Shown: positions 1 to 64,000 of the stretch, piece by piece | Layout of the letters: each line of letters opens with the position of its first letter | How positions within the stretch are numbered: position 1 is the stretch's first letter | From: Flintibacter faecis | GTDB taxonomy: Bacteria > Bacillota > Clostridia > Oscillospirales > Oscillospiraceae | Direction of reading: 5' to 3' | Assembly: GCF_014287875.1 (NCBI RefSeq) | Contig: NZ_JACOPN010000001.1 | Span: 372,001-436,000, forward strand | DNA: 64,000 nucleotides | The notes under the pieces: model-generated | The model's input: the letters and a program-made list of their open reading frames with translations, nothing else | What the model was told of the DNA's origin: nothing | The model's database searches: none | Position numbers and translations under genes: made by a program

Positions 1-1391
1 TCCACCTGGAGGGTATAGCCCAGGGCCCCGGAGGTGCGGGGGATGATGGTGATCTTCTGTACGGGGGCGGAGTGGGTCTGCATGGCGGCGACTAAGGCGT
101 GGCCCGTCTCGTGATAGGCCACGATCTTCTTCTCCTGGTCAGACAGCACCCGGCTCTTCTTCTGATACCCGGCGATGACCACCTCCACGCTCTCCTGCAG
201 GTCCTCCTGGGTGGCGAACTTCCGTCCGTCCCGCACCGCCCGCAGGGCGGCCTCGTTGACGATGTTGGCCAGCTCCGCGCCGGAGGCGCCGGAGGCCATT
301 CTGGCGATGGGGGCAAAGTCCACTCCGTCGGCCAGACGGATCTTCTTAGCGTGGACCTTTAAGATATCGATACGGCCCTGAAGGTCGGGCAGCTCCACGG
401 GGATGCGCCGGTCAAAGCGCCCCGGACGCAGCAGGGCGGGGTCCAGGGAGTCGGGCCGGTTGGTGGCCGCCAGGACCACCACGCCCCTGCTGCCGTCAAA
501 GCCATCCATCTCGGTGAGCAGCTGGTTCAGGGTCTGCTCCCGCTCGTCGTTGCCGCCGGAGAACTGGCCGTCCCGCTTTTTGCCGATGGTGTCGATCTCG
601 TCGATGAAGATGATGCAGGGGGCCTTCTCGTTGGCCTGCTTGAACAGGTCCCGGACCTTGGCCGCCCCCCGGCCCACGAACATCTCTACAAATTCCGACC
701 CGGCGATGGAGAAGAAGGGGACGTTTGCCTCACCGGCCACGGCCTTGGCCAGCAGTGTTTTGCCGGTGCCCGGAGGGCCCACCAGCAGAGCGCCCTTGGG
801 CAGCTTGGCACCGATCTCCCGGTACTTCTCCGGGTCGTGGAGGAAGTCCACGATCTCGTTGAGCAGTTCCTTCGCCTCGTCCTCCCCGGCCACGTCGGCA
901 AAGCGGATGCCGGTGGAGGAGGGCACATATACTTTTGCCCCGGAGCCGCCGCCCATGCCGAACATCATGCCGTCCTTGCCGCCCATGGCCTTCTGCATCC
1001 GGCGGTTGAGGAAATATCCGATGAGCATAAAGGGCACCAGGGGCAGCACCCAGTTCATCAGCAGGGTGGTCATGGCGGAGGGCTGGGTGTCGATCTGCTG
1101 GAACTTGGCCCCGGAGTCGTAAAGGCGCTGGGTGCGCCCGGCATCTTCCGTAGCCACGGTCTCGTAAATTTTGCCTTCTTTGTCCGTGAACAGGATCTGG
1201 TCGTCCCGGATCTCCACCTGGTCGATCTGTTTCTTGTCCGTCATGGACATAAACACATCATAGGTCACATTCTCGATGCGGTTCTTGTTCATGGCGGGGA
1301 ACAGGGTGGCATTGAGCAGCAGCAGGATGGCCAGGGCGAGCAGATAGTAGTATACCAGGGGTTTTTTCGATGGCTGTTTGATCTCTTGCAT
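1..1391 (-). CDS. ftsH: ATP-dependent zinc metalloprotease FtsH (3' end cut by window)
   Basis: Membrane AAA+ protease that degrades misfolded membrane proteins and short-lived regulators. About 463 residues are visible; the rest of the peptidase domain lies outside the window. Two membrane segments are seen (about residues 12-31 and 108-127) around a small extracytoplasmic domain, then a Gly-rich linker. The AAA module has Walker A GPPGTGKT (205-212), Walker B IIFIDEID and the arginine-finger region RPGRFDRR. The zinc motif HETGH is at about residue 427. The ATG at 1391 is preceded by GAGAGG. Partial only because of the window edge. Confidence 0.97.
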
Positions 1392-1428
1392 CTGAAGATC
1401 ATCCTCTCTGGGTGTGTGGTTCAAATCG

Positions 1429-1440
1429 TTAACCGGTTAA
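1429..1440. promoter_or_regulatory. 12-bp perfect palindrome in the ftsH leader
   Basis: TTAACCGGTTAA lies about 40 bp upstream of the ftsH start, next to an extended -10-like TGCTAGTAT (read on the minus strand, about 1448-1456). It could be an operator for ftsH control; no regulator is identified. Confidence 0.3.
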
Positions 1441-1520
1441 TGGATATACTAGCAAAAGGCCGGGACAAAATCCCGGTGTAAGTGTAAACAAATCGTGACG
1501 AAAGTATGAACATATCCCTG

Positions 1521-1562
1521 AAAAAAACAGGGGCGGCCAGACATCCACCTGTCTGGCCGCCC
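1521..1562 (-). terminator. Rho-independent terminator of queT
   Basis: On the minus strand a 12-bp stem GGGCGGCCAGAC / GTCTGGCCGCCC (1551-1562 with 1531-1542) is followed by a run of seven T. It ends the queT transcript before ftsH. Confidence 0.85.
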
Positions 1563-1579
1563 GTCGCCCGGCATTCCGG

Positions 1580-2128
1580 TCAGCTCCCGCTGCCCACAGC
1601 GGGGCTGAGCCCCAGGCGGGAGAGCCGGTCGGCGGGGATCATCTCCCGGAAAAAGCGCACCCGGGGCAGCACGCCCAACAGCAGCTGGCCCAGCACGGCG
1701 CTGGCGATCAGCTCGCCCAGGCCCACGGTAAAGGCGTTCAGGGCATAGGCCGGCCAAAAGGCCCCGCCGGTGCCCCCCACGGAAAAGGCGATCACCGCAC
1801 CCACGATGGCCGCATTGCACACCACCGGGGGCAGGGGCGCCAGCCAGCGGTTACGCAGGCTCTGGGTCCACAGGCAGGCGATAAGGGTGGCGGCGGAACC
1901 GGCCACCACATCCAGCAGCCCATAAGGGGAGAGCAGGTTTGCGATGAGACAGCCCACAAACAGTCCCGGCGTGGCGGCGGGGAACAGGAAGGGCAGCACG
2001 GTCAGTGCCTCGGCAAAGCGGATCTGCACTCCGGCATACTGGGGGATGGGCAGGGCCATGGTGAGTACGGCGTACACCGCGGCCAGCATGGCCGCCAGGG
2101 TGAGATCGCGGATCGAGAATTTAGACAT
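1580..2128 (-). CDS. queT: QueT-type queuosine precursor transporter
   Basis: 182-residue integral membrane protein of the QueT (DUF988) family, thought to be the substrate-binding subunit of an ECF transporter that imports preQ1/queuine-type precursors for tRNA modification. The N-terminus (KFSIRDLTLAAMLAAVYAVLT) starts the first of five to six hydrophobic segments; the family's IRFAEALTVLPFLF stretch and LLSPYGLLDVVAG loop are present. The ATG at 2128 has GGAGG eight bases upstream; an open frame continues farther 5' but that part is the structured leader, not protein. No queuosine biosynthesis gene is adjacent, so the organism may depend on salvage. Confidence 0.9.
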   Translation of the reverse strand: MSKFSIRDLTLAAMLAAVYAVLTMALPIPQYAGVQIRFAEALTVLPFLFPAATPGLFVGCLIANLLSPYGLLDVVAGSAATLIACLWTQSLRNRWLAPLPPVVCNAAIVGAVIAFSVGGTGGAFWPAYALNAFTVGLGELIASAVLGQLLLGVLPRVRFFREMIPADRLSRLGLSPAVGSGS

Positions 2129-2162
2129 AAAAAAACCTCCATTTTCTTCTTTAGAGAACGGC

Positions 2163-2280
2163 GGGACTCGTCTTTTTTCAGTCCCCCCGAACGAACACAG
2201 CGCCGCTCCCCTCCGTGGCCGGGCGTTCCACGCTTCTGGGGGCGGTTGGCTGTGCTTGGACGAGATGTGGAAACTCGTCA
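2163..2280 (-). ncRNA. Structured leader of queT, candidate preQ1 riboswitch
   Basis: The predicted transcript begins at about 2280 directly with a hairpin, GACGAG / CTCGTC (2259-2279). It continues into a long interrupted stem pairing CACAGC, CCGC, CCCC and CGTGG (within 2221-2254) with CCACG, GGGG, GCGG and GCTGTG (2196-2219), followed by a third hairpin GGGACT / AGTCCC (2163-2185), then the ribosome site. queT genes of Firmicutes are commonly under preQ1 riboswitches; class III is known from Faecalibacterium relatives. The pairing is seen in the sequence; ligand and class are inferred from the gene downstream. Confidence 0.5.
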
Positions 2281-2286
2281 AGAGGT

Positions 2287-2315
2287 ATCTTATCACAGCC
2301 CCGTCCCGCTGTCCA
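2287..2315 (-). promoter_or_regulatory. queT promoter
   Basis: -35 TGGACA (2310-2315), 17-bp spacer, -10 TAAGAT (2287-2292), read on the minus strand. The start point would be about 2280, the first base of the structured leader. Confidence 0.65.
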
Positions 2316-2345
2316 CTGGATAAATGGACAAAGAGCCCCGTACCC

Positions 2346-2374
2346 TTGCCTCCCTCCGGCAAATCAGGTACAAT
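2346..2374 (+). promoter_or_regulatory. Promoter of the SseB-like gene
   Basis: -35 TTGCCT (2346-2351), 17-bp spacer, -10 TACAAT (2369-2374). Divergent from the queT promoter about 30 bp away. Confidence 0.65.
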
Positions 2375-2404
2375 GGGACCAAGAACATGAAGGAGGTCCC
2401 CAAA

Positions 2405-2833
2405 ATGGAACAAAACGACCACAGCCTGGACAACGCCCCGCTCCTCCGGGCCATCGCCCGGATGCAGACGGAGAACAGCCGGGAAAGCCGGGAGGCGGTG
2501 CTGGACCTGGTCATCTCTCAGGCCCAGTTCCTGGCCCCGGCGGACATCGTCCCCGAGACAGAGGGGAAGGAGGCCGCCCTGCGCTTTCAGCTGCTGACCA
2601 ATCAGGAGGGACAGCCCTTCTTCCCCGCCTTCACCGGCTGGGAGGAGCTGCGCAAGCTGTGCGGCCCCAAAAATCAGCAGACGGTGGTCCTCACCTTTGA
2701 CCACTACGCCGGGATGGTCCTGCGGGACTGCCGGGCCGCCGGTTTTGTGGTGGACCCCATGGGGGCCTGTCTTACATTTGACCGGAACATGATGGAGCAT
2801 CTGGTACAGAGAAAACAAGAGATGACCAAGTGA
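2405..2833 (+). CDS. SseB family protein
   Basis: 142-residue soluble protein resembling the SseB N-terminal domain family (characteristic LLTNQEGQPFFPAFTGWEEL and a final FVVDPMG region). The molecular role of this family in Firmicutes is not established. The start at 2405 is chosen because AAGGAGG (2390-2396) sits eight bases before it and the promoter at 2346-2374 rules out the earlier in-frame ATG at 2324. Monocistronic; followed by a repeat hairpin. Confidence 0.75.
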   Translation: MEQNDHSLDNAPLLRAIARMQTENSRESREAVLDLVISQAQFLAPADIVPETEGKEAALRFQLLTNQEGQPFFPAFTGWEELRKLCGPKNQQTVVLTFDHYAGMVLRDCRAAGFVVDPMGACLTFDRNMMEHLVQRKQEMTK

Positions 2834-2834
2834 A

Positions 2835-2953
2835 ACGGATTGCCACGTCGCTTCGCTCCTCGCAATGACAAAAATACAGTCTTCTGTGTCGAGTACAGGC
2901 CCTCTGTACCCTGTCATTGCGAGGAAGGGCGCAGCCCTGACGTGGCAATCCGT
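2835..2953. repeat. Inverted pair of interspersed palindromic repeats
   Basis: A unit of the form CGGATTGCCACGTCG...CTCCTCGCAATGACA (2835-2870) is followed about 40 bp later by its inverted copy (2912-2953), so the whole can fold into one long hairpin. The same unit occurs at 11041, 11286, 17077, 17536, 49776, 55498 and 55558. It may also serve as a terminator for the SseB-like gene. No coding capacity. Confidence 0.85.
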
Positions 2954-2991
2954 CTCCCCACAAAAAAATTTTCAAATTTGAAAATTTCCTG

Positions 2992-3044
2992 TTGACATGT
3001 TGGTTAGTTTATGCTAACCTATGCTTGGTTAGAGAAAGCTAACT
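2992..3044 (+). promoter_or_regulatory. Promoter with two tandem TTAG-N6-CTAA operators
   Basis: -35 TTGACA (2992-2997), 17-bp spacer, extended -10 TGC-TAACCT (3015-3020), start at about 3027. A perfect palindrome GGTTAG-TTTATG-CTAACC (3002-3019) covers the spacer and -10; a second, GGTTAG-AGAAAG-CTAAC (3027-3043), begins at the start point, 25 bp on. TTAG-N6-CTAA matches the core of DtxR/IdeR-type metal-dependent repressor boxes (inference). Occupancy would block the promoter. Confidence 0.65.
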
Positions 3045-3183
3045 CCCCCCTCCTCACACCTCCCTGCTTTCTTCCTACCCCTTTTATTCCAGATTTCTCT
3101 GACCACCAGAAAGTCTTTCGGGACAGGCATCCCCGACAGACGGGCCGCTGACCGTGCGCATACACGCGGTCAGCGGTTTTTTT
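3027..3183 (+). ncRNA. Putative metal-regulated small RNA with C-rich anti-SD region
   Basis: About 157 nt between a strong promoter and a strong terminator, without an ATG or any start codon with a ribosome site. The 5' end can form a small hairpin from GTTAG/CTAAC. It is followed by an unpaired pyrimidine tract (3042-3084) containing CCCCCCTCC, ACCTCCC and TTCCTACCCC, which are complementary to GGAGG-type ribosome sites. A hairpin TCGGG/CCCGA (3118-3136) and the terminator stem complete it. The architecture recalls FsrA of Bacillus and RsaE-like C-rich RNAs that base-pair with ribosome sites; homology is not claimed. Expression and targets are inference. Confidence 0.55.
3145..3183 (+). terminator. 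Terminator of the putative small RNA
   Basis: Perfect 10-bp stem CCGCTGACCG / CGGTCAGCGG (3145-3154 with 3167-3176) followed by seven T (3177-3183). There is no gene upstream on this strand within reach other than the small RNA unit. Confidence 0.9.
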
Positions 3184-3258
3184 ATCTTTTCTCCCACCCC
3201 ATTCTGTGATATGATAGCTTTACCGGCCTGTTTGGTCTAAATTTTGGGAGGGGCGCTT

Positions 3259-4194
3259 ATGTTCGTCAAAAATCCTGAATATTTCCTCACCATCGCCAAG
3301 GAGCGCAGCATCTCTAAGGCGGCCGAGCAGCTGTATCTCTCCCAGCCCTACCTCAGCCAGTATCTGGCCAAGCTGGAGCACACCCTGGGGGTGGCCCTGA
3401 TGGACCGTTCCCACACCCCCCTCACCCTCACCACCGCCGGGGAGGTGTTCTATGCCTACCTGGAGCGGCAGAGCTATCTGGACCGGCAGCTGTTCAGCGA
3501 CCTGCGGGACATCCAGGACCGGAACCGCCCGGTGCTGCACATCGGCGTGTCCCCCTGGCGGGGAGCCATGCTGCTGCCCGACATCCTGCCCCTGTTCACC
3601 CCCCAGTTTCCCGACGTGCAGGTGGTCCTCCACGAGGCCGCCGTGCCCGAGCTGACCAAACTGGCGGAGGACAGCGTCATCGACTTCTGCATCATGCACA
3701 TCCCCAGCGATTTGACCGAGCTGTCCTATGAGCTCATCATGCGGGAGCACGTCTTTCTCATCGGCCATAAAAGCCACCCCCTGCTGCGGGGGCTGGACAG
3801 CCCCTATGACCGCCCCCTCCAGTTCACCCAGCTGCGGCAGCTGGAGCGCGAGCGTATCATTATGCTTCCCTCGGACTGGCGGCTGGCCAAGCTGCTGCAC
3901 AACACCTTCTCCGTACTGAACATCGATCCCCAGAACATCCTGGTCACCACCAACAACACCACCGCCATCAACCTGGCGGCGGAGAACATGGGCTTTGCCT
4001 TTTTGCAGGAGAGCGGCATCTCCCGCACCCCCTATCTGGACCGGCTTGCCTGCTTTACCATCGGGGACCCGCCCCTCACCTGCCCCACGGCGGTGGTGTA
4101 CAAGAAAAACGGCTTCCTCTCCCCCGCCGCCCGGGCCTTTATCGACCTGACAAAGGAGTTTTACCGGCGGTTCAACCGGGATGGGAATTTCTAA
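3259..4194 (+). CDS. LysR family transcriptional regulator
   Basis: 311-residue LysR-type regulator. Residues 1-60 form the winged helix-turn-helix (ISKAAEQLYLSQPYLSQYLAKLEHTLGVALMDR); the remainder is the two-lobed effector-binding fold. The ATG at 3259 is preferred over the upstream TTG at 3244 because GGGAGGGG lies just before it. A -10-like TATGAT (3210-3215) is upstream. It faces a convergent aminotransferase gene and no divergent target gene is adjacent, so its regulon cannot be read from context. Confidence 0.93.
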   Translation: MFVKNPEYFLTIAKERSISKAAEQLYLSQPYLSQYLAKLEHTLGVALMDRSHTPLTLTTAGEVFYAYLERQSYLDRQLFSDLRDIQDRNRPVLHIGVSPWRGAMLLPDILPLFTPQFPDVQVVLHEAAVPELTKLAEDSVIDFCIMHIPSDLTELSYELIMREHVFLIGHKSHPLLRGLDSPYDRPLQFTQLRQLERERIIMLPSDWRLAKLLHNTFSVLNIDPQNILVTTNNTTAINLAAENMGFAFLQESGISRTPYLDRLACFTIGDPPLTCPTAVVYKKNGFLSPAARAFIDLTKEFYRRFNRDGNF

Positions 4195-4231
4195 AAAAAT
4201 CCACAGGACCGATGGGTCCTGTGGATTTTTT
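4195..4231. terminator. Bidirectional terminator between convergent genes
   Basis: 11-bp stem TCCACAGGACC / GGTCCTGTGGA (4200-4210 with 4215-4225), six A before and six T after, so it works for the LysR gene and for the aminotransferase on the opposite strand. Confidence 0.92.
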
Positions 4232-4236
4232 GATCT

Positions 4237-5418
4237 TTACTTGTAGGAATCCGCCAACGCCTTGAACTTGGGCAGGGCCCGCTCAATGCGCTCGGTCTGG
4301 ACACAATAGGCGATCCGCACATGGCCCGGAGCGCCGAAGCCGGAGCCGGGGACCAGCAGCAGGTCGAAGTCCTTGGCCCGCTGGCTGAAGGCCACGTCGT
4401 CCGGCTCCAAAGAGCGGGGGAACAGATAGAAGGCTCCGCCGGGCTCGGCCACATGATAGCCCATCTCCCGCAGGGCGGTGACCAGCAGCTTGCAGTTGCG
4501 CTCGTACACCGCCAAGTCAGCTGTCATATCGCAGCACAGAGAGGTGACCTGCTGGAACAGGCTGGGGGCGTTCACATAGCCCAGGGAGCGGCCGGCTCCG
4601 GCCACGGCGGCATAGACCTCCTGAGCGTCCGTAATATCTCCGGGCACCAGCACATAGCCCAGGCGCTCGCCGGGCAGGGACAGGGACTTGGAGAAGGAGT
4701 AGCACACGATGGTGTCCTTGTAAATATGGGGCACCCAGGGCACCTCAAAGCCCTGGAACACGATCTCCCGATAGGGCTCGTCAGAGATGAGATAGATGGG
4801 GTGGCCGTACTCCTGACTCTTGGCGGTGAGGACAGCGGAGAGCTTCTCCAGAGTCTGGCGGGAATAGACCACGCCGGAGGGGTTGTTGGGGGTGTTTACC
4901 ACCACGCCCTTGGTGTGGGGGGTGATGGAGCGCTCCAGGGCGTCGAAGTCGATCTGGAAGTGCTCGATCTCCGGGGGGATCAGCACCATTTTGGCCCCGG
5001 CCCCCTCGATGAATACTTTATATTCAGGGAAATAGGGGGCAAATACGATGAACTCGTCCCCCGGGCAGGTCAGGCCGTTGAACACGCAGCACAGAGAGGC
5101 CGCCGCGCCCACGGTGATGTAAAACTGGTCGGCGGTGTAGCTGCCCTGGAAACGGCGGTTCAGGGAGTCGGCAAAGCGCTGCCGGGCGGCGGCATCCCCC
5201 TGGGCGCTGGTGTAGCAGTGGATCAGCTCGGGCTGCTCCTTCAGAATGCGGATGGCCGTCTCGTTGATGGCGTCGGGGGCGGGGACGCTGGGGTTGCCCA
5301 GGGAGAAGTCGAACACATTCTCCGCACCCACCACGGCGGAGCGCTGCTTGCCATACTCAAACAGCTCCCGGATCACAGACCGGGCAGTGCCCAGGCCCAG
5401 CATACGTTGGTTGACCAT
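4237..5418 (-). CDS. Pyridoxal-phosphate aminotransferase, class I/II
   Basis: 393-residue fold-type I aminotransferase resembling aspartate/aromatic aminotransferases of the AspC/PatA type. Visible motifs are the substrate region FDFSLGNPSVPAP, the NTPNNPSGVVYS loop, SDEPYREIVF with the PLP-contacting Asp and Tyr, and SFSKSLSLPGERLG carrying the Schiff-base Lys at about residue 245; the C-terminal Arg in HVRIAYC should bind the substrate carboxylate. The ATG at 5418 has GGAGG eleven bases upstream. Cytoplasmic. The exact amino donor is not predictable from sequence; aspartate or an aromatic acid is likely. Confidence 0.9.
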   Translation of the reverse strand: MVNQRMLGLGTARSVIRELFEYGKQRSAVVGAENVFDFSLGNPSVPAPDAINETAIRILKEQPELIHCYTSAQGDAAARQRFADSLNRRFQGSYTADQFYITVGAAASLCCVFNGLTCPGDEFIVFAPYFPEYKVFIEGAGAKMVLIPPEIEHFQIDFDALERSITPHTKGVVVNTPNNPSGVVYSRQTLEKLSAVLTAKSQEYGHPIYLISDEPYREIVFQGFEVPWVPHIYKDTIVCYSFSKSLSLPGERLGYVLVPGDITDAQEVYAAVAGAGRSLGYVNAPSLFQQVTSLCCDMTADLAVYERNCKLLVTALREMGYHVAEPGGAFYLFPRSLEPDDVAFSQRAKDFDLLLVPGSGFGAPGHVRIAYCVQTERIERALPKFKALADSYK

Positions 5419-5559
5419 GATCAAAACCTCCTGCACGGGAAGCAGAGCCCCCGTGAACATAATTTAACCTGACTGAAATTATATCACTGCACTTTGCGCA
5501 AGTAAAGCCAAAAGTTTTCCCGCTCCGGCCCGTGCCTGCCCTTCTCTCTGTTGGAACCG

Positions 5560-5587
5560 TTGACTTTTTCTGTATCGCTGGTACAAT
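5560..5587 (+). promoter_or_regulatory. Promoter of the 5669 membrane-protein gene
   Basis: -35 TTGACT (5560-5565), 16-bp spacer, -10 TACAAT (5582-5587). Confidence 0.65.
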
Positions 5588-5668
5588 GTACTTAGAGAAC
5601 GCATCAAGCCAAGCCCCGCCGAGCCGAATTTTGATCTTTTTGATCTTCAAGCTGTGAGGTGAAGCCGA

Positions 5669-6046
5669 ATGTCAAACCCACTCTTCCGCTACCCCAAGTT
5701 CTGGACCGAGGCGTTGAACTTTCTCCCCCTCCTGGCCTTTTGCCTGTACGCTCTCTCGTTTTCTGAAACTGCCGGAGTAGAGGCTGCGGTCATCCGGGTG
5801 TTCGTGGTCTACGGTCTCTTTCTCACCTACCCCACCAAAAAGCTGGTCTTTACTGAGAACGCCCACCGCAGGCGCTGGTTCGCCGTGCTGTACACGCCCC
5901 ACGTGATTTTCGGCATCTGGCTGGCTTGGTGGGGCTGCACCCACGGGTGGTTCCTCTCCCTGCTGTATTTGCTGTGCTCCGTCGCCTGTTATGGCTTTGC
6001 CCTGGCCGCTCTGGGCCGGCCCGCAGGCGATGATGAACCGATCTGA
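5669..6046 (+). CDS. Small integral membrane protein of unknown function
   Basis: 125 residues with four hydrophobic segments (about 15-32, 40-55, 70-90 and 93-115) separated by short loops; the second loop is basic (NAHRRRWF). I do not recognise the family. The start has AGGTGA ten bases upstream and a good promoter about 80 bp upstream. It stands alone between a minus-strand aminotransferase and pta, so context says nothing about its job. Confidence 0.65.
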   Translation: MSNPLFRYPKFWTEALNFLPLLAFCLYALSFSETAGVEAAVIRVFVVYGLFLTYPTKKLVFTENAHRRRWFAVLYTPHVIFGIWLAWWGCTHGWFLSLLYLLCSVACYGFALAALGRPAGDDEPI

Positions 6047-6142
6047 CGCTGAAAAAGCGGGCTGCCTTAAAATGATTGCAGCAATCACATGAGACAACCC
6101 CTCAATTAGCAGGAATCCTATAGCCTTCCCCCAGGGGAAGGC

Positions 6143-6180
6143 AAAAAGCGGGCTGCACACGGATGTGCAGCCCGCTTTTT
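6143..6180. terminator. Bidirectional terminator
   Basis: Perfect stem AAAAAGCGGGCTGCACA / TGTGCAGCCCGCTTTTT with a four-base loop; A and T runs allow use by the 5669 gene and by pta. Confidence 0.92.
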
Positions 6181-6208
6181 ACGTTATGTGTCTCTTTTCA
6201 GGCTGTCA

Positions 6209-7183
6209 TCAGGCCAGAGCGGCGGTAATGATGGCCATGGAATAGACCTCCTGGGCGTTGCAGCCCCGGGACAGGTCATTGATGGGGGCGTTCAGGCCCA
6301 GCAGGATGGGGCCATAGGCCTCGAAGCCGCCCAGGCGCTGGGCGATCTTATAGCCGATGTTGCCGGCGTTGATGTCGGGGAAGATGAAGGTGTTGGCATA
6401 GCCGGCCACCTTGGAGTTGGGGCACTTGGTCTTGGCCACACGGGGGGAGACGGCGGCGTCGAACTGCAGCTCGCCCTCGATGGGCACGTTGGGCATGGCC
6501 AGCTTGGCCTTGTTGGCGGCGTTGCGCATCTTGTCCACATCCTCGCCCTTGCCGGAGCCGAAGGTGGAGTAGCTCAGGAAAGCCACCTTGGGGTCCACGC
6601 CGAAAATCTTGGCGCAGTCCACGGTCTCGGCGGCGATCTCCACCAGCTCGTCCTCGTTGGGCTTGATGTTGATGGCGCAGTCGGCCATGGCCAGCACGTC
6701 GTTGTCGCCGGTGGCGGAGGGGCGCACCAGAATGAAGCAGGAGGACACGATGGAGTTGCCCGGCTTGGTCTTCACCAGCTGCAGGGCGGGGCGGACGGTG
6801 TCGGCGGTGGAGTAGGTGGCACCGCCCAGCAGGGCGTCGGCCTGGCCCATGGCCACCAGCATGGTGCCGAAGTAGTTGCTCTTCTTCAGGGCCTTGCGGC
6901 AGTCGTCCTCGGTCATCTTGCCCTTGCGCAGCTCCACCATGCGGGCAACCATGGCCTCCATCTCCTCATAGTTCTCAGGGTCGATGATGATGGCACCGCG
7001 GATGTTGAAACCGGCATCCTCGGCGGCCTGACGGATCTCCTCGGGGTTGCCCACCAGGATGGGGGTCAGGAAGGTACCGGACAGCAGCCGGGCAGATGCC
7101 TCCAGAATACGGGGGTCAGCGCCCTCTGTGAAGACGATCTTCCGGGGGTGGGCCTTCAGAATTTCGATCAGCTTCTTAAACAT
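6209..7183 (-). CDS. pta: Phosphate acetyltransferase
   Basis: 324-residue single-domain Pta of the short Firmicutes type, converting acetyl-CoA and phosphate to acetyl phosphate on the acetate/ATP pathway. Family stretches seen: KIVFTEGADPRILEAS near the N-terminus, GGATYSTADTVRPALQLV, SSCFILVR, ADCAIN, FGSGKGEDVDKM and the C-terminal FIFPDINAGNIGYKIAQRLGG. The ATG at 7183 has GGAGGAACTGCACTT immediately before it; the open frame beyond is untranslated leader because the promoter lies at 7253-7281. No acetate kinase gene is next to it. Confidence 0.95.
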   Translation of the reverse strand: MFKKLIEILKAHPRKIVFTEGADPRILEASARLLSGTFLTPILVGNPEEIRQAAEDAGFNIRGAIIIDPENYEEMEAMVARMVELRKGKMTEDDCRKALKKSNYFGTMLVAMGQADALLGGATYSTADTVRPALQLVKTKPGNSIVSSCFILVRPSATGDNDVLAMADCAINIKPNEDELVEIAAETVDCAKIFGVDPKVAFLSYSTFGSGKGEDVDKMRNAANKAKLAMPNVPIEGELQFDAAVSPRVAKTKCPNSKVAGYANTFIFPDINAGNIGYKIAQRLGGFEAYGPILLGLNAPINDLSRGCNAQEVYSMAIITAALA

Positions 7184-7252
7184 AAGTGCAGTTCCTCCAG
7201 AAACAAAGATTGGGACATCCCGCGCAGATGCCCTGCCTATCAAATCAAGGGT

Positions 7253-7281
7253 ATGTTAGCATTATTCTTTTCAAAAAGCAA
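7253..7281 (-). promoter_or_regulatory. pta promoter
   Basis: Minus strand -35 TTGCTT (7276-7281), 17-bp spacer, -10 TAACAT (7253-7258). Confidence 0.6.
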
Positions 7282-7416
7282 GGGCCAGCTTTGGCCTATC
7301 ACCCTTTTTTCTTTGCAAATCGGAGCGGATTTTGCTTGCGAGCCTTTCATGGCGTGAAAATCAGGCAAAGAAGCCGGAAAATCCGTATAAAATCTGTTTG
7401 GTTTGTTGGCTATCCA

Positions 7417-7445
7417 TTGCAATCAGAGAAAAGGTATGGTATACT
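7417..7445 (+). promoter_or_regulatory. Promoter of the CBS/HlyC-type gene
   Basis: -35 TTGCAA (7417-7422), 17-bp spacer, -10 TATACT (7440-7445). Confidence 0.7.
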
Positions 7446-7511
7446 CCTTGGAAATCGCTCCCACGGGAGACGAAAATTTGTGAAACAGAAAGCAGAGTTG
7501 ATCCCTTTATT

Positions 7512-8762
7512 ATGGACCTTGACAGTGCCAGTATCGGTATGCTTGCGGCCCTCATCATCCTGGTGGCTTTTTCCGCCTATTTTTCCGCCACAGAAACGGC
7601 CTTCACCTCGCTCAACCGCATCCGGCTCAAAGCCCGGGCCGACGACGGAAACCTCCGGGCCGCCCGGACGCTGAAGCTGGCGGAGGACTATGACAAGCTG
7701 CTGTCCACCATCCTCATCGGCAACAACGTGGTGAACATCAGCGCCACCACCGTAGCCACCGTGCTGTGTACCCGGTGGTTCCACCAGTATGGCCCCACCG
7801 TGTCCACCGTGGCCCTGACGGTCATCATCCTGATCTTCGGCGAGATCTCGCCCAAGAGCCTGGCCAAGGAGAACGCCGAGCGCTGGGCCCTGTTCGCCAC
7901 CCCCCTGCTGCGGATACTCATGGTCCTATTTACCCCGGCCAATTTTCTCTTCGGCCAGTGGAAGCTCCTGCTGGGCCGCCTGTTCCGCAAAAAGGACGAC
8001 GAGGGCATCACCGAGGAGGAGCTGGTGGGCATGGTGGACCAGGCGGAGACCGAGGGCGGACTGGACAGCCACGAGAGCGACCTCATCCGCAACGCCATCG
8101 AGTTCAACGACATGGAGGTATCCGAGATCCTCACCCCCCGGGTGGACCTGACCGCCATTGAAGAGGACGACTCCATGGAGGCGCTGGCGGCCCTGTTTGC
8201 CGAGAGCGGCTTCTCCCGCATCCCCGTCTACCACGAGACCATCGACAACATCGTGGGCGTTATCCACGAGAAGGACTTCTACGCCGCCCGCTATCGGGGG
8301 GAGACCATGCTCCGGCAGCTGAAGACCCCCGTATTTTATACCACGGGCAACACCAAGATATCCGAGCTGCTGCGCATCCTCCAAAAGAACAAGGCCCACA
8401 TGGCTGTGGTGGTGGACGAGTACGGCGGAACCCAGGGCATCGCCACTCTGGAGGACATTCTGGAGGAGCTGGTGGGCGAGATCTGGGATGAGCACGACGA
8501 GGTCATCGAGACCTTCCGCAAGCAGTCTGATGGCAGCTATCTCATCGCCTGCTCGGCCAATCTGGACGATTTGTATGACCTGTTCCAGGTGAAGGGCTCC
8601 TGCGATGCGGCCACCGTCTCCGGCTGGGTCATGGAGCAGGTGGGCCGTGTCCCCGAGGAGGGGGACCACTTCCAGGCCGAGGGGCTGGATGTCACCGTCA
8701 CCCGGGTGGAGCACCGCCGGGTGCTGGAGATCCGGGTGAAGCCATTAGAAGCCGAAGCATAA
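7512..8762 (+). CDS. Hemolysin C/CorC family protein (DUF21-CBS-CorC_HlyC)
   Basis: 416-residue membrane protein. The N-terminal DUF21 domain has about four hydrophobic segments (residues 7-30, 60-80, 90-110 and 135-150) with the family's [18 protein letters not shown] pair follows (about 200-320; [54 protein letters not shown]), then a C-terminal CorC_HlyC domain ending in [11 protein letters not shown]. Members are divalent-cation (Mg/Co) transport or efflux proteins rather than haemolysins. The ATG at 7512 lacks a strong ribosome site (AGCAGAG about 18 bases upstream), so the exact start is less certain than the gene. Confidence 0.92.
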
Positions 8763-8769
8763 GTTTTAC

Positions 8770-8807
8770 AAAAATCGCCCCACTGCGTTTGCAGCGGGGC
8801 GATTTTT
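8770..8807. terminator. Bidirectional terminator
   Basis: AAAAATCGCCCC / GGGGCGATTTTT with an inner CTGC/GCAG stem, between the convergent CBS gene and malic enzyme. Confidence 0.9.
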
Positions 8808-8812
8808 CATGT

Positions 8813-9985
8813 TCAGATGCGGGCCACGCCGGAGTCCCGGGCGGCCTGGGCCACAGCGGCGGCCACGGCGTCCTTCACACGGGGGTCGAAGGCGGCGGGG
8901 AGGATATAGTCGGCATTGAGCTCCTCGTCGGAGACGATGCCGGCAATGGCCTTGGCGGCGGCGATCTTCATCTCGTCGTTGATGTCGGCGGCACGCACAT
9001 CCAAAGCGCCCCGGAAGATGCCGGGGAAGGCCAGCACATTGTTGATCTGGTTGGGGAAGTCGCTGCGTCCGGTGCCCACCACGGCGGCCCCGGCCTGACG
9101 GGCCAGGTCGGGCAGGATCTCGGGCACGGGGTTGGCCATGGGGAACAGAATGGGGTTGGGGGCCATGGTCTTGATCATCTCGGGGGTGACCAGATTGGGG
9201 GCGCTGACCCCCAGGAACACGTCGGCATCCACCAGCATCTCGGCCAGGGAGCCCCTGCGCTTTTCGGGGTTGGTGACCTTGGCCATCTCCGCCTGGGCGG
9301 GTGTCAGGCCCTCCATACCGTCGTAGATGGCCCCCTGCTTGTCGCACATGATCACGTGCTTCAATCCGCAGGCCATCAGCAGCTTCATAATGGCGATGCC
9401 GGCGGCGCCTGCACCGGAGGAGACCATCTTCACGTCCTCGATCTTCTTGCCCACCACCCGCAGAGCGTTGGTCAAAGCGGCCAGCACCACCACGGCGGTG
9501 CCGTGCTGGTCGTCGTGGAACACGGGGATGTCGCAGCGCTGCTTCAGCTTCCGCTCGATCTCAAAGCACCGGGGGGCGGCGATGTCCTCCAAATTGATGC
9601 CGCCGAAGGAGCCGGCCAGCAGGGCGATGGTGTTGACGATCTCGTCCACATCCTTGCTGCGCACACACAGGGGGATGGCATCCACATCGCCGAAGGCCTT
9701 GAACAGCACGCACTTGCCCTCCATCACGGGCATGCCGGCCTCGGGGCCGATGTCGCCCAGGCCCAGCACGGCGGTGCCGTCGGTGACCACGGCCACGGTG
9801 TTCCACCGGCGGGTGAGCTCGTAGCTTTTATTGATGTCCTTCTGGATCTCCAGGCAGGGCTGAGCCACGCCGGGGGTATAGGCCAGAGACAGGGCCTCCT
9901 TGCTGTCCACGGCGGCCCGTGCGGTCACCTCGATCTTACCCTTCCACTGATAATGGAGCTTTAACGATTCCGCTGCGTAATCCAA
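8813..9985 (-). CDS. NAD(P)-dependent malic enzyme
   Basis: 390-residue short bacterial malic enzyme that oxidatively decarboxylates malate to pyruvate. Seen: the N-terminal catalytic domain with LAYTPGVAQPC, TDGTAVLGLGDIGPEAGMPVMEGK, PVFHDDQHGTAVVVLAAL, and the nucleotide-binding domain with SGAGAAGIAIMKLL. The start is TTG at 9985 (reading TTG-GAT-TAC); no ATG occurs near the N-terminus and the family's start falls here, with AAGGA about eleven bases upstream. Monocistronic. Cofactor preference cannot be settled by eye. Confidence 0.93.
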   Translation of the reverse strand: MDYAAESLKLHYQWKGKIEVTARAAVDSKEALSLAYTPGVAQPCLEIQKDINKSYELTRRWNTVAVVTDGTAVLGLGDIGPEAGMPVMEGKCVLFKAFGDVDAIPLCVRSKDVDEIVNTIALLAGSFGGINLEDIAAPRCFEIERKLKQRCDIPVFHDDQHGTAVVVLAALTNALRVVGKKIEDVKMVSSGAGAAGIAIMKLLMACGLKHVIMCDKQGAIYDGMEGLTPAQAEMAKVTNPEKRRGSLAEMLVDADVFLGVSAPNLVTPEMIKTMAPNPILFPMANPVPEILPDLARQAGAAVVGTGRSDFPNQINNVLAFPGIFRGALDVRAADINDEMKIAAAKAIAGIVSDEELNADYILPAAFDPRVKDAVAAAVAQAARDSGVARI

Positions 9986-10064
9986 TGTCGATCCCGTCCT
10001 TTTTGTAATCTCTCCCGCCTGCCAACCGTCCGGGGAGGCGGGGCGTCTCGTGCTTGTAACTGTA

Positions 10065-11018
10065 TCATAAATCCGGCTGGTTGTACAGGACTTTTCCCTG
10101 TTCGCTCTTCTCCGCCGATCCGATCAGGTCGGCCATGTCACAGGGTATGGGTTGGGTAAAGCTTAATCGCCTGCCAGTGATGGGGTGGCGGAAGGACAGG
10201 CGGGCGGAGTGGAGGGCGGGCCGGCGGATCAGCTCCGGGGCCTCGGTCCCATAGAGAAAATCCCCGGTGAGGGGACAGCCCAGGCTGGCCATGTGGACCC
10301 GGATCTGGTGGGTGCGGCCGGTGTCCAGGGCCAGACGGAGCAGGCTGCGCCCCTCCCGCTCCAGCACCACCCCATACCGGGTGCGGGCGGGCTTGCCGTC
10401 CGGGCGGATCATCTGCTCCACCAATGACCCCGGCTTGGGTCCAAGGGGAGCCTCGATGACTCCGGCCCGAGGCTGGGGGCAGCCGTCGCACACCGCCAGA
10501 TACTCCCGAAAGAAGTCCGCCGTGTGCAGCTGCTCCTTCAGCTTCTCCTGGGCGTGTGGGTGCTTGGCCACCACCATCAGGCCGGAGGTGCCCCGGTCCA
10601 GCCGGTGGACGGGGTGAAAATCCGCCTCCGAGCCCTCCTGATCGTAATGCCACAGGAGAAAATTACCCACTGTATCGTAAAAGTGCCCCGGTCCCGGGTG
10701 GACCGTCACCCCAGGGGCCTTGTTCAGCACGACCATATCCCCGTCCTCATAGCGGATGTCCAGCTCTCCCGGGGCGGGGACCACGCCGCTGCGCCGCTCC
10801 GGGTCGGACAGCCGGACGGACAGGACCTGTCCCGCTTTTGGGACGCACCGGGTATTCACCCGCACTCCGTCCAGCAGGATGCCGTCCTCCAGCCACTTGA
10901 TGCGGCGGATCACCGTGCCCGAAAGCCCAAACCGCCGGCGCAGCAGCAGCTCTACCCGCACCCCGGCATCCGCCGGGGCCACCGTCAGCTCCAGGCGGCG
11001 GACGCGCTCCAGACTCAT
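10065..11018 (-). CDS. RluA family pseudouridine synthase
   Basis: 317 residues: an N-terminal S4-like segment (about 10-75) and the RluA catalytic domain with HRLDRGTSGLMVVAK containing the catalytic Asp, plus TGRTHQIRVHM. Isomerises uridine in rRNA or tRNA; the target is not predictable. GGAGGGAG lies before the ATG at 11018. It is a second RluA paralogue besides the one at 59603. Confidence 0.92.
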   Translation of the reverse strand: MSLERVRRLELTVAPADAGVRVELLLRRRFGLSGTVIRRIKWLEDGILLDGVRVNTRCVPKAGQVLSVRLSDPERRSGVVPAPGELDIRYEDGDMVVLNKAPGVTVHPGPGHFYDTVGNFLLWHYDQEGSEADFHPVHRLDRGTSGLMVVAKHPHAQEKLKEQLHTADFFREYLAVCDGCPQPRAGVIEAPLGPKPGSLVEQMIRPDGKPARTRYGVVLEREGRSLLRLALDTGRTHQIRVHMASLGCPLTGDFLYGTEAPELIRRPALHSARLSFRHPITGRRLSFTQPIPCDMADLIGSAEKSEQGKVLYNQPDL

Positions 11019-11040
11019 AAAATTCTCCCTCCTCCGTCTA

Positions 11041-11327
11041 TGTCATTCCGAGGCGCGAAGCGACGTGGGAATCCGTAACTCTCGTCCCCTTGGCTCCCCT
11101 GAAAGGGGAGCTGTCAGCGAAGCTGACTGAGAGGTCAGGCCCCCTTGTGAAAGGGGGCTGGCATCGCCGCAGGCGATGACTGAGGGATTCCGTCTCCAGG
11201 ATCGCTTCCCTGTGGTCGGAATCCTTCCGTCACGGCTTCGCCGTGCCACCTCCCTTTAACAAGGGAGGCCGATGTTGCGGGAATCACGGATTGCCGCGTC
11301 GGGGCTTCGCCCCTCCTCGCAATGACA
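11041..11327. repeat. Cluster of interspersed palindromic repeats
   Basis: The 435-bp gap between the synthase and the 11454 gene holds no gene but four repeat units: a reverse unit of the 2835 family (11041-11077); a unit built on CCCCTGAAAGGGG and CAGCGAAGCTGACTGA (11090-11135, half-repeated at 11140-11190); one built on CACGGCTTCGCCGTG and CTCCCTTTAACAAGGGAGG (11228-11270); and a forward unit of the 2835 family (11286-11327). The same families recur in the same kind of order at 17077-17578. Confidence 0.8.
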
Positions 11328-11453
11328 GATCGATCAAAGCATTGCCACCAGTATACCCTCCCACTCCCCCTCTGTCAAAGCGAATAGTTCTCTTCCACCG
11401 GGGCAGAATATGGAAAAGCGCGGGCTGAAAGGCCCGGGAAAGGAAGTGCTGTC

Positions 11454-11729
11454 ATGGTCAAGGGCATTACCCGCCAGGTCATCCTGGTCAAGTCCCCCGA
11501 CCCCCGCCTGTTTGAGGAGGCCATTTTCATCGTGAAGGAGGAGGCCCTGGCCCGTGAGGGGGTCACCGCCGAGCATGTCCTGAAGGAGGCCCGCCGGGCG
11601 GCGGACGGCTATTTGAAGCAGGGCAAGGCCTGGAACCGGCGGCTGGAGCGGCTGCCCGCCCCACTGTGGGCCGCCATCGGCGCAGCGGCGGCCAGCGCCG
11701 GGTGGCTGGGGTGGCTGTTTCTGCTGTGA
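11454..11729 (+). CDS. Small protein with C-terminal membrane anchor, unknown function
   Basis: 91 residues. The first 60 are soluble and mixed-charge (VILVKSPDPRLFEEAIFIVKEEAL...), the last 23 form one hydrophobic segment (WAAIGAAAASAGWLGWLFLL), so it looks tail-anchored. I do not recognise a named family, though similar small translation-neighbour proteins are common in clostridia. GGAAGTGCTGTC precedes the ATG. Confidence 0.7.
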   Translation: MVKGITRQVILVKSPDPRLFEEAIFIVKEEALAREGVTAEHVLKEARRAADGYLKQGKAWNRRLERLPAPLWAAIGAAAASAGWLGWLFLL

Positions 11730-11846
11730 AAATCTTCACATGCTCTTAAATAAATCCTAAAACTTTTTTCCAGAAAATCGCCGCTTCCCGGTGCTATCCT
11801 AATGGCACATCACCCGCCGTACAGGCGGAAAAGGAGCGACGTATAT

Positions 11847-12611
11847 ATGGAAGAAATTTTATCCGTCCGGGACTTAAAGCGGGTCTATGGCCGGGGGACG
11901 GCGGCCACCCAGGCCCTGGGCGGCGTGTCCCTGTCGGTGGAGCGGGGGGAGTTCGTGGGCATCATGGGTCCCTCCGGCTCGGGCAAGACCACCCTGCTCA
12001 ACTGCATCGCCACCATTGACCGGCCCACTTCCGGCTCTATCCGGGTGGGCGGGCAGGAGCTCACCGGCCTGCGGGGCCGGGCCCTCACCCGCTTCCGCCG
12101 GGAGCGGCTGGGCTTTATCTTTCAGGACTGCAACCTGCTGGACACCCTCACCGCCTTTGAGAACATCGCCCTGGCCCTGGCCATCACCAGGGCCCCGGCA
12201 AAGGAGATCGAGGGTCGAGTGCGGGAGATGTCCCAGCGCCTTGGGATCGAGGACTGCCTGGACAAGTACCCCTATCAGATGTCCGGGGGGCAGCAGCAGC
12301 GCTGCGCCGCCGCCCGGGCCATGGTCACCCGGCCCGATCTGGTCCTGGCCGACGAGCCCACCGGGGCCCTGGACTCCCGGGCCGCCGGGCTGCTGCTGGA
12401 GCGGCTGGAGAGCCTGAACCGTGACCTGGGGGCCACCATCCTCATGGTCACCCACGATGCCTTCACCGCCAGTTGCTGCCGCCGGGTCATCTTCCTGCGG
12501 GACGGGCAGGTCTTCACCCAGCTCCTCCGCCAGGGGGACCGACGGGACTTTTTCCGGCAGATCATGGACGTGGTGGCCCAGCTGGGCGGGGAGGTCCAAA
12601 ATGTTCTGTAA
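11847..12611 (+). CDS. ABC transporter ATP-binding protein, BceA-like
   Basis: 254-residue ATPase of the MacB/BceA class: Walker A GPSGSGKTT (about 38-46), Q-loop FIFQDCNLL, signature MSGGQQQR, Walker B LVLADEPTGALD and switch His in VTHD. It should pair with the FtsX-like permease whose start overlaps its end. Such pairs confer resistance to, or sense, cell-wall-active peptides. The ATG at 11847 has AAAAGGAG ten bases before. A BceRS-type two-component system normally sits beside such pairs; none is found here. Confidence 0.93.
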   Translation: MEEILSVRDLKRVYGRGTAATQALGGVSLSVERGEFVGIMGPSGSGKTTLLNCIATIDRPTSGSIRVGGQELTGLRGRALTRFRRERLGFIFQDCNLLDTLTAFENIALALAITRAPAKEIEGRVREMSQRLGIEDCLDKYPYQMSGGQQQRCAAARAMVTRPDLVLADEPTGALDSRAAGLLLERLESLNRDLGATILMVTHDAFTASCCRRVIFLRDGQVFTQLLRQGDRRDFFRQIMDVVAQLGGEVQNVL

Positions 12612-14472
12612 GCTGGCTCTGGGCAACGTGCGCCGCTCCTTCCGGGACTACGGTGTCTATCTCCTCACCCTCACCTTCGGCGTGTGCCTGTTCTACACCT
12701 TCAACTCCGTGGAGGACCAGGGGGCCATCCTCTATCTCCGGGAGAAGAGCCACGAGACGGTGCGGGCCATCCTCACCGTGCTTAGCGTCCTGTCCGTTTT
12801 TGTGGCGGTGGTGCTGGCCTGTCTTATTTTATACGCCCACCGGTTCCTCCTCCGCCGCCGGAAAAAGGAGCTGGGCTGCTATCTGCTGCTGGGCATGAGC
12901 CCGGGGCAGGTATCCCGGCTGCTGATTCTGGAGACGGTGGTGACCGGCCTCATCTCCCTGTTCGCCGGGCTTATCTTAGGCTCTGCCGCCTCGTCGGGGC
13001 TGTCCGCCCTTACCCTGTCCCTGTTCCAGATGGACGTGTCCGCCCAGCTGGGGCTGGTTTTCTCCCCCGGGGCAGCCATGAAGACGGCGGTGTGCTTCGG
13101 GGCCATCCTGCTACTGGTCATGGCCCTCAGCGGGGTGGAGGTCACCCGTGCCAGGCTCATCGACCTGCTGCGGGGGGAGCGGAAAAACGAGGTGCTCCCC
13201 CTCCGGCCCCTGTCCGCGTCGGTGATCCAGTTCGTGGCGGGGGTGGCCTGCCTGCTTATCGCCTACGGCATTCTTTTGAACTTCGGCCTGGTGACGGCCC
13301 TGGTCATCCTGCCCCTGTGCGCCGCCATGCTGATCCTGGGCACGGCGGGGACTCTGCTCCTCTTCCGCTCCCTCCCTGGTTTTGTGCTCCACGGGGTGAA
13401 AAAGCGCCCGGCCCTCTATTACCGGGGGCTGAACCTGTTCACCCTGCGCCAGTGGCTCAGCCGGGTCCACTCCACCTATCTGTCTCAGACGGTGATCGCC
13501 ATCCTGCTCCTGCTGGCCATGGGCATCACCGCCAGCTCCGTGGGCCTCAATTCCACCATTCAGTCCCTCACCGACGAACAGGCCCCCTTCGACCTCACCG
13601 TGCAGAACCGCTCGGCAGACCAGTCCGGCCCAGTGGATCTAGATGCCGCCATTCGGGCGGGTGGGGCCGAAAATGCCCTGGCTTGGAGCTATGACTGCCT
13701 ACTCTATTATAACGACCCCGCCGTCACCGGCCTGGAGGAGGCCAGCGGGGCCATCGCCCTGAGTGACTATAACGCCCTGGTAGAGCACCTGGGCCGCCCC
13801 GCCTACTCCGGCCCCCTGCCCCACCTTCTCACCTGGGAGGAGGATGTCCCCGCCACCGGCGGCCTTGGGATGCAGTGCATTCTGGTGGAGGACGACGTGG
13901 CCCAGCGCCTGGAGGTCCGTCGTCAGCTGTGGTCGGCGGACTACGCCGGGGACAAGCAGACGGCGGAGGGGACGATCCTCCCCCTGATCAGCGGTGCCAC
14001 GCAGGGCCTGGATGGCCCGGACATCAGGACAGACAGCCGCCTGGACCTGTATCAGGAGACCATGGGCTCAAAGATCCTGGTGCTGTTTTTGGGGCTGTAT
14101 CTGGGTTTTACCTTCCTGCTGGCCGCCGCAGCGGTGCTGGCCCTCCAGCAGCTGTCCCAGGGGGCGGACAACGCCCGGCGCTATGCTCTGCTGGGCCGCC
14201 TGGGGGTGGAGGAGAAGGCTCTGGCCCGCTCCGCCGCCCACCAGGTCACCCTTGCCTTTCTCCTGCCTTTAGGGCTTGGTCTCATTCATGCCGCCGTGGG
14301 CCTGTCTGCGGTAAACCAGGTCATCACCGTCACCGGTAACCTGGATTCTTCCTCCGGCAGTCTGTCCGCCGCCGCCCTGCTGCTGGCGGTGTACGGGGGC
14401 TATTACCTGGCCACCCTTCTGTCCTGCCGCCGCATGGCCCTGTCCGCCGCCCACCGGCAGCGGGAGGAGTAA
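12601..14472 (+). CDS. FtsX-like ABC permease, BceB-like
   Basis: 623 residues with ten predicted membrane segments: one near the N-terminus, three in about 60-200 forming the first FtsX domain (RRRKKELGCYLLLGMSPGQVSRLLI), a large extracytoplasmic domain (about 310-480) between segments 7 and 8, and the last three after residue 480. This is the BceB layout. The ATG at 12601 overlaps the ATPase stop by 11 bases, indicating translational coupling. Role inferred: antimicrobial peptide detoxification with the preceding ATPase. Confidence 0.9.
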   Translation: MFCKLALGNVRRSFRDYGVYLLTLTFGVCLFYTFNSVEDQGAILYLREKSHETVRAILTVLSVLSVFVAVVLACLILYAHRFLLRRRKKELGCYLLLGMSPGQVSRLLILETVVTGLISLFAGLILGSAASSGLSALTLSLFQMDVSAQLGLVFSPGAAMKTAVCFGAILLLVMALSGVEVTRARLIDLLRGERKNEVLPLRPLSASVIQFVAGVACLLIAYGILLNFGLVTALVILPLCAAMLILGTAGTLLLFRSLPGFVLHGVKKRPALYYRGLNLFTLRQWLSRVHSTYLSQTVIAILLLLAMGITASSVGLNSTIQSLTDEQAPFDLTVQNRSADQSGPVDLDAAIRAGGAENALAWSYDCLLYYNDPAVTGLEEASGAIALSDYNALVEHLGRPAYSGPLPHLLTWEEDVPATGGLGMQCILVEDDVAQRLEVRRQLWSADYAGDKQTAEGTILPLISGATQGLDGPDIRTDSRLDLYQETMGSKILVLFLGLYLGFTFLLAAAAVLALQQLSQGADNARRYALLGRLGVEEKALARSAAHQVTLAFLLPLGLGLIHAAVGLSAVNQVITVTGNLDSSSGSLSAAALLLAVYGGYYLATLLSCRRMALSAAHRQREE

Positions 14473-14490
14473 AAGCGTAAACCTATATTC

Positions 14491-14520
14491 TGCCCTCGCC
14501 CTCACCGGCGGGGGCATTTC
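14491..14520 (+). terminator. Probable terminator of the Bce-like operon
   Basis: Stem TGCCCTCGCC / GGCGGGGGCA (one G-T pair) followed by a T-rich stretch. Confidence 0.6.
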
Positions 14521-14574
14521 TATTCTGGTGGGAGATGGGGCCATATCCGGGCTGAAAATTGTGAAAAAAGCCGC

Positions 14575-14603
14575 TTGGCAGGGGCGGGGCGGATGACTAT
14601 AAT
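14575..14603 (+). promoter_or_regulatory. MATE gene promoter
   Basis: -35 TTGGCA (14575-14580), 17-bp spacer, perfect -10 TATAAT (14598-14603). Confidence 0.75.
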
Positions 14604-14655
14604 AATCCGGTATCCAATCGGAACCCAAGTTTTTATGTCACAAAGGAGCGTATCT

Positions 14656-16011
14656 ATGACCAAGGACCTCACCACCGGCAGCCCCATGAAACTGATCTTA
14701 GCCTTCGCCCTGCCCACATTGTGCGGCATGCTGTTCCAGCAGTTTTATAACCTGGTGGACACCATGATCGTGGGCAAGCTGCTGGGGGCCCAGGCCCTGG
14801 CGGCGGTTGGCTCCACCGGGTCCATCAACTTTTTCGTCATCGGCTTCTGCATGGGGGTGTGCAACGGCTTTGCCATCCCGGTGGCCCAGCGGATGGGGGC
14901 CAAAGAGTACTCCCAGATGCGCCGCTTCGTGGTCAACGCCGCCTATCTCTCCGCCCTGTTCGCCCTGGTGCTCACCGTGGTCACGGGGCTGTTCTGCCGG
15001 AACATTCTGGTGGTGATGCGCACCCCGGCGGACATCATCGACAACGCCTATGCCTATATCTTCGTCATCTTCATGGGCATCCCGGCCACCTTCCTCTACA
15101 ACCTGCTGGCCGCCGTCATCCGCTCGTTGGGGGACAGCAAAACGCCGGTGTATTTTCTGGCCCTGTCCTCTTTCCTAAACATCTTCCTGGACTTCACCCT
15201 GATCCTGTATTTCAAGGCGGGGGTGGCGGGAGCGGCCATCGCCACCGTCACCTCTCAGACGGTGTCCGGCCTGGCCTGTCTGGTGTACATGCGGAAAAAG
15301 TATACCATCCTCCGCACCGGCAAGGAGGAGCGGCGGCTGGACGGGCACTCCTGCCGCACCCTGTGCATGATGGGCATCCCCATGGGGCTGCAATACTCCA
15401 TCACCGCCATCGGCTCCATCGTCCTTCAGTCCGCCGTGAACACCCTGGGCAGCACCTATGTGGCGGCGGTGGCCGCCGGGGCCAAGCTGTTCCAGCTGCT
15501 GGCCTGTCCCTACGACGCCATGGGCGCAGCCATGGCCACCTACTGCGGCCAAAACGTGGGGGCGGCTAAGCTGGACCGCCTGAGCCAGGGGGTGCGGTCC
15601 TGCAGCCTGCTGGGCCTTGTCTATGCGGTGATCGCCCTGGTCGGGATGCTCCTGTTCGCCCCGGCGTGCGCCATGCTCTTTCTGGACCCGGGGGAGGAGC
15701 AGCTGGCCCTGCTGGTGCGCCTCACCGCCCAATACATCACCACCCTGGCCGCCTTCTTCTTTCCCCTGGCCCTGGTGAACATTCTGCGCTTCTCCATCCA
15801 GGGTATGGGCTACAGCATGTTCGCCATCCTGGCCGGGGTACTGGAGATGCTGGCCCGCACCGCCGTGGGCAGCATTTTCGTTCCCCTCTTCGGCTACACC
15901 GCCGCCTGCTTTGCCTCCCCCGCCGCCTGGCTGTGCGCCGATCTGTTTCTCCTCCCCGCCTGCATCCACTGCATCCGCCGCCTGAGAAAGCTGTTCCCGG
16001 CAACGGCGTGA
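14656..16011 (+). CDS. MATE family efflux transporter
   Basis: 451 residues with twelve hydrophobic segments in two six-segment halves, the layout of Na+ or H+ coupled MATE drug/metabolite exporters. Family signs include ALPTLCGMLFQQFYNLVDTMIVGKLLG at the start and the repeat-half GIPMGLQYSITAIGSIVLQSAVNTLGS. The ATG at 14656 has AAAGGAG seven bases upstream; earlier in-frame ATGs lie inside or before the promoter. Transcribed alone; substrate unknown. Confidence 0.94.
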   Translation: MTKDLTTGSPMKLILAFALPTLCGMLFQQFYNLVDTMIVGKLLGAQALAAVGSTGSINFFVIGFCMGVCNGFAIPVAQRMGAKEYSQMRRFVVNAAYLSALFALVLTVVTGLFCRNILVVMRTPADIIDNAYAYIFVIFMGIPATFLYNLLAAVIRSLGDSKTPVYFLALSSFLNIFLDFTLILYFKAGVAGAAIATVTSQTVSGLACLVYMRKKYTILRTGKEERRLDGHSCRTLCMMGIPMGLQYSITAIGSIVLQSAVNTLGSTYVAAVAAGAKLFQLLACPYDAMGAAMATYCGQNVGAAKLDRLSQGVRSCSLLGLVYAVIALVGMLLFAPACAMLFLDPGEEQLALLVRLTAQYITTLAAFFFPLALVNILRFSIQGMGYSMFAILAGVLEMLARTAVGSIFVPLFGYTAACFASPAAWLCADLFLLPACIHCIRRLRKLFPATA

Positions 16012-16032
16012 ATCTCCGGTTTATCGCAAAAA

Positions 16033-16057
16033 GGGCCGCCGCCGGCGGTTCTTTTTT
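16033..16057 (+). terminator. Probable terminator of the MATE gene
   Basis: Nine-pair stem AGGGCCGCC / GGCGGTTCT, with two G-T pairs, then six T. Confidence 0.6.
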
Positions 16058-16058
16058 G

Positions 16059-16088
16059 TTGACGATTTCGATTCCGGCATGATACACT
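16059..16088 (+). promoter_or_regulatory. Promoter of the Ig-like protein gene
   Basis: -35 TTGACG (16059-16064), 18-bp spacer, -10 TACACT (16083-16088). Confidence 0.5.
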
Positions 16089-16145
16089 TTAGATGGAAGA
16101 ACGTCTGCCGCTGATTTAGATCATGGATCACAGGAGGGATGACAC

Positions 16146-16613
16146 ATGTCTGCCGTTCCCACCGCCCGCAACCTTTCCCGTAAAAGACGACTGCTTCTGC
16201 CGCTGACCGTCCTGCTCTGCGCCGCCGGGCTGCTCCTGTGGCTGCACCACAGGGCCGGACTGTCCCCCTACACCGGACAGCCCTCCGATCAATTTCTCTG
16301 CACCGCCGACGCGGACTGGTATCCCCTGGACACGGAGCAGATCACCTTCCATGTCTCCAACATCGGAGGCTATGCGGGGGAGTTGGACAAGCCCTGTTTA
16401 GAGATACAGAAAGGCGGCGTATGGTACTCCGTCCCACCCACAGACCAGACCGGCGAGACCGCCAACCTGCTGTACGTCTCCCCCGGGACTTCTGACTCCT
16501 TTGACTTCTCCCTGGTTCCCTACCGCGCAAGCCTCCCCCCCGGACAATACCGGGCTGTGTTCGGCCTGCACGGCAGCCGGGAGTTTTTCAGCTGGGAATT
16601 CGTGCTGGAGTGA
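16146..16613 (+). CDS. Membrane-anchored Ig-like domain protein
   Basis: 155 residues. Basic N-terminus, one membrane segment (about 17-34), then an extracytoplasmic beta-rich domain (about 55-155) with WYPLDTEQITFHVSN, a GGVWYSVPPT strand and LPPGQYRAVFGL, like the bacterial Ig-like (Big_14) domains of clostridial surface proteins. No catalytic residues. GGAGG lies nine bases before the ATG. Probably an anchored adhesion or binding module; function not known. Confidence 0.72.
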   Translation: MSAVPTARNLSRKRRLLLPLTVLLCAAGLLLWLHHRAGLSPYTGQPSDQFLCTADADWYPLDTEQITFHVSNIGGYAGELDKPCLEIQKGGVWYSVPPTDQTGETANLLYVSPGTSDSFDFSLVPYRASLPPGQYRAVFGLHGSREFFSWEFVLE

Positions 16614-16627
16614 TCCTCACCAAAGTC

Positions 16628-16672
16628 AGGAGGACGGTTCCTGTGATTTAGGTCACAGGAACCGTCCTCCAA
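16628..16672. repeat. 18-bp perfect inverted repeat
   Basis: GGAGGACGGTTCCTGTGA (about 16631-16648) is mirrored exactly by TCACAGGAACCGTCCTCC (16655-16672) around a six-base loop. It could end the preceding transcript, though only a weak T-rich tail follows; ACGGTTCC palindromes are a recurrent REP-like element in gut Firmicutes. Confidence 0.75.
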
Positions 16673-16688
16673 TTTTAAAATACTTTGA

Positions 16689-16717
16689 TTGCCATATTCT
16701 ACATAATATGCTATAAT
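16689..16717 (+). promoter_or_regulatory. Type I toxin promoter
   Basis: -35 TTGCCA (16689-16694), 17-bp spacer, perfect -10 TATAAT (16712-16717). Confidence 0.75.
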
Positions 16718-16837
16718 ATCTCTGGCGCATGGATATGCGCCGGCGCTGCCAGTGACGGTAGGCGGGTGGTCCCTTCTTTTCCGGGAGGAGGCCGCACTTC
16801 TTTGTACCTCCTCCACTACATAGGAGGGGGTGATGTT

Positions 16838-16921
16838 ATGGTCACTTATTCCGACCTGTTTCAGCTCGGCATTCTGATCGTCAGCATCATTTCTCTGGTT
16901 CTCCAGATAAAAAAGAAGTAA
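16838..16921 (+). CDS. Holin-like type I toxin peptide
   Basis: 27-residue hydrophobic peptide: short polar N-terminus, one membrane segment (about residues 8-23) and the tail QIKKK, which is the pattern of the TxpA/BsrG-like putative holin-like toxin family (Hol_Tox). Such peptides insert in the membrane and stop growth. The ATG at 16838 is preceded by GGAGGGGG. That ribosome site can pair with ACCTCCTCC at 16806-16814, so the full-length messenger is probably translationally masked; an upstream GGGAGGAGG (16781-16789) offers an alternative pairing. The 3' end overlaps an antisense RNA. Confidence 0.8.
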   Translation: MVTYSDLFQLGILIVSIISLVLQIKKK

Positions 16922-16998
16922 CCGCCCTAAGTTTGCCCACTTAACGGTTACTTCTCTGTAGCTTAAGGGGCTCCCGTCTACCGGCAGCGCCTTCTCTT
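16907..16998 (-). ncRNA. Antisense antitoxin RNA of the type I module
   Basis: Minus-strand transcript from the promoter at 17005-17032, start about 16998, overlapping the toxin 3' end by roughly 90 nt. It ends in a perfect 11-bp stem AGAAGTAACCG / CGGTTACTTCT (16945-16955 with 16914-16924) followed by TTTTTT. That T-run is the complement of the toxin's terminal Lys codons. The arrangement is that of RatA against TxpA: pairing with the toxin messenger and loss of both to RNase III is the expected action (family knowledge). Confidence 0.75.
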
Positions 16999-17004
16999 AT
17001 GTTC

Positions 17005-17032
17005 AGTATAACATGATTTGGTAAAAAGTCAA
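17005..17032 (-). promoter_or_regulatory. Antitoxin RNA promoter
   Basis: Minus strand -35 TTGACT (17027-17032), 16-bp spacer, -10 TATACT (17005-17010). The -35 lies inside one copy of a 26-bp direct repeat. Confidence 0.75.
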
Positions 17033-17052
17033 TCCCCCGCCGGGGGATCGAC
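17027..17052. repeat. 26-bp direct repeat, left copy
   Basis: AGTCAATCCCC-CGC-CGGGGGATCGAC; the right copy at 17597-17622 differs at two positions. Each holds an inner palindrome ATCCCC/GGGGGAT. Between the copies lie only interspersed repeats. Confidence 0.8.
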
Positions 17053-17076
17053 CCAGCGTGTCAATAAACCCATTTC

Positions 17077-17578
17077 TGTCATTCCGAGGAGCGCAGCACC
17101 CGCAAGGGGTACGCCGCATCCGTAAGGCAGCAGAGCTGCCAACGGCTGCGCAGCACCCGCAAGGGGTGCGCCGCATCCGTGACTGAGAGGGCGGGCGGAT
17201 GATATCCGCCCCTACACCTGCTTCACTGGTCTCTTGTAGGGGCGGCTATCAGCCGCCCGCCGTCGGCGTACAAGGCAAGCATTGCGGGCGGATGGGGACA
17301 TCCGCCCCTACGGAATGTGACGAACCTTGTCCGTAGGGGCCGCTGTCCTCAGCGGCCCGCCGTCGGTGTATGCACCCACAGTATCCCCGTCCAGCAGCCT
17401 CCCTTGTCAAAGGGAGGTGGCACGGCGAAGCCGTGACGGAAGGATTCCGACTACCGGAAAGCTGTCCTAAAAACGGAATCCCTCAGTCAGCTTCGCTGAC
17501 AGCCCCCTTTAACAAGGGGGCCAAGGGACGGGGGTTACGGATTGCCACGTCGGCCCGTTGGGCCTCCTCGCAATGACA
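17077..17578. repeat. Dense cluster of interspersed palindromic repeats
   Basis: No gene is seen from 17054 to 17596. Units in order: a 2835-family unit (17077-17128) with CGCAGCACCCGCAAGGGGT repeated at 17147-17170; a GGGCGGAT...ATCCGCCCCTAC element with its inverse (17191-17265); two more such elements (17283-17365); a CTCCCTTGTCAAAGGGAGG / CACGGCGAAGCCGTG unit (17398-17440); a CAGTCAGCTTCGCTGACAG / CCCCCTTTAACAAGGGGG unit (17485-17525); and a forward 2835-family unit (17536-17578). Confidence 0.82.
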
Positions 17579-17596
17579 GGCTTTTTCGACAGTCTC

Positions 17597-17622
17597 AGTC
17601 AATCCCCGTCCGGGGGATCGAC
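17597..17622. repeat. 26-bp direct repeat, right copy
   Basis: Near-identical to 17027-17052, located just after the prfC stop codon, where its GATCCCCC/GGGGATT palindrome may act as a weak terminator on the minus strand. Confidence 0.8.
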
Positions 17623-17631
17623 TTTTGTTTA

Positions 17632-19239
17632 TCAGAACTTCGCGCCGCCGAATTCGGCCAGTTTCAGGTCTTTGTTCTTGTCCTGCACCCACTGGATGGA
17701 CCACTGGGCGGCAAAGAGGAGCAGCTGGTTGCCCTTGTAGTCCTCCACCAGCTTGGCGTCGTTGGGCAGCAGCAGGTCCTCCTCCTTCAGGGGTGGGGCA
17801 TCCGGGTCGTCCCGCACGATCCAGCGCAGGTACTCGTAGGGCAGGCCCTCTTTATACAGCTCCACGTTATACTCGCTGCGCAGGCGGTACTCCAGCACGT
17901 CGAACTGCAGGGTGCCCACCACGCCCACGATGACCTCCTCCATGCCGGTGTAGGGGGTCTTGAAAATCTGGATGGCACCCTCCTGGGCGATCTGCTCCAC
18001 ACCCTTTAAGAACTGCTTGCGCTTCATGGTGTCGATGGAGCGGATGCGCTGGAAATGCTCCGGGGCGAAGGTGGGGATGGGGTCGAACTTGAACTTCTTC
18101 CCCGGGGCGCACAGGGTGTCGCCGATGGAGAAGATGCCCGGGTCGAACACGCCGATGATATCTCCGGCATAGGCCTCCTCGATGATCTCCCGCTCGGCGG
18201 CCATCAGCTGCTGGGGGCGGGAGAGGCGGATCTTCTTGCCGCCCTGCATGTGATAGACCTCCTTGTCCGCCTCGAACTTGCCGGAGACCACCCGCATGAA
18301 GGCGATGCGGTCCCGGTGGGCCTTGTTCATGTTGGCCTGGATCTTAAAGACAAAGGCGGAGAAGTCGTCGTCGAAGGAGTCGATGATCTCGTCCCCGGCC
18401 CGGCGGGGCAGGGGGGCGGTGGTCATGCGCAGGAACTCCTCCAAAAAGGGCTCCACGCCGAAGTTGGTCAGGGCGGAGCCGAAGAACACGGGGGACAGCT
18501 TGCCGTGGCGCACCCGGTCCATGTCAAAGTCGCAGGAGGCCCCGTCCAGCAGCTCGATCTCGTCCACCAGCTGGTCCCGGCGGGCCTGTCCGATGAGGTC
18601 TGCCAAGGCGGGGTCGTCGGGCTCGATCTCGGTGGCGGTGGCCGCCCGGGCGTTGGTGTTGGAGGTAAAGTGGATGACCTTTCGGTTCTGCCGGTCGTAC
18701 ACGCCCTGAAAGTCCTTGCCGCAGCCGATGGGCCAGTTCATGGCATAGGTGTCCAGCCCCAGCTCATGCTCCAGCTCCTCGCACAGCTCAAAGGGGTCCC
18801 GGCTCTCCCGGTCCATCTTATTGATGAAGGTGAAGATGGGGATATCCCGCATGGCGCAAACCTTGAACAGCTTGCGGGTCTGGGCCTCCACGCCCTTGGC
18901 CGCGTCGATGACCATCACGGCGGAGTCGGCGGCCATCAGGGTGCGATAGGTATCCTCGGAGAAGTCCTGGTGGCCGGGGGTGTCCAGGATGTTGATGCAG
19001 AAGCCCTCGTACTGAAACTGCATCACCGAGGAGGTGACGGAGATGCCGCGCTGCTTTTCGATCTCCATCCAGTCGGAGGTGGCAGCCCGGGTGTTCTTCT
19101 TGCCCTTGACCTGACCGGCCTGGGCGATGGCTCCGCCATAGAGCAGGAATTTCTCCGTCAGGGTGGTCTTGCCCGCGTCGGGGTGAGAGATGATGGCAAA
19201 GGTGCGTCTGCGCTTGATTTCCGCTTCGTATTTGGACAA
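17632..19239 (-). CDS. prfC: Peptide chain release factor 3
   Basis: 535-residue translational GTPase that recycles RF1/RF2 from the ribosome. G1 SHPDAGKTTLTEK, switch region RGISVTSSVMQF, G3 DTPGHQDFSEDTYRTL, G4 NKMDRE are all present, followed by domain 2 (FVFKIQANMNKAHRDRIAF) and the RF3 C-terminal domain (FGGAKF end). Length matches the family. The start is taken as TTG at 19239, nine bases after AGGGAG; the frame extends to 19260 without a better site. Monocistronic. Confidence 0.93.
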   Translation of the reverse strand: MSKYEAEIKRRRTFAIISHPDAGKTTLTEKFLLYGGAIAQAGQVKGKKNTRAATSDWMEIEKQRGISVTSSVMQFQYEGFCINILDTPGHQDFSEDTYRTLMAADSAVMVIDAAKGVEAQTRKLFKVCAMRDIPIFTFINKMDRESRDPFELCEELEHELGLDTYAMNWPIGCGKDFQGVYDRQNRKVIHFTSNTNARAATATEIEPDDPALADLIGQARRDQLVDEIELLDGASCDFDMDRVRHGKLSPVFFGSALTNFGVEPFLEEFLRMTTAPLPRRAGDEIIDSFDDDFSAFVFKIQANMNKAHRDRIAFMRVVSGKFEADKEVYHMQGGKKIRLSRPQQLMAAEREIIEEAYAGDIIGVFDPGIFSIGDTLCAPGKKFKFDPIPTFAPEHFQRIRSIDTMKRKQFLKGVEQIAQEGAIQIFKTPYTGMEEVIVGVVGTLQFDVLEYRLRSEYNVELYKEGLPYEYLRWIVRDDPDAPPLKEEDLLLPNDAKLVEDYKGNQLLLFAAQWSIQWVQDKNKDLKLAEFGGAKF

Positions 19240-19363
19240 AAGGGTCCACTCCCTTATCAAAAATTCGCATAGAAAGGCGGCTGAATAAACTGGATGATCC
19301 GTGCAGCCGCAAGCGTAGTTATTATATCATGCTCAACAGCGGAAATCTATAGGGAATGGGCAT

Positions 19364-19396
19364 AAAAATCGGGGAAGCGGCATTTGCCGCTTCCCC
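19364..19396 (-). terminator. gdhA terminator
   Basis: 11-bp stem GGGGAAGCGGC / GCCGCTTCCCC and, on the minus strand, GATTTTTA after it. Confidence 0.9.
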
Positions 19397-19423
19397 GAAA
19401 GAAAGACTTGTTTGGGTTTTCGA

Positions 19424-20776
19424 TTAGAAAATACCCTGAGCCATCATGGCATCGGCAACCTTCTGGAAGCCCACGATGTTGGCACCGGCGACCAGGTCAT
19501 AGCCCAGGCCATAGCGCTCAGCAGCCTCGACGGAGTTGTGATAGATGTTCTTCATGATGGCGTGCATCTTCTCATCAACTTCCTCGGCGGTCCAGTACAG
19601 ACGCTCGGCGTTCTGAGCCATCTCCAGCTCGGACACGGCCACGCCGCAGGCGTTAACAGCCTTGGAGGGGGCCACGACCATGTGCTTCTGCTCCTTCAGG
19701 AACTCCAGAGCATCGTTGGTGGTGGGCATGTTGGCGACCTCGATGTAGTACTTCACACCGGACTCGGCGATCTTCTTGGCCCACTCCAGGTTGACATCGT
19801 TCTGGGTGGCGGCGGGCATGTAGATGTCCACGTCCTTGACGCCCCAGCACTTCTGGTTGGGAACGAACTCGCAGCCGAACTTGTCAGCATAGGGCTTGCA
19901 GTGCTTGGGATCGTTGGCGCGCATCTCCAGGATGTAGTTCAGCTTCTCCTCGGTCACGACGCCGTCGGGATCGTGGATGTAGCCGTCGGGACCGGCGAAG
20001 TAGGTGACAGCGGCACCCAGCTCAGCGGCCTTCTTCATGATGCCCCAGCCCACATTGCCGTAGCCGGAGATGGCGATCTTCTTGCCCTTGATGTCCACGC
20101 CGTCGTGCTTCAGGGCCTCGACCAGATAGTACACAGCGCCGAAACCGGTGGCCTCGGGGCGCAGGATGGAACCGCCGGTGACAACGGACTTGCCGGACAC
20201 GGCGCCGAACTCGGAACCGCCGACGATGCGGCGATACTGGCCATACAGGTAGCCGATCTCACGGCCGCCCACGCCCAGGTCGCCGGCGGGGCAGTCGATG
20301 TCCTGGCCGATGTGGCGATACAGCTCGGTCATAAAGGCCTGGCAGAAGCGCATGATCTCGGCATCGCTGCGGCCGCGGGGGTCGAAGTCGGAGCCGCCCT
20401 TGGCGCCGCCGATGGGCAGACCGGTCATAGCGTCCTTAAAGACCTGCTCGAAGCCCAGGAACTTGATGATGGACAGGTTGACGGAGGGGTCGAAACGCAG
20501 ACCGCCCTTGAAGGGGCCGAGGGCCGCGTTGTACTGCACGCGGTAGCCGCGGTTGACGTGCCACTCGTGGTTGTCGTCCTCCCAGGTCACGCGGAACTCG
20601 ATGGCGCGCTCGGGCTCGACCATCCGCTCCAGCAGGCAGGCCTTCTCATACTCGGGGTGGGCGTTGATGACGGGCTCCAGAGAGGTCAGGACCTCCTCGA
20701 CGGTCTGCAGAAACTCGGGCTCGTGGGAGTTCTTGGCCTTGGTGGCCTCAATGACGCGCTCAATGTACTTGTTCAT
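19424..20776 (-). CDS. gdhA: Glutamate dehydrogenase (NADP-type, family I)
   Basis: 450-residue hexameric GDH catalysing reversible 2-oxoglutarate amination. Seen: FRVTWEDDNHEWHVNRGYRVQYN, GPFKGGLRFDPSVN with the substrate-binding Lys, LPIGGAKGGSDFDPRGRS with the catalytic Lys region, GGSILRPEATGFG, and the Rossmann loop ISGYGNVGWG. Length and insertion pattern match the anaerobe type I enzymes. The ATG at 20776 follows AGGAGGAACGAAACA; the farther upstream in-frame ATG overlaps the promoter region. A candidate promoter TTTACA-16-TATCAT lies at 20874-20901. Confidence 0.96.
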   Translation of the reverse strand: MNKYIERVIEATKAKNSHEPEFLQTVEEVLTSLEPVINAHPEYEKACLLERMVEPERAIEFRVTWEDDNHEWHVNRGYRVQYNAALGPFKGGLRFDPSVNLSIIKFLGFEQVFKDAMTGLPIGGAKGGSDFDPRGRSDAEIMRFCQAFMTELYRHIGQDIDCPAGDLGVGGREIGYLYGQYRRIVGGSEFGAVSGKSVVTGGSILRPEATGFGAVYYLVEALKHDGVDIKGKKIAISGYGNVGWGIMKKAAELGAAVTYFAGPDGYIHDPDGVVTEEKLNYILEMRANDPKHCKPYADKFGCEFVPNQKCWGVKDVDIYMPAATQNDVNLEWAKKIAESGVKYYIEVANMPTTNDALEFLKEQKHMVVAPSKAVNACGVAVSELEMAQNAERLYWTAEEVDEKMHAIMKNIYHNSVEAAERYGLGYDLVAGANIVGFQKVADAMMAQGIF

Positions 20777-20980
20777 TGTTTCGTTCCTCCTAAAAGTTTT
20801 TTCAGTCGGTTTATGTTTTGAAGGTTCTCTTTCATTTCGCATTCAGGGAACCTTTTCCTCTTCCGATGTGTCTATGATATCACAAAACGGCCAGGTGTAA
20901 ATCATAAATTTTGTTGGGGTTACCACAGGCAAATGGCTGTGGTCCTCTATTTTTCCTCTTCTGTTCGCCTGTGGCGCAAA

Positions 20981-21018
20981 GAAAAACAGCCCTTTTCACA
21001 AAATGGAAGGGCTGTTTT
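20981..21018. terminator. Terminator of the GNAT gene
   Basis: AAAAACAGCCCTT / AAGGGCTGTTTTT, symmetrical, downstream of the minus-strand acetyltransferase. Confidence 0.88.
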
Positions 21019-21036
21019 TGTGCAATTTGCAAGTTT

Positions 21037-21900
21037 TCAGTCAAATGCCAGGCCCAGATAGGCCCGGATGTCCCGGTCCCAAGCCTGATCCAGCTCCGGG
21101 GAGAGCCACTTCATCATGCCGAAGGGGACGCTGTCGCCCAACGTGCGGTAGGTCCCGCCGAACTTGGGCAGCAGCTGGGGCAGCACGGCGGCGATCTGGT
21201 CCACCGCCTCCGGGCTGCCGATGAGCTCCTTCACCAGCAGGTTCTTGTCCCCGGTGCCCTCGGCGCACAGGGCGGCGGGGCCGGCTGGGGCACCCACCAG
21301 GTACATGCCGCCGCCGTCGATGCGGCAGCACCCGGCCTGATAGAGCAGGGCATCCATGGGCAGGGCGATGTGGCCCAGCTTGGACAGCAGGCCCTCCCGC
21401 AGCACGCCGTATTCCGCCGCGTTCACCAGCTTCATCTTGGGCAGGGTCTCCGGGGCCTTTTGGCCCAGCTCCGGGGTCCAGTGATGCTCGTCCTGGGTGA
21501 AGCACTCGAAAAAGCCCTGCTTGGCGAAGAAGCCGTGGAGCTCCCGGCTGGCAGGCACGGTGGTCACCGCCTGGATGCCCCGGTCCCGGAAATAGAGCCC
21601 GGCCCCCTCCAGCAGCTTGCCGGCCAGGCCCTTGCCCCGCCAGTCGGGGTGGACGCACACGGCGTACAGATAGGCCGCCCGGAAGATCTGGTCCTTGCCG
21701 GGGATGCTCAACACGGTGCTGAACCAGGCGGTCATGGCCCGCACAGCCCCCTCCGCCTCCAGCACCAGCACCCGGTCGGGCCGGTAGTAGTTCTTATAGA
21801 AGTTGTTGATATAGGCCCGGTCGTCACCAAAGGACAGGGACCACAGCGTCCGCTGAACGGGCACATCCTCCGGCACGGAGGGACGAAGCAGAATCTCCAT
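21037..21900 (-). CDS. GNAT family N-acetyltransferase
   Basis: 287-residue protein with an N-terminal GNAT fold: acetyl-CoA loop VHPDWRGKGLAGKLLEGA (about residues 88-105; the R/Q-x-x-G-x-G/A signature reads RGKGLA) and ASRELHGFFAKQGF. The C-terminal half (about 150-287) is a second domain of the Eis-like or two-domain GNAT kind and ends in a conserved-looking PFGMMKWL. AGGAG sits before the ATG at 21900. Substrate unknown. Confidence 0.87.
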   Translation of the reverse strand: MEILLRPSVPEDVPVQRTLWSLSFGDDRAYINNFYKNYYRPDRVLVLEAEGAVRAMTAWFSTVLSIPGKDQIFRAAYLYAVCVHPDWRGKGLAGKLLEGAGLYFRDRGIQAVTTVPASRELHGFFAKQGFFECFTQDEHHWTPELGQKAPETLPKMKLVNAAEYGVLREGLLSKLGHIALPMDALLYQAGCCRIDGGGMYLVGAPAGPAALCAEGTGDKNLLVKELIGSPEAVDQIAAVLPQLLPKFGGTYRTLGDSVPFGMMKWLSPELDQAWDRDIRAYLGLAFD

Positions 21901-21942
21901 GGATCATTTTCTCCTTACTTTCATGCTTATGCTCTTGCGTGT

Positions 21943-22146
21943 TTAATACAGCTCGCTCTTTGCGGGCAGGATGAGGGCGCAGGCGGCATAGGCCACCACG
22001 CCCACGGTGCAGGTGAACAGGCTGAGCAGCACCCAGCCCACCCGGACCAGATTGGGGTCCACGTTAAAGTATTCCCCAAAGCCGCCGCACACGCCGCACA
22101 GCATTTTGTCGTTTCCTTCCGTTCGGTAAAGCCGCTTTTGTTCCAT
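21943..22146 (-). CDS. PspC domain protein
   Basis: 67 residues, a stand-alone PspC module: RLYRTEGNDKMLCGVCGGFGEYFNVDPNLVRVGWVL region followed by a membrane segment (about 40-62). PspC proteins take part in membrane-stress sensing in other bacteria; no pspA homologue is adjacent. The ATG at 22146 is chosen over 22164 because GGAGGTGCTGAGT precedes it. Confidence 0.88.
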   Translation of the reverse strand: MEQKRLYRTEGNDKMLCGVCGGFGEYFNVDPNLVRVGWVLLSLFTCTVGVVAYAACALILPAKSELY

Positions 22147-22220
22147 ACTCAGCACCTCCGTCACAGTGGGCAGAAACTGCCCTTGTTCTTATGGTATGAT
22201 GTTTGGCCGGTTCGGTCCAG

Positions 22221-23396
22221 TCAGGCCTTGGCGGCCACCAGGTCCCCGTGGTCGTTGAAGTGGACGGCCCGGATCTGGCTGCCGGTGGCCTTTTTGATGT
22301 CGTCCAGGCGGATGCTCTCCGTCACCGAGGACACCAGGGAGAAGGCCACGCCGTGGCGCTTGGCCCGGCCGGTTCGGCCGATGCGGTGGATATAATACTC
22401 GTTCTCGTCGGGCACATCGTAGTTGAACACCGCATCCACGTCGTCGATGTCCAGGCCCCGGGCAGCCACGTCGGTGGCCACCAGCACCCGCATCTTGCCC
22501 TCCCGGAACTTCTGCAGGGTCTTTTCCCGCACCACCTGGGGGATATCCCCGTGGATGGCTGCACAGGAGATGCCCCGCATATCCAGCAGCCCGGCCAGCC
22601 GGTCGGTCATATTCTTGGTGTTGCAAAAGGCGATGACCCGCTCATAGCCCCCCATGTCCAGCAGATGGGCCATCACCTCGGCCTTTTCGCTGCGCTCCAC
22701 CTGAAGACTGTATTGGACGATGTCAGGCCGGTTCTCCTGGTCGGCCTGGACGGTGATCTCCACCGGGTCCCGCTGATAGACCCAGGAGATGTCCAGCACC
22801 TCCCGGGAGATGGTGGCGGAGAACATGCCCAGATTCCGCCGACGGGGCATGGTGTCCAGAATGTGGGTCACGTCCCGGACAAAGCCCATGTCCAGCATCC
22901 GGTCGGCCTCGTCCAGCACCACGGTCTGCACCTTGTCCAGGCGGACGGTGCGCCGCTTCATGTGGTCCATCAGGCGGCCGGGGGTGGCCACCACGATCTG
23001 GGGGGCCTTTTTCAGCTGGTTGATCTGCCGGTCAATGGGCTGGCCGCCATAGAGGCAGACCACCCGCACCCCCTCTTTAAAGGCGCACAGGTCCCGCAGC
23101 TCGTCCTGGATCTGGATGGCCAGTTCCCGGGTGGGGGCCAGCACCAGGGCCTGGACATCGGCATTTTCCGGGTCGATGTGCTCCACCATGGGAATGCCGA
23201 AGGCAAAGGTCTTGCCCGTGCCCGTGGGGGCCTTGGCAATGACATCCTTCCAGTCCATGAAATAGGGGATGGCCCCGGCCTGTACCGGGGTGGCCTGAAC
23301 ATAGCCCTTTTTGTCAATGGCCCGCATCAGCTCGTCTGACAGGCCCAGCTGGCGGTATTCCGCCTGGGGGGATACCGTCTGTCCGTTGATCTCCAT
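22221..23396 (-). CDS. DEAD-box ATP-dependent RNA helicase
   Basis: 391 residues: Q motif (YVQATPVQAGAIP), motif I APTGTGKT, Ia PTRELAIQI, II DEAD (VLDEADRMLD), III SAT, IV-VI including RVIAFCNTKN, ATDVAARGLDID and HRIGRTGRA. A core helicase with only a short C-terminal tail, of the CshA/DbpA-lacking-domain kind, acting in RNA unwinding or mRNA decay. The ATG at 23396 follows AAGGAGCG. A promoter TAGACA-17-TATAAT at 23546-23574 leaves a leader of about 145 nt, typical of cold-inducible helicases. Confidence 0.93.
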   Translation of the reverse strand: MEINGQTVSPQAEYRQLGLSDELMRAIDKKGYVQATPVQAGAIPYFMDWKDVIAKAPTGTGKTFAFGIPMVEHIDPENADVQALVLAPTRELAIQIQDELRDLCAFKEGVRVVCLYGGQPIDRQINQLKKAPQIVVATPGRLMDHMKRRTVRLDKVQTVVLDEADRMLDMGFVRDVTHILDTMPRRRNLGMFSATISREVLDISWVYQRDPVEITVQADQENRPDIVQYSLQVERSEKAEVMAHLLDMGGYERVIAFCNTKNMTDRLAGLLDMRGISCAAIHGDIPQVVREKTLQKFREGKMRVLVATDVAARGLDIDDVDAVFNYDVPDENEYYIHRIGRTGRAKRHGVAFSLVSSVTESIRLDDIKKATGSQIRAVHFNDHGDLVAAKA

Positions 23397-23545
23397 TTTT
23401 GTGTTTCGCTCCTTTTTGTCTCGTGTGCAGTTTTGCGATCCAAGCCTCCACAACGACACAAAAACGGTCAAAACACCTTTCTCCTCGGCGCGGCCCAGAT
23501 CGAACGCGGCAAAAAACCGCCCAATTATCCAGTATGCTACCTTGC

Positions 23546-23574
23546 ATTATAGCCACACCGGGCCCGTTTGTCTA
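23546..23574 (-). promoter_or_regulatory. DEAD-box helicase promoter
   Basis: Minus strand -35 TAGACA (23569-23574), 17-bp spacer, perfect -10 TATAAT (23546-23551). Confidence 0.65.
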
Positions 23575-23596
23575 TCCTTTCTTTCCATCACGATTG

Positions 23597-23625
23597 GACA
23601 GGGGCCCGCCCTTCGGCCCCTGTCC
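23597..23625. terminator. Hairpin after the XRE gene
   Basis: GGACAGGGGC / GCCCCTGTCC around CCGCCCTTCG; no T-run on the minus strand, so a weak terminator at best. Confidence 0.45.
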
Positions 23626-23643
23626 CGCTCCCAAGGAGCGGCG

Positions 23644-23976
23644 CTACAGATATTTTTTCAGAGAGACAATAGTGGCCTTTACAACGTCCACCACGATCTT
23701 CATCTGCTGGGTCGTGCAGCTCTCCAGCAACTGCGCCAGCTCGTCCAGCACGCCCCCGCGCTCGGTGGGGCTGCCCTGGAGCAGCAGCTCGTCGGTGCTC
23801 ACCTCCAGGGCCTCCGCCAGCGACACCAACACGGGGAGGCTCAGCTTGGTATTGCCTGTTTCGATGTGGCTCATATGGGTGGTTGAGATGCCCACCAGCT
23901 CCGCCAGCTGCTCCTGGGACAGGCCGTGGGCCTTTCTCGTCTTTCGTATCCGCTGCCCGATCACATAATAGTCCAT
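23644..23976 (-). CDS. XRE family transcriptional regulator
   Basis: 110 residues: helix-turn-helix at about 7-60 (IRKTRKAHGLSQEQLAELVG, then STTHMSHIETGNTKLSL), then a helical tail. AGGAATGTT precedes the ATG at 23976. It is divergent from the SLH-protein operon. The intergenic region holds three copies of a (G/A)TATAGG motif, two facing each other as CCTATATAAT...AATTGTATAGG (23987-24021) and a third at 24048-24054, which are candidate binding sites for it. Confidence 0.88.
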   Translation of the reverse strand: MDYYVIGQRIRKTRKAHGLSQEQLAELVGISTTHMSHIETGNTKLSLPVLVSLAEALEVSTDELLLQGSPTERGGVLDELAQLLESCTTQQMKIVVDVVKATIVSLKKYL

Positions 23977-23986
23977 AACATTCCTG

Positions 23987-24054
23987 CCTATATAATTAGA
24001 ATCCACTTGAATTGTATAGGTAGCTGTGCTAGAGTATAATAAACTGTATAGGCG
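23987..24054. promoter_or_regulatory. Candidate operator region (TATAGG motifs) between XRE and SLH genes
   Basis: CCTATATAATT and AATTGTATAGG face each other across 12 bp; CTGTATAGG repeats about 30 bp on. A TATAAT-like box (AGTATAATAAAC, about 24034-24042) lies between the second and third copies. Confidence 0.4.
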
Positions 24055-24160
24055 AATTTATGTGCATATAGTTAAAATGTAAGAGGAGAGGAGTGGAGCA
24101 GATCCCGGCTTATACAGGATACATCCCACGGCAAATTATCAGAAAGCAAGGTGATCGAAC

Positions 24161-24736
24161 ATGAAGCGCATCTTCCAAAAGGGGGCGTCCGCCCTGCTGG
24201 CCCTGGCCCTGGCCGTCAGTCCCGCCCTGGCGGCGTCATCCTTCCCCGACGTGGCGGAGAACGCGGCCTATGCCCAGGCTGTGGACTATGTGAGCCAGGC
24301 CGGGATCATGGTGGGGGACGACAAGGGCAATTTTGCCCCGGAGAAAACGGTGACCCGGGCGGAGATGGCCACCATTTTGTGCAACGTATTGGAGGAAAAC
24401 CAGGGCCTGACCACCGACGGCTCCGTCTTTACTGACGTCCCGGCCCAGCACTGGGCCAACCGCTATGTGGTCAAGGCAGCGGAGCTGGGTCTGGTCAGCG
24501 GCTATGGAAACGGCAAGTTTGGCCCGTCGGACAAAGTGACCTATGAGCAGGCTATCACTATGGTGGTCCAGGCCGCCGGGGGCGGCGGCGAGGCGACGGA
24601 ACTGGGCGGCTATCCTGACGGCTTTGTGAAGTTGGCCCAGTCCTTCGGCCTGCTGGAGGGGATCAGCAGCGGAAAGGGCCAGGCGTTTTCCCGGGCCGAA
24701 GTGGCCATGCTGATTTACAATCTGCAAAATAACTAA
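24161..24736 (+). CDS. Secreted protein of three SLH repeats
   Basis: 191 residues: signal peptide (about 1-25, cleavage after ALA), then three S-layer homology repeats (about 26-80, 88-142, 150-190; SSFPDVAENAAYAQAVDYV, FTDVPAQHWANRYVVKAAELGLVSGYGNGKFGP without any further domain). SLH repeats bind pyruvylated secondary wall polymer. With no partner domain it may be a free anchor unit or S-layer accessory. AAGGTGAT precedes the ATG; 20 bp separate it from the C39-like gene, so they are likely co-transcribed. Confidence 0.87.
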   Translation: MKRIFQKGASALLALALAVSPALAASSFPDVAENAAYAQAVDYVSQAGIMVGDDKGNFAPEKTVTRAEMATILCNVLEENQGLTTDGSVFTDVPAQHWANRYVVKAAELGLVSGYGNGKFGPSDKVTYEQAITMVVQAAGGGGEATELGGYPDGFVKLAQSFGLLEGISSGKGQAFSRAEVAMLIYNLQNN

Positions 24737-24756
24737 AAATACTGGAGAGGATCAAA

Positions 24757-26067
24757 GTGAAAAAATTTGCCAAACGGCTTTTCTCGTGTATCCTATTGTG
24801 TTCCATTCTGCTCACTTCTATGGCCACGGCCTTTGCTGTCGAGCAGAGCGACTATGTCACCCTGTCCGTGCCCTGGAACTACATCTCCCAGTGCGGAAGC
24901 CAGGTCAGCACCGGCTATAAGCAGGCGTGCCAGGCATTTGCCTTTACTTACAGCAGGATCATCCTGGACAACACCCCCTATGCCTGGACCCGCTACCGCG
25001 ATGGCAGCAGCGGTCAGAGGGCCTGCGGCCCATTTGTGGCAGGCTATAACTCCTGCGTAAACACCACCTCTCAGCAGACGATCCTTCGGGTGGTGTATGA
25101 CAACATCAACATGGGCCGTCCCGTGATGCTGAGAGCCAAGGGCTCTACATCCTTTCATTACATAGTGGCCATCGGCTATCGGGCCTCCTGTGACCCGAAC
25201 CGTCTCAGCCAGAGCGACATTCTGATCCTGGACCCCTGGGACGGGCGACAGAAGAGCCTGACCGCCGTACCCCTGAAGACCACCGCCCAGGGTCAATACG
25301 GCTATTGGACCGCACGGTCCGGCGGAGCCGCAGTCATCAGACCGGAGACTGAGCAGGTGGCGGAGTATACCATCACCTTTGATGCCAGGGGCGGAAGCGT
25401 CTCTCCCACCTCCATCACCTGGCGGGAGGGAGATACCTGCGGGAAACTGCCTACCCCCACACGCCCGGGCTATGAGTTCCTGGGCTGGAAGCTCTACGAG
25501 GGCAGCGGTCTGCTCATACTCCCCACTGACAATTGCGGCGCTGACTTTACAGAGGATACTAACCTCTTCGCCCTGTGGAGAGAGATACCCACAGAGGTCC
25601 AGCCTGTCGAGGACCAGACCCAGCAGCCGGAGACTATCGCCCCGGCCGAGCCGATTTATGAACCTTGGAGTGGCTGGAGCACCACTCCTGTGTCCGCTTC
25701 TGCCACCCGTCAGGTGGAGACCCGGACGGTGAAGGTCTCTGAGGCCTATACCCAGTACCGCTATGGCCGCTATGTGGCCAACGGGCACGACTGCTGGTGC
25801 TCGCTCTATTTGGAGGGCCTGGGCTATGGCCGGGCCAGCCTGGACGTCACCGGCTGGAGCAGCACCAAGTACGGCACCAGCGGGCGGGACTGGTCCTGCG
25901 GCTATTGCCGGGGCAGTCACGCCGGGTACGACCACTTCAGCTCCGACGGGCGGCCCTGGTGGAAGGAGTATAAGTCCCCCAGCGGCCAGAGCTATTATTG
26001 GGAGGAGAGCCGGACCGTTCCTGCCGTCTATGAGACCCAATATCGCTATCGTGACCGGATCAACTGA
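24757..26067 (+). CDS. Secreted C39-like cysteine peptidase domain protein
   Basis: 436 residues, GTG start with GGAGAGG before it. Signal peptide 1-27. Residues about 33-190 look like a C39-like papain-fold domain with Cys58 (YKQACQAF), His134 (SFHYIVAIGY) and Asp159 (ILDPWDG) as the putative triad. An InlB B-repeat follows (about 206-270, ITFDARGGSVSPTSITW...GYEFLGW), then a Pro/Glu linker and a C-terminal module (about 300-436) with repeated Trp/Tyr, CWC and CGYC cysteines and RDWSCGYCRG. That last module is common in clostridial surface proteins. No SLH of its own; it may rely on the preceding SLH protein. Confidence 0.78.
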   Translation: MKKFAKRLFSCILLCSILLTSMATAFAVEQSDYVTLSVPWNYISQCGSQVSTGYKQACQAFAFTYSRIILDNTPYAWTRYRDGSSGQRACGPFVAGYNSCVNTTSQQTILRVVYDNINMGRPVMLRAKGSTSFHYIVAIGYRASCDPNRLSQSDILILDPWDGRQKSLTAVPLKTTAQGQYGYWTARSGGAAVIRPETEQVAEYTITFDARGGSVSPTSITWREGDTCGKLPTPTRPGYEFLGWKLYEGSGLLILPTDNCGADFTEDTNLFALWREIPTEVQPVEDQTQQPETIAPAEPIYEPWSGWSTTPVSASATRQVETRTVKVSEAYTQYRYGRYVANGHDCWCSLYLEGLGYGRASLDVTGWSSTKYGTSGRDWSCGYCRGSHAGYDHFSSDGRPWWKEYKSPSGQSYYWEESRTVPAVYETQYRYRDRIN

Positions 26068-26090
26068 ACATCCAGCGCCCCAAAGCGCGC

Positions 26091-26125
26091 AAAAGGGCCG
26101 CCCGGCTGGGCGGCCCTTTCGTTGT
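26091..26125. terminator. Bidirectional terminator
   Basis: 12-bp stem AAAGGGCCGCCC / GGGCGGCCCTTT between the convergent C39-like and thrS genes. Confidence 0.8.
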
Positions 26126-26136
26126 CAAGGCAGGAT

Positions 26137-27918
26137 TTACTTGTCTGTCTTGTTGTCCACGATGTCCCGGAGCTTGGCGGCAAAGTCCTCCAGGCTCATG
26201 GCGCCCAGGTCCTCGCCGGCGCGGGTGCGGACGGAGACGGTCTTGTTCTCCATGTCCCGGTCGCCCACCACCAGCATGAAGGGCACCTTCTCCAGGGTGG
26301 TCTCCCGGATCTTTTTGCCGATCTTCTCGTTGCGCTCGTCCACCTCCACCCGGAAGCCGTGGTCGTCCAGATAGCTGCTGATCTCCCGGGCATACTCGGC
26401 GGCCCGGTCGGTGACGGGCAGGACCTTCACCTGGACGGGAGCCAGCCAGCAGGGGAAAGCGCCCATGGTCTCCTCGATGAGGTAGGCCATGAAGCGGTCC
26501 AGAGAGCCCAGGATGGCCCGGTGGAGCACCACAGGGGTCTGCTCCTCGCCGTTCTTGTCGGCGTACTGCAGGTGGAACTTGGCTGGCAGGCAGAAGTCCA
26601 GCTGGCAGGTGGACAGGGTGTACTCCCCGCCCACGGCGGGCTTCACGTTCACATCCAGCTTGGGGCCGTAGAAGGCGGCCTCGCCGATCTCCTCGGTGAA
26701 GTGGATGCCCAGCTCGGTGAGCACCTCCCGCAGGGCGCTCTCGGCCTTGTTCCACATCTCGTCGTCGTCGTGATACTTCTTCTTGTCGGCGGGGTCCCGC
26801 AGGGACAGGACGCAGCGGTAGTCGGTGATATTGAAGTCCTTATACACGTCGAAGATCAGATCGCACACTGCGGCCACCTCGTCCTTGATCTGGTCGGGGG
26901 TGACGAACAGGTGGGCATCGTTCTGGCAGAAGTGGCGGGCGCGCTCGATGCCCTTCAGGGTGCCGCTGGCCTCGAACCGGAAGTCGTGGGCCACCTCGCC
27001 GATGCGCACGGGCAGCTGGCGATAGGAGTGGGGCCGGTTGGCGTAGATCATCATGTGGTGGGGGCAGTTCATGGGGCGCAGGACAAAGCTCTCGTCCTCC
27101 ACCTCCATGGCGGGGAACATGTTCTCTTTATAGTGGTCCCAGTGGCCGGAGGTGCGGTACAGGTCCACGGTGCCCACGCAGGGGGTCATCACGTGCTGAT
27201 AGCCCAGCTTGCGCTCCTTCTCCTTGATATAGTTCTCCAGGATCTGCCACACGGTATAGCCCTTGGGCAGGAACATGGGCATACCCTTGCCCACCAGGTC
27301 GCTGGTCATGAACAGGCCCAGCTCGCGGCCCAGCTTCCGGTGGTCCCGGCGCTTGGCCTCCTCCAGCCGCTCCAGATAGGCATCCAGCTCGTCCTTCTTG
27401 GGGAAGGCGATGCCATAGATGCGCTGCAGGGTCTCCCGGTTGGAGTCGCCCCGCCAATAGGCGGCGTTGCAGGTGAGCAGCTTGAGGGCGTTGCCCTTCA
27501 CCCGGCCGGTGGAGTCCAGGTGGGGGCCGGCGCACAGATCGGTAAACTCGCCCTGCTTATAGAAGGAGATGTGGGCATCGCCGGGCAGGTCCTGGATGAG
27601 CTCTACCTTATAGGGCTCGTTCTTCTCCTCCATGAACTTGATGGCCTCCTCCCGGGGCAGCTCAAACCGCTCCAGCTTCAGCTTCTCCTTGCAGATCTTC
27701 TTCATCTCGGCCTCGATCTGGGCCATGTGGTCGGGGGTGAAGGCGAAGGGGGCGTCCATGTCGTAGTACCAGCCCTCCTTAATAGAGGGGCCGATGGCCA
27801 GCTTCACCTCGGGCCACAGGCGCTTGACGGCCTGGGCCATGATGTGGGAGCAGGTGTGCCAATAGGTCTGGCGGTACTGCTCATTCTCAAAGGTAAACTC
27901 CTTGTTTTCTTCAGCCAT
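26137..27918 (-). CDS. thrS: Threonyl-tRNA synthetase lacking the TGS domain
   Basis: 593 residues. Begins almost directly with the editing domain motif HTCSHIMAQAVKRLWP (first His at about 21) and so lacks the usual N-terminal TGS domain of about 60 residues. Editing domain to about 200, then the class II catalytic core with zinc ligands Cys (RPMNCPHHMM), His (ND AHLF) and His (VLHRAILGSLDRF), motif 2 FRFEASGTLKG, and the anticodon-binding domain from about 490 (VLPVTDRA...RVEVDERNEKIGKKIR). GGAGAATTTCAC precedes the ATG at 27918. Controlled by a T-box leader. Confidence 0.96.
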   Translation of the reverse strand: MAEENKEFTFENEQYRQTYWHTCSHIMAQAVKRLWPEVKLAIGPSIKEGWYYDMDAPFAFTPDHMAQIEAEMKKICKEKLKLERFELPREEAIKFMEEKNEPYKVELIQDLPGDAHISFYKQGEFTDLCAGPHLDSTGRVKGNALKLLTCNAAYWRGDSNRETLQRIYGIAFPKKDELDAYLERLEEAKRRDHRKLGRELGLFMTSDLVGKGMPMFLPKGYTVWQILENYIKEKERKLGYQHVMTPCVGTVDLYRTSGHWDHYKENMFPAMEVEDESFVLRPMNCPHHMMIYANRPHSYRQLPVRIGEVAHDFRFEASGTLKGIERARHFCQNDAHLFVTPDQIKDEVAAVCDLIFDVYKDFNITDYRCVLSLRDPADKKKYHDDDEMWNKAESALREVLTELGIHFTEEIGEAAFYGPKLDVNVKPAVGGEYTLSTCQLDFCLPAKFHLQYADKNGEEQTPVVLHRAILGSLDRFMAYLIEETMGAFPCWLAPVQVKVLPVTDRAAEYAREISSYLDDHGFRVEVDERNEKIGKKIRETTLEKVPFMLVVGDRDMENKTVSVRTRAGEDLGAMSLEDFAAKLRDIVDNKTDK

Positions 27919-27964
27919 GTGAAATTCTCCTTTCCCGGCGGCTCTGCCGCCCCTGGGGCAAAGC

Positions 27965-28216
27965 AAAAAGCGCCTCACCCCTGTGTTGTCCAGGGGTGAG
28001 GCGCATCAAGCGCTCCACGGTTCCACCCTGCTTGCGGTTAAAAAAAACCGCCGCTTTCTCAGTGACCGCTGTAACGGGCGGGCCCGTCCCGGTTAGATTC
28101 AAGTCCCGGGCAGCTCGGGAGTGGTACGTCCGCCTTATCAGCGCAGGACAATTCCAGCAAACATGTCCCTCTCTGTGCGCCACCGGCGGATGCTTCTCCG
28201 TCTCAGCCATGTTAAC
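27965..28216 (-). ncRNA. T-box leader of thrS
   Basis: The minus strand holds the T-box sequence AGGGTGGAACCGTGGAGC (complement of about 28011-28028), a stem I with the AGAGAGGGACATG start (28160-28180), and a terminator stem GCGCCTCACCCCTG / CAGGGGTGAGGCGC followed by TTTTTG (27965-28003). Uncharged tRNA-Thr should pair through UGCC-like contacts and antiterminate. The specifier codon is likely within GTACCACTCCC (ACC or ACT), not certain. Confidence 0.93.
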
Positions 28217-28222
28217 AGGGGT

Positions 28223-28251
28223 ACTATATCACCGGGAAAGGGGATTGTCAA
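28223..28251 (-). promoter_or_regulatory. thrS promoter
   Basis: Minus strand -35 TTGACA (28246-28251), 17-bp spacer, -10 TATAGT (28223-28228). Confidence 0.8.
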
Positions 28252-28263
28252 GCGGGCAAATTT

Positions 28264-28518
28264 TCACTTTTCAACCTTATATCCGCAGTGCGGGCATTCC
28301 GGCGGGGCGAAAAGCCGGTCCAGCCGCAGCAGGCCGCCACATTCCGGGCAGCGCCAGTATTTCCAGGTCCCGATGAGGAATGCAAGGCAGCCGGCCAGGA
28401 CGACGAGCCCTGCCATGATCTTTGCGCCCCGATTTTCAATCGCTGACCCAATCACTGTTACGAAGAGACAGGCGGCCCACAGCAGCGCGGCCCATTTTCT
28501 CCATTTGTTTGGTGTCAT
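28264..28518 (-). CDS. Small membrane protein with C-terminal zinc ribbon
   Basis: 84 residues: two membrane segments (about 7-24 and 33-50) and a C-terminal zinc ribbon CPECGG...CPHCGY. Unknown function; small zinc-ribbon membrane proteins of this kind are often unannotated. GGAGGTATGCTTTT precedes the ATG. Lies 29 bp after the kinase-like gene and may be co-transcribed with it. Confidence 0.75.
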   Translation of the reverse strand: MTPNKWRKWAALLWAACLFVTVIGSAIENRGAKIMAGLVVLAGCLAFLIGTWKYWRCPECGGLLRLDRLFAPPECPHCGYKVEK

Positions 28519-28547
28519 AAAAGCATACCTCCCTATGTCCTATGCCC

Positions 28548-29594
28548 CTATGTCGATAAGTTCGCTTCTTCCTCCGGGCAGAAGCTCTCAGCCGGCAGAA
28601 TGTCGGCCAGGGCAACCAGGGGGGCGGACAGGCCGCCGCTGCGCTGGACTTTTGGGGTGCGCACCGTCACCCGGGTGGGCATGGGCCCGGTGGGCAGGGC
28701 CAGCACCGCCACGGGGATGCCGTCCTCTCCGGTGTTCATCAGCAGACTGCCCCTGTGGAGCTTGACGATGGTCTCCGCCAGGGGTATGCCGATCCCCGCC
28801 CCTGTGCCGGGCCGGGGGATGCCATAGCCGCTCTCCCGGCGCAGCAGCTCGTCCAGCCGCTGCCGGGGCAGACCGCGCCCGGGGGTCACAGTGACCACGC
28901 CCCGGGTGCCCAGCCGCCGCAGGGACAGCTTCAGTGTCCCCTGCCCCGTCCACCGGGCCCCGTTGGCGATGAGCTCCAGCAGCACCCGCTCCAGCAGCGC
29001 TACGTCCCCGGGGGCGAGCAGGGCGGCAGGCGGGCTGTCATAGGCCAGTTTCACCCCGGCCCGCTCCAGCAGCCAGGTACAGCTTTGCACCGCCCTGCGG
29101 CACAGCGCTGTCAGGTCCAGCGCCGCCAGCTGCAGGGCCGCCCCGCCGGGCTGACCCAGCTGACGGAGCAGGTCCAGATTATCCATCAGGCGGAACATCT
29201 GGTGGTAGCTCTTCCAGAACATGCCCCGGCTTGACAGGGGGATGTCCTCCGCTGCCAGCTGCATCTGGGCCAGATAGGTGCGCATCTGGCGCAGGGACCC
29301 ATCCAGCTGGGCAGCCGTCACCGCCGTCTGGACAGCGGGGAACAGAACGATCAGCCGCCCCCACTGGGTCTGGGTCATCTGGACGCGCCAGGCCGAACCG
29401 CCCACCGTTACCAGGCCGCCGTTCTCCTCCGGCAGCCGTTCCAGCTCCAGGGGGACCTCCCCGCCGTCCTCCAGCCGGGGCAGCAGATGCCGGGCCGCCT
29501 GGTTGGCCGCCGCCACATGGCCCCGGCTCAGCAGCAGGGCCGCCTCTGGGAACGCGTTCAGCAGGTTCTCCTGCAGCTTTTGCATATCGGACAT
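28548..29594 (-). CDS. Histidine kinase-like ATPase protein without clear phosphoacceptor
   Basis: 348 residues, no membrane segment. The N-terminal part (about 1-110) looks PAS-like, the middle (110-190) helical where the dimerisation/H-box helix should be, and the C-terminal part (about 200-310) is a HATPase fold with N-box LLELIANGARWTGQG and G-box GAGIGIPLAETIVKLHRGSL. No H-E-x-x-P type H-box is visible; the helix reads QLDGSLRQMRTYLAQMQ. So it may be a pseudokinase or have an unusual acceptor. No response regulator is adjacent. GGGAGGGGACAG precedes the ATG at 29594. Confidence 0.8.
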   Translation of the reverse strand: MSDMQKLQENLLNAFPEAALLLSRGHVAAANQAARHLLPRLEDGGEVPLELERLPEENGGLVTVGGSAWRVQMTQTQWGRLIVLFPAVQTAVTAAQLDGSLRQMRTYLAQMQLAAEDIPLSSRGMFWKSYHQMFRLMDNLDLLRQLGQPGGAALQLAALDLTALCRRAVQSCTWLLERAGVKLAYDSPPAALLAPGDVALLERVLLELIANGARWTGQGTLKLSLRRLGTRGVVTVTPGRGLPRQRLDELLRRESGYGIPRPGTGAGIGIPLAETIVKLHRGSLLMNTGEDGIPVAVLALPTGPMPTRVTVRTPKVQRSGGLSAPLVALADILPAESFCPEEEANLST

Positions 29595-30952
<1,358 letters not shown>

Positions 30953-30967
30953 GATTCGTTCAAAAAG

Positions 30968-31001
30968 TTTCCGGTCAGCTTCGGCTGGCCGGAAATTTTT
31001 T
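30968..31001 (+). terminator. gap terminator
   Basis: TTTCCGGTCAGC-TTCG-GCTGGCCGGAAA with a tetraloop and six T. Confidence 0.95.
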
Positions 31002-31174
31002 GCGCTTTCAGGCGTGCTCCCATTCTCACCCCATCCTAAGCTCTGCCCGCGAAGTTTAACATTTTATTTACGCATTTTGTGGTATGCTGGCCTATGATAT
31101 AGGGTATATCACAAAAGAAGCTCCCCAACTTTTATGTTTCCTGCCCCCGCCGGCGGCGGGGCGGGACATCAGGT

Positions 31175-32362
31175 GTGGGAGCAGAAAAGGCGGCGAGTGC
31201 TTTGAACGGGAAATTATTGACCTGGCGGCAGCGGGGATGGCTGTGGCTGCGGCTGATGGTGCGGCTGTTGCTGGCCCTGCTGGCTGCGGGACTGGTGATC
31301 TGGGTGGGGCGGCCTATGCTGTCCCTGCTGGCCCCCTTTGTGGCGGCGCTGATCACGGCGGCCATTTTAAATCCGCTCGTGCGCCGCTTGCAGCGGCGGC
31401 TGTGCTGGTCCCGGCGGGCGCTGACCATGGTGCTGCTGGTGGTGCTGTTCGGTCTGCTGGGGGCGGGGCTGGGCTTTTTGGGCTATATCGCCGGGCAGGA
31501 GATCGTGGCCCTGGCCCAGAACCGGGACGGTCTGCTGGAGAGTCTGCAGCGCATGATGGACCAGCTCCAGTCCCTGTCTGACCGGCTGTGGGCCCTGGTG
31601 CCCGAACAGCTCAGCGACCCGATGCAGGAGGCCATGACCGGTCTGCTGAACTGGCTGAACCAGACCACCCCCGCCCTGGTCCAGCGGCTGGCCGACTATA
31701 CCACGAACAAGGCCATGGGGGTACCCTCCTTCTGCGTGGCCCTGGTGGTATATGTGATGGCCGCCTATTTCCTCACGGCGGACTATCCCTATCTCCGGGC
31801 CAGGGCCGCCCGGGGTATGGACCAGGGGCTGCTGGCTTTTCTTGGGGAGGTCAGAACGGTGGCTCTGGGGGCCTTCGGCGGCTATTTAAAGGCAGAGCTG
31901 CTGCTGTCGGTGGGGGTGTTCTTCATCCTGCTTGGGGGCTTTGTCCTCACCCGGCAGCCCTATGGCCTGCTGCTGGCCCTGGGGCTGGCGGTGCTGGACT
32001 TTATCCCCATCGTGGGGGCCGGGACGGTGATGGTCCCCTGGGCGGTGGTGGAGCTCATCACCCGAAACTTCTCCAGCGCCATCTCCCTCATGGTCATCTG
32101 GGGCGTGATCGCTCTGTTCCGCCGGGCCATGGAGCCCAAGTTTGTGGGGGACCAGACGGGCCTGTCCCCGGTGCTGTCCCTGCTCAGCGTGTATGTGGGC
32201 ATGAAGCTGGGGGGCGTGCTGGGCATGATCCTGGGCCCGGTGCTCACCCTGGTCCTGCTGAACCTGGCGGGCATGGGCATGTTCCGGGGGCTGCGGTCAG
32301 ACCTGGCCGCAGCGGCGTGGGACGTGGCCGCTATCCTCTCCCGCAGACCGGAGGACCCCTGA
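31175..32362 (+). CDS. AI-2E family membrane permease
   Basis: 395 residues of the AI-2E/UPF0118 family: N-terminal pair of membrane segments (about 25-60), a helical stretch (100-180), and a cluster of five to six segments in the C-terminal half with the family's LGLAVLDFIPIVGAGTVMVPW and GDQTGLSPVLSLLSVYVGMKLGG. Members export autoinducer-2 or exchange Na+/H+; the substrate here is unknown. The start is uncertain: GTG at 31175 gives the longest frame but lacks a ribosome site; TTG at 31202 follows AAAAGGCGG. Confidence 0.9.
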   Translation: MGAEKAASALNGKLLTWRQRGWLWLRLMVRLLLALLAAGLVIWVGRPMLSLLAPFVAALITAAILNPLVRRLQRRLCWSRRALTMVLLVVLFGLLGAGLGFLGYIAGQEIVALAQNRDGLLESLQRMMDQLQSLSDRLWALVPEQLSDPMQEAMTGLLNWLNQTTPALVQRLADYTTNKAMGVPSFCVALVVYVMAAYFLTADYPYLRARAARGMDQGLLAFLGEVRTVALGAFGGYLKAELLLSVGVFFILLGGFVLTRQPYGLLLALGLAVLDFIPIVGAGTVMVPWAVVELITRNFSSAISLMVIWGVIALFRRAMEPKFVGDQTGLSPVLSLLSVYVGMKLGGVLGMILGPVLTLVLLNLAGMGMFRGLRSDLAAAAWDVAAILSRRPEDP

Positions 32363-32503
32363 AGCGCGTTCACGGCGTATTTCAGGAATGTTTAAAAAAT
32401 GCTATGTTTTTCTTCATGCTTTCTTCATATTTCTACGCTATCATATCCACAGTTCCAAGGGGAACCCGAAATAAGACAAAAATTTGAGGGGAGTTTGACC
32501 AGT

Positions 32504-33895
32504 ATGGACGACTTCAATTTTTATAACAGCGAGAACGACGGATACCGGGGCGGCTTTGGTGACTACAGCGACCCCATCCCCACCGGCGGCGGACCGGTCC
32601 AGCCCGGACAGGCCCCCCGTAAAAAGGGCGGCGGCAAGCGCATCGCAGCCTTGATCCTGGCCTGTGCCATCGTAGGCGGCGGCGCGGGCGTGGGCGGCGC
32701 GGCCCTGTACAGCCACTTCAGCGGCTCCGGCTCCACCACCATTTACGAGGCGGTGGAGCACCCCCAGGTCCAGACCGTGGTGAACAGCAACAGCGGCAAG
32801 GCCATGACTCCCGAGCAGCTGTACGCCGCCAACCTGGGCTCCTGCGTGGGCATCACCGTCTCCACCACCACGGTGAACATCTTCGGCCAGGCCACCACCT
32901 CGGCGGCCTCCGGCTCCGGCTTTGTCCTCACCCAGGACGGCTACATCGTCACCAACTACCACGTCATCGAGGAGGCAGCCAACGACTCCTCCGTGTCTGT
33001 GGAGGTGGCCTTCGCCAACGGCGACAAGTACACCGCCAAGCTGGTGGGTGGCGAGAAGGACAACGACGTGGCCGTGCTGAAGATCGATGCCACCGGCCTG
33101 ACCCCCGTCACCTTGGGCGATTCCAGCAAGCTGGTGGTGGGCCAGAGCGTCTATGCCATCGGCAACCCCCTGGGCGAGCTGACCTACTCCTTCACCGACG
33201 GCATCGTCTCCGCTCTGGACCGGCTGATCACCACCAGCAGCTCCGACGCCAACGGCCGGGCGGTGAGTACCACCCTGAACGTGCTGCAGACCAACTGCGC
33301 CATCAACCCCGGCAACTCTGGCGGCCCCCTGTTTGACAGCTATGGCAACGTGGTGGGCATCGTCTCCGCCAAGTATACCCAGTCCGGCTCCGGCGTGTCC
33401 GCCGAGGGCCTGGGCTTCGCCCTCCCCATCAACGACGTGAAGGACATCCTGTCCGATTTGATGGAGCACGGCTATGTCACCGGCAAGCCCTATATGGGCG
33501 TTCAGGTGACCAACGTCTCGGACGAGGCCCAGCGCTATGGCGTGGTGGCCGGTGCCGCCGTGCAGTATGTGGCCGAGGGCTCCTGCGCTGAGAAGGCGGG
33601 CCTGAAGGTGGGCGACATCATCACCGCCATCGACGACACCGCCATCGACTCCTCCTCCGCCCTCACCGCCGCCCTGTCCAGCAACTATAAGGCCGGGGAC
33701 AAGGCCACGCTGACCATCGTCCGGGAGCAGAAGGAGCAGAAGCTGACCATCACCTTCGACGAGAAAAATTCCGAAACCGAGGCCAACAACCAGCTGCAGC
33801 AGAACCAGCAGTCCCAGCAAAGCCAGCAGTATCAGCAGGGCCAGCAGGGTCAGGGCGACTATTACCAGTGGCCCTTCGGCGGCTTCAACTGGTAA
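32504..33895 (+). CDS. HtrA/DegP-type membrane-anchored serine protease
   Basis: 463 residues: a cytoplasmic polar N-terminus, one membrane segment (about 45-65), a trypsin-like domain with His in TNYHVIEE, Asp in DNDVAVLKID and Ser in NPGNSGGPLF, a single PDZ domain (about 330-425), and a Gln-rich tail after residue 428. This is the single-anchor HtrA of Firmicutes, acting on misfolded exported proteins. GAGGGGAG precedes the ATG at 32504; earlier in-frame ATGs have no site. The Q-rich tail is unusual for the family. Confidence 0.94.
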   Translation: MDDFNFYNSENDGYRGGFGDYSDPIPTGGGPVQPGQAPRKKGGGKRIAALILACAIVGGGAGVGGAALYSHFSGSGSTTIYEAVEHPQVQTVVNSNSGKAMTPEQLYAANLGSCVGITVSTTTVNIFGQATTSAASGSGFVLTQDGYIVTNYHVIEEAANDSSVSVEVAFANGDKYTAKLVGGEKDNDVAVLKIDATGLTPVTLGDSSKLVVGQSVYAIGNPLGELTYSFTDGIVSALDRLITTSSSDANGRAVSTTLNVLQTNCAINPGNSGGPLFDSYGNVVGIVSAKYTQSGSGVSAEGLGFALPINDVKDILSDLMEHGYVTGKPYMGVQVTNVSDEAQRYGVVAGAAVQYVAEGSCAEKAGLKVGDIITAIDDTAIDSSSALTAALSSNYKAGDKATLTIVREQKEQKLTITFDEKNSETEANNQLQQNQQSQQSQQYQQGQQGQGDYYQWPFGGFNW

Positions 33896-33991
33896 GCCCG
33901 CCGCTTACGCCTGATTCAAGTTTCCGATCATTCTGATTTTCCTCTTTTTCTTCTTTTCTCTTTTCTTTCCTCTCTTTTCTCACGATCCCAG

Positions 33992-34036
33992 AAAGGCCCC
34001 GGCCCGCAGGACATGCTCCTGCGGGCCGGGGCCTTT
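33992..34036. terminator. Bidirectional terminator
   Basis: 19-bp perfect stem beginning AAAGGCCCCGGCCCGC and ending GCGGGCCGGGGCCTTT, between convergent htrA-like and SLH genes. Confidence 0.92.
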
Positions 34037-34054
34037 CTTTGCTGAGAGAGAAAC

Positions 34055-36268
34055 TCAGAACTTGTTATACAGGGCCAGGATGAGGATGGCGGCCTCCTCC
34101 ACCTTGGTGTTGTCCTTGGGGGCCACCCGGCCCCCGTCCTTGCCAGACATCAGGCCGTTGTTGGTCAGCAGGGCCACGGAGTTTACAGCCCAGCTGTCGA
34201 TGTTGGAGGAGTCGGTGAACTTGGGGTCCATCTGGGTACTGGTGTTGGCCAGAGCCTGGCTGTCACGGCTCTGGTCCACATACTCGATGACCCGGTTCAG
34301 CATGACGCAGATCTCCTGGCGGGTGATCTTGTCGTTGGGGGCGAAGCGTCCCTCCCCCTTGCCGGAGGTGACCCCGGCGGCCACAGCCTTGAGCACGGCG
34401 GGGTCGCTGGTGTCCTGGAAGGTGTTCTCGGCGGGGGTGACGCTCTTGCCGGTGGCCTTTTCCATCAGGTTCACCGCCAGGTCGGCAAACTGCAGGCGGG
34501 TGATCTGGTTCTGGAAGCCGCTGTCGGTGCGCTCGGTGAGCAGGCCCTTCTCATAGGCGGTGTCCAGCAGGGCCCGGGCCCAGCTGTCGGCGGAGCCGGG
34601 GTGATAGCCCTCGCTCTCCTGGGTCTGGAGGGTATAGGTCTTGCCGACAGCGCTGCCGTTGACGGTGAACTTGCCGTTGGTGGCGGTGACATACAGCTTG
34701 TGGCTGCCGGCGGACAGGGCATCGCAGTCCAGGGTATAGTAATAGGGGGCCTTACTGCTGGAGTACACCGCCTTGCCATCCACATAATAGGTCACGGTGG
34801 TGGCGGAGGAGGAGGGGAACACGGCGTAGGTGGCCAGCCGGAGCTGTCCCTGGCCCTGGCTGACGTTGGACAGGGCGGTCCAGGAGGGGGCAGAGGTCTG
34901 GCCCTCCTTCAGATAGGAGCCGTTGGCCTGGATGGCGTTTTCATAGGTGCTGGCCAGGGTGGAGCTGCCAGACAGGGCATAGTGATAGGCGGAGCCGGAC
35001 ATGTCCTTGTCAAAATAGAACACAGCCTTGGTCTGGGGGAAGATCATGTTGGCATAGGAATAGAGCTTGTTCAGCTGGTCTGCGGCATAGGCGGTCTGGT
35101 CGCCGCCGGCGGCACTGGTGTAGGAGAAGCCGCACTCGCTGATCATCAGGGGCTTGTTATGCTGCTGGGCCAGGCGAGCAATGGGCCGCACCAGGGTCAG
35201 AGGGTCGGAGGAGTACAGGCCCCGGCCATAGTAGGCATCGTTGCCATAGGCCGCCGCATCAAAGGTATAGGCGGGAGCCTGTCCGGCGTAGGCGCTGTTC
35301 TGATAGTCGGATACGCCGACCCAGTCCACATACTGGTCGCCGGGGTAGAACTCCGAAATGGTGTGGTTCCGGTCGCTGATGGTGGCGGGGGAGAACACGA
35401 TTTTGATGTTGGAATACTGGTGGGCCTGGGCGGCGATCTTCTGGAAGGCCTGGATGAACGTGCCGCTGTCGATGTTGGACCAGTTGTTCATCTCCCCGCC
35501 GATGCGCAGCAGAACTGTCGCATTCAGGTTGCCCATGGCCTGCAGGCCCTCGGCGATGTAGCTGTCGGCGGCGCTGTCCAGCACCCGCTGGGCCCCGGCG
35601 GTGGACTCGGGGCTGAAATTCCAGGCCAGCTCGATGACCCCGCCGTCGGCGGCGGCGGCAAAGGCGGAGGAGGTGCTCTTATAATAGTCGATCCAGTAGT
35701 CCACGGAATAGCCATCCATAAAGTTGACATACATCAGGCTGGCGGACTCACCGGTGCGGGACCCGCCCACGGCGGAGCCGTACCAGGTGCCGTTGGCCGC
35801 GGCCCCGGAGCCGGAGAAGGACTTGCCCGCCCCCTCCTGCAGGGCATAGACCTCCACGCCCCGGGCGGCGTTGAGCTGCTCCAGCCGGGCATCGATGTTC
35901 AGCAGGGCATCTTTGTAGCTGGTCACGTTCTTGTCCAGCCACTGGGCAAAGGTGCGCTCCCGCTCCAGCCACTTCACGGCCCCGGCCAGGTCGCCCTTCA
36001 TCTCGGCACACCAGGAGGCCCGGGCGCACTTGCTTTCCAGATTGTTGCAGATGTCGGCGCACAGCGGGTCCTTCATCAGCAGGTCATAGGTCTGCTGGGC
36101 CACGGTGAGCACCTGGTCGGCGCTCTTGGCGGCCACGGCCTGGCTCCAGGCGTCGTGGAGCTTCCAATAGGCGGACGGATAGGTGTAGGCCGAGGCGGTG
36201 ATGCACATCCCCGCAGTCAGCGCTGCCGCTACGGCCACCGCCATCAGGCGGCGAAACAATTTTTTCAC
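34055..36268 (-). CDS. SLH-anchored protein with GH26-like hydrolase domain
   Basis: 737 residues. GTG start at 36268 after GGGAGG; signal peptide about 1-27 (ASA). A helical region (28-130) is followed by a TIM-barrel-like domain (about 135-430) resembling GH26 beta-mannanases: LLRIGGEMNNWS with a putative acid/base Glu and PLMISECGFSYTS with a putative nucleophile Glu. An Ig-like segment (about 450-545) and three SLH repeats (about 555-737) complete it. Expected to hold a glycan hydrolase on the cell surface. Substrate assignment (mannan) is by analogy only. Confidence 0.8.
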   Translation of the reverse strand: MKKLFRRLMAVAVAAALTAGMCITASAYTYPSAYWKLHDAWSQAVAAKSADQVLTVAQQTYDLLMKDPLCADICNNLESKCARASWCAEMKGDLAGAVKWLERERTFAQWLDKNVTSYKDALLNIDARLEQLNAARGVEVYALQEGAGKSFSGSGAAANGTWYGSAVGGSRTGESASLMYVNFMDGYSVDYWIDYYKSTSSAFAAAADGGVIELAWNFSPESTAGAQRVLDSAADSYIAEGLQAMGNLNATVLLRIGGEMNNWSNIDSGTFIQAFQKIAAQAHQYSNIKIVFSPATISDRNHTISEFYPGDQYVDWVGVSDYQNSAYAGQAPAYTFDAAAYGNDAYYGRGLYSSDPLTLVRPIARLAQQHNKPLMISECGFSYTSAAGGDQTAYAADQLNKLYSYANMIFPQTKAVFYFDKDMSGSAYHYALSGSSTLASTYENAIQANGSYLKEGQTSAPSWTALSNVSQGQGQLRLATYAVFPSSSATTVTYYVDGKAVYSSSKAPYYYTLDCDALSAGSHKLYVTATNGKFTVNGSAVGKTYTLQTQESEGYHPGSADSWARALLDTAYEKGLLTERTDSGFQNQITRLQFADLAVNLMEKATGKSVTPAENTFQDTSDPAVLKAVAAGVTSGKGEGRFAPNDKITRQEICVMLNRVIEYVDQSRDSQALANTSTQMDPKFTDSSNIDSWAVNSVALLTNNGLMSGKDGGRVAPKDNTKVEEAAILILALYNKF

Positions 36269-36426
36269 GAAAAAGACCTCCCAAGTTTCAAATTTTTCCA
36301 AAAATGGACTTTTCTTTTCCGCATGCAACTTTATTATACGGCGCTCTGTAGCAAAAGCAAGGGGAAAAATCAGAAATTCGGCAAAAAGTCCGGTTCTCCA
36401 GGCGGAGAATCGGACTTTCTGTCATT

Positions 36427-37242
36427 CTATTTCTCTCCTATCTCATACAGATCGGTGCGGCGGGCGGAGAGGATGGGCAGCTGCTGCCGCACGGCTTGGA
36501 TGCGGGCCAGGTCCAGGTCGGCGTGCAAAATAGTTTCTTTCTCGTCAGCCCGGCAGAGCACCGTGCCCCAGGGGTCCACGGCGATGGAGTTGCCATAGGA
36601 CACATATCCGGCACCCTCGTCCCGGGCGGGAGCGCAGCCCAGGGTGAAGCACTGGTTGTCCACCGCCCGCTGGCGGAACAGCAGCTCCCAGTGGGCGGGG
36701 CCGGTGGTCATGTTAAAGGCCGCCGGGACGATGATCGCCTGACAGCCCCGCAGGCACATACACCGGGAGAGCTCTTCAAAGCGCAGGTCAAAGCAGATGC
36801 ACAGGCCCATCAGGCCGAATTCCGTGTCAAAGGTGGTGATCTGGTCCCCGGGGGACAGAGTGTCCGACTCCATAAAGCGCTGGCCCCCCGCCACGTCGAT
36901 GTCGAACAGATGGACCTTCCGGTGCTTTGCCAAAAGCTCCCCCCGGCGGCCATAGACAAAGGAGGTATTATAGACCTTTCCGCCCTCCAGCTCGGGCAGG
37001 GAGCCGCCCACCACATAGATGCCCAGTTCCGCCGCCGTCTGGGACAGGGCCATCTGGGCGGGGCCGCCCGCCCCCTCCCCATAGGCCCGGAAGCAGCCGT
37101 TGTCATAGGGACAGCAGAACATCTCCGGCAACACCGCCATGTCCGCTCCCCCCTCCGCCGCCCGGCGGATGTGCTGACAAGCGGCGGTGATATTCCTCGC
37201 TCTGTCCGCCGTGACGGACATCTGGATGAGTGCAACGCGCAT
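36427..37242 (-). CDS. Carbon-nitrogen hydrolase (nitrilase superfamily, omega-amidase-like)
   Basis: 271 residues with the nitrilase triad: Glu (VLPEMFCCPY), Lys (KHRKVHLFDID) and Cys (GLCICFDLRFEE). The closest family features are those of omega-amidase/Nit2 (deamidation of alpha-ketoglutaramate or alpha-ketosuccinamate). AGGAGGGTCTGTT precedes the ATG at 37242. Its promoter TGGACA-18-TATAAT (37274-37303, minus strand) overlaps a hairpin after the tct operon, so it may be read both alone and by run-through. Confidence 0.88.
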   Translation of the reverse strand: MRVALIQMSVTADRARNITAACQHIRRAAEGGADMAVLPEMFCCPYDNGCFRAYGEGAGGPAQMALSQTAAELGIYVVGGSLPELEGGKVYNTSFVYGRRGELLAKHRKVHLFDIDVAGGQRFMESDTLSPGDQITTFDTEFGLMGLCICFDLRFEELSRCMCLRGCQAIIVPAAFNMTTGPAHWELLFRQRAVDNQCFTLGCAPARDEGAGYVSYGNSIAVDPWGTVLCRADEKETILHADLDLARIQAVRQQLPILSARRTDLYEIGEK

Positions 37243-37273
37243 AACAGACCCTCCTGAAGTTTTGTCTGCTACC

Positions 37274-37303
37274 ATTATAAAATGGGACCGGCGCATCTGT
37301 CCA
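37274..37303 (-). promoter_or_regulatory. Nitrilase gene promoter, overlapping a hairpin
   Basis: Minus strand -35 TGGACA (37298-37303), 18-bp spacer, perfect -10 TATAAT (37274-37279). The inverted repeat GGCGCATCTGTC / GACAGATACGCC (37290-37323) covers the -35. Confidence 0.55.
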
Positions 37304-37350
37304 TCGCTTTTGACAGATACGCCGGCTTTTTTAGACGGGAAAAAGGGGGG

Positions 37351-38856
37351 TTAACATGATTTGCTCTGCTTTCCTTTGCGGGCCTCCATAACGAAGGGGG
37401 CGCAGACGGAGACGACCATCAGGAGCATCAGCACCACGCAGATGGGACGCTGGAAGAAAGTGGCGAACATAGCCGGAACGCTGCCGTTGTACAGGATCAG
37501 GCCCTGCTGCAGGGCCTCCTCTGCGATATCACCCAGGATCATGCCCAGAACGATGGGCACAATATTGAACTTATAGAGCTTTAAGAGATAGCCCACCAAG
37601 CCGAACGCCAGCATGGCATAAACATCCCGGATATTGCCCCGCACGCCATAGCAGCCGATCAAGCTCAGGTTCAGCACACAGGCGGAGAGAATGCTCTGGG
37701 GGGTCAAGGTGACCCGGGCGAAATACTTCGCTCCCAGCAAACCGATGATGACAAAGGCCAGGTTGGCCAGGAACAGGGCCATGATAAAAGGATAGGTGAT
37801 GTTCTTGCCGGAGGTGAACAGACTGTAGCCCGGAGCCAGACCGTGGATGGTAAGACCGGAGAGCAGAATGGCGGTGGTAGCATTTCCAGGGATACCAAGG
37901 GTCAAAGTAGGGATCAGGGTGCCGCCGGTAACGGCGTTGTTGGCCGCTTCGCAGCAGGCCACGCCTTCCCGGGAGCCATCTCCGAACTGGTCCCGCTCCT
38001 TGGAGAACAGCTTGCCCATGTTATAGGACACATAGCTGGATACGTCGCCGCCGGTACCGGGGATGATACCCACAATAATGCCAATGATGGAGGAACGCAG
38101 ATAGGTCAGCGGATAGCGGACAAAGTCCTTCAGGTGGACCCGGGAGGACTTATACCGTGCAATGTCCTCGGGATTGGCTGGTTTCAGCGCATCCCTCAAG
38201 GTGCTGAACACCTGAGATACGCTGAACAGGCCGATGACCGCTGGGATCATGGTCAGGCCGCCCATGAGATAGGTGGTGCCGAAGGTGAATCGAGCCCGGC
38301 CCATAACGGGGTCCATGCCTACACAGGCCAGCAGCAGACCAACGCAACCCATCATCAGGCCCTTTAAAATGCTCTTGGTGGACAGGGAAGCGATGATGGT
38401 CAGACCGAAGGCGGCCATCAAAAATTTCTCCTGAGCGCCGAAATTAAACGCCCACTTGGCCATCACGGGGGCGAAGAACAACAGGGCGATGGTACTGGCC
38501 TGGCCACCCCAGAAGGAGGCCACGGCCGCCTCGGTGAGGGCCTCGTGAGGCCGCCCGTGGCGGGTCATCGCATAGCCGTCCATAGCGGTGGCCGCCGCTG
38601 CGGCGGTACCGGGGGTGTTGATGAGTATGGCGGAGATGGACCCGCCGTACATAGAGCCGCAGTAGATGGCCCCCAGGAAAATCAAGGCGGTGGAGGCGTT
38701 CCAGGTGTAGGTCAAAGGGATGAGAATAGCGATACCCATGGTGGCGGTGAAGCCGGGCAGCGCACCCACGATAATACCCACCACAGTCCCGGTCAGAATG
38801 ACCAGCAGATTCGAGGGGGCGAGGGCATGGAGAAAATAAGTTAGAATGTCTTGCAC
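37351..38856 (-). CDS. tctA: Tripartite tricarboxylate transporter, large membrane subunit TctA
   Basis: 501 residues, twelve or so membrane segments, with the family's GTVVGIIVGALPGFTATMGIAILIP (N-terminal) and the repeat-half GIIPGTGGDVSSYVSYN. GTG start with GGAGGGCGGAATC. Last gene of the operon rraA-like, tctC, tctB, tctA; 13 bp after tctB. Works with TctB and the binding lipoprotein TctC to import a di- or tricarboxylate. Confidence 0.94.
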   Translation of the reverse strand: MQDILTYFLHALAPSNLLVILTGTVVGIIVGALPGFTATMGIAILIPLTYTWNASTALIFLGAIYCGSMYGGSISAILINTPGTAAAAATAMDGYAMTRHGRPHEALTEAAVASFWGGQASTIALLFFAPVMAKWAFNFGAQEKFLMAAFGLTIIASLSTKSILKGLMMGCVGLLLACVGMDPVMGRARFTFGTTYLMGGLTMIPAVIGLFSVSQVFSTLRDALKPANPEDIARYKSSRVHLKDFVRYPLTYLRSSIIGIIVGIIPGTGGDVSSYVSYNMGKLFSKERDQFGDGSREGVACCEAANNAVTGGTLIPTLTLGIPGNATTAILLSGLTIHGLAPGYSLFTSGKNITYPFIMALFLANLAFVIIGLLGAKYFARVTLTPQSILSACVLNLSLIGCYGVRGNIRDVYAMLAFGLVGYLLKLYKFNIVPIVLGMILGDIAEEALQQGLILYNGSVPAMFATFFQRPICVVLMLLMVVSVCAPFVMEARKGKQSKSC

Positions 38857-38869
38857 GATTCCGCCCTCC

Positions 38870-39325
38870 TTACATCAGCAGCGTCCTGGGGAAGTGGATG
38901 CCCAGGAACTTGAACAGGAAATAAAATGCGACTCCAAAGATGACGCACACGACGATGTCCCGCACCATGTTCTGTTTGTTCTTCACAGGCTCGAAGACTA
39001 AGGCGATAGCACATAGAGCCGCCACAGAGCTGACCAAAAAGCCGATAGTGGTCAATCCGGCGATCCACAGCAGGAGCAGTCCCAGCAGAATGGCGCTGCG
39101 TTTGGTCTGCTCTGGGGTGAGGGCCCACAGGCCCTGCTGCTCCCCGGGGTGCCGGGCCCACTGGATACCCTCCACCAGGATCTCCAGTCCCGCCAGGCCC
39201 AGCCCTACACAGCAGACCAGCCGGGGCCACAGGGCGGCAGACTCAGCCAGTGCGTTGCACTGAACAAGGATGAAGAGAAACAGGGCGGCACAGAGCAGAG
39301 AGGTGAAACAATTCCGTTTTTGCAT
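38870..39325 (-). CDS. tctB: Tripartite tricarboxylate transporter, small subunit TctB
   Basis: 151 residues with four hydrophobic segments, typical of the poorly conserved TctB subunit; identified by size, topology and position between tctC and tctA. AAGGAAGTGTAGT precedes the ATG. Confidence 0.86.
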   Translation of the reverse strand: MQKRNCFTSLLCAALFLFILVQCNALAESAALWPRLVCCVGLGLAGLEILVEGIQWARHPGEQQGLWALTPEQTKRSAILLGLLLLWIAGLTTIGFLVSSVAALCAIALVFEPVKNKQNMVRDIVVCVIFGVAFYFLFKFLGIHFPRTLLM

Positions 39326-39345
39326 ACTACACTTCCTTATTAAGT

Positions 39346-39378
39346 GGACCGCAGGAGGCTATTTTCGTCCTGCGGTCC
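39346..39378 (-). promoter_or_regulatory. Intercistronic hairpin between tctC and tctB
   Basis: GGACCGCAGG / CCTGCGGTCC (39346-39355 with 39369-39378) without a T-run on the minus strand. Probably stabilises the tctC part of the messenger, giving more binding protein than membrane subunits. Confidence 0.55.
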
Positions 39379-39405
39379 GCAAAGATAGTAGATGGAACAA
39401 TGGGT

Positions 39406-40413
39406 TCAGCCCAGGGACTCCAGCACGGGCACGGCCTTTTCGATAGCGGCCTCGGCCTGCTGATCCATTTCAGCACCGGTACCAAAGCTGGGGACAAAGC
39501 CGGCGGCGGTGGCCTCAGCGACAAACTCAGGGTCGGTAAGCACGGATTCTACGGCATTCTCAAAGGCAGTCACGGCCTCGGCAGGTACATCCTTGTTATA
39601 GAAGAAACCGGCCATATTGTTGGTCTCATACCCTTCATAGCCCAGGTCGGACAGGGTGGGCACGTCCTGCAGAGACTCCACGGTGGACTTGCTGCCCAGG
39701 TTGATGACGGCGTGGTTGTCCTCGCGGGCCAGCAGGTCGGCCTCGCCATAGACGGCGGCGTTAACCTCGCCGCCCATCATGGCGGTGTAGCAGTCGGCGG
39801 TGCCGCCGGAGTAGGGCACGGAGACAGCGTCCAGCCCCTCACCCACCAGGAAGGAGGCAAAGGCCAGGTGTCCGTTGCCGCCGTTGCCTACGTTGGCATA
39901 GGTGAACTTGCCGGGGTTCTCCTTAATATAGTCCAGAATCTCCTGGGCGGAGCGGGTCTCGCTGTCAGGGACGATGAGATACATGGGCTGGCTGGAGGTG
40001 CGTGCCACAGAGGTCAGATCGTCATAGGTATAGGCGGTGTCGCCGCCGAGAGGCTTGTACACCACAGGGGTGGCCAGAGTGTAGAGAATGGTATAGCCGT
40101 CAGCGGCGTAGTTGGACAGATACTCGGTGGTACCGATGGTACCGGAACCGCCCTCGGCGTTGACAATGACCAGGTTGGTGCCCAGGGCCTTCTCCAGCTT
40201 GGACTGCATCAGACGGATCTGGTTGTCCGTAGCGCTGCCAGCTTTAAAGGGAACCACCACGGTGATGGGGGAGTCAAAGGAGAACGCACTGTCACCGGAG
40301 GCAGAGCCACCGGCAGAAGAGCTGCCGGCGGAGGCCGCGGGGGCACTGCTGCTACAGGCGGCCATGGACAGGGACATCACACAGGCCAGGGCAAAGGCAA
40401 GGATCTTTTTCAT
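39406..40413 (-). CDS. tctC: Tripartite tricarboxylate transporter substrate-binding lipoprotein TctC
   Basis: 335 residues: lipoprotein signal with lipobox MSMAAC-like (LSMAAC, Cys at about 22), a Ser/Gly/Ala linker, then the Bug/TctC fold (ITVVVPFKAGSATDNQIRLMQ, NAEGGSGTIGTTEY, YANVGNGGNGHLAFASFL). The acid ligand contacts of the family are kept in outline, so a carboxylate substrate is likely. GGAGGTGCGTCCC precedes the ATG at 40413. Confidence 0.94.
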   Translation of the reverse strand: MKKILAFALACVMSLSMAACSSSAPAASAGSSSAGGSASGDSAFSFDSPITVVVPFKAGSATDNQIRLMQSKLEKALGTNLVIVNAEGGSGTIGTTEYLSNYAADGYTILYTLATPVVYKPLGGDTAYTYDDLTSVARTSSQPMYLIVPDSETRSAQEILDYIKENPGKFTYANVGNGGNGHLAFASFLVGEGLDAVSVPYSGGTADCYTAMMGGEVNAAVYGEADLLAREDNHAVINLGSKSTVESLQDVPTLSDLGYEGYETNNMAGFFYNKDVPAEAVTAFENAVESVLTDPEFVAEATAAGFVPSFGTGAEMDQQAEAAIEKAVPVLESLG

Positions 40414-40458
40414 GGGACGCACCTCCAAAAAACTTTTATCTATTTTTTATTTATTTTC

Positions 40459-41289
40459 TTATTTATACCGGGCGCGGAACAGGGGGCGCAGTTCGGAGAT
40501 GGGGGCCTTGCTCTCGATGAGCTGGCGCATACGCTCCTCGCTGGCGGCGATCTTCAGGCACTGCTCCAGAACGGGCTCGGCCAGCTCATAGGGGACGATG
40601 CACACGCCGGAGTCGTCGGCCACCATCAGGTCGCCGGGGATGACCAGCTTGCCGCACAGGGTGACGGGGCCGTTCATCTCCACACACTCCATGCGGTACT
40701 TGCCGGTGATCTGGGTGGTGCCGCAGGAGAAGACGGGGTAGTTATAGTCCCGGATGGAGGACACGTCCCGGCAGCAGCCATTAACGATGTTGCCGGCAAA
40801 GCCGCAATTCTTGCCCACGGTGCAGCTCTGGCCGCCCATGTTGGACACATCCAGGTTGCCGCCGAAGTCAGACACCAGCACATCGCCGGGCTCGCCGATA
40901 TAATAGATGTCACGGGTGGACATGGCGATAAAGTCGTGGTCGTGGGCACCCTGGGTGGGGGTCTTGCGCACGGGGATATTGCGGATGGTCACGGCAGGGC
41001 CGCAGATCTTGCTGCCGGGGATGACAGGCTTGAGATAGGAGGAGGGGATGGCCCCGTCGATGCCATAGCTGTCCAGCACGTCGGAGACGGTGGTGGACAT
41101 GTCGTCCATGGACAGATAGCCGTCGATGATCTCCTTCTTCACCCGGGGGAACTTGATCTTGGTGATGCGCTCACGGGGGACCAGGCCCCAGATGCGGCCG
41201 GCGGCCTCATACTCGGCGTAGTCCTTGTCCCGCTGGGCACGCAGCTCCGCCACTTCCTTGTTGTACACTTCGACCTGACTGAGATCCAT
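40459..41289 (-). CDS. RraA-like / 4-hydroxy-4-methyl-2-oxoglutarate aldolase family protein
   Basis: 276 residues, longer than plain RraA (about 160) by an N-terminal extension. The RraA-like core (about 65-230) has GDVLVSDFGGNLDVSNMGG and GNIVNGCCRDVSSIRDYNYPVF, close to the metal-binding G-x-R-D site of HMG/CHA aldolases. First gene of the operon with a tripartite carboxylate transporter and under the divergently controlled IclR sites, so a catabolic aldolase for an imported branched carboxylate fits better than RNase E inhibition. AGGAG precedes the ATG. Confidence 0.85.
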   Translation of the reverse strand: MDLSQVEVYNKEVAELRAQRDKDYAEYEAAGRIWGLVPRERITKIKFPRVKKEIIDGYLSMDDMSTTVSDVLDSYGIDGAIPSSYLKPVIPGSKICGPAVTIRNIPVRKTPTQGAHDHDFIAMSTRDIYYIGEPGDVLVSDFGGNLDVSNMGGQSCTVGKNCGFAGNIVNGCCRDVSSIRDYNYPVFSCGTTQITGKYRMECVEMNGPVTLCGKLVIPGDLMVADDSGVCIVPYELAEPVLEQCLKIAASEERMRQLIESKAPISELRPLFRARYK

Positions 41290-41330
41290 ACTTTCAGCAA
41301 CTCCTTTGCAATGATCCGTTCATTCAAAAC

Positions 41331-41347
41331 GTTTCCAGAGGGGAAAC
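41331..41347. promoter_or_regulatory. Predicted IclR operator in the rraA-tct leader
   Basis: GTTTCC-AGAGG-GGAAAC, a 17-bp palindrome about 15 bp downstream of the predicted start point. The same GTTTCC-N5-GGAAAC occurs at 42334-42350 next to the iclR promoter, and half sites GGTTTCCAAAT occur at about 41432 and 42312. Confidence 0.65.
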
Positions 41348-41360
41348 TAAGTTCACCGAT

Positions 41361-41389
41361 ATCCTAGCATAATGCAAGAAACACTTCAA
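41361..41389 (-). promoter_or_regulatory. Promoter of the rraA-like/tctCBA operon
   Basis: Minus strand -35 TTGAAG (41384-41389), 17-bp spacer, -10 TAGGAT (41361-41366). Confidence 0.65.
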
Positions 41390-41505
41390 GGATTTTCGAG
41401 TGTCCCAGAGCAAGTTCGGAGTTGTGAATAATTTCAGGTTTCCAAATTGATAGAATAAAGCAATAAAGTTTTCTGATGAGAAACTTTCCAGCGTATCGTT
41501 TCCGG

Positions 41506-42270
41506 TTATTTCAGGGAGTCACCCACGGTTCCCCGGGTCAGGTCCCGGGACATTTCGGCAGCGATCTCCGTCACCAGGAAGATATACCGCTCCCGCTTGG
41601 CATCGTCCACCCGCATCCGGGGGGCCCCGATGGAGATGGCCGCCCACACAGAGCCGGACTCATCCCGCACCGGCGCGCCGATGCCGATGGTCTCGATGTT
41701 CAGCTCCCCGTCACTGATGGCATACCCCTGCTTGCGGATGTTGGCATACTCCTCCAAAAGGGCCTGGGGGGAGGTGATGGTGCGGGGGGTAAATGGGGTG
41801 AGGGGCTCGTCCATCAGGCGGCGGCGGATCTCCTCTTCATCTTGAAAGGCCCCCAACACTTTTCCGGTGGAACCGGCGTACAGAGGCCGCTCCTGGCCCA
41901 CGCTGCCCGCCACCCGCACCAGCTGCAGGCTCTCCTCCCGGTAGATTAGGTTGGCCTTCCCCCCTACCAGCATACTGAAGGAGGCGTTCTCCCCCGTCAG
42001 GTCCCGCAGACGGATGAGATAGGGCCGTATCATCCGGGACAGGCCGATGCGGTCCTCATAGGTCTTGCCCAGGATATACACCGCCGGGCCCAGGGTATAT
42101 TTCCGATCTAACGTCTGGGCGGCCAGTCCGTTCTGGACCAGTGCGGCCAGCAGCTTATAGGTGCCGCTTTTGCTGCACCCGATCTTCTCCCCCAGCTCGG
42201 TCACGCCGTGGACATAAGGCGCCAGCCCCAGCAGCTTGAGCAGGGCGGCAGTCTTTTCAGCTGAATTCAT
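41506..42270 (-). CDS. IclR family transcriptional regulator
   Basis: 254 residues: N-terminal winged helix (about 5-65; TELGEKIGCSKSGTYKLLAALVQNGLAAQTL) and a C-terminal IclR effector domain (FSMLVGGKANLIYREES, YAGSTGKVLGAF, GYAISDGELNIETIGIGAPVRDESGSVWAAISIG). AAGGAGCAGAACT precedes the ATG. It lies upstream of, and in the same direction as, the rraA-tct operon, with matched palindromes in both promoter regions, so it very likely controls that operon and itself. Confidence 0.94.
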   Translation of the reverse strand: MNSAEKTAALLKLLGLAPYVHGVTELGEKIGCSKSGTYKLLAALVQNGLAAQTLDRKYTLGPAVYILGKTYEDRIGLSRMIRPYLIRLRDLTGENASFSMLVGGKANLIYREESLQLVRVAGSVGQERPLYAGSTGKVLGAFQDEEEIRRRLMDEPLTPFTPRTITSPQALLEEYANIRKQGYAISDGELNIETIGIGAPVRDESGSVWAAISIGAPRMRVDDAKRERYIFLVTEIAAEMSRDLTRGTVGDSLK

Positions 42271-42302
42271 AGTTCTGCTCCTTCCAAAAGCATGTTTATG
42301 CC

Positions 42303-42350
42303 ATTGTACAGGGTTTCCAAATCAGCGTCAAGCGTTTCCTGTTCGGAAAC
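42303..42350 (-). promoter_or_regulatory. iclR promoter with operator
   Basis: Minus strand -35 TTGACG (42326-42331), 17-bp spacer, -10 TACAAT (42303-42308). The palindrome GTTTCC-N5-GGAAAC (42334-42350) abuts the -35, and a half site GGAAACC lies in the spacer. Confidence 0.72.
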
Positions 42351-42514
42351 CCTTTGTTTCTTGCAAGAATGGCTGCATTTTTATCCGAGGAAGAAAATAG
42401 CGGTGGCATTTTTCCGAGGAATCAGGTATGATAAATACATTCTGTCTCGTGTTTCCCGCCCCCTGTGGGGGAGGAATACAAAAACTTTTACGAAGTACGG
42501 AAGGAGAGAGGACC

Positions 42515-42922
42515 ATGATCGTCATTGCCTGCGTGGATGACCGGATGGGGATGCTGTTCAACCGCCGCCGCCAGAGCCAGGATTCTGCTCTGCGGCAGCG
42601 TCTGCTGGAGCGGGCGGCGGGGCGGCCCGTCTGGATGTCGGAATACTCCGCCCGGCAGTTTGCCGATTGTCCGGCCAACAACATCCGGGTCAGCGACCGC
42701 TGTGCCGACCGGGCCGGGACGGGAGAGCTGTGGTTTGTGGAGGACGGGCGGGAGCTCATCGGGGCCCGGGGGGCGGAGGAGCTGGTGCTCTACCGCTGGA
42801 ACCGGAGCTATCCCGGGGACGTGACCTTCCCCTGGCCCCTGACAGGCTGGACCCTGACGGAGACGGCTGACTTTCCCGGCACATCCCACGAGAAGATCAC
42901 AGAGGAGGTCTACAGACCATGA
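42515..42922 (+). CDS. Conserved hypothetical protein upstream of secreted nuclease
   Basis: 135 residues, soluble, no signal peptide. Starts MIVIACVDDRMGMLFNRRRQSQD and has a compact mixed fold; clostridial homologues are found beside DNA/RNA non-specific endonuclease genes (recollection, not checked). AAGGAGAGAG precedes the ATG. Its stop overlaps the nuclease start (ATGA), so the two are translationally coupled; it could be a cytoplasmic partner or inhibitor, which is inference. Confidence 0.75.
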   Translation: MIVIACVDDRMGMLFNRRRQSQDSALRQRLLERAAGRPVWMSEYSARQFADCPANNIRVSDRCADRAGTGELWFVEDGRELIGARGAEELVLYRWNRSYPGDVTFPWPLTGWTLTETADFPGTSHEKITEEVYRP

Positions 42923-43824
42923 CACGACTGAACCACTGGAAGTTAAAGCTCTTCCCACTGCTGCTTGCCCTGGTGCTGGCCCTGTCCGCCTGCCAGGGCG
43001 CTCTGCCCGGAGACTGGAGCTATGCGGGAGGCGGGGCCGTCTCCCTGGACGACATCCCCGCCTATTCCGGCCAGGCTTACATCGCCGTCAACGACAACCA
43101 GCCATTTTTTACCCAGGACGAGCTGACCACACAGGCGTTTGAAACATACAGCGAGCTGGACAGCCTGGGCCGCTGCGGCACGGCTTACGCCAACATCTGC
43201 CGGGAGCTGATGCCAACCGAGCCCCGGGGGGAGATCGGCTCGGTAAAGCCCACGGGCTGGCAGAGCGTGAAATATGACTTTGTGGACGGCAAGTCTCTGT
43301 ACAACCGCTGCCACCTCATCGGCTTTCAGCTGGCGGGGGAGAACGCCAACCCCAAGAACCTCATCACCGGCACCCGGTATCTGAACATCGAGGGGATGCT
43401 CCCCTTTGAAAACCTGGTGGCCGACTATGTAAAGGAGACGGACCAGCATGTGCTCTATCGGGTCACCCCCGTGTTCCAGGGCCAGGATCTAGTGGCCCGG
43501 GGCGTGCTGATGGAGGGCCTGTCCGTGGAGGACAGCGGCGAGGGCGTGACCTTCTGTGTCTACGCCTATAACGTGCAGCCCGGGGTGGACATCGACTACG
43601 CCACCGGGGACAACCGCGCCTCTGACAGCCAGAGCGCCGGGGATGCCAGCCAGCCCGACAGCAGCCAGGGGACTTATGTGCTGAACATCAGCTCGAAAAA
43701 GTTCCACCTGCCCAGCTGCGGCGGCGTGAAGGACATCAAGTCGGAAAACCGCCAGGACTACACCGGCCCCCGCCAGGCCCTCATCGACCAGGGCTATCAG
43801 CCCTGCGGGCGGTGCAAGCCATAA
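42919..43824 (+). CDS. DNA/RNA non-specific endonuclease lipoprotein with C-terminal Ada-like zinc module
   Basis: 301 residues. Lipoprotein signal with lipobox LSAC (Cys about 24). The nuclease domain (about 55-225) has the DNA-entry-nuclease type motif YNRCHLIGFQLAGENANPKNLITGTRYLN, with the NRCH replacing DRGH, and an Asn of the metal site. A linker rich in Ser/Asp/Gln leads to a C-terminal metal-binding module (about 252-301; FHLPSCGGVKDIK...GYQPCGRCKP) like that of Ada. Acts outside the cell, perhaps in DNA use or uptake. Confidence 0.88.
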   Translation: MTRLNHWKLKLFPLLLALVLALSACQGALPGDWSYAGGGAVSLDDIPAYSGQAYIAVNDNQPFFTQDELTTQAFETYSELDSLGRCGTAYANICRELMPTEPRGEIGSVKPTGWQSVKYDFVDGKSLYNRCHLIGFQLAGENANPKNLITGTRYLNIEGMLPFENLVADYVKETDQHVLYRVTPVFQGQDLVARGVLMEGLSVEDSGEGVTFCVYAYNVQPGVDIDYATGDNRASDSQSAGDASQPDSSQGTYVLNISSKKFHLPSCGGVKDIKSENRQDYTGPRQALIDQGYQPCGRCKP

Positions 43825-43857
43825 AATTTTTGCCCAAAATTTTTGTCATAGATGTAC

Positions 43858-43885
43858 GAAACCGTCCCACTCTCGGGACGGTTTC
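43858..43885. terminator. Terminator after the nuclease gene
   Basis: GAAACCGTCCC / GGGACGGTTTC, six-base loop, T-rich tail. Confidence 0.85.
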
Positions 43886-43937
43886 TCTTTGGGTAAAAGG
43901 GACTTTTTTCGTCCCGGATATCAAGGAGGAATTTTCT

Positions 43938-44441
43938 ATGGCAAGCAGCAAGCACACCACACAGTATCAGCTCAACCAGTGGCAGGCTGGGGACCCGGTG
44001 CTGCGGGAGGACTTCAACAGTGACAACCTGAAACTGGAAAACGCCCTGGCCGCTCTGGCCGCCGCCCTTGCTACCAAAGCGGGAAACGACCAGCTGTCCG
44101 CGGCGGAGCAGACCATCCCAAAAGTGGCCGCCGGCTCCTATGTGGGCGACGGGACAGCCAGCAAAAGCATCTCCCTCCCCTTCACCCCCAAGGCGGTGTA
44201 TGTCTGCCCCAGTCACGGCGGCACCCTGTGGATCCCCGAGGGCTCTGGCAACGGCACCACCTATACCTACGGCGGTCTGGCCGTCACGGGACAGAACGCC
44301 GTCACCTGGCGGGGCGGCCACGACGTGGTGGCCATCCAGACCGGCGGCTTCACCGCCTATTACGCCCACTACAGCAACGAGTTCATGTACGCCGCCGCCA
44401 ACATGGAAAACCAGACCTATGTGTTCATCGCCATTGGATAA
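43938..44441 (+). CDS. Phage tail-fibre-like protein, orphan
   Basis: 167 residues. Opens with TTQYQLNQWQAGDPVLREDFNSDN, the pattern found at the start of tail-fibre/receptor-binding proteins in clostridial phages, then a short coiled stretch and a beta-rich Gly/Thr-rich end. AAGGAGGAATTTTCT precedes the ATG. No other phage gene is near and it has its own terminator, so it is a domesticated remnant or a cell-surface protein using a phage-like fold. Confidence 0.6.
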   Translation: MASSKHTTQYQLNQWQAGDPVLREDFNSDNLKLENALAALAAALATKAGNDQLSAAEQTIPKVAAGSYVGDGTASKSISLPFTPKAVYVCPSHGGTLWIPEGSGNGTTYTYGGLAVTGQNAVTWRGGHDVVAIQTGGFTAYYAHYSNEFMYAAANMENQTYVFIAIG

Positions 44442-44447
44442 ACGCAC

Positions 44448-44494
44448 AAAAAAATTGCCGGAAGCCGATTTTTTCTCGGCTTCCGGCATTTTTT
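44448..44494. terminator. Bidirectional terminator
   Basis: TGCCGGAAGCCGA / TCGGCTTCCGGCA with A-run before and T-run after, between the tail-like gene and degV. Confidence 0.93.
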
Positions 44495-44501
44495 GTTGAT
44501 T

Positions 44502-45383
44502 TTAACGTCTGTCCCGGATATGCAGCAGCTTGGTCACCGTCACAGCCCTTGCCCCCGGGCCGATGTGACAGGCCACGCTGAGGGACAGGGGGGCCATGTA
44601 GATCTCATAGCCGGGGAAGGCCTCCTCCAGCTCGCCCTTCCACTCCTGGGCGCTGTCGGCATCGCCGGTGTAGGCGGCGGCCACATATAGGTTCTCCGGC
44701 CCCTGGCTGTCGGCAAAGTCGGTGTCCATGGTGTGGCGGACGGCCTCGATCATGGCCTTTTTGGCGGCCTTCCAGCCCCGGGTCTTGGAGAAGGCATCCA
44801 GCTTTTCCCCCTTGATGCGCAGCACGGGCTTTAGATTCAGCACCGTGCCGATGGCGGCGGCGGCGGGAGTGAGGCGGCCGCCCTTTTTCAGATATTTCAG
44901 GGTGTCCACCGTGATATAGATGTCCGAGTCGAACTTGGTCCGCTCCAGCTCTTCCTTGATCTCGGCCGCCGTCAAGCCCTTCTCCGCCATGGTCTTGGCA
45001 TCCATCACCGACTGGAGCTGGGTGACGGAGATGCGCTGGTTGTTCACCACCTGCACCCGCCCGTCATAGTCGTCGGCCAGGATCTGGGCCGTCTGGCAGG
45101 AGCTGCTCAGCCCGCTGGACATGGGGATGTGGACCACCGCGTCATGGTCCTTCAGCAGGGTGTCCCACAGCTCGGTCACATCGCCGGGGGCGGGCTGGCT
45201 GGTCTTTACATCGGCCCCCTGGGCCAGATAGTCATAAAACTGCTCCTGGGTCAGGGTGATGTCCTCCAAAAACAGCTCGTCGTTGATATAAAAAGGCATG
45301 GGCAGCACCCACACGCCCAGTTGCTTGCTCTGCGCCTGGGTGATGCCGCTGTTGCTGTCCGTCACGATGGCGATCTTCTGCAT
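44502..45383 (-). CDS. DegV family protein (fatty-acid binding)
   Basis: 293 residues of the DegV/FakB family: KIAIVTDSNSGI at the N-terminus, HIPMSSGLSSSCQTAQ, and YITVDTLKYLKKGGRLTPAAAAIGTVLNLKPVLRIKGEKL. Members hand fatty acids to the FakA kinase for phospholipid synthesis. AGAGAGGTATATT precedes the ATG. Monocistronic; no fakA nearby. Confidence 0.94.
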   Translation of the reverse strand: MQKIAIVTDSNSGITQAQSKQLGVWVLPMPFYINDELFLEDITLTQEQFYDYLAQGADVKTSQPAPGDVTELWDTLLKDHDAVVHIPMSSGLSSSCQTAQILADDYDGRVQVVNNQRISVTQLQSVMDAKTMAEKGLTAAEIKEELERTKFDSDIYITVDTLKYLKKGGRLTPAAAAIGTVLNLKPVLRIKGEKLDAFSKTRGWKAAKKAMIEAVRHTMDTDFADSQGPENLYVAAAYTGDADSAQEWKGELEEAFPGYEIYMAPLSLSVACHIGPGARAVTVTKLLHIRDRR

Positions 45384-45460
45384 AATATACCTCTCTTGAA
45401 AAATAACATTCCCTTACAAGAAGCCATTATAGCCTCCCTATGACAGAAGTCAAGCAGCGC

Positions 45461-45667
45461 TCACTGCTTCTTCTGCAGCTTTTTTCTTGTTCCGTCGGGG
45501 TACTGGACATAGGTATTCTCCAGGTGGGCGATGAGCTGCTGCTTGTGGGCATCGATATACTCCCGGTGCAGGGCGGCCCGCTCGGCCTCCTCTTCGGCCG
45601 TCAGCCCCTCGGGACTCTTTCTCTTCTTGGCCAGCTCGTTGATCCGGGCGATCTTTTCTGCTTCCAT
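45461..45667 (-). CDS. DUF896 (UPF0291) protein
   Basis: 68-residue helical, charged protein with IARINELAKKRKSPEGLTAEEEAERAALHREYI, the hallmark of the YnzC-like family. Function unknown; Bacillus members are under SOS control. AGGAGGAACAGATC precedes the ATG. Downstream of the S4-domain gene on the same strand. Confidence 0.92.
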   Translation of the reverse strand: MEAEKIARINELAKKRKSPEGLTAEEEAERAALHREYIDAHKQQLIAHLENTYVQYPDGTRKKLQKKQ

Positions 45668-45738
45668 GATCTGTTCCTCCTAATGATACATCCGCCGGAA
45701 GGTTTTCCACATTCTCCGGCAGTTTTGTGGATAAAGAT

Positions 45739-46539
45739 TTAAATATAGCGCTCCAGCACCAGCATGGTGCGGCCCTTCCGGGACTGGCCGGGGACCTCCT
45801 TCACCACGCACTTGCCCAGCCCCCGGCAGGTGAGCACGTCACCCTCCTCCACCTGATGGTCGCCCTTCAGGCACTCCCGGTGGTTCACTGCCACCTTGCC
45901 CGCGGACACATAGCCCGCCGCCTTGGACCGGGACAGGGAAAAGCCCGCTGCCAGCACCGCATCCAGCCGTGGGGTGGCCACCGTGTCCCGGATGGTCTTC
46001 ACGGCGGCCTGGGCGGGGCACAGCTCGCCCACAGGGATCTCCCGCACCGAGACCTTCCACCGCCCGGCGCTCTCCCACTGGGAGAGCAAAATGGGCAGCG
46101 TCTGGCGCAGCACGGCCACCTGACAGCGGCCCTTCTCCGGGAACAGGATGTCCCCCAGCTTCTCCCGGGTAAGCCCCAGGCCCATCAGGGCCCCCAGTAC
46201 ATCCCGGTGCCCCAGGTCGGCGTTTGCGGGGAAGGTGCCCTCCACCGCCGCTACCGGACCCTCCGGGTCGCCCGTCACGTCCTCCGGCTCCTGCCAATCA
46301 GGGAGAAAGACGCAGGCGGTGCGCTCGGCGTCGGGATAGCCGCCCCAGAACAGGCTTCTGACCGGCCCGCACAGCCGCAGCATGTCCTCCACCGCCCCCC
46401 GCTCCCCGGGGGAGAGGAAGGACGTGTGGGCGGGCACCCCCCGGTTTTGGGCCAGCTCCAGCTTGTCCATCACCCGGGCCAGCAGCACCCGCTCCTCCCC
46501 GCTGCGGGCGCAGCGGTCCAGAAGGTCTTTTTTGTTCAT
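45739..46539 (-). CDS. S4-domain RNA-binding protein, YlmH-like
   Basis: 266 residues. The N-terminal and middle parts match the YlmH family (TSFLSPGERGAVEDMLR, FLPDWQEPEDV, HRDVLGALMGLGLTREKLGDILF) and the C-terminus is an S4 domain (about 190-250; RLDAVLAAGFSLSRSKAAGYVSAGKVAVN). YlmH-type proteins bind ribosomes and act in ribosome rescue/quality control in Bacillus. The ATG at 46539 is chosen as it sits seven bases after AAGGAG. Usually found with divisome genes; here isolated. Confidence 0.9.
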   Translation of the reverse strand: MNKKDLLDRCARSGEERVLLARVMDKLELAQNRGVPAHTSFLSPGERGAVEDMLRLCGPVRSLFWGGYPDAERTACVFLPDWQEPEDVTGDPEGPVAAVEGTFPANADLGHRDVLGALMGLGLTREKLGDILFPEKGRCQVAVLRQTLPILLSQWESAGRWKVSVREIPVGELCPAQAAVKTIRDTVATPRLDAVLAAGFSLSRSKAAGYVSAGKVAVNHRECLKGDHQVEEGDVLTCRGLGKCVVKEVPGQSRKGRTMLVLERYI

Positions 46540-46556
46540 GGCCATGCTCCTTCGTT

Positions 46557-48308
46557 TCAAATGCTCCAGATTTTTTCGCTGAGCTGATAGAGCATTCTTT
46601 GCCGCTCCTCAATGCTCTGCTTGTTCCACTCCGTCCAGGCCGTCAACATCCCATTGGTCCGATTGATCGCAGTATCCTTCCCCTGGTCCACCAGCGCCGG
46701 AAGAGATTTTGTCAGATAGAATCTGGATTTTCGGTACGCCTCACACTTTTCCTTGTATGTGCTGTTTTGGATGGAGCGGTTTATGCTGTTTTCCAGCAGG
46801 GTCAGATTTCCCAGACGATTCAAATAAACCGGGAATTCCTCCTCACTCACGCCATAGACCTGTTTATCCTCACATGTCTGGGGCATGATGTGTTCAATCT
46901 CTACACCAGGACCAGTATAAAGGGCGATGCTCTGCGGCTCCTGCTGCCCCATACACATGGCCTCTACATAGGCCGTGATTTTTCCCAAAATAAACTTGAC
47001 CCGGTATTGCTGCATACTGTTCAGCCCCAGGCGCATAAAGTTCAGCTCATTATCCTGCTTCCACTCCTGTATCACGGGCATCACTCCGCGGTCAATGAAT
47101 GTGGTCAGCTGGTCATTTGTTTGAATGGCCCGTATCTCCCTGCACCACAGGGAGAACCGCCGCTCCGTCACATTGGTCGCCACATGATTGATGACGGCAT
47201 AGTAGACAATGGATTCAACCAGGCCCTTAAACCGGGCCAGTGCGCTTTGTTCCATGTTAGAGGCAGCCAGAAGCAGCATCAAATGCAGCCGATAAGACCG
47301 TCCCGCCAAAAGCGGGATATTCTCCAGATGTTCATTCCCGTCAGCATGGTCAGCCGGAAAGCGGTATCTTGCATAGAGTTCCGCCCCGTGCTCCAGCTTC
47401 TGAACAAACTGAAAGGGCCTGTCCTCATAGTGGCACTGGTCATTGTTGTTTTTAAACTAGGTATAGATCTGGTCCTCCCGCAATATCTGGTCCCGCTCCA
47501 TCTCTGTGCTGTAATTGGCCATGATGAAATAACGCAGAAACCGCAGGGGCTTTTCGTCAATCTGCTCCAGCTTGCGGATAATCTGTTTCCAGGTCAGATT
47601 TAACTCTTTAAATTGTTCCCGCTCTACCTGACGGAAAATCATATTTTTCATTAAATCCATGGGGTCCAGACCCTTGCCTCGCTGGTTAATCGTCTCAAAT
47701 ATTTTCAGTGCGTCGGTAATGTCATGGGTCTCGATGCGGATAAAGCTGGTTTTTACAAGAAAGAAGGCTACGAATTTCCGCAGTTCCTCCTTTTGCGGGA
47801 AGTGATCGTCTATCCATTTTTGTGCCAGATGAAACGCCTCAAACAGCCGCCGCCCAGATTGGGACAGTTCCCCAGCTCCGGGTTCATTTTTTTCGATCTG
47901 CTCCAGATACCCTTTTGCATCCTCATACTGAAGCTGCACATGATAGCGGTGGTCGATGTCTCCGTCTGCATTATAGGCAGAGCTGAAGATCAAGTTGTCA
48001 ATGATCCCGGTCTGATCTCCAAAGCGCTTCAGCGCCGCTTTGATGGCACACAGGATGATAAAAAAAGTTGTCAGCCGCTGCTGGCCGTCGATGAGCTCAA
48101 AATTATTCTCGTTGGCGTAAGTGACCATCGTCCCTAAAAAATACGCCTTCTTGGGGTCTGCCTCATAGGCTTCCAGCAGGTCGAACAGCAGCTGTTCCAC
48201 CTGGGCGCCCTCCCATACATATTCCCGCTGATAGTCCGGCACAACATAAAAATCCTGAAATGCCGAATTTACAGTTTGATCGCTGTACTTGATATAACTA
48301 TCCGCCAC
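46557..48308 (-). pseudogene. GmrSD-type (DUF262-DUF1524) restriction gene interrupted by one amber codon
   Basis: A GTG start at 48308 after GGGGGAGCTCT opens a frame of 583 codons with one internal TAG at 47457-47459. Before it: DUF262 with VPDYQREYVW and the ELIDGQQRLTTFF nucleotide site. After it, in the same frame: a helical part and a DUF1524 HNH-like site (EIEHIMPQT and LGNLTLLENSINR). The stop falls in YT*FKNNND, where Trp (TGG) is usual, so one TGG-to-TAG change explains it. Intact members are modification-dependent restriction enzymes against phage DNA with glucosylated bases, or related anti-phage nucleases. As it stands, only a 283-residue N-terminal part is made. Confidence 0.85.
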
Positions 48309-48439
48309 AGAGCTCCCCCGCTTTCTCTCATCTGTCTGAATTCAGGTCGATTATACATGATTTGGCTGGCTTTTACAAGCGTGCGGCTGGAGTCTTAAAA
48401 AAAACGGCGTTTTTTTCTCGTTTTTTCGCATGTAAACTC

Positions 48440-48467
48440 TTGACAATCTCTGACTTTCCGATATAAT
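48440..48467 (+). promoter_or_regulatory. rpsF operon promoter
   Basis: Perfect -35 TTGACA (48440-48445), 16-bp spacer, perfect -10 TATAAT (48462-48467). Confidence 0.85.
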
Positions 48468-48499
48468 AATAAAGTCTGTTTCAAGCGATGATGCAGGCA

Positions 48500-48530
48500 T
48501 ATCCTTGCTCCCGGTGCAAGGCCGGGGGCC
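48500..48530 (+). ncRNA. Pseudoknotted leader of rpsF, candidate S6:S18 autoregulatory site
   Basis: Stem CCTTGC / GCAAGG (48503-48508 with 48516-48521); its loop CCCGG (48510-48514) can pair with CCGGG just after the stem (48522-48526), forming an H-type pseudoknot ahead of the ribosome site. rpsF operons often carry a leader bound by the S6:S18 pair; the match to that motif is suggested, not shown. Confidence 0.42.
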
Positions 48531-48557
48531 ATACGTCCATAAGGAGGTGCAAGTAAA

Positions 48558-48854
48558 ATGGCAAAGATCAATGCGAACTACGAGGCGGTCTACATTCTGA
48601 ACCCTTCTCTGAGCGAGGAGCAGATCGCCGCTCTGGTGGCCAAGTTCAAGGCCGTCGTGGAAGCCAACGGTACCGTTTCCGAGGTTGACGAGTGGGGCAA
48701 GCGCCGTCTGGCCTATCCCATCAACGACCTGATGGAGGGTTACTACGTTCTGATGACCTTCAACGCCGCCGCCGCGATCCCCGCTGAGCTGGATCGTATC
48801 TTCCGTATTACCGACGGCGTGATGCGTTCCCTGATCGTCTGCAAGGACCAGTAA
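48558..48854 (+). CDS. rpsF: 30S ribosomal protein S6
   Basis: 98 residues; NYEAVYILNPSLSEEQIAALV, DEWGKRRLAYPINDLMEGYYVLM and the C-terminal RITDGVMRSLIV are standard for bS6. AAGGAGG precedes the ATG. First gene of rpsF-ssb-rpsR. Confidence 0.98.
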   Translation: MAKINANYEAVYILNPSLSEEQIAALVAKFKAVVEANGTVSEVDEWGKRRLAYPINDLMEGYYVLMTFNAAAAIPAELDRIFRITDGVMRSLIVCKDQ

Positions 48855-48866
48855 GGGAGGAGCACT

Positions 48867-49361
48867 ATGCTCAACAAAATTTTCATCATGGGCCGCCTGA
48901 CCCGTGACCCCGAGCTTCGCCGCACCCAGACCGGCACGCCTGTGGCGTCCTTCTCCCTGGCCGTTGACCGGGACTTCAAGGACCGGAACACCGGCGAGCG
49001 CACCACCGATTTTATCGACTGCGTGGCCTGGCGGCAGACCGGGGAATTCGTCAGCCGTTACTTCACGAAGGGCCGCATGGCCATCGTGGAGGGCCGTCTT
49101 CAGATCCGCGATTGGACGGATAAAGAGGGCAACAAGCGCCGCTCTGCCGAGGTGGTGGCTGACCAGGTCTATTTCGGCGATTCCAAGCGGGACAGCGAGA
49201 ACGGCGGTTACTCCGCCGGCTACAGCCAGCAGCAGGGCGGCTATGCCCCCAGCAATTCCGGCTACTCCGCGCCCGCCGCACCCTCCGGCTATGGGGCCCC
49301 TCCCGCGGACGGGGACCAGTTTGCCGAGCTTTCTGATGACGACGGCGAGCTGCCGTTTTGA
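48867..49361 (+). CDS. ssb: Single-stranded DNA-binding protein
   Basis: 164 residues: OB fold (about 1-108; NKIFIMGRLTRDPELRRTQTG, FIDCVAWRQTGEFVSRYFTKGRMAIVEGRLQ), a Gly/Tyr/Gln/Ala-rich linker and the acidic partner-binding tail ending DDDGELPF. GGGAGGAGCACT precedes the ATG. Lies between rpsF and rpsR as usual. Confidence 0.98.
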   Translation: MLNKIFIMGRLTRDPELRRTQTGTPVASFSLAVDRDFKDRNTGERTTDFIDCVAWRQTGEFVSRYFTKGRMAIVEGRLQIRDWTDKEGNKRRSAEVVADQVYFGDSKRDSENGGYSAGYSQQQGGYAPSNSGYSAPAAPSGYGAPPADGDQFAELSDDDGELPF

Positions 49362-49398
49362 CTTTGACCGTATCTGGTCGTAAAAGGAGGTAACATCC

Positions 49399-49644
49399 AT
49401 GGCTATGGAACGTGATAACAGAGCTCCCCGCGGCCGCAAGCGCCGCAAGGTCTGCGCCTTCTGCGTTGACAAGGTGGAGTGCATCGACTATAAGGACGCC
49501 GCCAAGCTGCGCCGGTTCACTTCTGAGCGGGCCAAGATCCTGCCCCGCCGCACCACCGGCACCTGCGCCATGCATCAGCGCCAGCTGACTGAGGCCATCA
49601 AGCGCGCCCGTCAGATCGCCCTGCTGCCCTACGTCACCGACTAA
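49399..49644 (+). CDS. rpsR: 30S ribosomal protein S18
   Basis: 81 residues with [37 protein letters not shown] pattern of bS18, including a Cys pair (zinc-type C+ form). AAAAGGAGG precedes the ATG. Confidence 0.98.
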
Positions 49645-49663
49645 TTTGTGACTGGCTTTTTCT

Positions 49664-49693
49664 GGCCGCACCCATTGGGTGCGGCCGTTTTTT
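49664..49693 (+). terminator. rpsF-ssb-rpsR terminator
   Basis: GGCCGCACCC-ATT-GGGTGCGGCC, then six T. Confidence 0.93.
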
Positions 49694-49775
49694 ATGCCCA
49701 TCTTGGCCCTCACAGCGGGAAACAAGCTGGGGTCGATGTCCTCATCCGCCCGCAGCGTGTCGATAACCCCCTTTC

Positions 49776-49812
49776 TGTCATTCCGAGGAGCGAAGCGACG
49801 TGGCAATCCGTC
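49776..49812. repeat. Interspersed palindromic repeat, single copy
   Basis: One reverse-oriented unit of the 2835 family (TGTCATTCCGAGGAGCGAAG...), with a fragment of the GGATG/CATCC-CGCCC element (about 49737-49757) before it. The rest of the 49645-49952 gap holds a terminator and a promoter only. Confidence 0.8.
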
Positions 49813-49862
49813 TCTCATCGCAAAACTTTTCCGCCAAAAAGCAAAAAAGTTTGCTTTTCCTG

Positions 49863-49891
49863 TTTACAGTCACGCTTTAATGCGTTATAGT
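49863..49891 (+). promoter_or_regulatory. Promoter of yerC
   Basis: -35 TTTACA (49863-49868), 17-bp spacer, -10 TATAGT (49886-49891). Confidence 0.6.
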
Positions 49892-49952
49892 TATTAGGAA
49901 GCGGCACGGCCTGTCGTGGCGCTATCGGTCTACAGCCGAAAGGAGCAGCGTT

Positions 49953-50282
49953 ATGGCGAAAACAGAACACCGGCAGCGCAGTCTGGCGCTTTACGAGACC
50001 ATCCTGAAATTAAAGGACCTGGACGAGTGCTGCAAGTTCTTCGACGACCTGTGTACCCCCACAGAGCTGCGCTCTATGGAGCAGCGCTTTGATGTGGCGG
50101 TGTATCTCCAGCAGGGACTGGTCTATCTGGACATTCTGGACAAGACGGGGGCCAGCAGTGCCACCATCAGTCGGGTCCGGCGGTCAATGCTGGACAACGG
50201 CGCAGGGGGCGTGATGGAGACGGTCATCCGCCGGGAGGGCCTGGGCCAGCGGGATGAGTCTGAAGCTAAGAAACCCGAATAA
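49953..50282 (+). CDS. TrpR-like regulator, YerC/YecD family
   Basis: 109 residues of the YerC/YecD family, related to the Trp repressor fold: LYETILKLKDLDECCKFFDDLCTPTELRSMEQRFDVAVYL and the helix-turn-helix SSATISRVRRSM. GAAAGGAG precedes the ATG. It lies 32 bp before iorA on the same strand, so a role in control of the aryl-pyruvate operon is an attractive inference. Confidence 0.9.
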   Translation: MAKTEHRQRSLALYETILKLKDLDECCKFFDDLCTPTELRSMEQRFDVAVYLQQGLVYLDILDKTGASSATISRVRRSMLDNGAGGVMETVIRREGLGQRDESEAKKPE

Positions 50283-50314
50283 TGAGAAGATAAAGAGAAA
50301 GCAGGGAGCTAAGT

Positions 50315-52057
50315 ATGAAACAACTGATGTTGGGCAACGCCGCCGTTGCCCGTGGGCTGTATGAGGCGGGATGCTGCGTGATCTCCAGCTATCCCGGCAC
50401 CCCCAGCACCGAGATCACCGAGGAGGCCGTGAAGTTCCCCGAAATCTACTGCGAGTGGGCCCCCAACGAGAAGGTGGCCATGGAGGTGGCCTTTGGTGCC
50501 AGCCTGGCGGGAAAGCGGTCCTTCTGCGGCATGAAGCATGTGGGCCTGAACGTGGCCGCCGATCCCCTGTTCACCATGTCCTACACCGGCGTGAACGGCG
50601 GCGTGGTCATCGGCGTGGCTGACGACGCGGGGATGCACTCCTCTCAGAACGAGCAGGACTCCCGCCACCACGCCATCGCCGCCAAGGTCCCCATGCTGGA
50701 GCCCTCTGACTCCGCCGAGGCCCTGGAGTTTGCCAAGCTGGCCTACGACCTGTCTGAGCAGTTCGACACCCCGGTGCTGCTGAAGATGTGTACCCGGGTG
50801 TCCCACTCCCAGTCCCTGGTGGAGCTGGGAGTGCGGGAAGAGCGGCCCTGCATCCCCTATGAGAAGAACCTCGCCAAATATGTCATGATGCCGGGCAACG
50901 CCATCCGCCGCCACCCCTTTGTGGAGGAGCGCACCCGCAAGCTGCAGGAGTGGGCGGAGACCGCCCCCATCAACCGGGTGGAGATGGGCGGCACCAAGAT
51001 GGGCATCATCACCTCCTCCACCTCCTATCAGTATGTGAAGGAGGTCTTTGGCGACTCCGTCTCCGTGCTGAAGCTGGGCATGGCCAACCCCCTGCCCGTC
51101 AAGCTCCTCCGGGACTTCGCCGCAAAGGTGGATCAACTGGTGGTGGTGGAGGAGCTGGACCCCATCATTGAGAACCACTGCCGTGCCCTGGGGCTGGAGG
51201 TGTCCGGCAAGGACGTGCTGCCCATGGAGGGCGAGTTCTCCCAGAACCTGATCGCCGCCAGACTGGGCGGGCAGGTACATACCGGCGCAGGCCTGGACGA
51301 GGTCATCCCCAACCGTCCCCCCGTCATGTGCGCCGGCTGTCCCCACCGGGGCCTGTTCTACACCCTGAGCAAGAATCAGTGTACCGTTCTGGGCGACATC
51401 GGCTGCTATACCCTGGGCGCAGTGGCCCCCCTGGCCGCCATGGATATGACCCTGTGCATGGGCGCTTCCATTTCCGCCATCCACGGCTTTAACAAGGCCC
51501 TGGGGGAGCAGAGCCAGGGCAAGACGGTGGCCGTCATCGGCGACTCCACCTTTATGCACTCCGGCATGACGGGCCTTGCCAACATCGCCTATAACCAGTC
51601 CAACTCCACCGTCATCATCCTGGACAACTCCATCACCGGCATGACCGGCCACCAGCAGAACCCCACCACCGGCTATAACATCAAGGGCGACCCCGCCGGG
51701 AAGATCGACCTGGAGGCCCTGTGCCGGGCCATGGGCTTCAACCGGGTTCGGGTGGTGGACCCCTATGACCTGAAGGCCTGCGACCAGGCCGTGAAGGAGG
51801 AGCTCTCCGCCGACGAGCCCTCGGTCATCATCTCCCGCCGCCCCTGCGCCCTGCTGAAATATGTCAAGCACAGCGCCCCCCTGGCGGTGGACACGGACAA
51901 GTGCGTGGGCTGCAAGAACTGCATGAAGATCGGCTGTCCCGCCATCTCCATTCGACAGGGCAAGGCCCACGTGGACAACACCCTGTGTGTGGGCTGCGGC
52001 GTGTGTGAGCAGCTGTGCGGCGTGAAAGCCTTCCACAGCACCAAAAAGGAGGGCTGA
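50315..52057 (+). CDS. iorA: Indolepyruvate:ferredoxin oxidoreductase, alpha subunit
   Basis: 580 residues. Pyrimidine-binding domain at the N-terminus (YPGTPSTEITEEA), transketolase-like middle, TPP-binding C-terminal domain (GDSTFMHSGMTGLANIAYN, NSITGMTGHQQNP) and two [4Fe-4S] motifs at the end (CVGCKNCMKIGCP; CVGCGVCEQLC). Oxidatively decarboxylates aryl-pyruvates from Trp, Tyr and Phe to aryl-acetyl-CoA with reduction of ferredoxin. AGGGAG precedes the ATG; 3 bp gap to iorB. Confidence 0.96.
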   Translation: MKQLMLGNAAVARGLYEAGCCVISSYPGTPSTEITEEAVKFPEIYCEWAPNEKVAMEVAFGASLAGKRSFCGMKHVGLNVAADPLFTMSYTGVNGGVVIGVADDAGMHSSQNEQDSRHHAIAAKVPMLEPSDSAEALEFAKLAYDLSEQFDTPVLLKMCTRVSHSQSLVELGVREERPCIPYEKNLAKYVMMPGNAIRRHPFVEERTRKLQEWAETAPINRVEMGGTKMGIITSSTSYQYVKEVFGDSVSVLKLGMANPLPVKLLRDFAAKVDQLVVVEELDPIIENHCRALGLEVSGKDVLPMEGEFSQNLIAARLGGQVHTGAGLDEVIPNRPPVMCAGCPHRGLFYTLSKNQCTVLGDIGCYTLGAVAPLAAMDMTLCMGASISAIHGFNKALGEQSQGKTVAVIGDSTFMHSGMTGLANIAYNQSNSTVIILDNSITGMTGHQQNPTTGYNIKGDPAGKIDLEALCRAMGFNRVRVVDPYDLKACDQAVKEELSADEPSVIISRRPCALLKYVKHSAPLAVDTDKCVGCKNCMKIGCPAISIRQGKAHVDNTLCVGCGVCEQLCGVKAFHSTKKEG

Positions 52058-52060
52058 GCA

Positions 52061-52633
52061 ATGGAAACCAAGAATATTATGATCGTTGGCGTGGGCGGCC
52101 AGGGCAGCCTGCTGGCCAGCAAGCTGCTGGGCCACCTGCTGATGGAGCAGGGCTATGACGTGAAGGTGTCCGAGGTACACGGCATGTCCCAGCGGGGCGG
52201 CAGCGTGGTCACCTATGTGCGCTATGGCGACAAGGTGGCCTCCCCCATCATCGACAAGGGCGAGGCGGACTTTATCGTCTCCTTCGAGCTGCTGGAGGCC
52301 GCCCGCTGGCTGGGCTTCCTCAAGCCCGACGGGCAGATCGTCACCTCCACCCAGCAGATCGACCCCATGCCCGTCATCACCGGCGCGGCGGCATACCCCC
52401 AGGACCTGGTGGCCAAGATGAAGGCCACCGGGGCCAAGGTGGACGCCCTGGACTGTCTGGCCCTGGCCGAGCAGGCCGGTTCCGCCAAGGCGGTGAACAT
52501 CGTGCTGATGGGCCGCCTGTCCCACTATTTCGACCTGCCCGAGGAGGCCTGGCAGAAGTCTTTGGAGGCCATGGTCCCCGCCAAATTCCTGGAGCTGAAC
52601 AAGAAGGCCTTCCAGCTGGGCAAGAACGCCTGA
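52061..52633 (+). CDS. iorB: Indolepyruvate:ferredoxin oxidoreductase, beta subunit
   Basis: 190 residues of the gamma-type POR domain: GVGGQGSLLASKLLGHLL and VSEVHGMSQRGGSVVTYVRYG are the family signatures. Forms the active complex with IorA. Its stop overlaps the crcB start (TGATG). Confidence 0.96.
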   Translation: METKNIMIVGVGGQGSLLASKLLGHLLMEQGYDVKVSEVHGMSQRGGSVVTYVRYGDKVASPIIDKGEADFIVSFELLEAARWLGFLKPDGQIVTSTQQIDPMPVITGAAAYPQDLVAKMKATGAKVDALDCLALAEQAGSAKAVNIVLMGRLSHYFDLPEEAWQKSLEAMVPAKFLELNKKAFQLGKNA

Positions 52634-52995
52634 TGAACGCCCTGCTTGTGGGGTTGGGCGGCGCAGTGGGGGCGGTGGGCCGCTATGGTCTTAGTCTGCT
52701 GCCCTGCCGCAGCGCATTTCCTCTGCTCACCCTGCTGACCAATTTGATCGGAGCCGTCCTCATCGGCTTTGTGGCCGGACTGGCGGGCCGGGAGCGCCTC
52801 TCCTCCGGCTGGACCCTGTTCTGGAAGACCGGCGTGTGCGGCGGCTTTACCACTTTTTCTACCTTTTCCCTGGAGAGCGTGACCCTGCTGCAGCGGGGCA
52901 GGACCGGACTGGCCCTGGCCTATATGGCACTGAGCGCCGGACTGTGTCTAGCGGGGGTGCTGGCCGGACAGTGGCTCAGCCGCCGGGGCGTATAA
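52633..52995 (+). CDS. crcB: Fluoride channel CrcB/Fluc
   Basis: 120 residues, four membrane segments, with GGAVGAVGRYGLS, TLLTNLIGAVLIGF and the GGFTTFSTFSLE signature that lines the ion path. Exports fluoride as a dual-topology dimer. Its ATG overlaps the iorB stop by one base, so it is translated with the oxidoreductase operon; no fluoride riboswitch is seen. The location is unusual for this gene. Confidence 0.92.
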   Translation: MNALLVGLGGAVGAVGRYGLSLLPCRSAFPLLTLLTNLIGAVLIGFVAGLAGRERLSSGWTLFWKTGVCGGFTTFSTFSLESVTLLQRGRTGLALAYMALSAGLCLAGVLAGQWLSRRGV

Positions 52996-53064
52996 GCCGC
53001 ATTGAGCCCTTCGGGGCGGCCCGGCTGCAAAACAGAACGCACAAGCGAAGAAAGGATGATACCC

Positions 53065-54366
53065 ATGGAGAGATATTTCCAGCCCGAGATCGAGTGCGCC
53101 TCTCGGGAACAGCTCAAAGCCTGGCAGGACGAGCGTCTGGTCAAGCAGGTGCGCCATGTGTGGGACAATGTCCCGTCCTACCGCAAGAAGATGGAGGAAA
53201 AGGGCGTGACTCCCGAGGACATCCAGTCCTCCGCCGACCTGTATAAGCTGCCCTTCACCTCCAAGGCCGACCTGCGGGACAACTATCCCGACGGACTGGT
53301 GGCGGTGCCCCGCTCCAAATGCGTGCGTGTCCACGCCACCTCCGGCACCACCGGAAAGCGGGTCATGGCCTTTTACACCCAGCACGACATCGACCTGTGG
53401 ACCGACTGCTGCGCCCGTGCCATCACCGCCGTGGGCGGCAGCGAGGAGGACGTGTGTCAGATCGCCTATGGCTACGGGATGTTCACCGGCGGCATCGGCC
53501 TGGACCAGGGGTCCAGGCGGGTGGGCTGCCTCACCGTGCCCATCTCCTCGGGCAACACCGACCGTCAGATCCAGTTCATCCGTGACCTGGGGACCACCAT
53601 CCTGTGCTGCACCCCCTCCTACGCCGCCTATCTGGGCGAGAGTATGCACGAGATGGGCATGACCCCCGACCAGATCCCCCTGAAGGCGGGCATCTTCGGT
53701 GCGGAGGCGTGGAGCGAGGAGATGCGCCAGGACATCCAGAATACGATGGGCATCAAGGCCTATGACATCTACGGACTCACCGAGCTGTCCGGTCCCGGCG
53801 TGGCCTTTGAGTGCTCCGCTCAGAGCGGGATGCACATCAACGAGGACCACTTCATCGCCGAGATCATCGACCCCGATACCGGCGAGGTGCTGCCCGAGGG
53901 GAGCAAGGGCGAGCTGGTGTTCACCTCCATCGACAAGGAGGCCTTCCCCCTGCTGCGCTACCGCACCCGGGATATCTGCATCCTCAAGCGGGAGAAGTGC
54001 TCCTGCGGCCGCACCCTGGTGAAGATGTGCAAGCCCATGGGCCGCTCTGATGATATGCTCATCATCCGGGGCGTGAACGTGTTCCCCTCTCAGATCGAGA
54101 CGGTGCTGCTCAACCACGGCTACCCCGCAAACTATCAGATCATCGTGGGCCGGGTGAAATCCACTGACACCCTGGACGTGCATGTGGAGATGACCCCCGA
54201 GATGTTCACCGACAACGTGGGCGAGATCGAGCGCCGCCAGAAGCAGCTGGTGGACGGCCTGCGCGCCATGCTGGGCCTGGCCGCCAAGGTCACTCTGGTG
54301 GCCCCCAAGTCCATCGTCCGCAGCGAGGGCAAGGCGGTGCGTGTCATCGACAACCGTAAGATTTAA
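53065..54366 (+). CDS. paaK: Phenylacetate-CoA ligase family enzyme
   Basis: 433 residues of the PaaK adenylate-forming family: P-loop ATSGTTGKRVMAFYT, AEAWSEEMR, DIYGLTELSGPGVAFEC and the C-terminal RSDDMLIIRGVNVFPSQIE. Interconverts aryl-acetates and their CoA esters; next to iorAB it should conserve the thioester energy as ATP or activate the acid. AAAGGATGATACCC precedes the ATG at 53065. Confidence 0.93.
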   Translation: MERYFQPEIECASREQLKAWQDERLVKQVRHVWDNVPSYRKKMEEKGVTPEDIQSSADLYKLPFTSKADLRDNYPDGLVAVPRSKCVRVHATSGTTGKRVMAFYTQHDIDLWTDCCARAITAVGGSEEDVCQIAYGYGMFTGGIGLDQGSRRVGCLTVPISSGNTDRQIQFIRDLGTTILCCTPSYAAYLGESMHEMGMTPDQIPLKAGIFGAEAWSEEMRQDIQNTMGIKAYDIYGLTELSGPGVAFECSAQSGMHINEDHFIAEIIDPDTGEVLPEGSKGELVFTSIDKEAFPLLRYRTRDICILKREKCSCGRTLVKMCKPMGRSDDMLIIRGVNVFPSQIETVLLNHGYPANYQIIVGRVKSTDTLDVHVEMTPEMFTDNVGEIERRQKQLVDGLRAMLGLAAKVTLVAPKSIVRSEGKAVRVIDNRKI

Positions 54367-54384
54367 AACGAGGAGGAGATCAGG

Positions 54385-54819
54385 ATGAGCATCAAACAGA
54401 TTTCTGTCTTTGTGGAGAATAAGCCCGGTGCCTTGAGCGCCATGACCCAGGTGCTGGCCGAACAGGGCGTGGATATGCGGGCCCTGTCTCTGGCCGAGAC
54501 CAAGGATTTCGGCATCGTCCGAATCATCGTGGACAAGGTGTACGAGGCCACCACCGCACTGAAGGACGCGGGCTATGTCCACTCCGTCACCCCCGTGGTG
54601 GGGGCCGCCATCCCCGATACCCCCGGCGGTCTGGACCAGGTGCTGCGGGTCCTGTCCGGGGCCGGGGTGAACGTGGAATACATGTACGCCTTTTTGGGCG
54701 GCAAGGACGTGGACCACGCCTATATGATCTTCCGGGTGGAGGACCCCGCCTCCGCCGAGTCCGCTCTGCACAAACACGGGATCCGTGTGGTGGACCAGGA
54801 CGAGATGGACGGGCTGTAA
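54385..54819 (+). CDS. Tandem ACT-domain protein
   Basis: 144 residues, two ACT domains (about 1-70 and 72-140; SVFVENKPGALSAMTQVLAEQGVDMRALSLA). Such proteins bind amino acids and are regularly found after paaK-iorAB in anaerobes, probably as an aromatic amino acid sensor. GAGGAGGAGATCAGG precedes the ATG; 18 bp after paaK. Confidence 0.92.
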   Translation: MSIKQISVFVENKPGALSAMTQVLAEQGVDMRALSLAETKDFGIVRIIVDKVYEATTALKDAGYVHSVTPVVGAAIPDTPGGLDQVLRVLSGAGVNVEYMYAFLGGKDVDHAYMIFRVEDPASAESALHKHGIRVVDQDEMDGL

Positions 54820-54842
54820 GCCGACTCTCAAGCCAGATTCGC

Positions 54843-54884
54843 AAAAAATATCCACAGGGCCGGCCGGTCCTGTGGATATTTTTT
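54843..54884. terminator. Bidirectional terminator
   Basis: 16-bp stem AAAAAATATCCACAGG / CCTGTGGATATTTTTT between the ior operon and ribH. Confidence 0.94.
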
Positions 54885-54898
54885 ATCTTTTGCTGTTA

Positions 54899-55369
54899 TC
54901 AGGCGTCGATCTCCCGGATCAGGTTCACCATCTCCACGGCACCCAGGGCGCAGTCATAGCCCTTGTTGCCCGCCTTGGTCCCGGCGCGCTCGATGGCCTG
55001 CTCGATATTCTCGGTGGTCAGCACGCCGAACATCACGGGTACTCCCGTCTCCAGAGAGACGGAGGCCACGCCCTTGGACACCTCGCTGCACACATAGTCA
55101 TAGTGGCTGGTGCTGCCCCGGATCACCGCGCCCAGGCAGATCACGGCATCATACTTGCCGCTGCGGGCCATTTTGGCGGCGATGACGGGGATCTCAAAGG
55201 CCCCGGGCACCCAAGCCACATGGATGTCCTCCTCCCGCACCTCGTGGCGCAGCAGGCCGTCCATGGCCCCGGACAGCAGCTTACTGGTGATGAACTCGTT
55301 GAACCGGGCGGCCACAATGCCCACCTTCATGCCGTGGGCGACTAACTTTCCTTCAAATGTCTTTGTCAT
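54899..55369 (-). CDS. ribH: 6,7-dimethyl-8-ribityllumazine synthase
   Basis: 156 residues: [64 protein letters not shown] and the C-terminal [14 protein letters not shown]. Condenses the RibA and RibB products to lumazine. The ATG at 55369 has GGAAGATCGAT before it. Last gene of the rib operon, separated from ribBA by a repeat cluster. Confidence 0.97.
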
Positions 55370-55400
55370 ATCGATCTTCCTCTCCAGATTTTTCTTTTCT

Positions 55401-55594
55401 GTAGGGGCGGATGTCCTCATCCGCCCGGCGTTGATACATTCGGTTATGCGGGCGGATGATATCCGCCCCTACTGTTACTGTTTTCTATCTTTCAATTTGT
55501 CATTGCGAGGAACCCCAAAGGGGTGACGCGGCAATCCGCTCTCTGCGCCAACGTGGGGACGGATTGCCACGTCGCTTCGCTCCTCGCAATGACA
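55401..55594. repeat. Two palindromic repeat pairs inside the rib operon
   Basis: GTAGGGGCGGAT...CATCCGCCC (55401-55427) faces GGGCGGAT...ATCCGCCCCTAC (55449-55472). A reverse 2835-family unit (55498-55538) faces a forward unit (55558-55594). Each pair can fold into a long hairpin in the ribBA-ribH messenger. Confidence 0.85.
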
Positions 55595-55602
55595 GCGTAG
55601 GA

Positions 55603-56802
55603 TCAATAATTCACCAGATGGCCCATCCGCTTCTGCTTGGTGCGCAGATAGAACAGGTCGTGGGTGTTGGCGTCCATCTGGATGGGCACCCGGCTGTTGA
55701 TGTGCATGCCGAACTCAGCCAGCTGATACAGCTTGTCCGGGTTGTTGGTCAAAAGGCGCATGCTCTTCACCCCCAGGTCCCGCAGGATCTGGGCCCCGAT
55801 ATAATACTCCCGCTGGTCGGCGGCAAAGCCCAGGGCCAGGTTGGCCTCCAGGGTGTCCATCCCCTGCTCCTGCAGGGCATAGGCCTTCAGCTTGTTGATC
55901 AGGCCGATGCCCCGGCCCTCCTGGCGCATATACAGCAGGATGCCCCGGCCCTCTTTCTCGATCTGGCTCATGGCGGCGGCCAGCTGCTGGCCGCAGTCGC
56001 AGCGCAGGGAGCCGAAGGTGTCGCCGGTGAGACACTCGGAATGGACCCGGCACAGCACGTCCTCTCCGTCGCCGATGTCCCCCTTCACCAGGGCCACATG
56101 ATGCTCGCCGTTCAGGCGGTTCACATAGCCATAGGCGGTAAAGTCCCCGTACTTGGTGGGCATGTGGACGGCGGCCTCCTGGTCCACCAGTTTCTCGTGG
56201 CACTTGCGATATTCCTGCAGGTCCTTGATGGTGATAAAGGTCAGGCCAAAGCGCTTTGCCAGCTCCATCAGCTCGGGGGTGCGCATCATGGTGCCGTCCT
56301 CCCGCATGATCTCGCAGCACAGTCCGCAGGCCTTCAGCCCCGCCAGACGACACAGGTCCACGGTGGCCTCGGTGTGGCCCTCCCGCTCCAGCACGCCGTT
56401 GGGCTTGGCCAGCAAGGGGAACATGTGCCCGGGGCGGCGGAAGTCCGACGGCTTGGCATCCTCGGCCACACAGGCCATGGCGGTCACGGACCGCTCGGCG
56501 GCGGAGATGCCGGTGGTGGTGTTGGCGGCGTCGATGGACACGGTAAAGGCCGTCTCGTGGTTGTCCGTGTTTTTGGAGACCATCTGGGGGATCTGCAGCT
56601 TCTCCACAAACTCCGCAGACATGGGCATACAGATCAGGCCCTTGCCGTGGGTGGCCATAAAGTTGATATTTTCCGTGGTGGCAAACTGGGCCGCACAGAT
56701 AAAGTCGCCCTCGTTCTCCCGGTCCGGGTCGTCGGTGACCAGAATGATCTTGCCCGCCCGCAGGTCGGCCAGGGCCTCCTCCACTGTGTTGAACTGACTC
56801 AT
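55603..56802 (-). CDS. ribBA: Bifunctional DHBP synthase / GTP cyclohydrolase II
   Basis: 399 residues: N-terminal RibB ([31 protein letters not shown] [22 protein letters not shown]) and C-terminal RibA (about 205-399; [21 protein letters not shown] with zinc Cys residues, [19 protein letters not shown]). Makes the two precursors of lumazine. GGAGGATTTGAATT precedes the ATG. Confidence 0.97.
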
Positions 56803-56865
56803 AATTCAAATCCTCCGATTCTCCTCGCCGTCCCCATGAAAGGGGGATGGCTGAGGGATTTTTGT

Positions 56866-57516
56866 TTAAAATCCGTGTTTCGACAGAAATTCCATGGTCA
56901 ATTTGCTCTCTTTGGTTTTGAGCTCCGGGGTGGGACGAAGCAGCCGCTCCACATATTTGCCAATGATATCGCTCTCCAGATTCACCCGGTCGCCTACCCG
57001 GCGCCGGCCCAGCAGGGTGACGGCGGCGGTGTGGGGGATGACGGAGACGGCGAACCGGTCCGGCTCCACCCGGGCCACCGTCAGGCTGATGCCGTCGATG
57101 GCGATGGAGCCCTTCTCCACCACATAGCGCAGCACCTGCTCCGGTGCCGTTATGGTAAACCAAATGGCGTTGTCGTCCTGTTCGATGGCGGTGATGGTGC
57201 CCACGCCGTCCACATGCCCGGCCACGATGTGCCCGCCGAAGCGGCCGTCTGCCGCCATGGCCCGCTCCAGATTCACCGGGCTGCCCGGGCCCAGCCCCGC
57301 CAGAGAGGAGCGGTCCAGGGTCTCGTGCATCACGTCGGCGGTGAAGCCGTGACCGGTGAGGCTGGTGGCTGTCAGGCACACCCCGTTTACCGCCACGCTG
57401 TCGCCGATCTTCAAATCGCTTAAAATTGCCTCCGCCCGGATGGCAAGTATGGCGGAGACCCGGCCCCGGGTCACCCGCTCTACGGTGCCCAGTTCCTCAA
57501 TGATGCCGGTAAACAT
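56866..57516 (-). CDS. ribE: Riboflavin synthase, alpha subunit
   Basis: 216 residues in two lumazine-binding repeats (MFTGIIEELGTV..., GHIVAGHVDGVGTI...); SVAVNGVCLTATS and IAIDGISLTVARV mark the two halves. Its ATG lies 20 bases inside the 3' end of ribD, so translation is coupled. Confidence 0.97.
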   Translation of the reverse strand: MFTGIIEELGTVERVTRGRVSAILAIRAEAILSDLKIGDSVAVNGVCLTATSLTGHGFTADVMHETLDRSSLAGLGPGSPVNLERAMAADGRFGGHIVAGHVDGVGTITAIEQDDNAIWFTITAPEQVLRYVVEKGSIAIDGISLTVARVEPDRFAVSVIPHTAAVTLLGRRRVGDRVNLESDIIGKYVERLLRPTPELKTKESKLTMEFLSKHGF

Positions 57517-58609
57517 CCCGGTCCACCTCGCTCTCCAGCAAAAAGTCCGCCCCGATCTGGGTGATCACAGTGTTTTTCAAAGGGAAGGCCGCCGCAGGGG
57601 CGTCCACGCCCCGGCCCTCCACCGGGGTCTTGGCCGTCCGCCCGCCAAAGAGCTTGGGGGCCACATAGGCCATCACGGCATCCACCACCCCCTGGTCCAG
57701 AGCCGACCAGTTCAGGGTGCCTCCCCCCTCCAGCAGGACGGAGTCGATCTCCTGCTTCCCCAGGCAGTCCATCAGGGCGTTTAAGTCTACATGTCCGTCC
57801 CGCTCCGGCAGCACCAGCATTCGGCAGCCCGCCCGCTCATAGGGGGCCAGGCGCTCCGGGTCGGCGCAGCAGGTGGCGATCCAGGTGGGGGTCTGCCCGG
57901 CGGTGGTCACCACCTGGGCGGTGAGGGGGGTGCGCAGATGGGTGTCACAGACCACCCGGATGGGGTCACGCCCTCCCGGCAGACGGCAGGTGAGCCTGGG
58001 GTCGTCGGCGATCACCGTGCCCACCCCGGCCATGATCGCCCGGTGGCGGTGGCGCAGGGTCTGGACGTGCTGCCGGGCCTCCTCTCCGGTGACCCATTGG
58101 GAGGCTCCGGTGTGGGCGGCGATCTTCCCGTCCATCGTCATGGCGTACTTCATCACCACATAGGGCCGCCCGGTGCTGATATACTTGAGAAAGGCCCGGT
58201 TGAGCCGGTCGCACTGGGCCTGCAGCACATGCTCCTCCACCTGAACGCCGTGTTCCCGCAGCAGGCGGTTCCCCTTCCCGGCCACCAGGGGGTTGGGATC
58301 GGGGGACCCCACCACCACCCGGGCGATGCCCGCCTTTAAGATGGCTTCGGTGCAGGGGGGCTGGCGGCCCTGGTGGCAGCAGGGCTCCAGCGTGACGTAC
58401 AGCGTGGCTCCCGCCGGGTCGGCGGTACAGTTTTTCAGTGCGGCACGCTCAGCGTGGAGGTCGCCGCATCGGGCGTGATATCCCTGACCGATGATCTGAT
58501 CGTCCTTTACGATGACAGCCCCCACCATGGGGTTTGGGCTGGTCCATCCGGCCCCCTGTTCCGCCAGCTTTAGGGCCAGGGCCATATATCGCTTATCTGT
58601 TTCCGTCAT
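57497..58609 (-). CDS. ribD: Bifunctional riboflavin deaminase/reductase
   Basis: 370 residues: cytidine-deaminase-like domain with zinc motif HAERAALKN and PCCHQGRQPPCTEAI, and a RibD_C reductase domain from about 145 (YVVMKYAMTMDGKIA...SQWVTGEEARQHVQ). GGGAGCGCAGCAAGC precedes the ATG at 58609. The frame is open much farther upstream but that part is the FMN riboswitch. Confidence 0.97.
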   Translation of the reverse strand: MTETDKRYMALALKLAEQGAGWTSPNPMVGAVIVKDDQIIGQGYHARCGDLHAERAALKNCTADPAGATLYVTLEPCCHQGRQPPCTEAILKAGIARVVVGSPDPNPLVAGKGNRLLREHGVQVEEHVLQAQCDRLNRAFLKYISTGRPYVVMKYAMTMDGKIAAHTGASQWVTGEEARQHVQTLRHRHRAIMAGVGTVIADDPRLTCRLPGGRDPIRVVCDTHLRTPLTAQVVTTAGQTPTWIATCCADPERLAPYERAGCRMLVLPERDGHVDLNALMDCLGKQEIDSVLLEGGGTLNWSALDQGVVDAVMAYVAPKLFGGRTAKTPVEGRGVDAPAAAFPLKNTVITQIGADFLLESEVDRDVYRHH

Positions 58610-58707
58610 GCTTGCTGCGCTCCCTTCGGGGACGAAAAATGCCCCGGACCGATCAAGTCCAGGGCGGGGAACTGCCGACAAGCGCCCACGGTCCTCGCCG
58701 GGCGGCA

Positions 58708-58741
58708 ACAAAAAAGCTCTGGAATACAAATTCCAGAGCCA
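58708..58741 (-). terminator. Riboswitch-controlled terminator of the rib operon
   Basis: On the minus strand CTCTGGAAT-TTGT-ATTCCAGAG then CTTTTTTG, about 50 nt after the aptamer. Confidence 0.9.
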
Positions 58742-58787
58742 AGGTCGCCGAAACCGGGATAGACCGGGTCTATCCTGCCATACGAAA

Positions 58788-58892
58788 TCTTCTTTCATCC
58801 AGACTATACTGTCGGCTTCGGAATCTCACCGAATCATGCCTTACGGCTCGTGGGCTGTACCACCGGTGGGGAATTGCACCCCGCCCTGAAGA
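58788..58892 (-). ncRNA. FMN riboswitch (RFN element)
   Basis: The minus strand shows all conserved blocks: TCTTCAGGGCGGGGTG at the start, ATTCCCCACCGGTGG, AGCCCACGAGCC, GATTCGGTGAGATTCCGAAGC, GACAGTATAGTC and TGGATGAAAGAAGA at the end, which closes with the start as P1. FMN binding should favour the terminator at 58708-58741. Confidence 0.97.
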
Positions 58893-58916
58893 CTGATATT
58901 TTCTTTTTCTGCCGTC

Positions 58917-58945
58917 AGTATACACAGGGAGCTTGTCCCTGTCAA
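58917..58945 (-). promoter_or_regulatory. rib operon promoter
   Basis: Minus strand -35 TTGACA (58940-58945), 17-bp spacer, -10 TATACT (58917-58922), just before the aptamer. Confidence 0.85.
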
Positions 58946-59077
58946 GAGGGCTTTTCTTTCCTGTTTAGGATGCTGCCGTCAAATTTGGCCTATCCGTCCA
59001 ATATTTCTTCCTGAAATTTTTTCATTTTAGACGTTTTTCGACCCGTTGGACCGCTGAAAAAATTTTCGCAGAAAACC

Positions 59078-59106
59078 TTTTGCCCCATGGCCGGATATGA
59101 TATAAT
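59078..59106 (+). promoter_or_regulatory. lspA promoter
   Basis: -35 TTTTGC (59078-59083), 17-bp spacer, perfect -10 TATAAT (59101-59106). Confidence 0.6.
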
Positions 59107-59139
59107 CGGGTAAAGTTAAGATTTTGGAGGAACCTGCCC

Positions 59140-59628
59140 ATGCCCTATGCCCTGCTCGCCCTGGTCCTGGTGATCCTGGACCAGGTGGTGAAATATCTTG
59201 TCCTGACCTATATCCCCCTGGGTGGATATGTGCCCTTTTTGCCCCACATCGCCTGCCTGACCTATGTGCAGAACACCGGGGCCGCCTTCTCTATGTTCTC
59301 CCAGCACACCTGGATCTTGGCCCTCATCTCTCTGATCATGTCGGTGGTGCTGGCCGTTGCCCTGTGGAAAAATTTCTTTACCCACCCCTTGGGCAAGGTG
59401 ACCCTTGCGCTGCTGCTGGCCGGGGCGGTGGGCAATCTCATCGACCGGACCCTGCGGGGCTTTGTGGTGGACATGTTCCAGCTGCTGTTTATGAACTTTG
59501 CCGTGTTCAACGTGGCCGACATCTGCGTGGTGGCGGGCGGCATTGCCGCCGCGGCCTATTATCTGCTGCTGGCCGACAAGCTGGAGCACAAGGAGGTGCC
59601 CCATGGGACCGCAGACGCTGATCGCTGA
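59140..59628 (+). CDS. lspA: Lipoprotein signal peptidase
   Basis: 162 residues, four membrane segments, catalytic Asp pair in NLIDRTLRGFVVDMF and FNVADICVVAGG, and VQNTGAAFSMF. Cleaves prolipoproteins such as the TctC and nuclease lipoproteins here. GGAGGAACCTGCCC precedes the ATG. Confidence 0.97.
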   Translation: MPYALLALVLVILDQVVKYLVLTYIPLGGYVPFLPHIACLTYVQNTGAAFSMFSQHTWILALISLIMSVVLAVALWKNFFTHPLGKVTLALLLAGAVGNLIDRTLRGFVVDMFQLLFMNFAVFNVADICVVAGGIAAAAYYLLLADKLEHKEVPHGTADADR

Positions 59629-60511
59629 CCGGGCCGGAGAGCGGGCGGACGCCTTTCTGGCCCGCACCGTCCCCGACCTGACCCGCTCCGCCGCCCAGCG
59701 TCTGCTGGAGGAGGGGGCCGTCACCGTAAACGGCGCAGCGGTGAAGAAAAACTATAAAACCAATCCCGGGGACCAGGTGGTCTTCACCCTGCCCGACCCG
59801 GAGCCCATCGACGTGCAGCCCCAGGACATCCCCCTGGACGTGGTGTTCGAGGACGACGACGTGATCGTGGTGAACAAGCCGGTGGGTCTGGTGGTCCACC
59901 CCGCCCCCGGCCACCCGGACGGCACTTTGGTCAACGCCCTGCTCTACCACTGCGGCAGCTCCCTGTCCGGCATCAACGGGGCCATCCGCCCGGGTATTGT
60001 CCACCGCATCGACCGGGACACCTCCGGTCTCATCATCGCCGCCAAAAACGACCGGGCCCACCTGGCCCTGGCCGCCCAGCTGCAGGACCACTCCCTGGCC
60101 CGGGTGTATGAGGCGGTGACGGTGGGCGGCCTGAAAGAGGACAGCGGCACGGTGAACGCCCCCATCGGCCGCCACCCGGTGGACCGCAAGCGCATGGCGG
60201 TGGACTGGAAGAATGGCCGCCCCGCCGTGACCCACTGGTCTGTGCTGGCCCGCTATGCCCTGGGCACCCATGTGGAGTGCCGCCTGGAGACGGGCCGCAC
60301 CCACCAGATCCGGGTCCATATGGCCTCCGTCGGCCACCCCCTGCTGGGGGACACGGTGTACGGCAGCAAAAAGCCCTGGCCCGGCCTGGCGGGGCAGTGT
60401 CTCCACGCCCGTCGGCTGAAATTTGTCCACCCATCCACGGGCAAACTGGTGGAGCTGGAGTGTCCCTTGCCCGACTGGTTCCGGCGGGTGCTGCGGCAAG
60501 TTGACCGCTGA
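59603..60511 (+). CDS. rluD: RluD-like pseudouridine synthase
   Basis: 302 residues: S4 domain (about 13-75), catalytic RluA domain with HRIDRDTSGLIIAAK (Asp) and TGRTHQIRVHMASVGHPLLGD. The start at 59603 lies 26 bases inside lspA and follows AAGGAGG, the usual lspA-rluD coupling in Firmicutes. Modifies large-subunit rRNA uridines by family knowledge. Confidence 0.95.
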   Translation: MGPQTLIADRAGERADAFLARTVPDLTRSAAQRLLEEGAVTVNGAAVKKNYKTNPGDQVVFTLPDPEPIDVQPQDIPLDVVFEDDDVIVVNKPVGLVVHPAPGHPDGTLVNALLYHCGSSLSGINGAIRPGIVHRIDRDTSGLIIAAKNDRAHLALAAQLQDHSLARVYEAVTVGGLKEDSGTVNAPIGRHPVDRKRMAVDWKNGRPAVTHWSVLARYALGTHVECRLETGRTHQIRVHMASVGHPLLGDTVYGSKKPWPGLAGQCLHARRLKFVHPSTGKLVELECPLPDWFRRVLRQVDR

Positions 60512-60552
60512 AGCTGCGCCCCCGGCCCCCGGTTTTCCGATTCAGGCCCTTT

Positions 60553-60588
60553 TACCCGCTCTCTTTGGGAGAGCGGGTATTTTCTTTT
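60553..60588 (+). terminator. lspA-rluD terminator
   Basis: TACCCGCTCTC / GAGAGCGGGTA, five-base loop, T-rich tail. Confidence 0.88.
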
Positions 60589-60648
60589 ATACGGCCTCCG
60601 TCAGTTTTAACGAAAAATTTATATCTTAAAAACTTTCTTGATATATTA

Positions 60649-60676
60649 TTGACAATTCCGTTTTGCCTGCTATACT
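60649..60676 (+). promoter_or_regulatory. Promoter of the 60752 gene
   Basis: Perfect -35 TTGACA (60649-60654), 16-bp spacer, -10 TATACT (60671-60676). Confidence 0.75.
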
Positions 60677-60751
60677 AAAAATAGAGAGTGGCAATTCCGT
60701 AAATCGATGAGCAAGCGCCCGGTGCGGCGCAGAGAGGAGAGGAGCGCACAC

Positions 60752-61075
60752 ATGAAGACCTTTCTTTGGCGTATTTTCCCGGTGGTGCTCATCGCCGTCC
60801 GGGGTCTTTTAAAAAGCCGTCAAGCCTTGGCGATCCCTGTGGAGGTGGCGATCTATATAGCCCTGGTGGTCTGGACGGTCCACACCTTCCTGTGTCAGGT
60901 GTATCTGTGGCTGAAGAACCACGACCTGCTGCCCGATGTCTCTGCCCTGACGGCCCGCTGGTTCCGCTTTGGCTATGCCGGTCACACGGGGCAGGACGGC
61001 TTTACCAGCGGCGTGTTCCTGTTCATCTCCGCCCTGGTCATCCCGCTGGTGGCCTGGGGGTTCTGCCCGTTCTGA
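60752..61075 (+). CDS. Small membrane protein of unknown function
   Basis: 107 residues with membrane segments at about 8-22, 30-50 and 85-105; the loop between carries LKNHDLLPDVSALTARWFRFG. Not recognised. The ATG at 60752 follows GAGGAGAGGAG; an earlier in-frame ATG (60707) has no site. Own promoter and terminator. Confidence 0.68.
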   Translation: MKTFLWRIFPVVLIAVRGLLKSRQALAIPVEVAIYIALVVWTVHTFLCQVYLWLKNHDLLPDVSALTARWFRFGYAGHTGQDGFTSGVFLFISALVIPLVAWGFCPF

Positions 61076-61104
61076 CGGGATCTGTTCTTTTATTTCGCCC
61101 CTTT

Positions 61105-61142
61105 CCCCGGTCTCCGGCCCTGAGCCGGGGGCCGGGTTTTTT
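61105..61142 (+). terminator. Terminator of the 60752 gene
   Basis: Nested GC stem around TGAGCC followed by TTTTTTC. Confidence 0.75.
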
Positions 61143-61269
61143 CTTGGCATATTCTTTATGGGCCGGCATAGAGATATGACAGGATGGGCCGCCCCCCTTC
61201 CCCGGTGCATTCGGCAATATATCTATTTTTGCTATTCATATTTTGTTAGAATTTTCGTGGATGGCGCTA

Positions 61270-61298
61270 TTGCATTGCCGGACAAAAGCGTTTATACT
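61270..61298 (+). promoter_or_regulatory. Promoter of the FadR-type regulator
   Basis: -35 TTGCAT (61270-61275), 17-bp spacer, -10 TATACT (61293-61298). Confidence 0.65.
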
Positions 61299-61314
61299 TT
61301 AGCGTGGTAGTAGA

Positions 61315-61327
61315 AATATATTACATA
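61315..61327. promoter_or_regulatory. Predicted operator, copy 1
   Basis: AATATATTACATA just after the predicted start of the regulator transcript; the identical 13-mer is at 62103-62115 before the gamma-glutamyltransferase gene. Confidence 0.55.
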
Positions 61328-61358
61328 CGAAATACAATCGGAACGAGAGGCTTTCACC

Positions 61359-62060
61359 ATGTCCGAGAATAATTCTGTCGCTGGGATCTTTTCCGGGCAC
61401 GGGCAGATCAAAACACCCACCTATAAAGAGCAGGCCTATCGCCTGATCAAAGAGGCCATTCTCTATCAGCGCTTTCAGGCCGACACCATCTACTCCCAGG
61501 AGGCCATCTGTCAGGAGCTGGGCATCAGCCGTACCCCGGTGCGAGAGGCCCTGCTGGAGCTGCAGAAGGAGAATTACATCCGGTTCTGCCGGGGTAAGGG
61601 TATCCAGATCGTCTCCCTGGACGACCAGGCCATCCACGATATATTGGAAATGCGCATCTATCTGGAGATGGCCGGTGCTGAGCTTGCCGCCCAGCGGGCC
61701 ACCAAGAGCGACCTTGACTATATCAGGGAATGTCTGGAGGCCAATCAGCGCCATCACAGCACCGACAACATCATCCAGAATTACCGCATCGACCACCAGT
61801 TCCACCGCTCTGTGGCCAAGGCGGCCCACAACGCCCTGCTTTACAACACACTGGACGATGTGCTCAACCACTATCTCCGGTTCGAGACCCTCACCGTCTA
61901 TCAAAGCCAGACCTTTGCCCAGTCCATTGTGGATGAGCACCAGGCCCTGTACGAGGCGGTAAAAAACCGGAACGCTCAACAGGCCCGGCAGGCCGCCGCC
62001 TCTCATCTTGAAAATGCATACCGCCGTACCTTAGGCAACTATTGGACCAAGAAGCCGTAA
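61359..62060 (+). CDS. GntR family regulator, FadR (FCD) subfamily
   Basis: 233 residues: N-terminal winged helix (about 20-85; AICQELGISRTPVREALLELQKENYIRF) and an FCD effector domain (about 90-225; DILEMRIYLEMAGAELAA, and metal-type His in DHQFHRSVAKAAHN). AGAGG precedes the ATG. Identical motifs at its own promoter and before the next gene suggest it controls the gamma-glutamyltransferase operon. Confidence 0.94.
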   Translation: MSENNSVAGIFSGHGQIKTPTYKEQAYRLIKEAILYQRFQADTIYSQEAICQELGISRTPVREALLELQKENYIRFCRGKGIQIVSLDDQAIHDILEMRIYLEMAGAELAAQRATKSDLDYIRECLEANQRHHSTDNIIQNYRIDHQFHRSVAKAAHNALLYNTLDDVLNHYLRFETLTVYQSQTFAQSIVDEHQALYEAVKNRNAQQARQAAASHLENAYRRTLGNYWTKKP

Positions 62061-62063
62061 AAT

Positions 62064-62089
62064 AGCCGTCCCCAGCCAGACGGCTTTTT
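62064..62089 (+). terminator. Terminator of the FadR-type gene
   Basis: AGCCGTC / GACGGCT with CCCAGCCA loop and five T. Confidence 0.75.
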
Positions 62090-62097
62090 ACCTGTGA

Positions 62098-62115
62098 TGT
62101 GTAATATATTACATA
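62098..62115. promoter_or_regulatory. Predicted operator, copy 2 (TGTAATATATTACA)
   Basis: A 14-bp perfect palindrome TGTAATATATTACA (62100-62113), overlapping the 13-mer shared with 61315-61327. Typical size and symmetry of a GntR-family site. Confidence 0.62.
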
Positions 62116-62180
62116 TTTCATATCGTGAAACAAAACACACTTCCACCCGGAAACCGGTGGATGTTTTAGAGGTGAACGCT

Positions 62181-63896
62181 ATGGCAGAACAGAAAGATCA
62201 GTACATGTGGCCGTCCCACTGGGGCCGCCCGGTCGCTCACGGCCCCTATGGCGCGGTGAGCAGCAACAGTATCTATGCCACGCGGGCCGGACTTGAGATC
62301 CTGCGGCAGGGCGGAAACGCCTTTGATGCCTCCGCCGCCGTATCCCTGGCCCTGTCTGTGGTGGAGCCCCACCACTCCGGCATCGGCGGCGGCTGTTTCA
62401 GCCTGATCTACAGCGCCAAGGACAACGCGTTCCACTCGGTAGACGGCCGGGGCGTGGCCCCCCAGAACGCCAAAGAGGACCTGTTCCTGAAGGACGGCGT
62501 GGTACAGGACGAGTGGAAGGACCTGGGTGGACAATCGGTGGCCATTCCCGGCCTGTTGAAAACCCTGGAGGTCATGCTGGAGAAATACGGCACCATGACC
62601 CTCTCCCAGGTGATGGCCCCCGCCATCCGTCTGGCGGAGGAGGGCTTTGGCACCAGCTTCACCGGCGCGCTGACCATGGACGACGACTCCGTCCAGCGCA
62701 AGCTCAAGCTGTCTGAGTCCATGCGCAAGCTGTATCTCAAGCCGGATGGCAGCTATTACCGCTTCGGCGAGGTGCAGAAGAACCCGGAGATGGCCACTCT
62801 GTTGAAAAACATCGCCGAACAGGGTACGGACTACTTCTATCGGGGCAAGGTGGCCCAGGATCTGGTGGAGCTCATCAACCAGCGGGGCGGCTGCTTCACC
62901 ACCGACGACCTGGCAAACTACACCCCCAAATTCCGCCAGCCCGTCCGCTCTGCCTACCGCGACTGCGAGGTGGTGGCCTTCGCCCCTCCCAGCGGCGGCT
63001 GCGCCGTGGTAGAAATGCTGAACATCCTGGAGCACAGCGACCTGAAGGCCATGGGCCACAACACGGCGGACAGCCTGCACGCCCTGGCCGAGGCCATCAA
63101 GCTGGGCTTTGCAGACCGGAGCGAGGCCCTGGGCGACCCGGACTTTGTCCACGTGGACACCGACCGGCTGGTCTCCAAGACGTTTGCCGCCCAGCGCTTT
63201 GCCCAGAGCGGGGCGCGGGCCCAGGATTACGCCGCGGCGGAGAACATCGCCGCCAAGGACTATCCCGGCAACACCTCTCACTTTGCGGTGATGGACCGCT
63301 TCGGCAACGCCGTCTCCCAGACCCAGACCGTTCGGGACTGGTTCGGCTGCGGCATCGTGGTGGGCGGCTATGGCTTTGTGCTGAACAACGCCATGTCCGA
63401 CTTCTCCGCGGCGGTGGGAGCCCTCACCAGTCAGGGGCTGACCTATGGCAGTGCCAACGCCATCCAGGGCGGCAAGACCCCCCTGTCCAGCATGTCCCCC
63501 TGCATGGTCCTGCGGGACGGCAGGCCCTTCCTGGCCATTGGCGCGGCGGGCGGGCCCCGCATCATCACCGGCACCCTGCAGGGCATCGTGAACGCGGTGG
63601 ACTATGGCATGACCCCCGAACGGCTGGTCAACCTGCCTTACATCCACGTGATCACCAACGCCCAGGGCCTTGAGGTGGAATACGGCATCTCCGAGGACAC
63701 CCTCAAGCTGCTGGAGGCCCGGGGGCACCACCTGGTGCGCAACACCGTGGACCAGGCCATGAGCACCATGCTCAACAGCGTGATGAGAGTGGACGGCGAT
63801 TACTACGCCGCCGGAACCGGCCGGGTAGACGGCTGCGGCGGTGCCCTTCTCCCAGACGGCAGCGCCGTTCTGGAGGGAGTCAGTCAGGAGATCTGA
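62181..63896 (+). CDS. ggt: Gamma-glutamyltransferase family protein
   Basis: 571 residues. N-terminal large-subunit part with NSIYATRAGLEILRQGGNAFDASAAVSLALSVVEPHHSGIGGG; the autocatalytic Thr is in PGNTSHFAVMDRFGNAVSQTQT (about 374), and PLSSMSPCMVL and IGAAGGPRIITGTLQGIVN follow. No signal peptide, so a cytoplasmic N-terminal nucleophile hydrolase acting on gamma-glutamyl or similar amide compounds. TAGAGGTGAACGCT precedes the ATG at 62181. 70 bp before the next gene, without terminator, so likely one operon. Confidence 0.94.
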   Translation: MAEQKDQYMWPSHWGRPVAHGPYGAVSSNSIYATRAGLEILRQGGNAFDASAAVSLALSVVEPHHSGIGGGCFSLIYSAKDNAFHSVDGRGVAPQNAKEDLFLKDGVVQDEWKDLGGQSVAIPGLLKTLEVMLEKYGTMTLSQVMAPAIRLAEEGFGTSFTGALTMDDDSVQRKLKLSESMRKLYLKPDGSYYRFGEVQKNPEMATLLKNIAEQGTDYFYRGKVAQDLVELINQRGGCFTTDDLANYTPKFRQPVRSAYRDCEVVAFAPPSGGCAVVEMLNILEHSDLKAMGHNTADSLHALAEAIKLGFADRSEALGDPDFVHVDTDRLVSKTFAAQRFAQSGARAQDYAAAENIAAKDYPGNTSHFAVMDRFGNAVSQTQTVRDWFGCGIVVGGYGFVLNNAMSDFSAAVGALTSQGLTYGSANAIQGGKTPLSSMSPCMVLRDGRPFLAIGAAGGPRIITGTLQGIVNAVDYGMTPERLVNLPYIHVITNAQGLEVEYGISEDTLKLLEARGHHLVRNTVDQAMSTMLNSVMRVDGDYYAAGTGRVDGCGGALLPDGSAVLEGVSQEI

Positions 63897-63965
63897 CCGG
63901 CCCGGCTGCGGGCTCGGTCTGATTGATAAACGGCAGAGAAACAAATTTATATTGGAGGTTTTAAA

Positions 63966-64000
63966 ATGAAAAGAATCATCGCTTTGGCCCTGTCCCTGGT
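63966..64000 (+). CDS. Start of a probable exported binding protein (cut by window)
   Basis: GGAGGTTTTAAA precedes an ATG opening MKRIIALALSLV, the beginning of a signal peptide. A solute-binding lipoprotein would fit behind the gamma-glutamyltransferase gene, but only twelve residues are visible. Confidence 0.6.
   Translation, partial: MKRIIALALSL

Follow-up and report, generated by a model that had tools for sequence, protein, structure and literature searches.

A putative iron-sparing small RNA with an anti-Shine-Dalgarno tract in Flintibacter faecis and related Oscillospiraceae

The locus and its RNA unit

The 64-kb stretch of Flintibacter faecis DNA analysed here, which we call the window, carries near its beginning a compact unit formed by a promoter, two palindromic boxes, a C-rich tract, a hairpin and an intrinsic terminator, with a LysR gene downstream, and farther along it carries the iorAB genes (Table 1). 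The -35 element TTGACA (2992-2997) and the TGC directly 5' of the -10 element bear out the near-consensus promoter proposed in the initial annotation, but the -10 element TAACCT (3015-3020) matches the consensus at three of six bases, and the promoter is missing from the list of our promoter scan because at least four of six were required there. The two palindromes lie 25 bp apart, as described beforehand, and are both exact matches to the box pattern, and with up to two mismatches the pattern is found at these two places only in the whole window; the loose count is no evidence in itself, because shuffled sequences average 7.5. The GGTTAG half of box 2 doubles as the 5' arm of the predicted RNA helix P1.

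Table 1. Positions in the window of the RNA unit, its promoter and boxes, and the candidate target
Feature	Position	Strand	Basis or remark
Promoter, TTGACA + 17-nt spacer + TGC + TAACCT	2992..3020	+	Read from sequence
Box 1, GGTTAGTTTATGCTAACC	3002..3019	.	Perfect palindrome over the -10 element; probable DtxR-family iron operator
Box 2, GGTTAGAGAAAGCTAAC	3027..3043	.	Palindrome; putative second operator, in some copies only
Putative small RNA gene, about 157 nt	3027..3183	+	Covariance model, folds, pair counts; start inferred from promoter geometry
P1, 5' arm	3027..3037	+	Predicted folds and alignment
Anti-Shine-Dalgarno tract, CCTCCTCACACCTCCCTGCTTTCTTCC	3049..3075	+	Conserved across copies
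Seed inside the tract, CTCCCTGCTTTCTT	3060-3073	+	Complementarity to candidate target
P1, 3' arm, ending in CTCTGACC (3097-3104)	3094..3104	+	Predicted folds
P2 hairpin, loop CAGGCATC at 3124-3131	3113..3141	+	Folds, fitted alignment
P3, intrinsic terminator and T run	3142..3183	+	Terminator call and alignments
Candidate target site, GAGAAAGCAGGGAG	50295..50308	+	iorA ribosome-binding region; ends 6 nt before ATG
iorA, indolepyruvate ferredoxin oxidoreductase alpha subunit (4Fe-4S), candidate target	50315..52057	+	TIGR03336, Fer4 domains
iorB, beta subunit, next gene after iorA	52061..52633	+	NF005325, 273 bits, cut-off 230

The C-rich tracts, the hairpin and the terminator noted initially are all present in the window sequence. 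The accompanying statement that about 157 nt run without a start codon is right for ATG and TTG, neither of which occurs in the unit, but not for GTG, found once at 3154 in the terminator stem. The RNA read from 3027 is more stable than all of 200 dinucleotide shuffles (z -5.0). In the predicted fold its 5' end, GGUUAGAG, would pair with CUCUGACC about 65 nt downstream and so enclose the tract (P1), and the P2 loop reads CAGGCAUC at the RNA level. CCUCCCU is open in the predicted ensembles of most copies (median 0.99), and the eight bases after it have a median of 0.96; in the window copy these eight bases, which form the second half of the seed, are predicted to be mostly paired (mean unpaired 0.30), because CUUUCUU is an alternative partner of the 5' arm.

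In Rfam release 15 the unit has no match at the gathering score and, below that threshold, nothing better than E 0.77. The only gathering-score match in the window is an FMN riboswitch (RF00050, 58783-58897, minus strand, 114.5 bits), upstream of frames that resemble a riboflavin operon (57497-58609 and on). An inverted repeat with 18-nt arms (2832-2956), like a small mobile repeat, immediately precedes the RNA gene; it was not seen in that form in the upstream stretches of relatives that were examined.

Conservation, covariation and the box beside iron genes

With the adjacent LysR gene as anchor, 52 loci were retrieved, and reading the 330 nt upstream of this gene in 48 of them revealed the element in four, which belong to one MAG, Flavonifractor sp. 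An100 and two strains of Pseudoflavonifractor phocaeensis; when CTCTGACCACCAGA was searched as an exact string across the 52 loci, the same four came up. The first covariance model was built from these four and the window. The covariance search for the promoter, tract and terminator unit, suggested by the initial annotation, identified a family with one full-length copy per genome in 21 of the 64 genomes of one genus-level group (two further matches, weak or antisense, were dropped from this count), giving 22 copies with the window. The tracts and box 1, whose absence from close relatives had been named as an argument against the idea, are kept in all 22. In samples of 400 family genomes, matches were obtained in 12 genomes with model R1 and in 19 with model R2, the strong ones being the same six with either model and all within the 21; the weak family-level loci that were examined (L074-L080) are without the box. 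A pattern search for box plus CCTCCCT recovered the 21 copies already found, together with a few additional, ambiguous sites.

All copies, the window included, present TTGACA followed by GTTAG-N6-CTAA at the -10 element. Of the two operators proposed initially, box 1 is present in 22/22 copies, but box 2 is complete in just four (window, L073, L093 and L096). CCTCCCT is likewise found in every copy, ACCTCCCT in 20 and CTTTCTTCC in 17 (at the RNA level CCUCCCU, ACCUCCCU and CUUUCUUCC, respectively), and the base after CCUCCCU is G in 17 copies and A in five.

P2 and P3 covary as RNA helices. Double changes affect 10 of 33 pairs in an unfitted alignment of five sequences, in P2 and P3, and 11 of 21 pairs in the unfitted alignment of 22 sequences, all in P3, where P1 has no double change and P2 is not recovered. 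In the model-fitted alignment, which leans towards the structure and comprises 23 rows, one of them an antisense partial match of L068, 92.4% of the cells pair and 27 of 33 pairs carry double changes, a result equalled by none of 500 shuffles. P1 appears to rest mainly on conserved sequence and folding, because its double changes are absent from the unfitted alignment and come from one or two rows of the fitted one. The loops of P2 and P3, CAGGCATC and GCATACACG, are strongly conserved.

These observations bear on two other ways of reading the unit. Frames of 48 aa exist in two close relatives (L072 and L086) and one of 15 aa in L073, but that the unit encodes a small peptide has next to no probability, since the other 19 of the 22 copies hold no frame of at least 12 aa that starts and ends inside the RNA, and P2 and P3 covary as RNA; no small peptide frame, the feature singled out beforehand as speaking against an RNA, is conserved across the 22 copies. 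A 5' leader or attenuator acting in cis on the LysR gene would suit the window and four relatives, where this gene is co-oriented with the unit and lies 60-85 nt beyond it. We hold it to be highly improbable, as the 17 other copies have different or unplaced neighbours (a membrane protein, which we take to be AI-2E-like, follows in eight, and the gene is different or unplaced in the other nine), the terminator closes the unit, and the complementary target sites described below would be left unexplained. The unit's own promoter in 22/22 copies, the terminator helix in the alignments and the differing neighbours fit a stand-alone transcription unit.

The box itself is shared with iron genes. GGTTAG-N6-CTAACC occurs at 48 sites in 22 of the 64 genomes, five of them at RNA genes, against five sites in the 64 genomes for the same pattern read backwards. 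Its sites adjoin feoA/feoB, DtxR-family genes, a flavodoxin, and ZIP-like and ABC transporters, other sites lying within called frames or beside genes of no assigned family; Pfam confirmed FeoB_N, Fe_dep_repress/Fe_dep_repr_C, Flavodoxin_1 and Zip on one or few examples each, and the rest were assigned by resemblance. A weight matrix derived from the 22 boxes, with the centre ignored and a cut-off of 14 bits, was run on 1.2 Mb of one genome (G048; G numbers denote genomes and L numbers loci), where it found seven sites of at least 14 bits, all intergenic: once each at the RNA gene, a feoB-like gene and a YgbA_NO gene (Pfam), twice at an ABC-type transporter (assigned by resemblance) and, as a tandem pair, beside a frame of no assigned family. 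The tandem boxes lie upstream of that frame, at 1009756 and 1009782 (L118). The YgbA_NO gene (1063329-1063706, L121) has a box upstream together with an AGGGAGG ribosome site, and could be under both repressor and RNA.

Because it adjoins feoAB, flavodoxin and DtxR-family genes elsewhere, the box is most likely an iron-repressor operator. Its initial assignment to the DtxR/IdeR type holds for the half sites, as GGTTAG and CTAACC agree by eye with the actinobacterial DtxR/IdeR consensus TTAGGTTAGSCTAACCTAA (PMC8464063, PMC10317159), but not for the spacing, which is 6 bp versus 1 in that consensus, and because of this departure the DtxR link rests on gene context. A DtxR-family gene is present in all 21 genomes with the RNA (the window's own genome lies outside this set), yet also in 62 of the 64 overall, so this co-occurrence was set aside as uninformative. 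In G048 one DtxR-family protein was found, with its match at 1138817-1138984.

The DtxR family includes manganese sensors, the box also stands at ZIP-like and ABC transporter genes, and its spacing departs from the IdeR/DtxR consensus; a manganese-responsive family member controlling an RNA that spares or saves manganese would fit these points, and we judge it very unlikely. Iron is favoured over manganese because the box adjoins iron genes, feoAB and flavodoxin genes among them, and the candidate targets are iron-sulfur genes.

At three further loci (L424 in G427, L433 in G441 and L442 in G008) a box is followed by other C-rich stretches with CCTCCCT, and in G441 a DtxR-like gene comes after them; these elements may be leaders in the same regulon or else unrelated RNAs.

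Candidate target sites in iron-sulfur genes

The tract, CCUCCCU(G/A)CUUUCUUCC, is complementary to ribosome sites of iron-sulfur genes. In the window this concerns iorA (712 bits against TIGR03336, cut-off 651), whose site forms 14 contiguous pairs with the seed, 13 of them Watson-Crick, when the longest pairing is at most 11 in the other 61 window genes and at most 12 in 1028 G048 genes; none of 3000 shuffled tracts reached 14 bp with the window iorA. By duplex energy, iorA is fourth to fifth of the 62 window genes. Paired with the RNA of its own genome, iorA reaches 14 bp in the window, G001 and G002, 15 in G048 and 16 in G437, and just 9 bp in G445, the RNA of which lacks one U. Two other window genes have AGGGAGG-type ribosome sites, an 84-aa frame (28264-28518, minus strand) and an ssb-like gene (48867-49361, plus strand), neither an Fe-S protein by appearance.

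In P. phocaeensis An858 (L001, G001) the RNA reads CCCUACUUUCUUCC and iorA reads GAAGAAAGTAGGGA. This iorA site makes 14 Watson-Crick pairs with its own RNA and eight with the window RNA, and the window iorA site makes six pairs with the G001 RNA; neither iorA was picked by complementarity. RNA and iorA have changed together in this strain, the single compensatory event seen. The natural pairs are CUGC/GCAGGG and CUAC/GUAGGG, and the CUAC form of the RNA is present in four other genomes (G004, G245, G419 and G451). The G001 site still forms 14 pairs with a CUGC RNA if one G-U is allowed, so in that direction the joint change shows fit, not need.

Across the 64 genomes, GRRGAAAGCAGGG has 55 matches versus 31 for the backward control, and 14 of the 55 are the RNA gene itself. 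Inspection of the other 41 showed that 13 sit 5-8 nt before a start codon, and 12 of these 13 belong to iorA (G002, G048, G437, G445 and G428), nifJ, encoding PFOR (G407, G403 and G412), or siroheme reductase (G009, G409, G435 and G452), the remaining one being a metallophosphoesterase in G422. The G048 iorA start was set from a separate gene reading, the automatic call having missed it, and one more match just inside a start in G445 (L481) was not counted. Protein assignments were made with NCBIfam for IOR_alpha, pyruv_ox_red (fragment), rnfC, AsrA and rubrerythrin and with Pfam for NIR_SIR, the other iorA and nifJ copies being assigned by 89-97% identity to profiled ones or by resemblance. 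Nine of the 13 matches lie in genomes carrying the RNA; nifJ in G403 and G412 and iorA in G428 have GRRGAAAGCAGGG at the start and no detected RNA, and such sites mean missed RNAs, replaced RNAs or another reason for conservation.

Siroheme-reductase loci, retrieved through protein similarity, gave the first hint of these targets. In a first subfamily the start site reads AGGGAGGT in 5/5. Pairing with the own RNA in a second subfamily extends over 15 bp in G435, 10 in G450, and 6 in both G437 and G451, and, with one G-U each, over 13 bp in G009 and G409 and 14 in G452. No site was counted in a third group, with the domain inside longer frames (G001, G002, G003, G245, G419 and G445).

Eight of 1028 called genes of G048 have AGGGAGGT as their ribosome site, and three of the eight (AsrA, RnfC and siroheme reductase) carry a C2C2C3C motif, versus 15 of the 1028 (Fisher p 1.4e-4, for an idea that arose from the same data as the test). 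Rubrerythrin and an Rrf2-family regulator of G048 have AGGGAGG ribosome sites. The AGGGAGGT and AGGGAGG sites of this genome pair over about 9 bp with the RNA, and 70 of the 1028 genes reach at least 9, so that a 9-bp site, as in rnfC, asrA and one group of siroheme reductases, is not of unusual length; the longest runs among the 1028 genes are not in Fe-S genes. The rnfC site was rejected as a discriminator, since AGGGAGG precedes rnfC in 20/20 further genomes with the RNA and also in 37 of 39 without detected RNA (40 loci, one without a hit; three of the 39, at 33-39% identity and two of them with the motif, resemble paralogs).

Duplex-energy ranking of 862-1067 called G048 genes was dominated by G-rich starts and was rejected as a target finder; with 16 motif genes among 862, Fe-S motifs were not significantly enriched by energy in G048 (p 0.16). 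Start regions are matched more closely by the real tracts than by any of 60 shuffled ones. The complement pattern GRRRGYRGGGRGGT gave about 170 matches in the 64 genomes, RNA genes included, versus about 241 for the backward control, with 0/20 chosen sites at a start codon; 20 further places are mostly inside coding genes, and three (G429, G449 and G431) resemble C-rich untranslated elements. IlvD was dropped as a target: its median percentile was 0.51 in 24 rows, the start being wrongly chosen in some of them.

C-rich tracts containing ACCTCCCTACTT(T/C) adjoin flavodoxin genes in three genomes that lack the RNA gene (L493 in G429, L492 in G449 and L494 in G431). The G429 tract is placed as a leader between a box and the flavodoxin start, and the other two lie on the 3' side of the gene. 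We regard these three tracts as a lead only.

The RNA might also be real and iron-regulated and act otherwise, as an RNA sponge, by protein binding through the P2 and P3 loops or as a ribosome decoy, the Fe-S matches being conserved ribosome sites. Those loops are strongly conserved, genomes without detected RNA carry the rnfC, nifJ and iorA sites as well, and the general edge of the tract over shuffles is expected of any anti-Shine-Dalgarno tract, but the length and gene class of the matches, as well as the joint RNA/iorA change in G001, count against such a role, which in our estimate is unlikely.

Proposed role and relation to known systems

In our view, positions 3027-3183 of the window quite probably encode a trans-acting iron-sparing small RNA that blocks the translation of Fe-S mRNAs. 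What the sequences establish is the conserved unit, a structure signal, a box common to iron genes and complementary sites, and the conserved unit, the box at iron genes and the Fe-S candidate targets support the initial proposal of a metal-sparing small RNA of Oscillospiraceae. From them we infer transcription, a metal response, repressor binding and a translational block. A DtxR-family repressor would occupy the box over the -10 element and block transcription as long as iron is available; under iron scarcity it would leave the box, and the RNA would be made. Helix P1 would close a loop presenting the CU-rich tract, P2 and the terminator completing the RNA, and the tract would pair with the messages of iron-sulfur oxidoreductases at their ribosome-binding sites and stop their translation, the targets being iorA, PFOR and siroheme sulfite reductase, with rnfC and asrA as possible further ones.

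A more speculative extension starts from the 16S tail, ACCUCCUUUCU. The tract resembles this tail, and the letters in which it differs would favour AGGGAGGU and GAAAGCAGGG sites, kept on the iron-sulfur genes of this lineage. The tract may then read a Shine-Dalgarno code. Given the C-rich tracts beside flavodoxin genes in relatives that lack the RNA gene, the iron-sparing RNA may have shifted between a free small RNA and an mRNA within one iron regulon while the ribosome sites of its targets stayed fixed. We put forward this whole reading tentatively and consider it doubtful.

If the proposed role is true, it would bring iron sparing under a DtxR-type box to anaerobic Oscillospiraceae of the gut, which depend for their energy metabolism on Fe-S oxidoreductases such as PFOR, IorAB and Rnf, and it would offer a reason for some ribosome sites of the lineage keeping AGGGAGG. 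The proposal lends itself to direct testing, as it specifies the RNA, the seed and individual target sites and includes one compensatory pair that arose naturally.

RNA-based iron sparing is already known from Fur-controlled small RNAs and from the IdeR-linked MrsI, and among the matches listed in open-licence PMC text there was no iron small RNA from these bacteria. RyhB of enterobacteria is iron-sparing, Fur-controlled and Hfq-dependent; the window RNA would share its iron-sparing logic, and we know of no sequence relation between the two. Staphylococcal IsrR (PMC9410917) is an iron-repressed small RNA under Fur with two promoter boxes, single-stranded C-rich regions, a terminator, Fe-S targets and Shine-Dalgarno pairing. 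The window RNA would share these traits except for Fur, its box being of the DtxR type by context, and it is found in one Oscillospiraceae group. FsrA of Bacillus subtilis (PMC12871923) is an iron-sparing small RNA that has C-rich regions and inhibits the mRNAs of iron enzymes; compared by description, it has 84 nt, is under Fur and is helped by FbpABC, whereas the window unit has about 157 nt. Mycobacterial MrsI (PMC11188477) has a site of the DtxR-family iron regulator IdeR near its start and lowers iron-containing proteins in low iron, but it is an actinobacterial RNA of about 100 nt whose seed of 6-8 nt lies within an apical loop of 7 nt, in contrast to the long predicted CU-rich loop and the sites of up to 16 bp of the family described here. 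By analogy, the logic of the window RNA would be like that of FsrA and IsrR, and its operator type nearer to that of MrsI.
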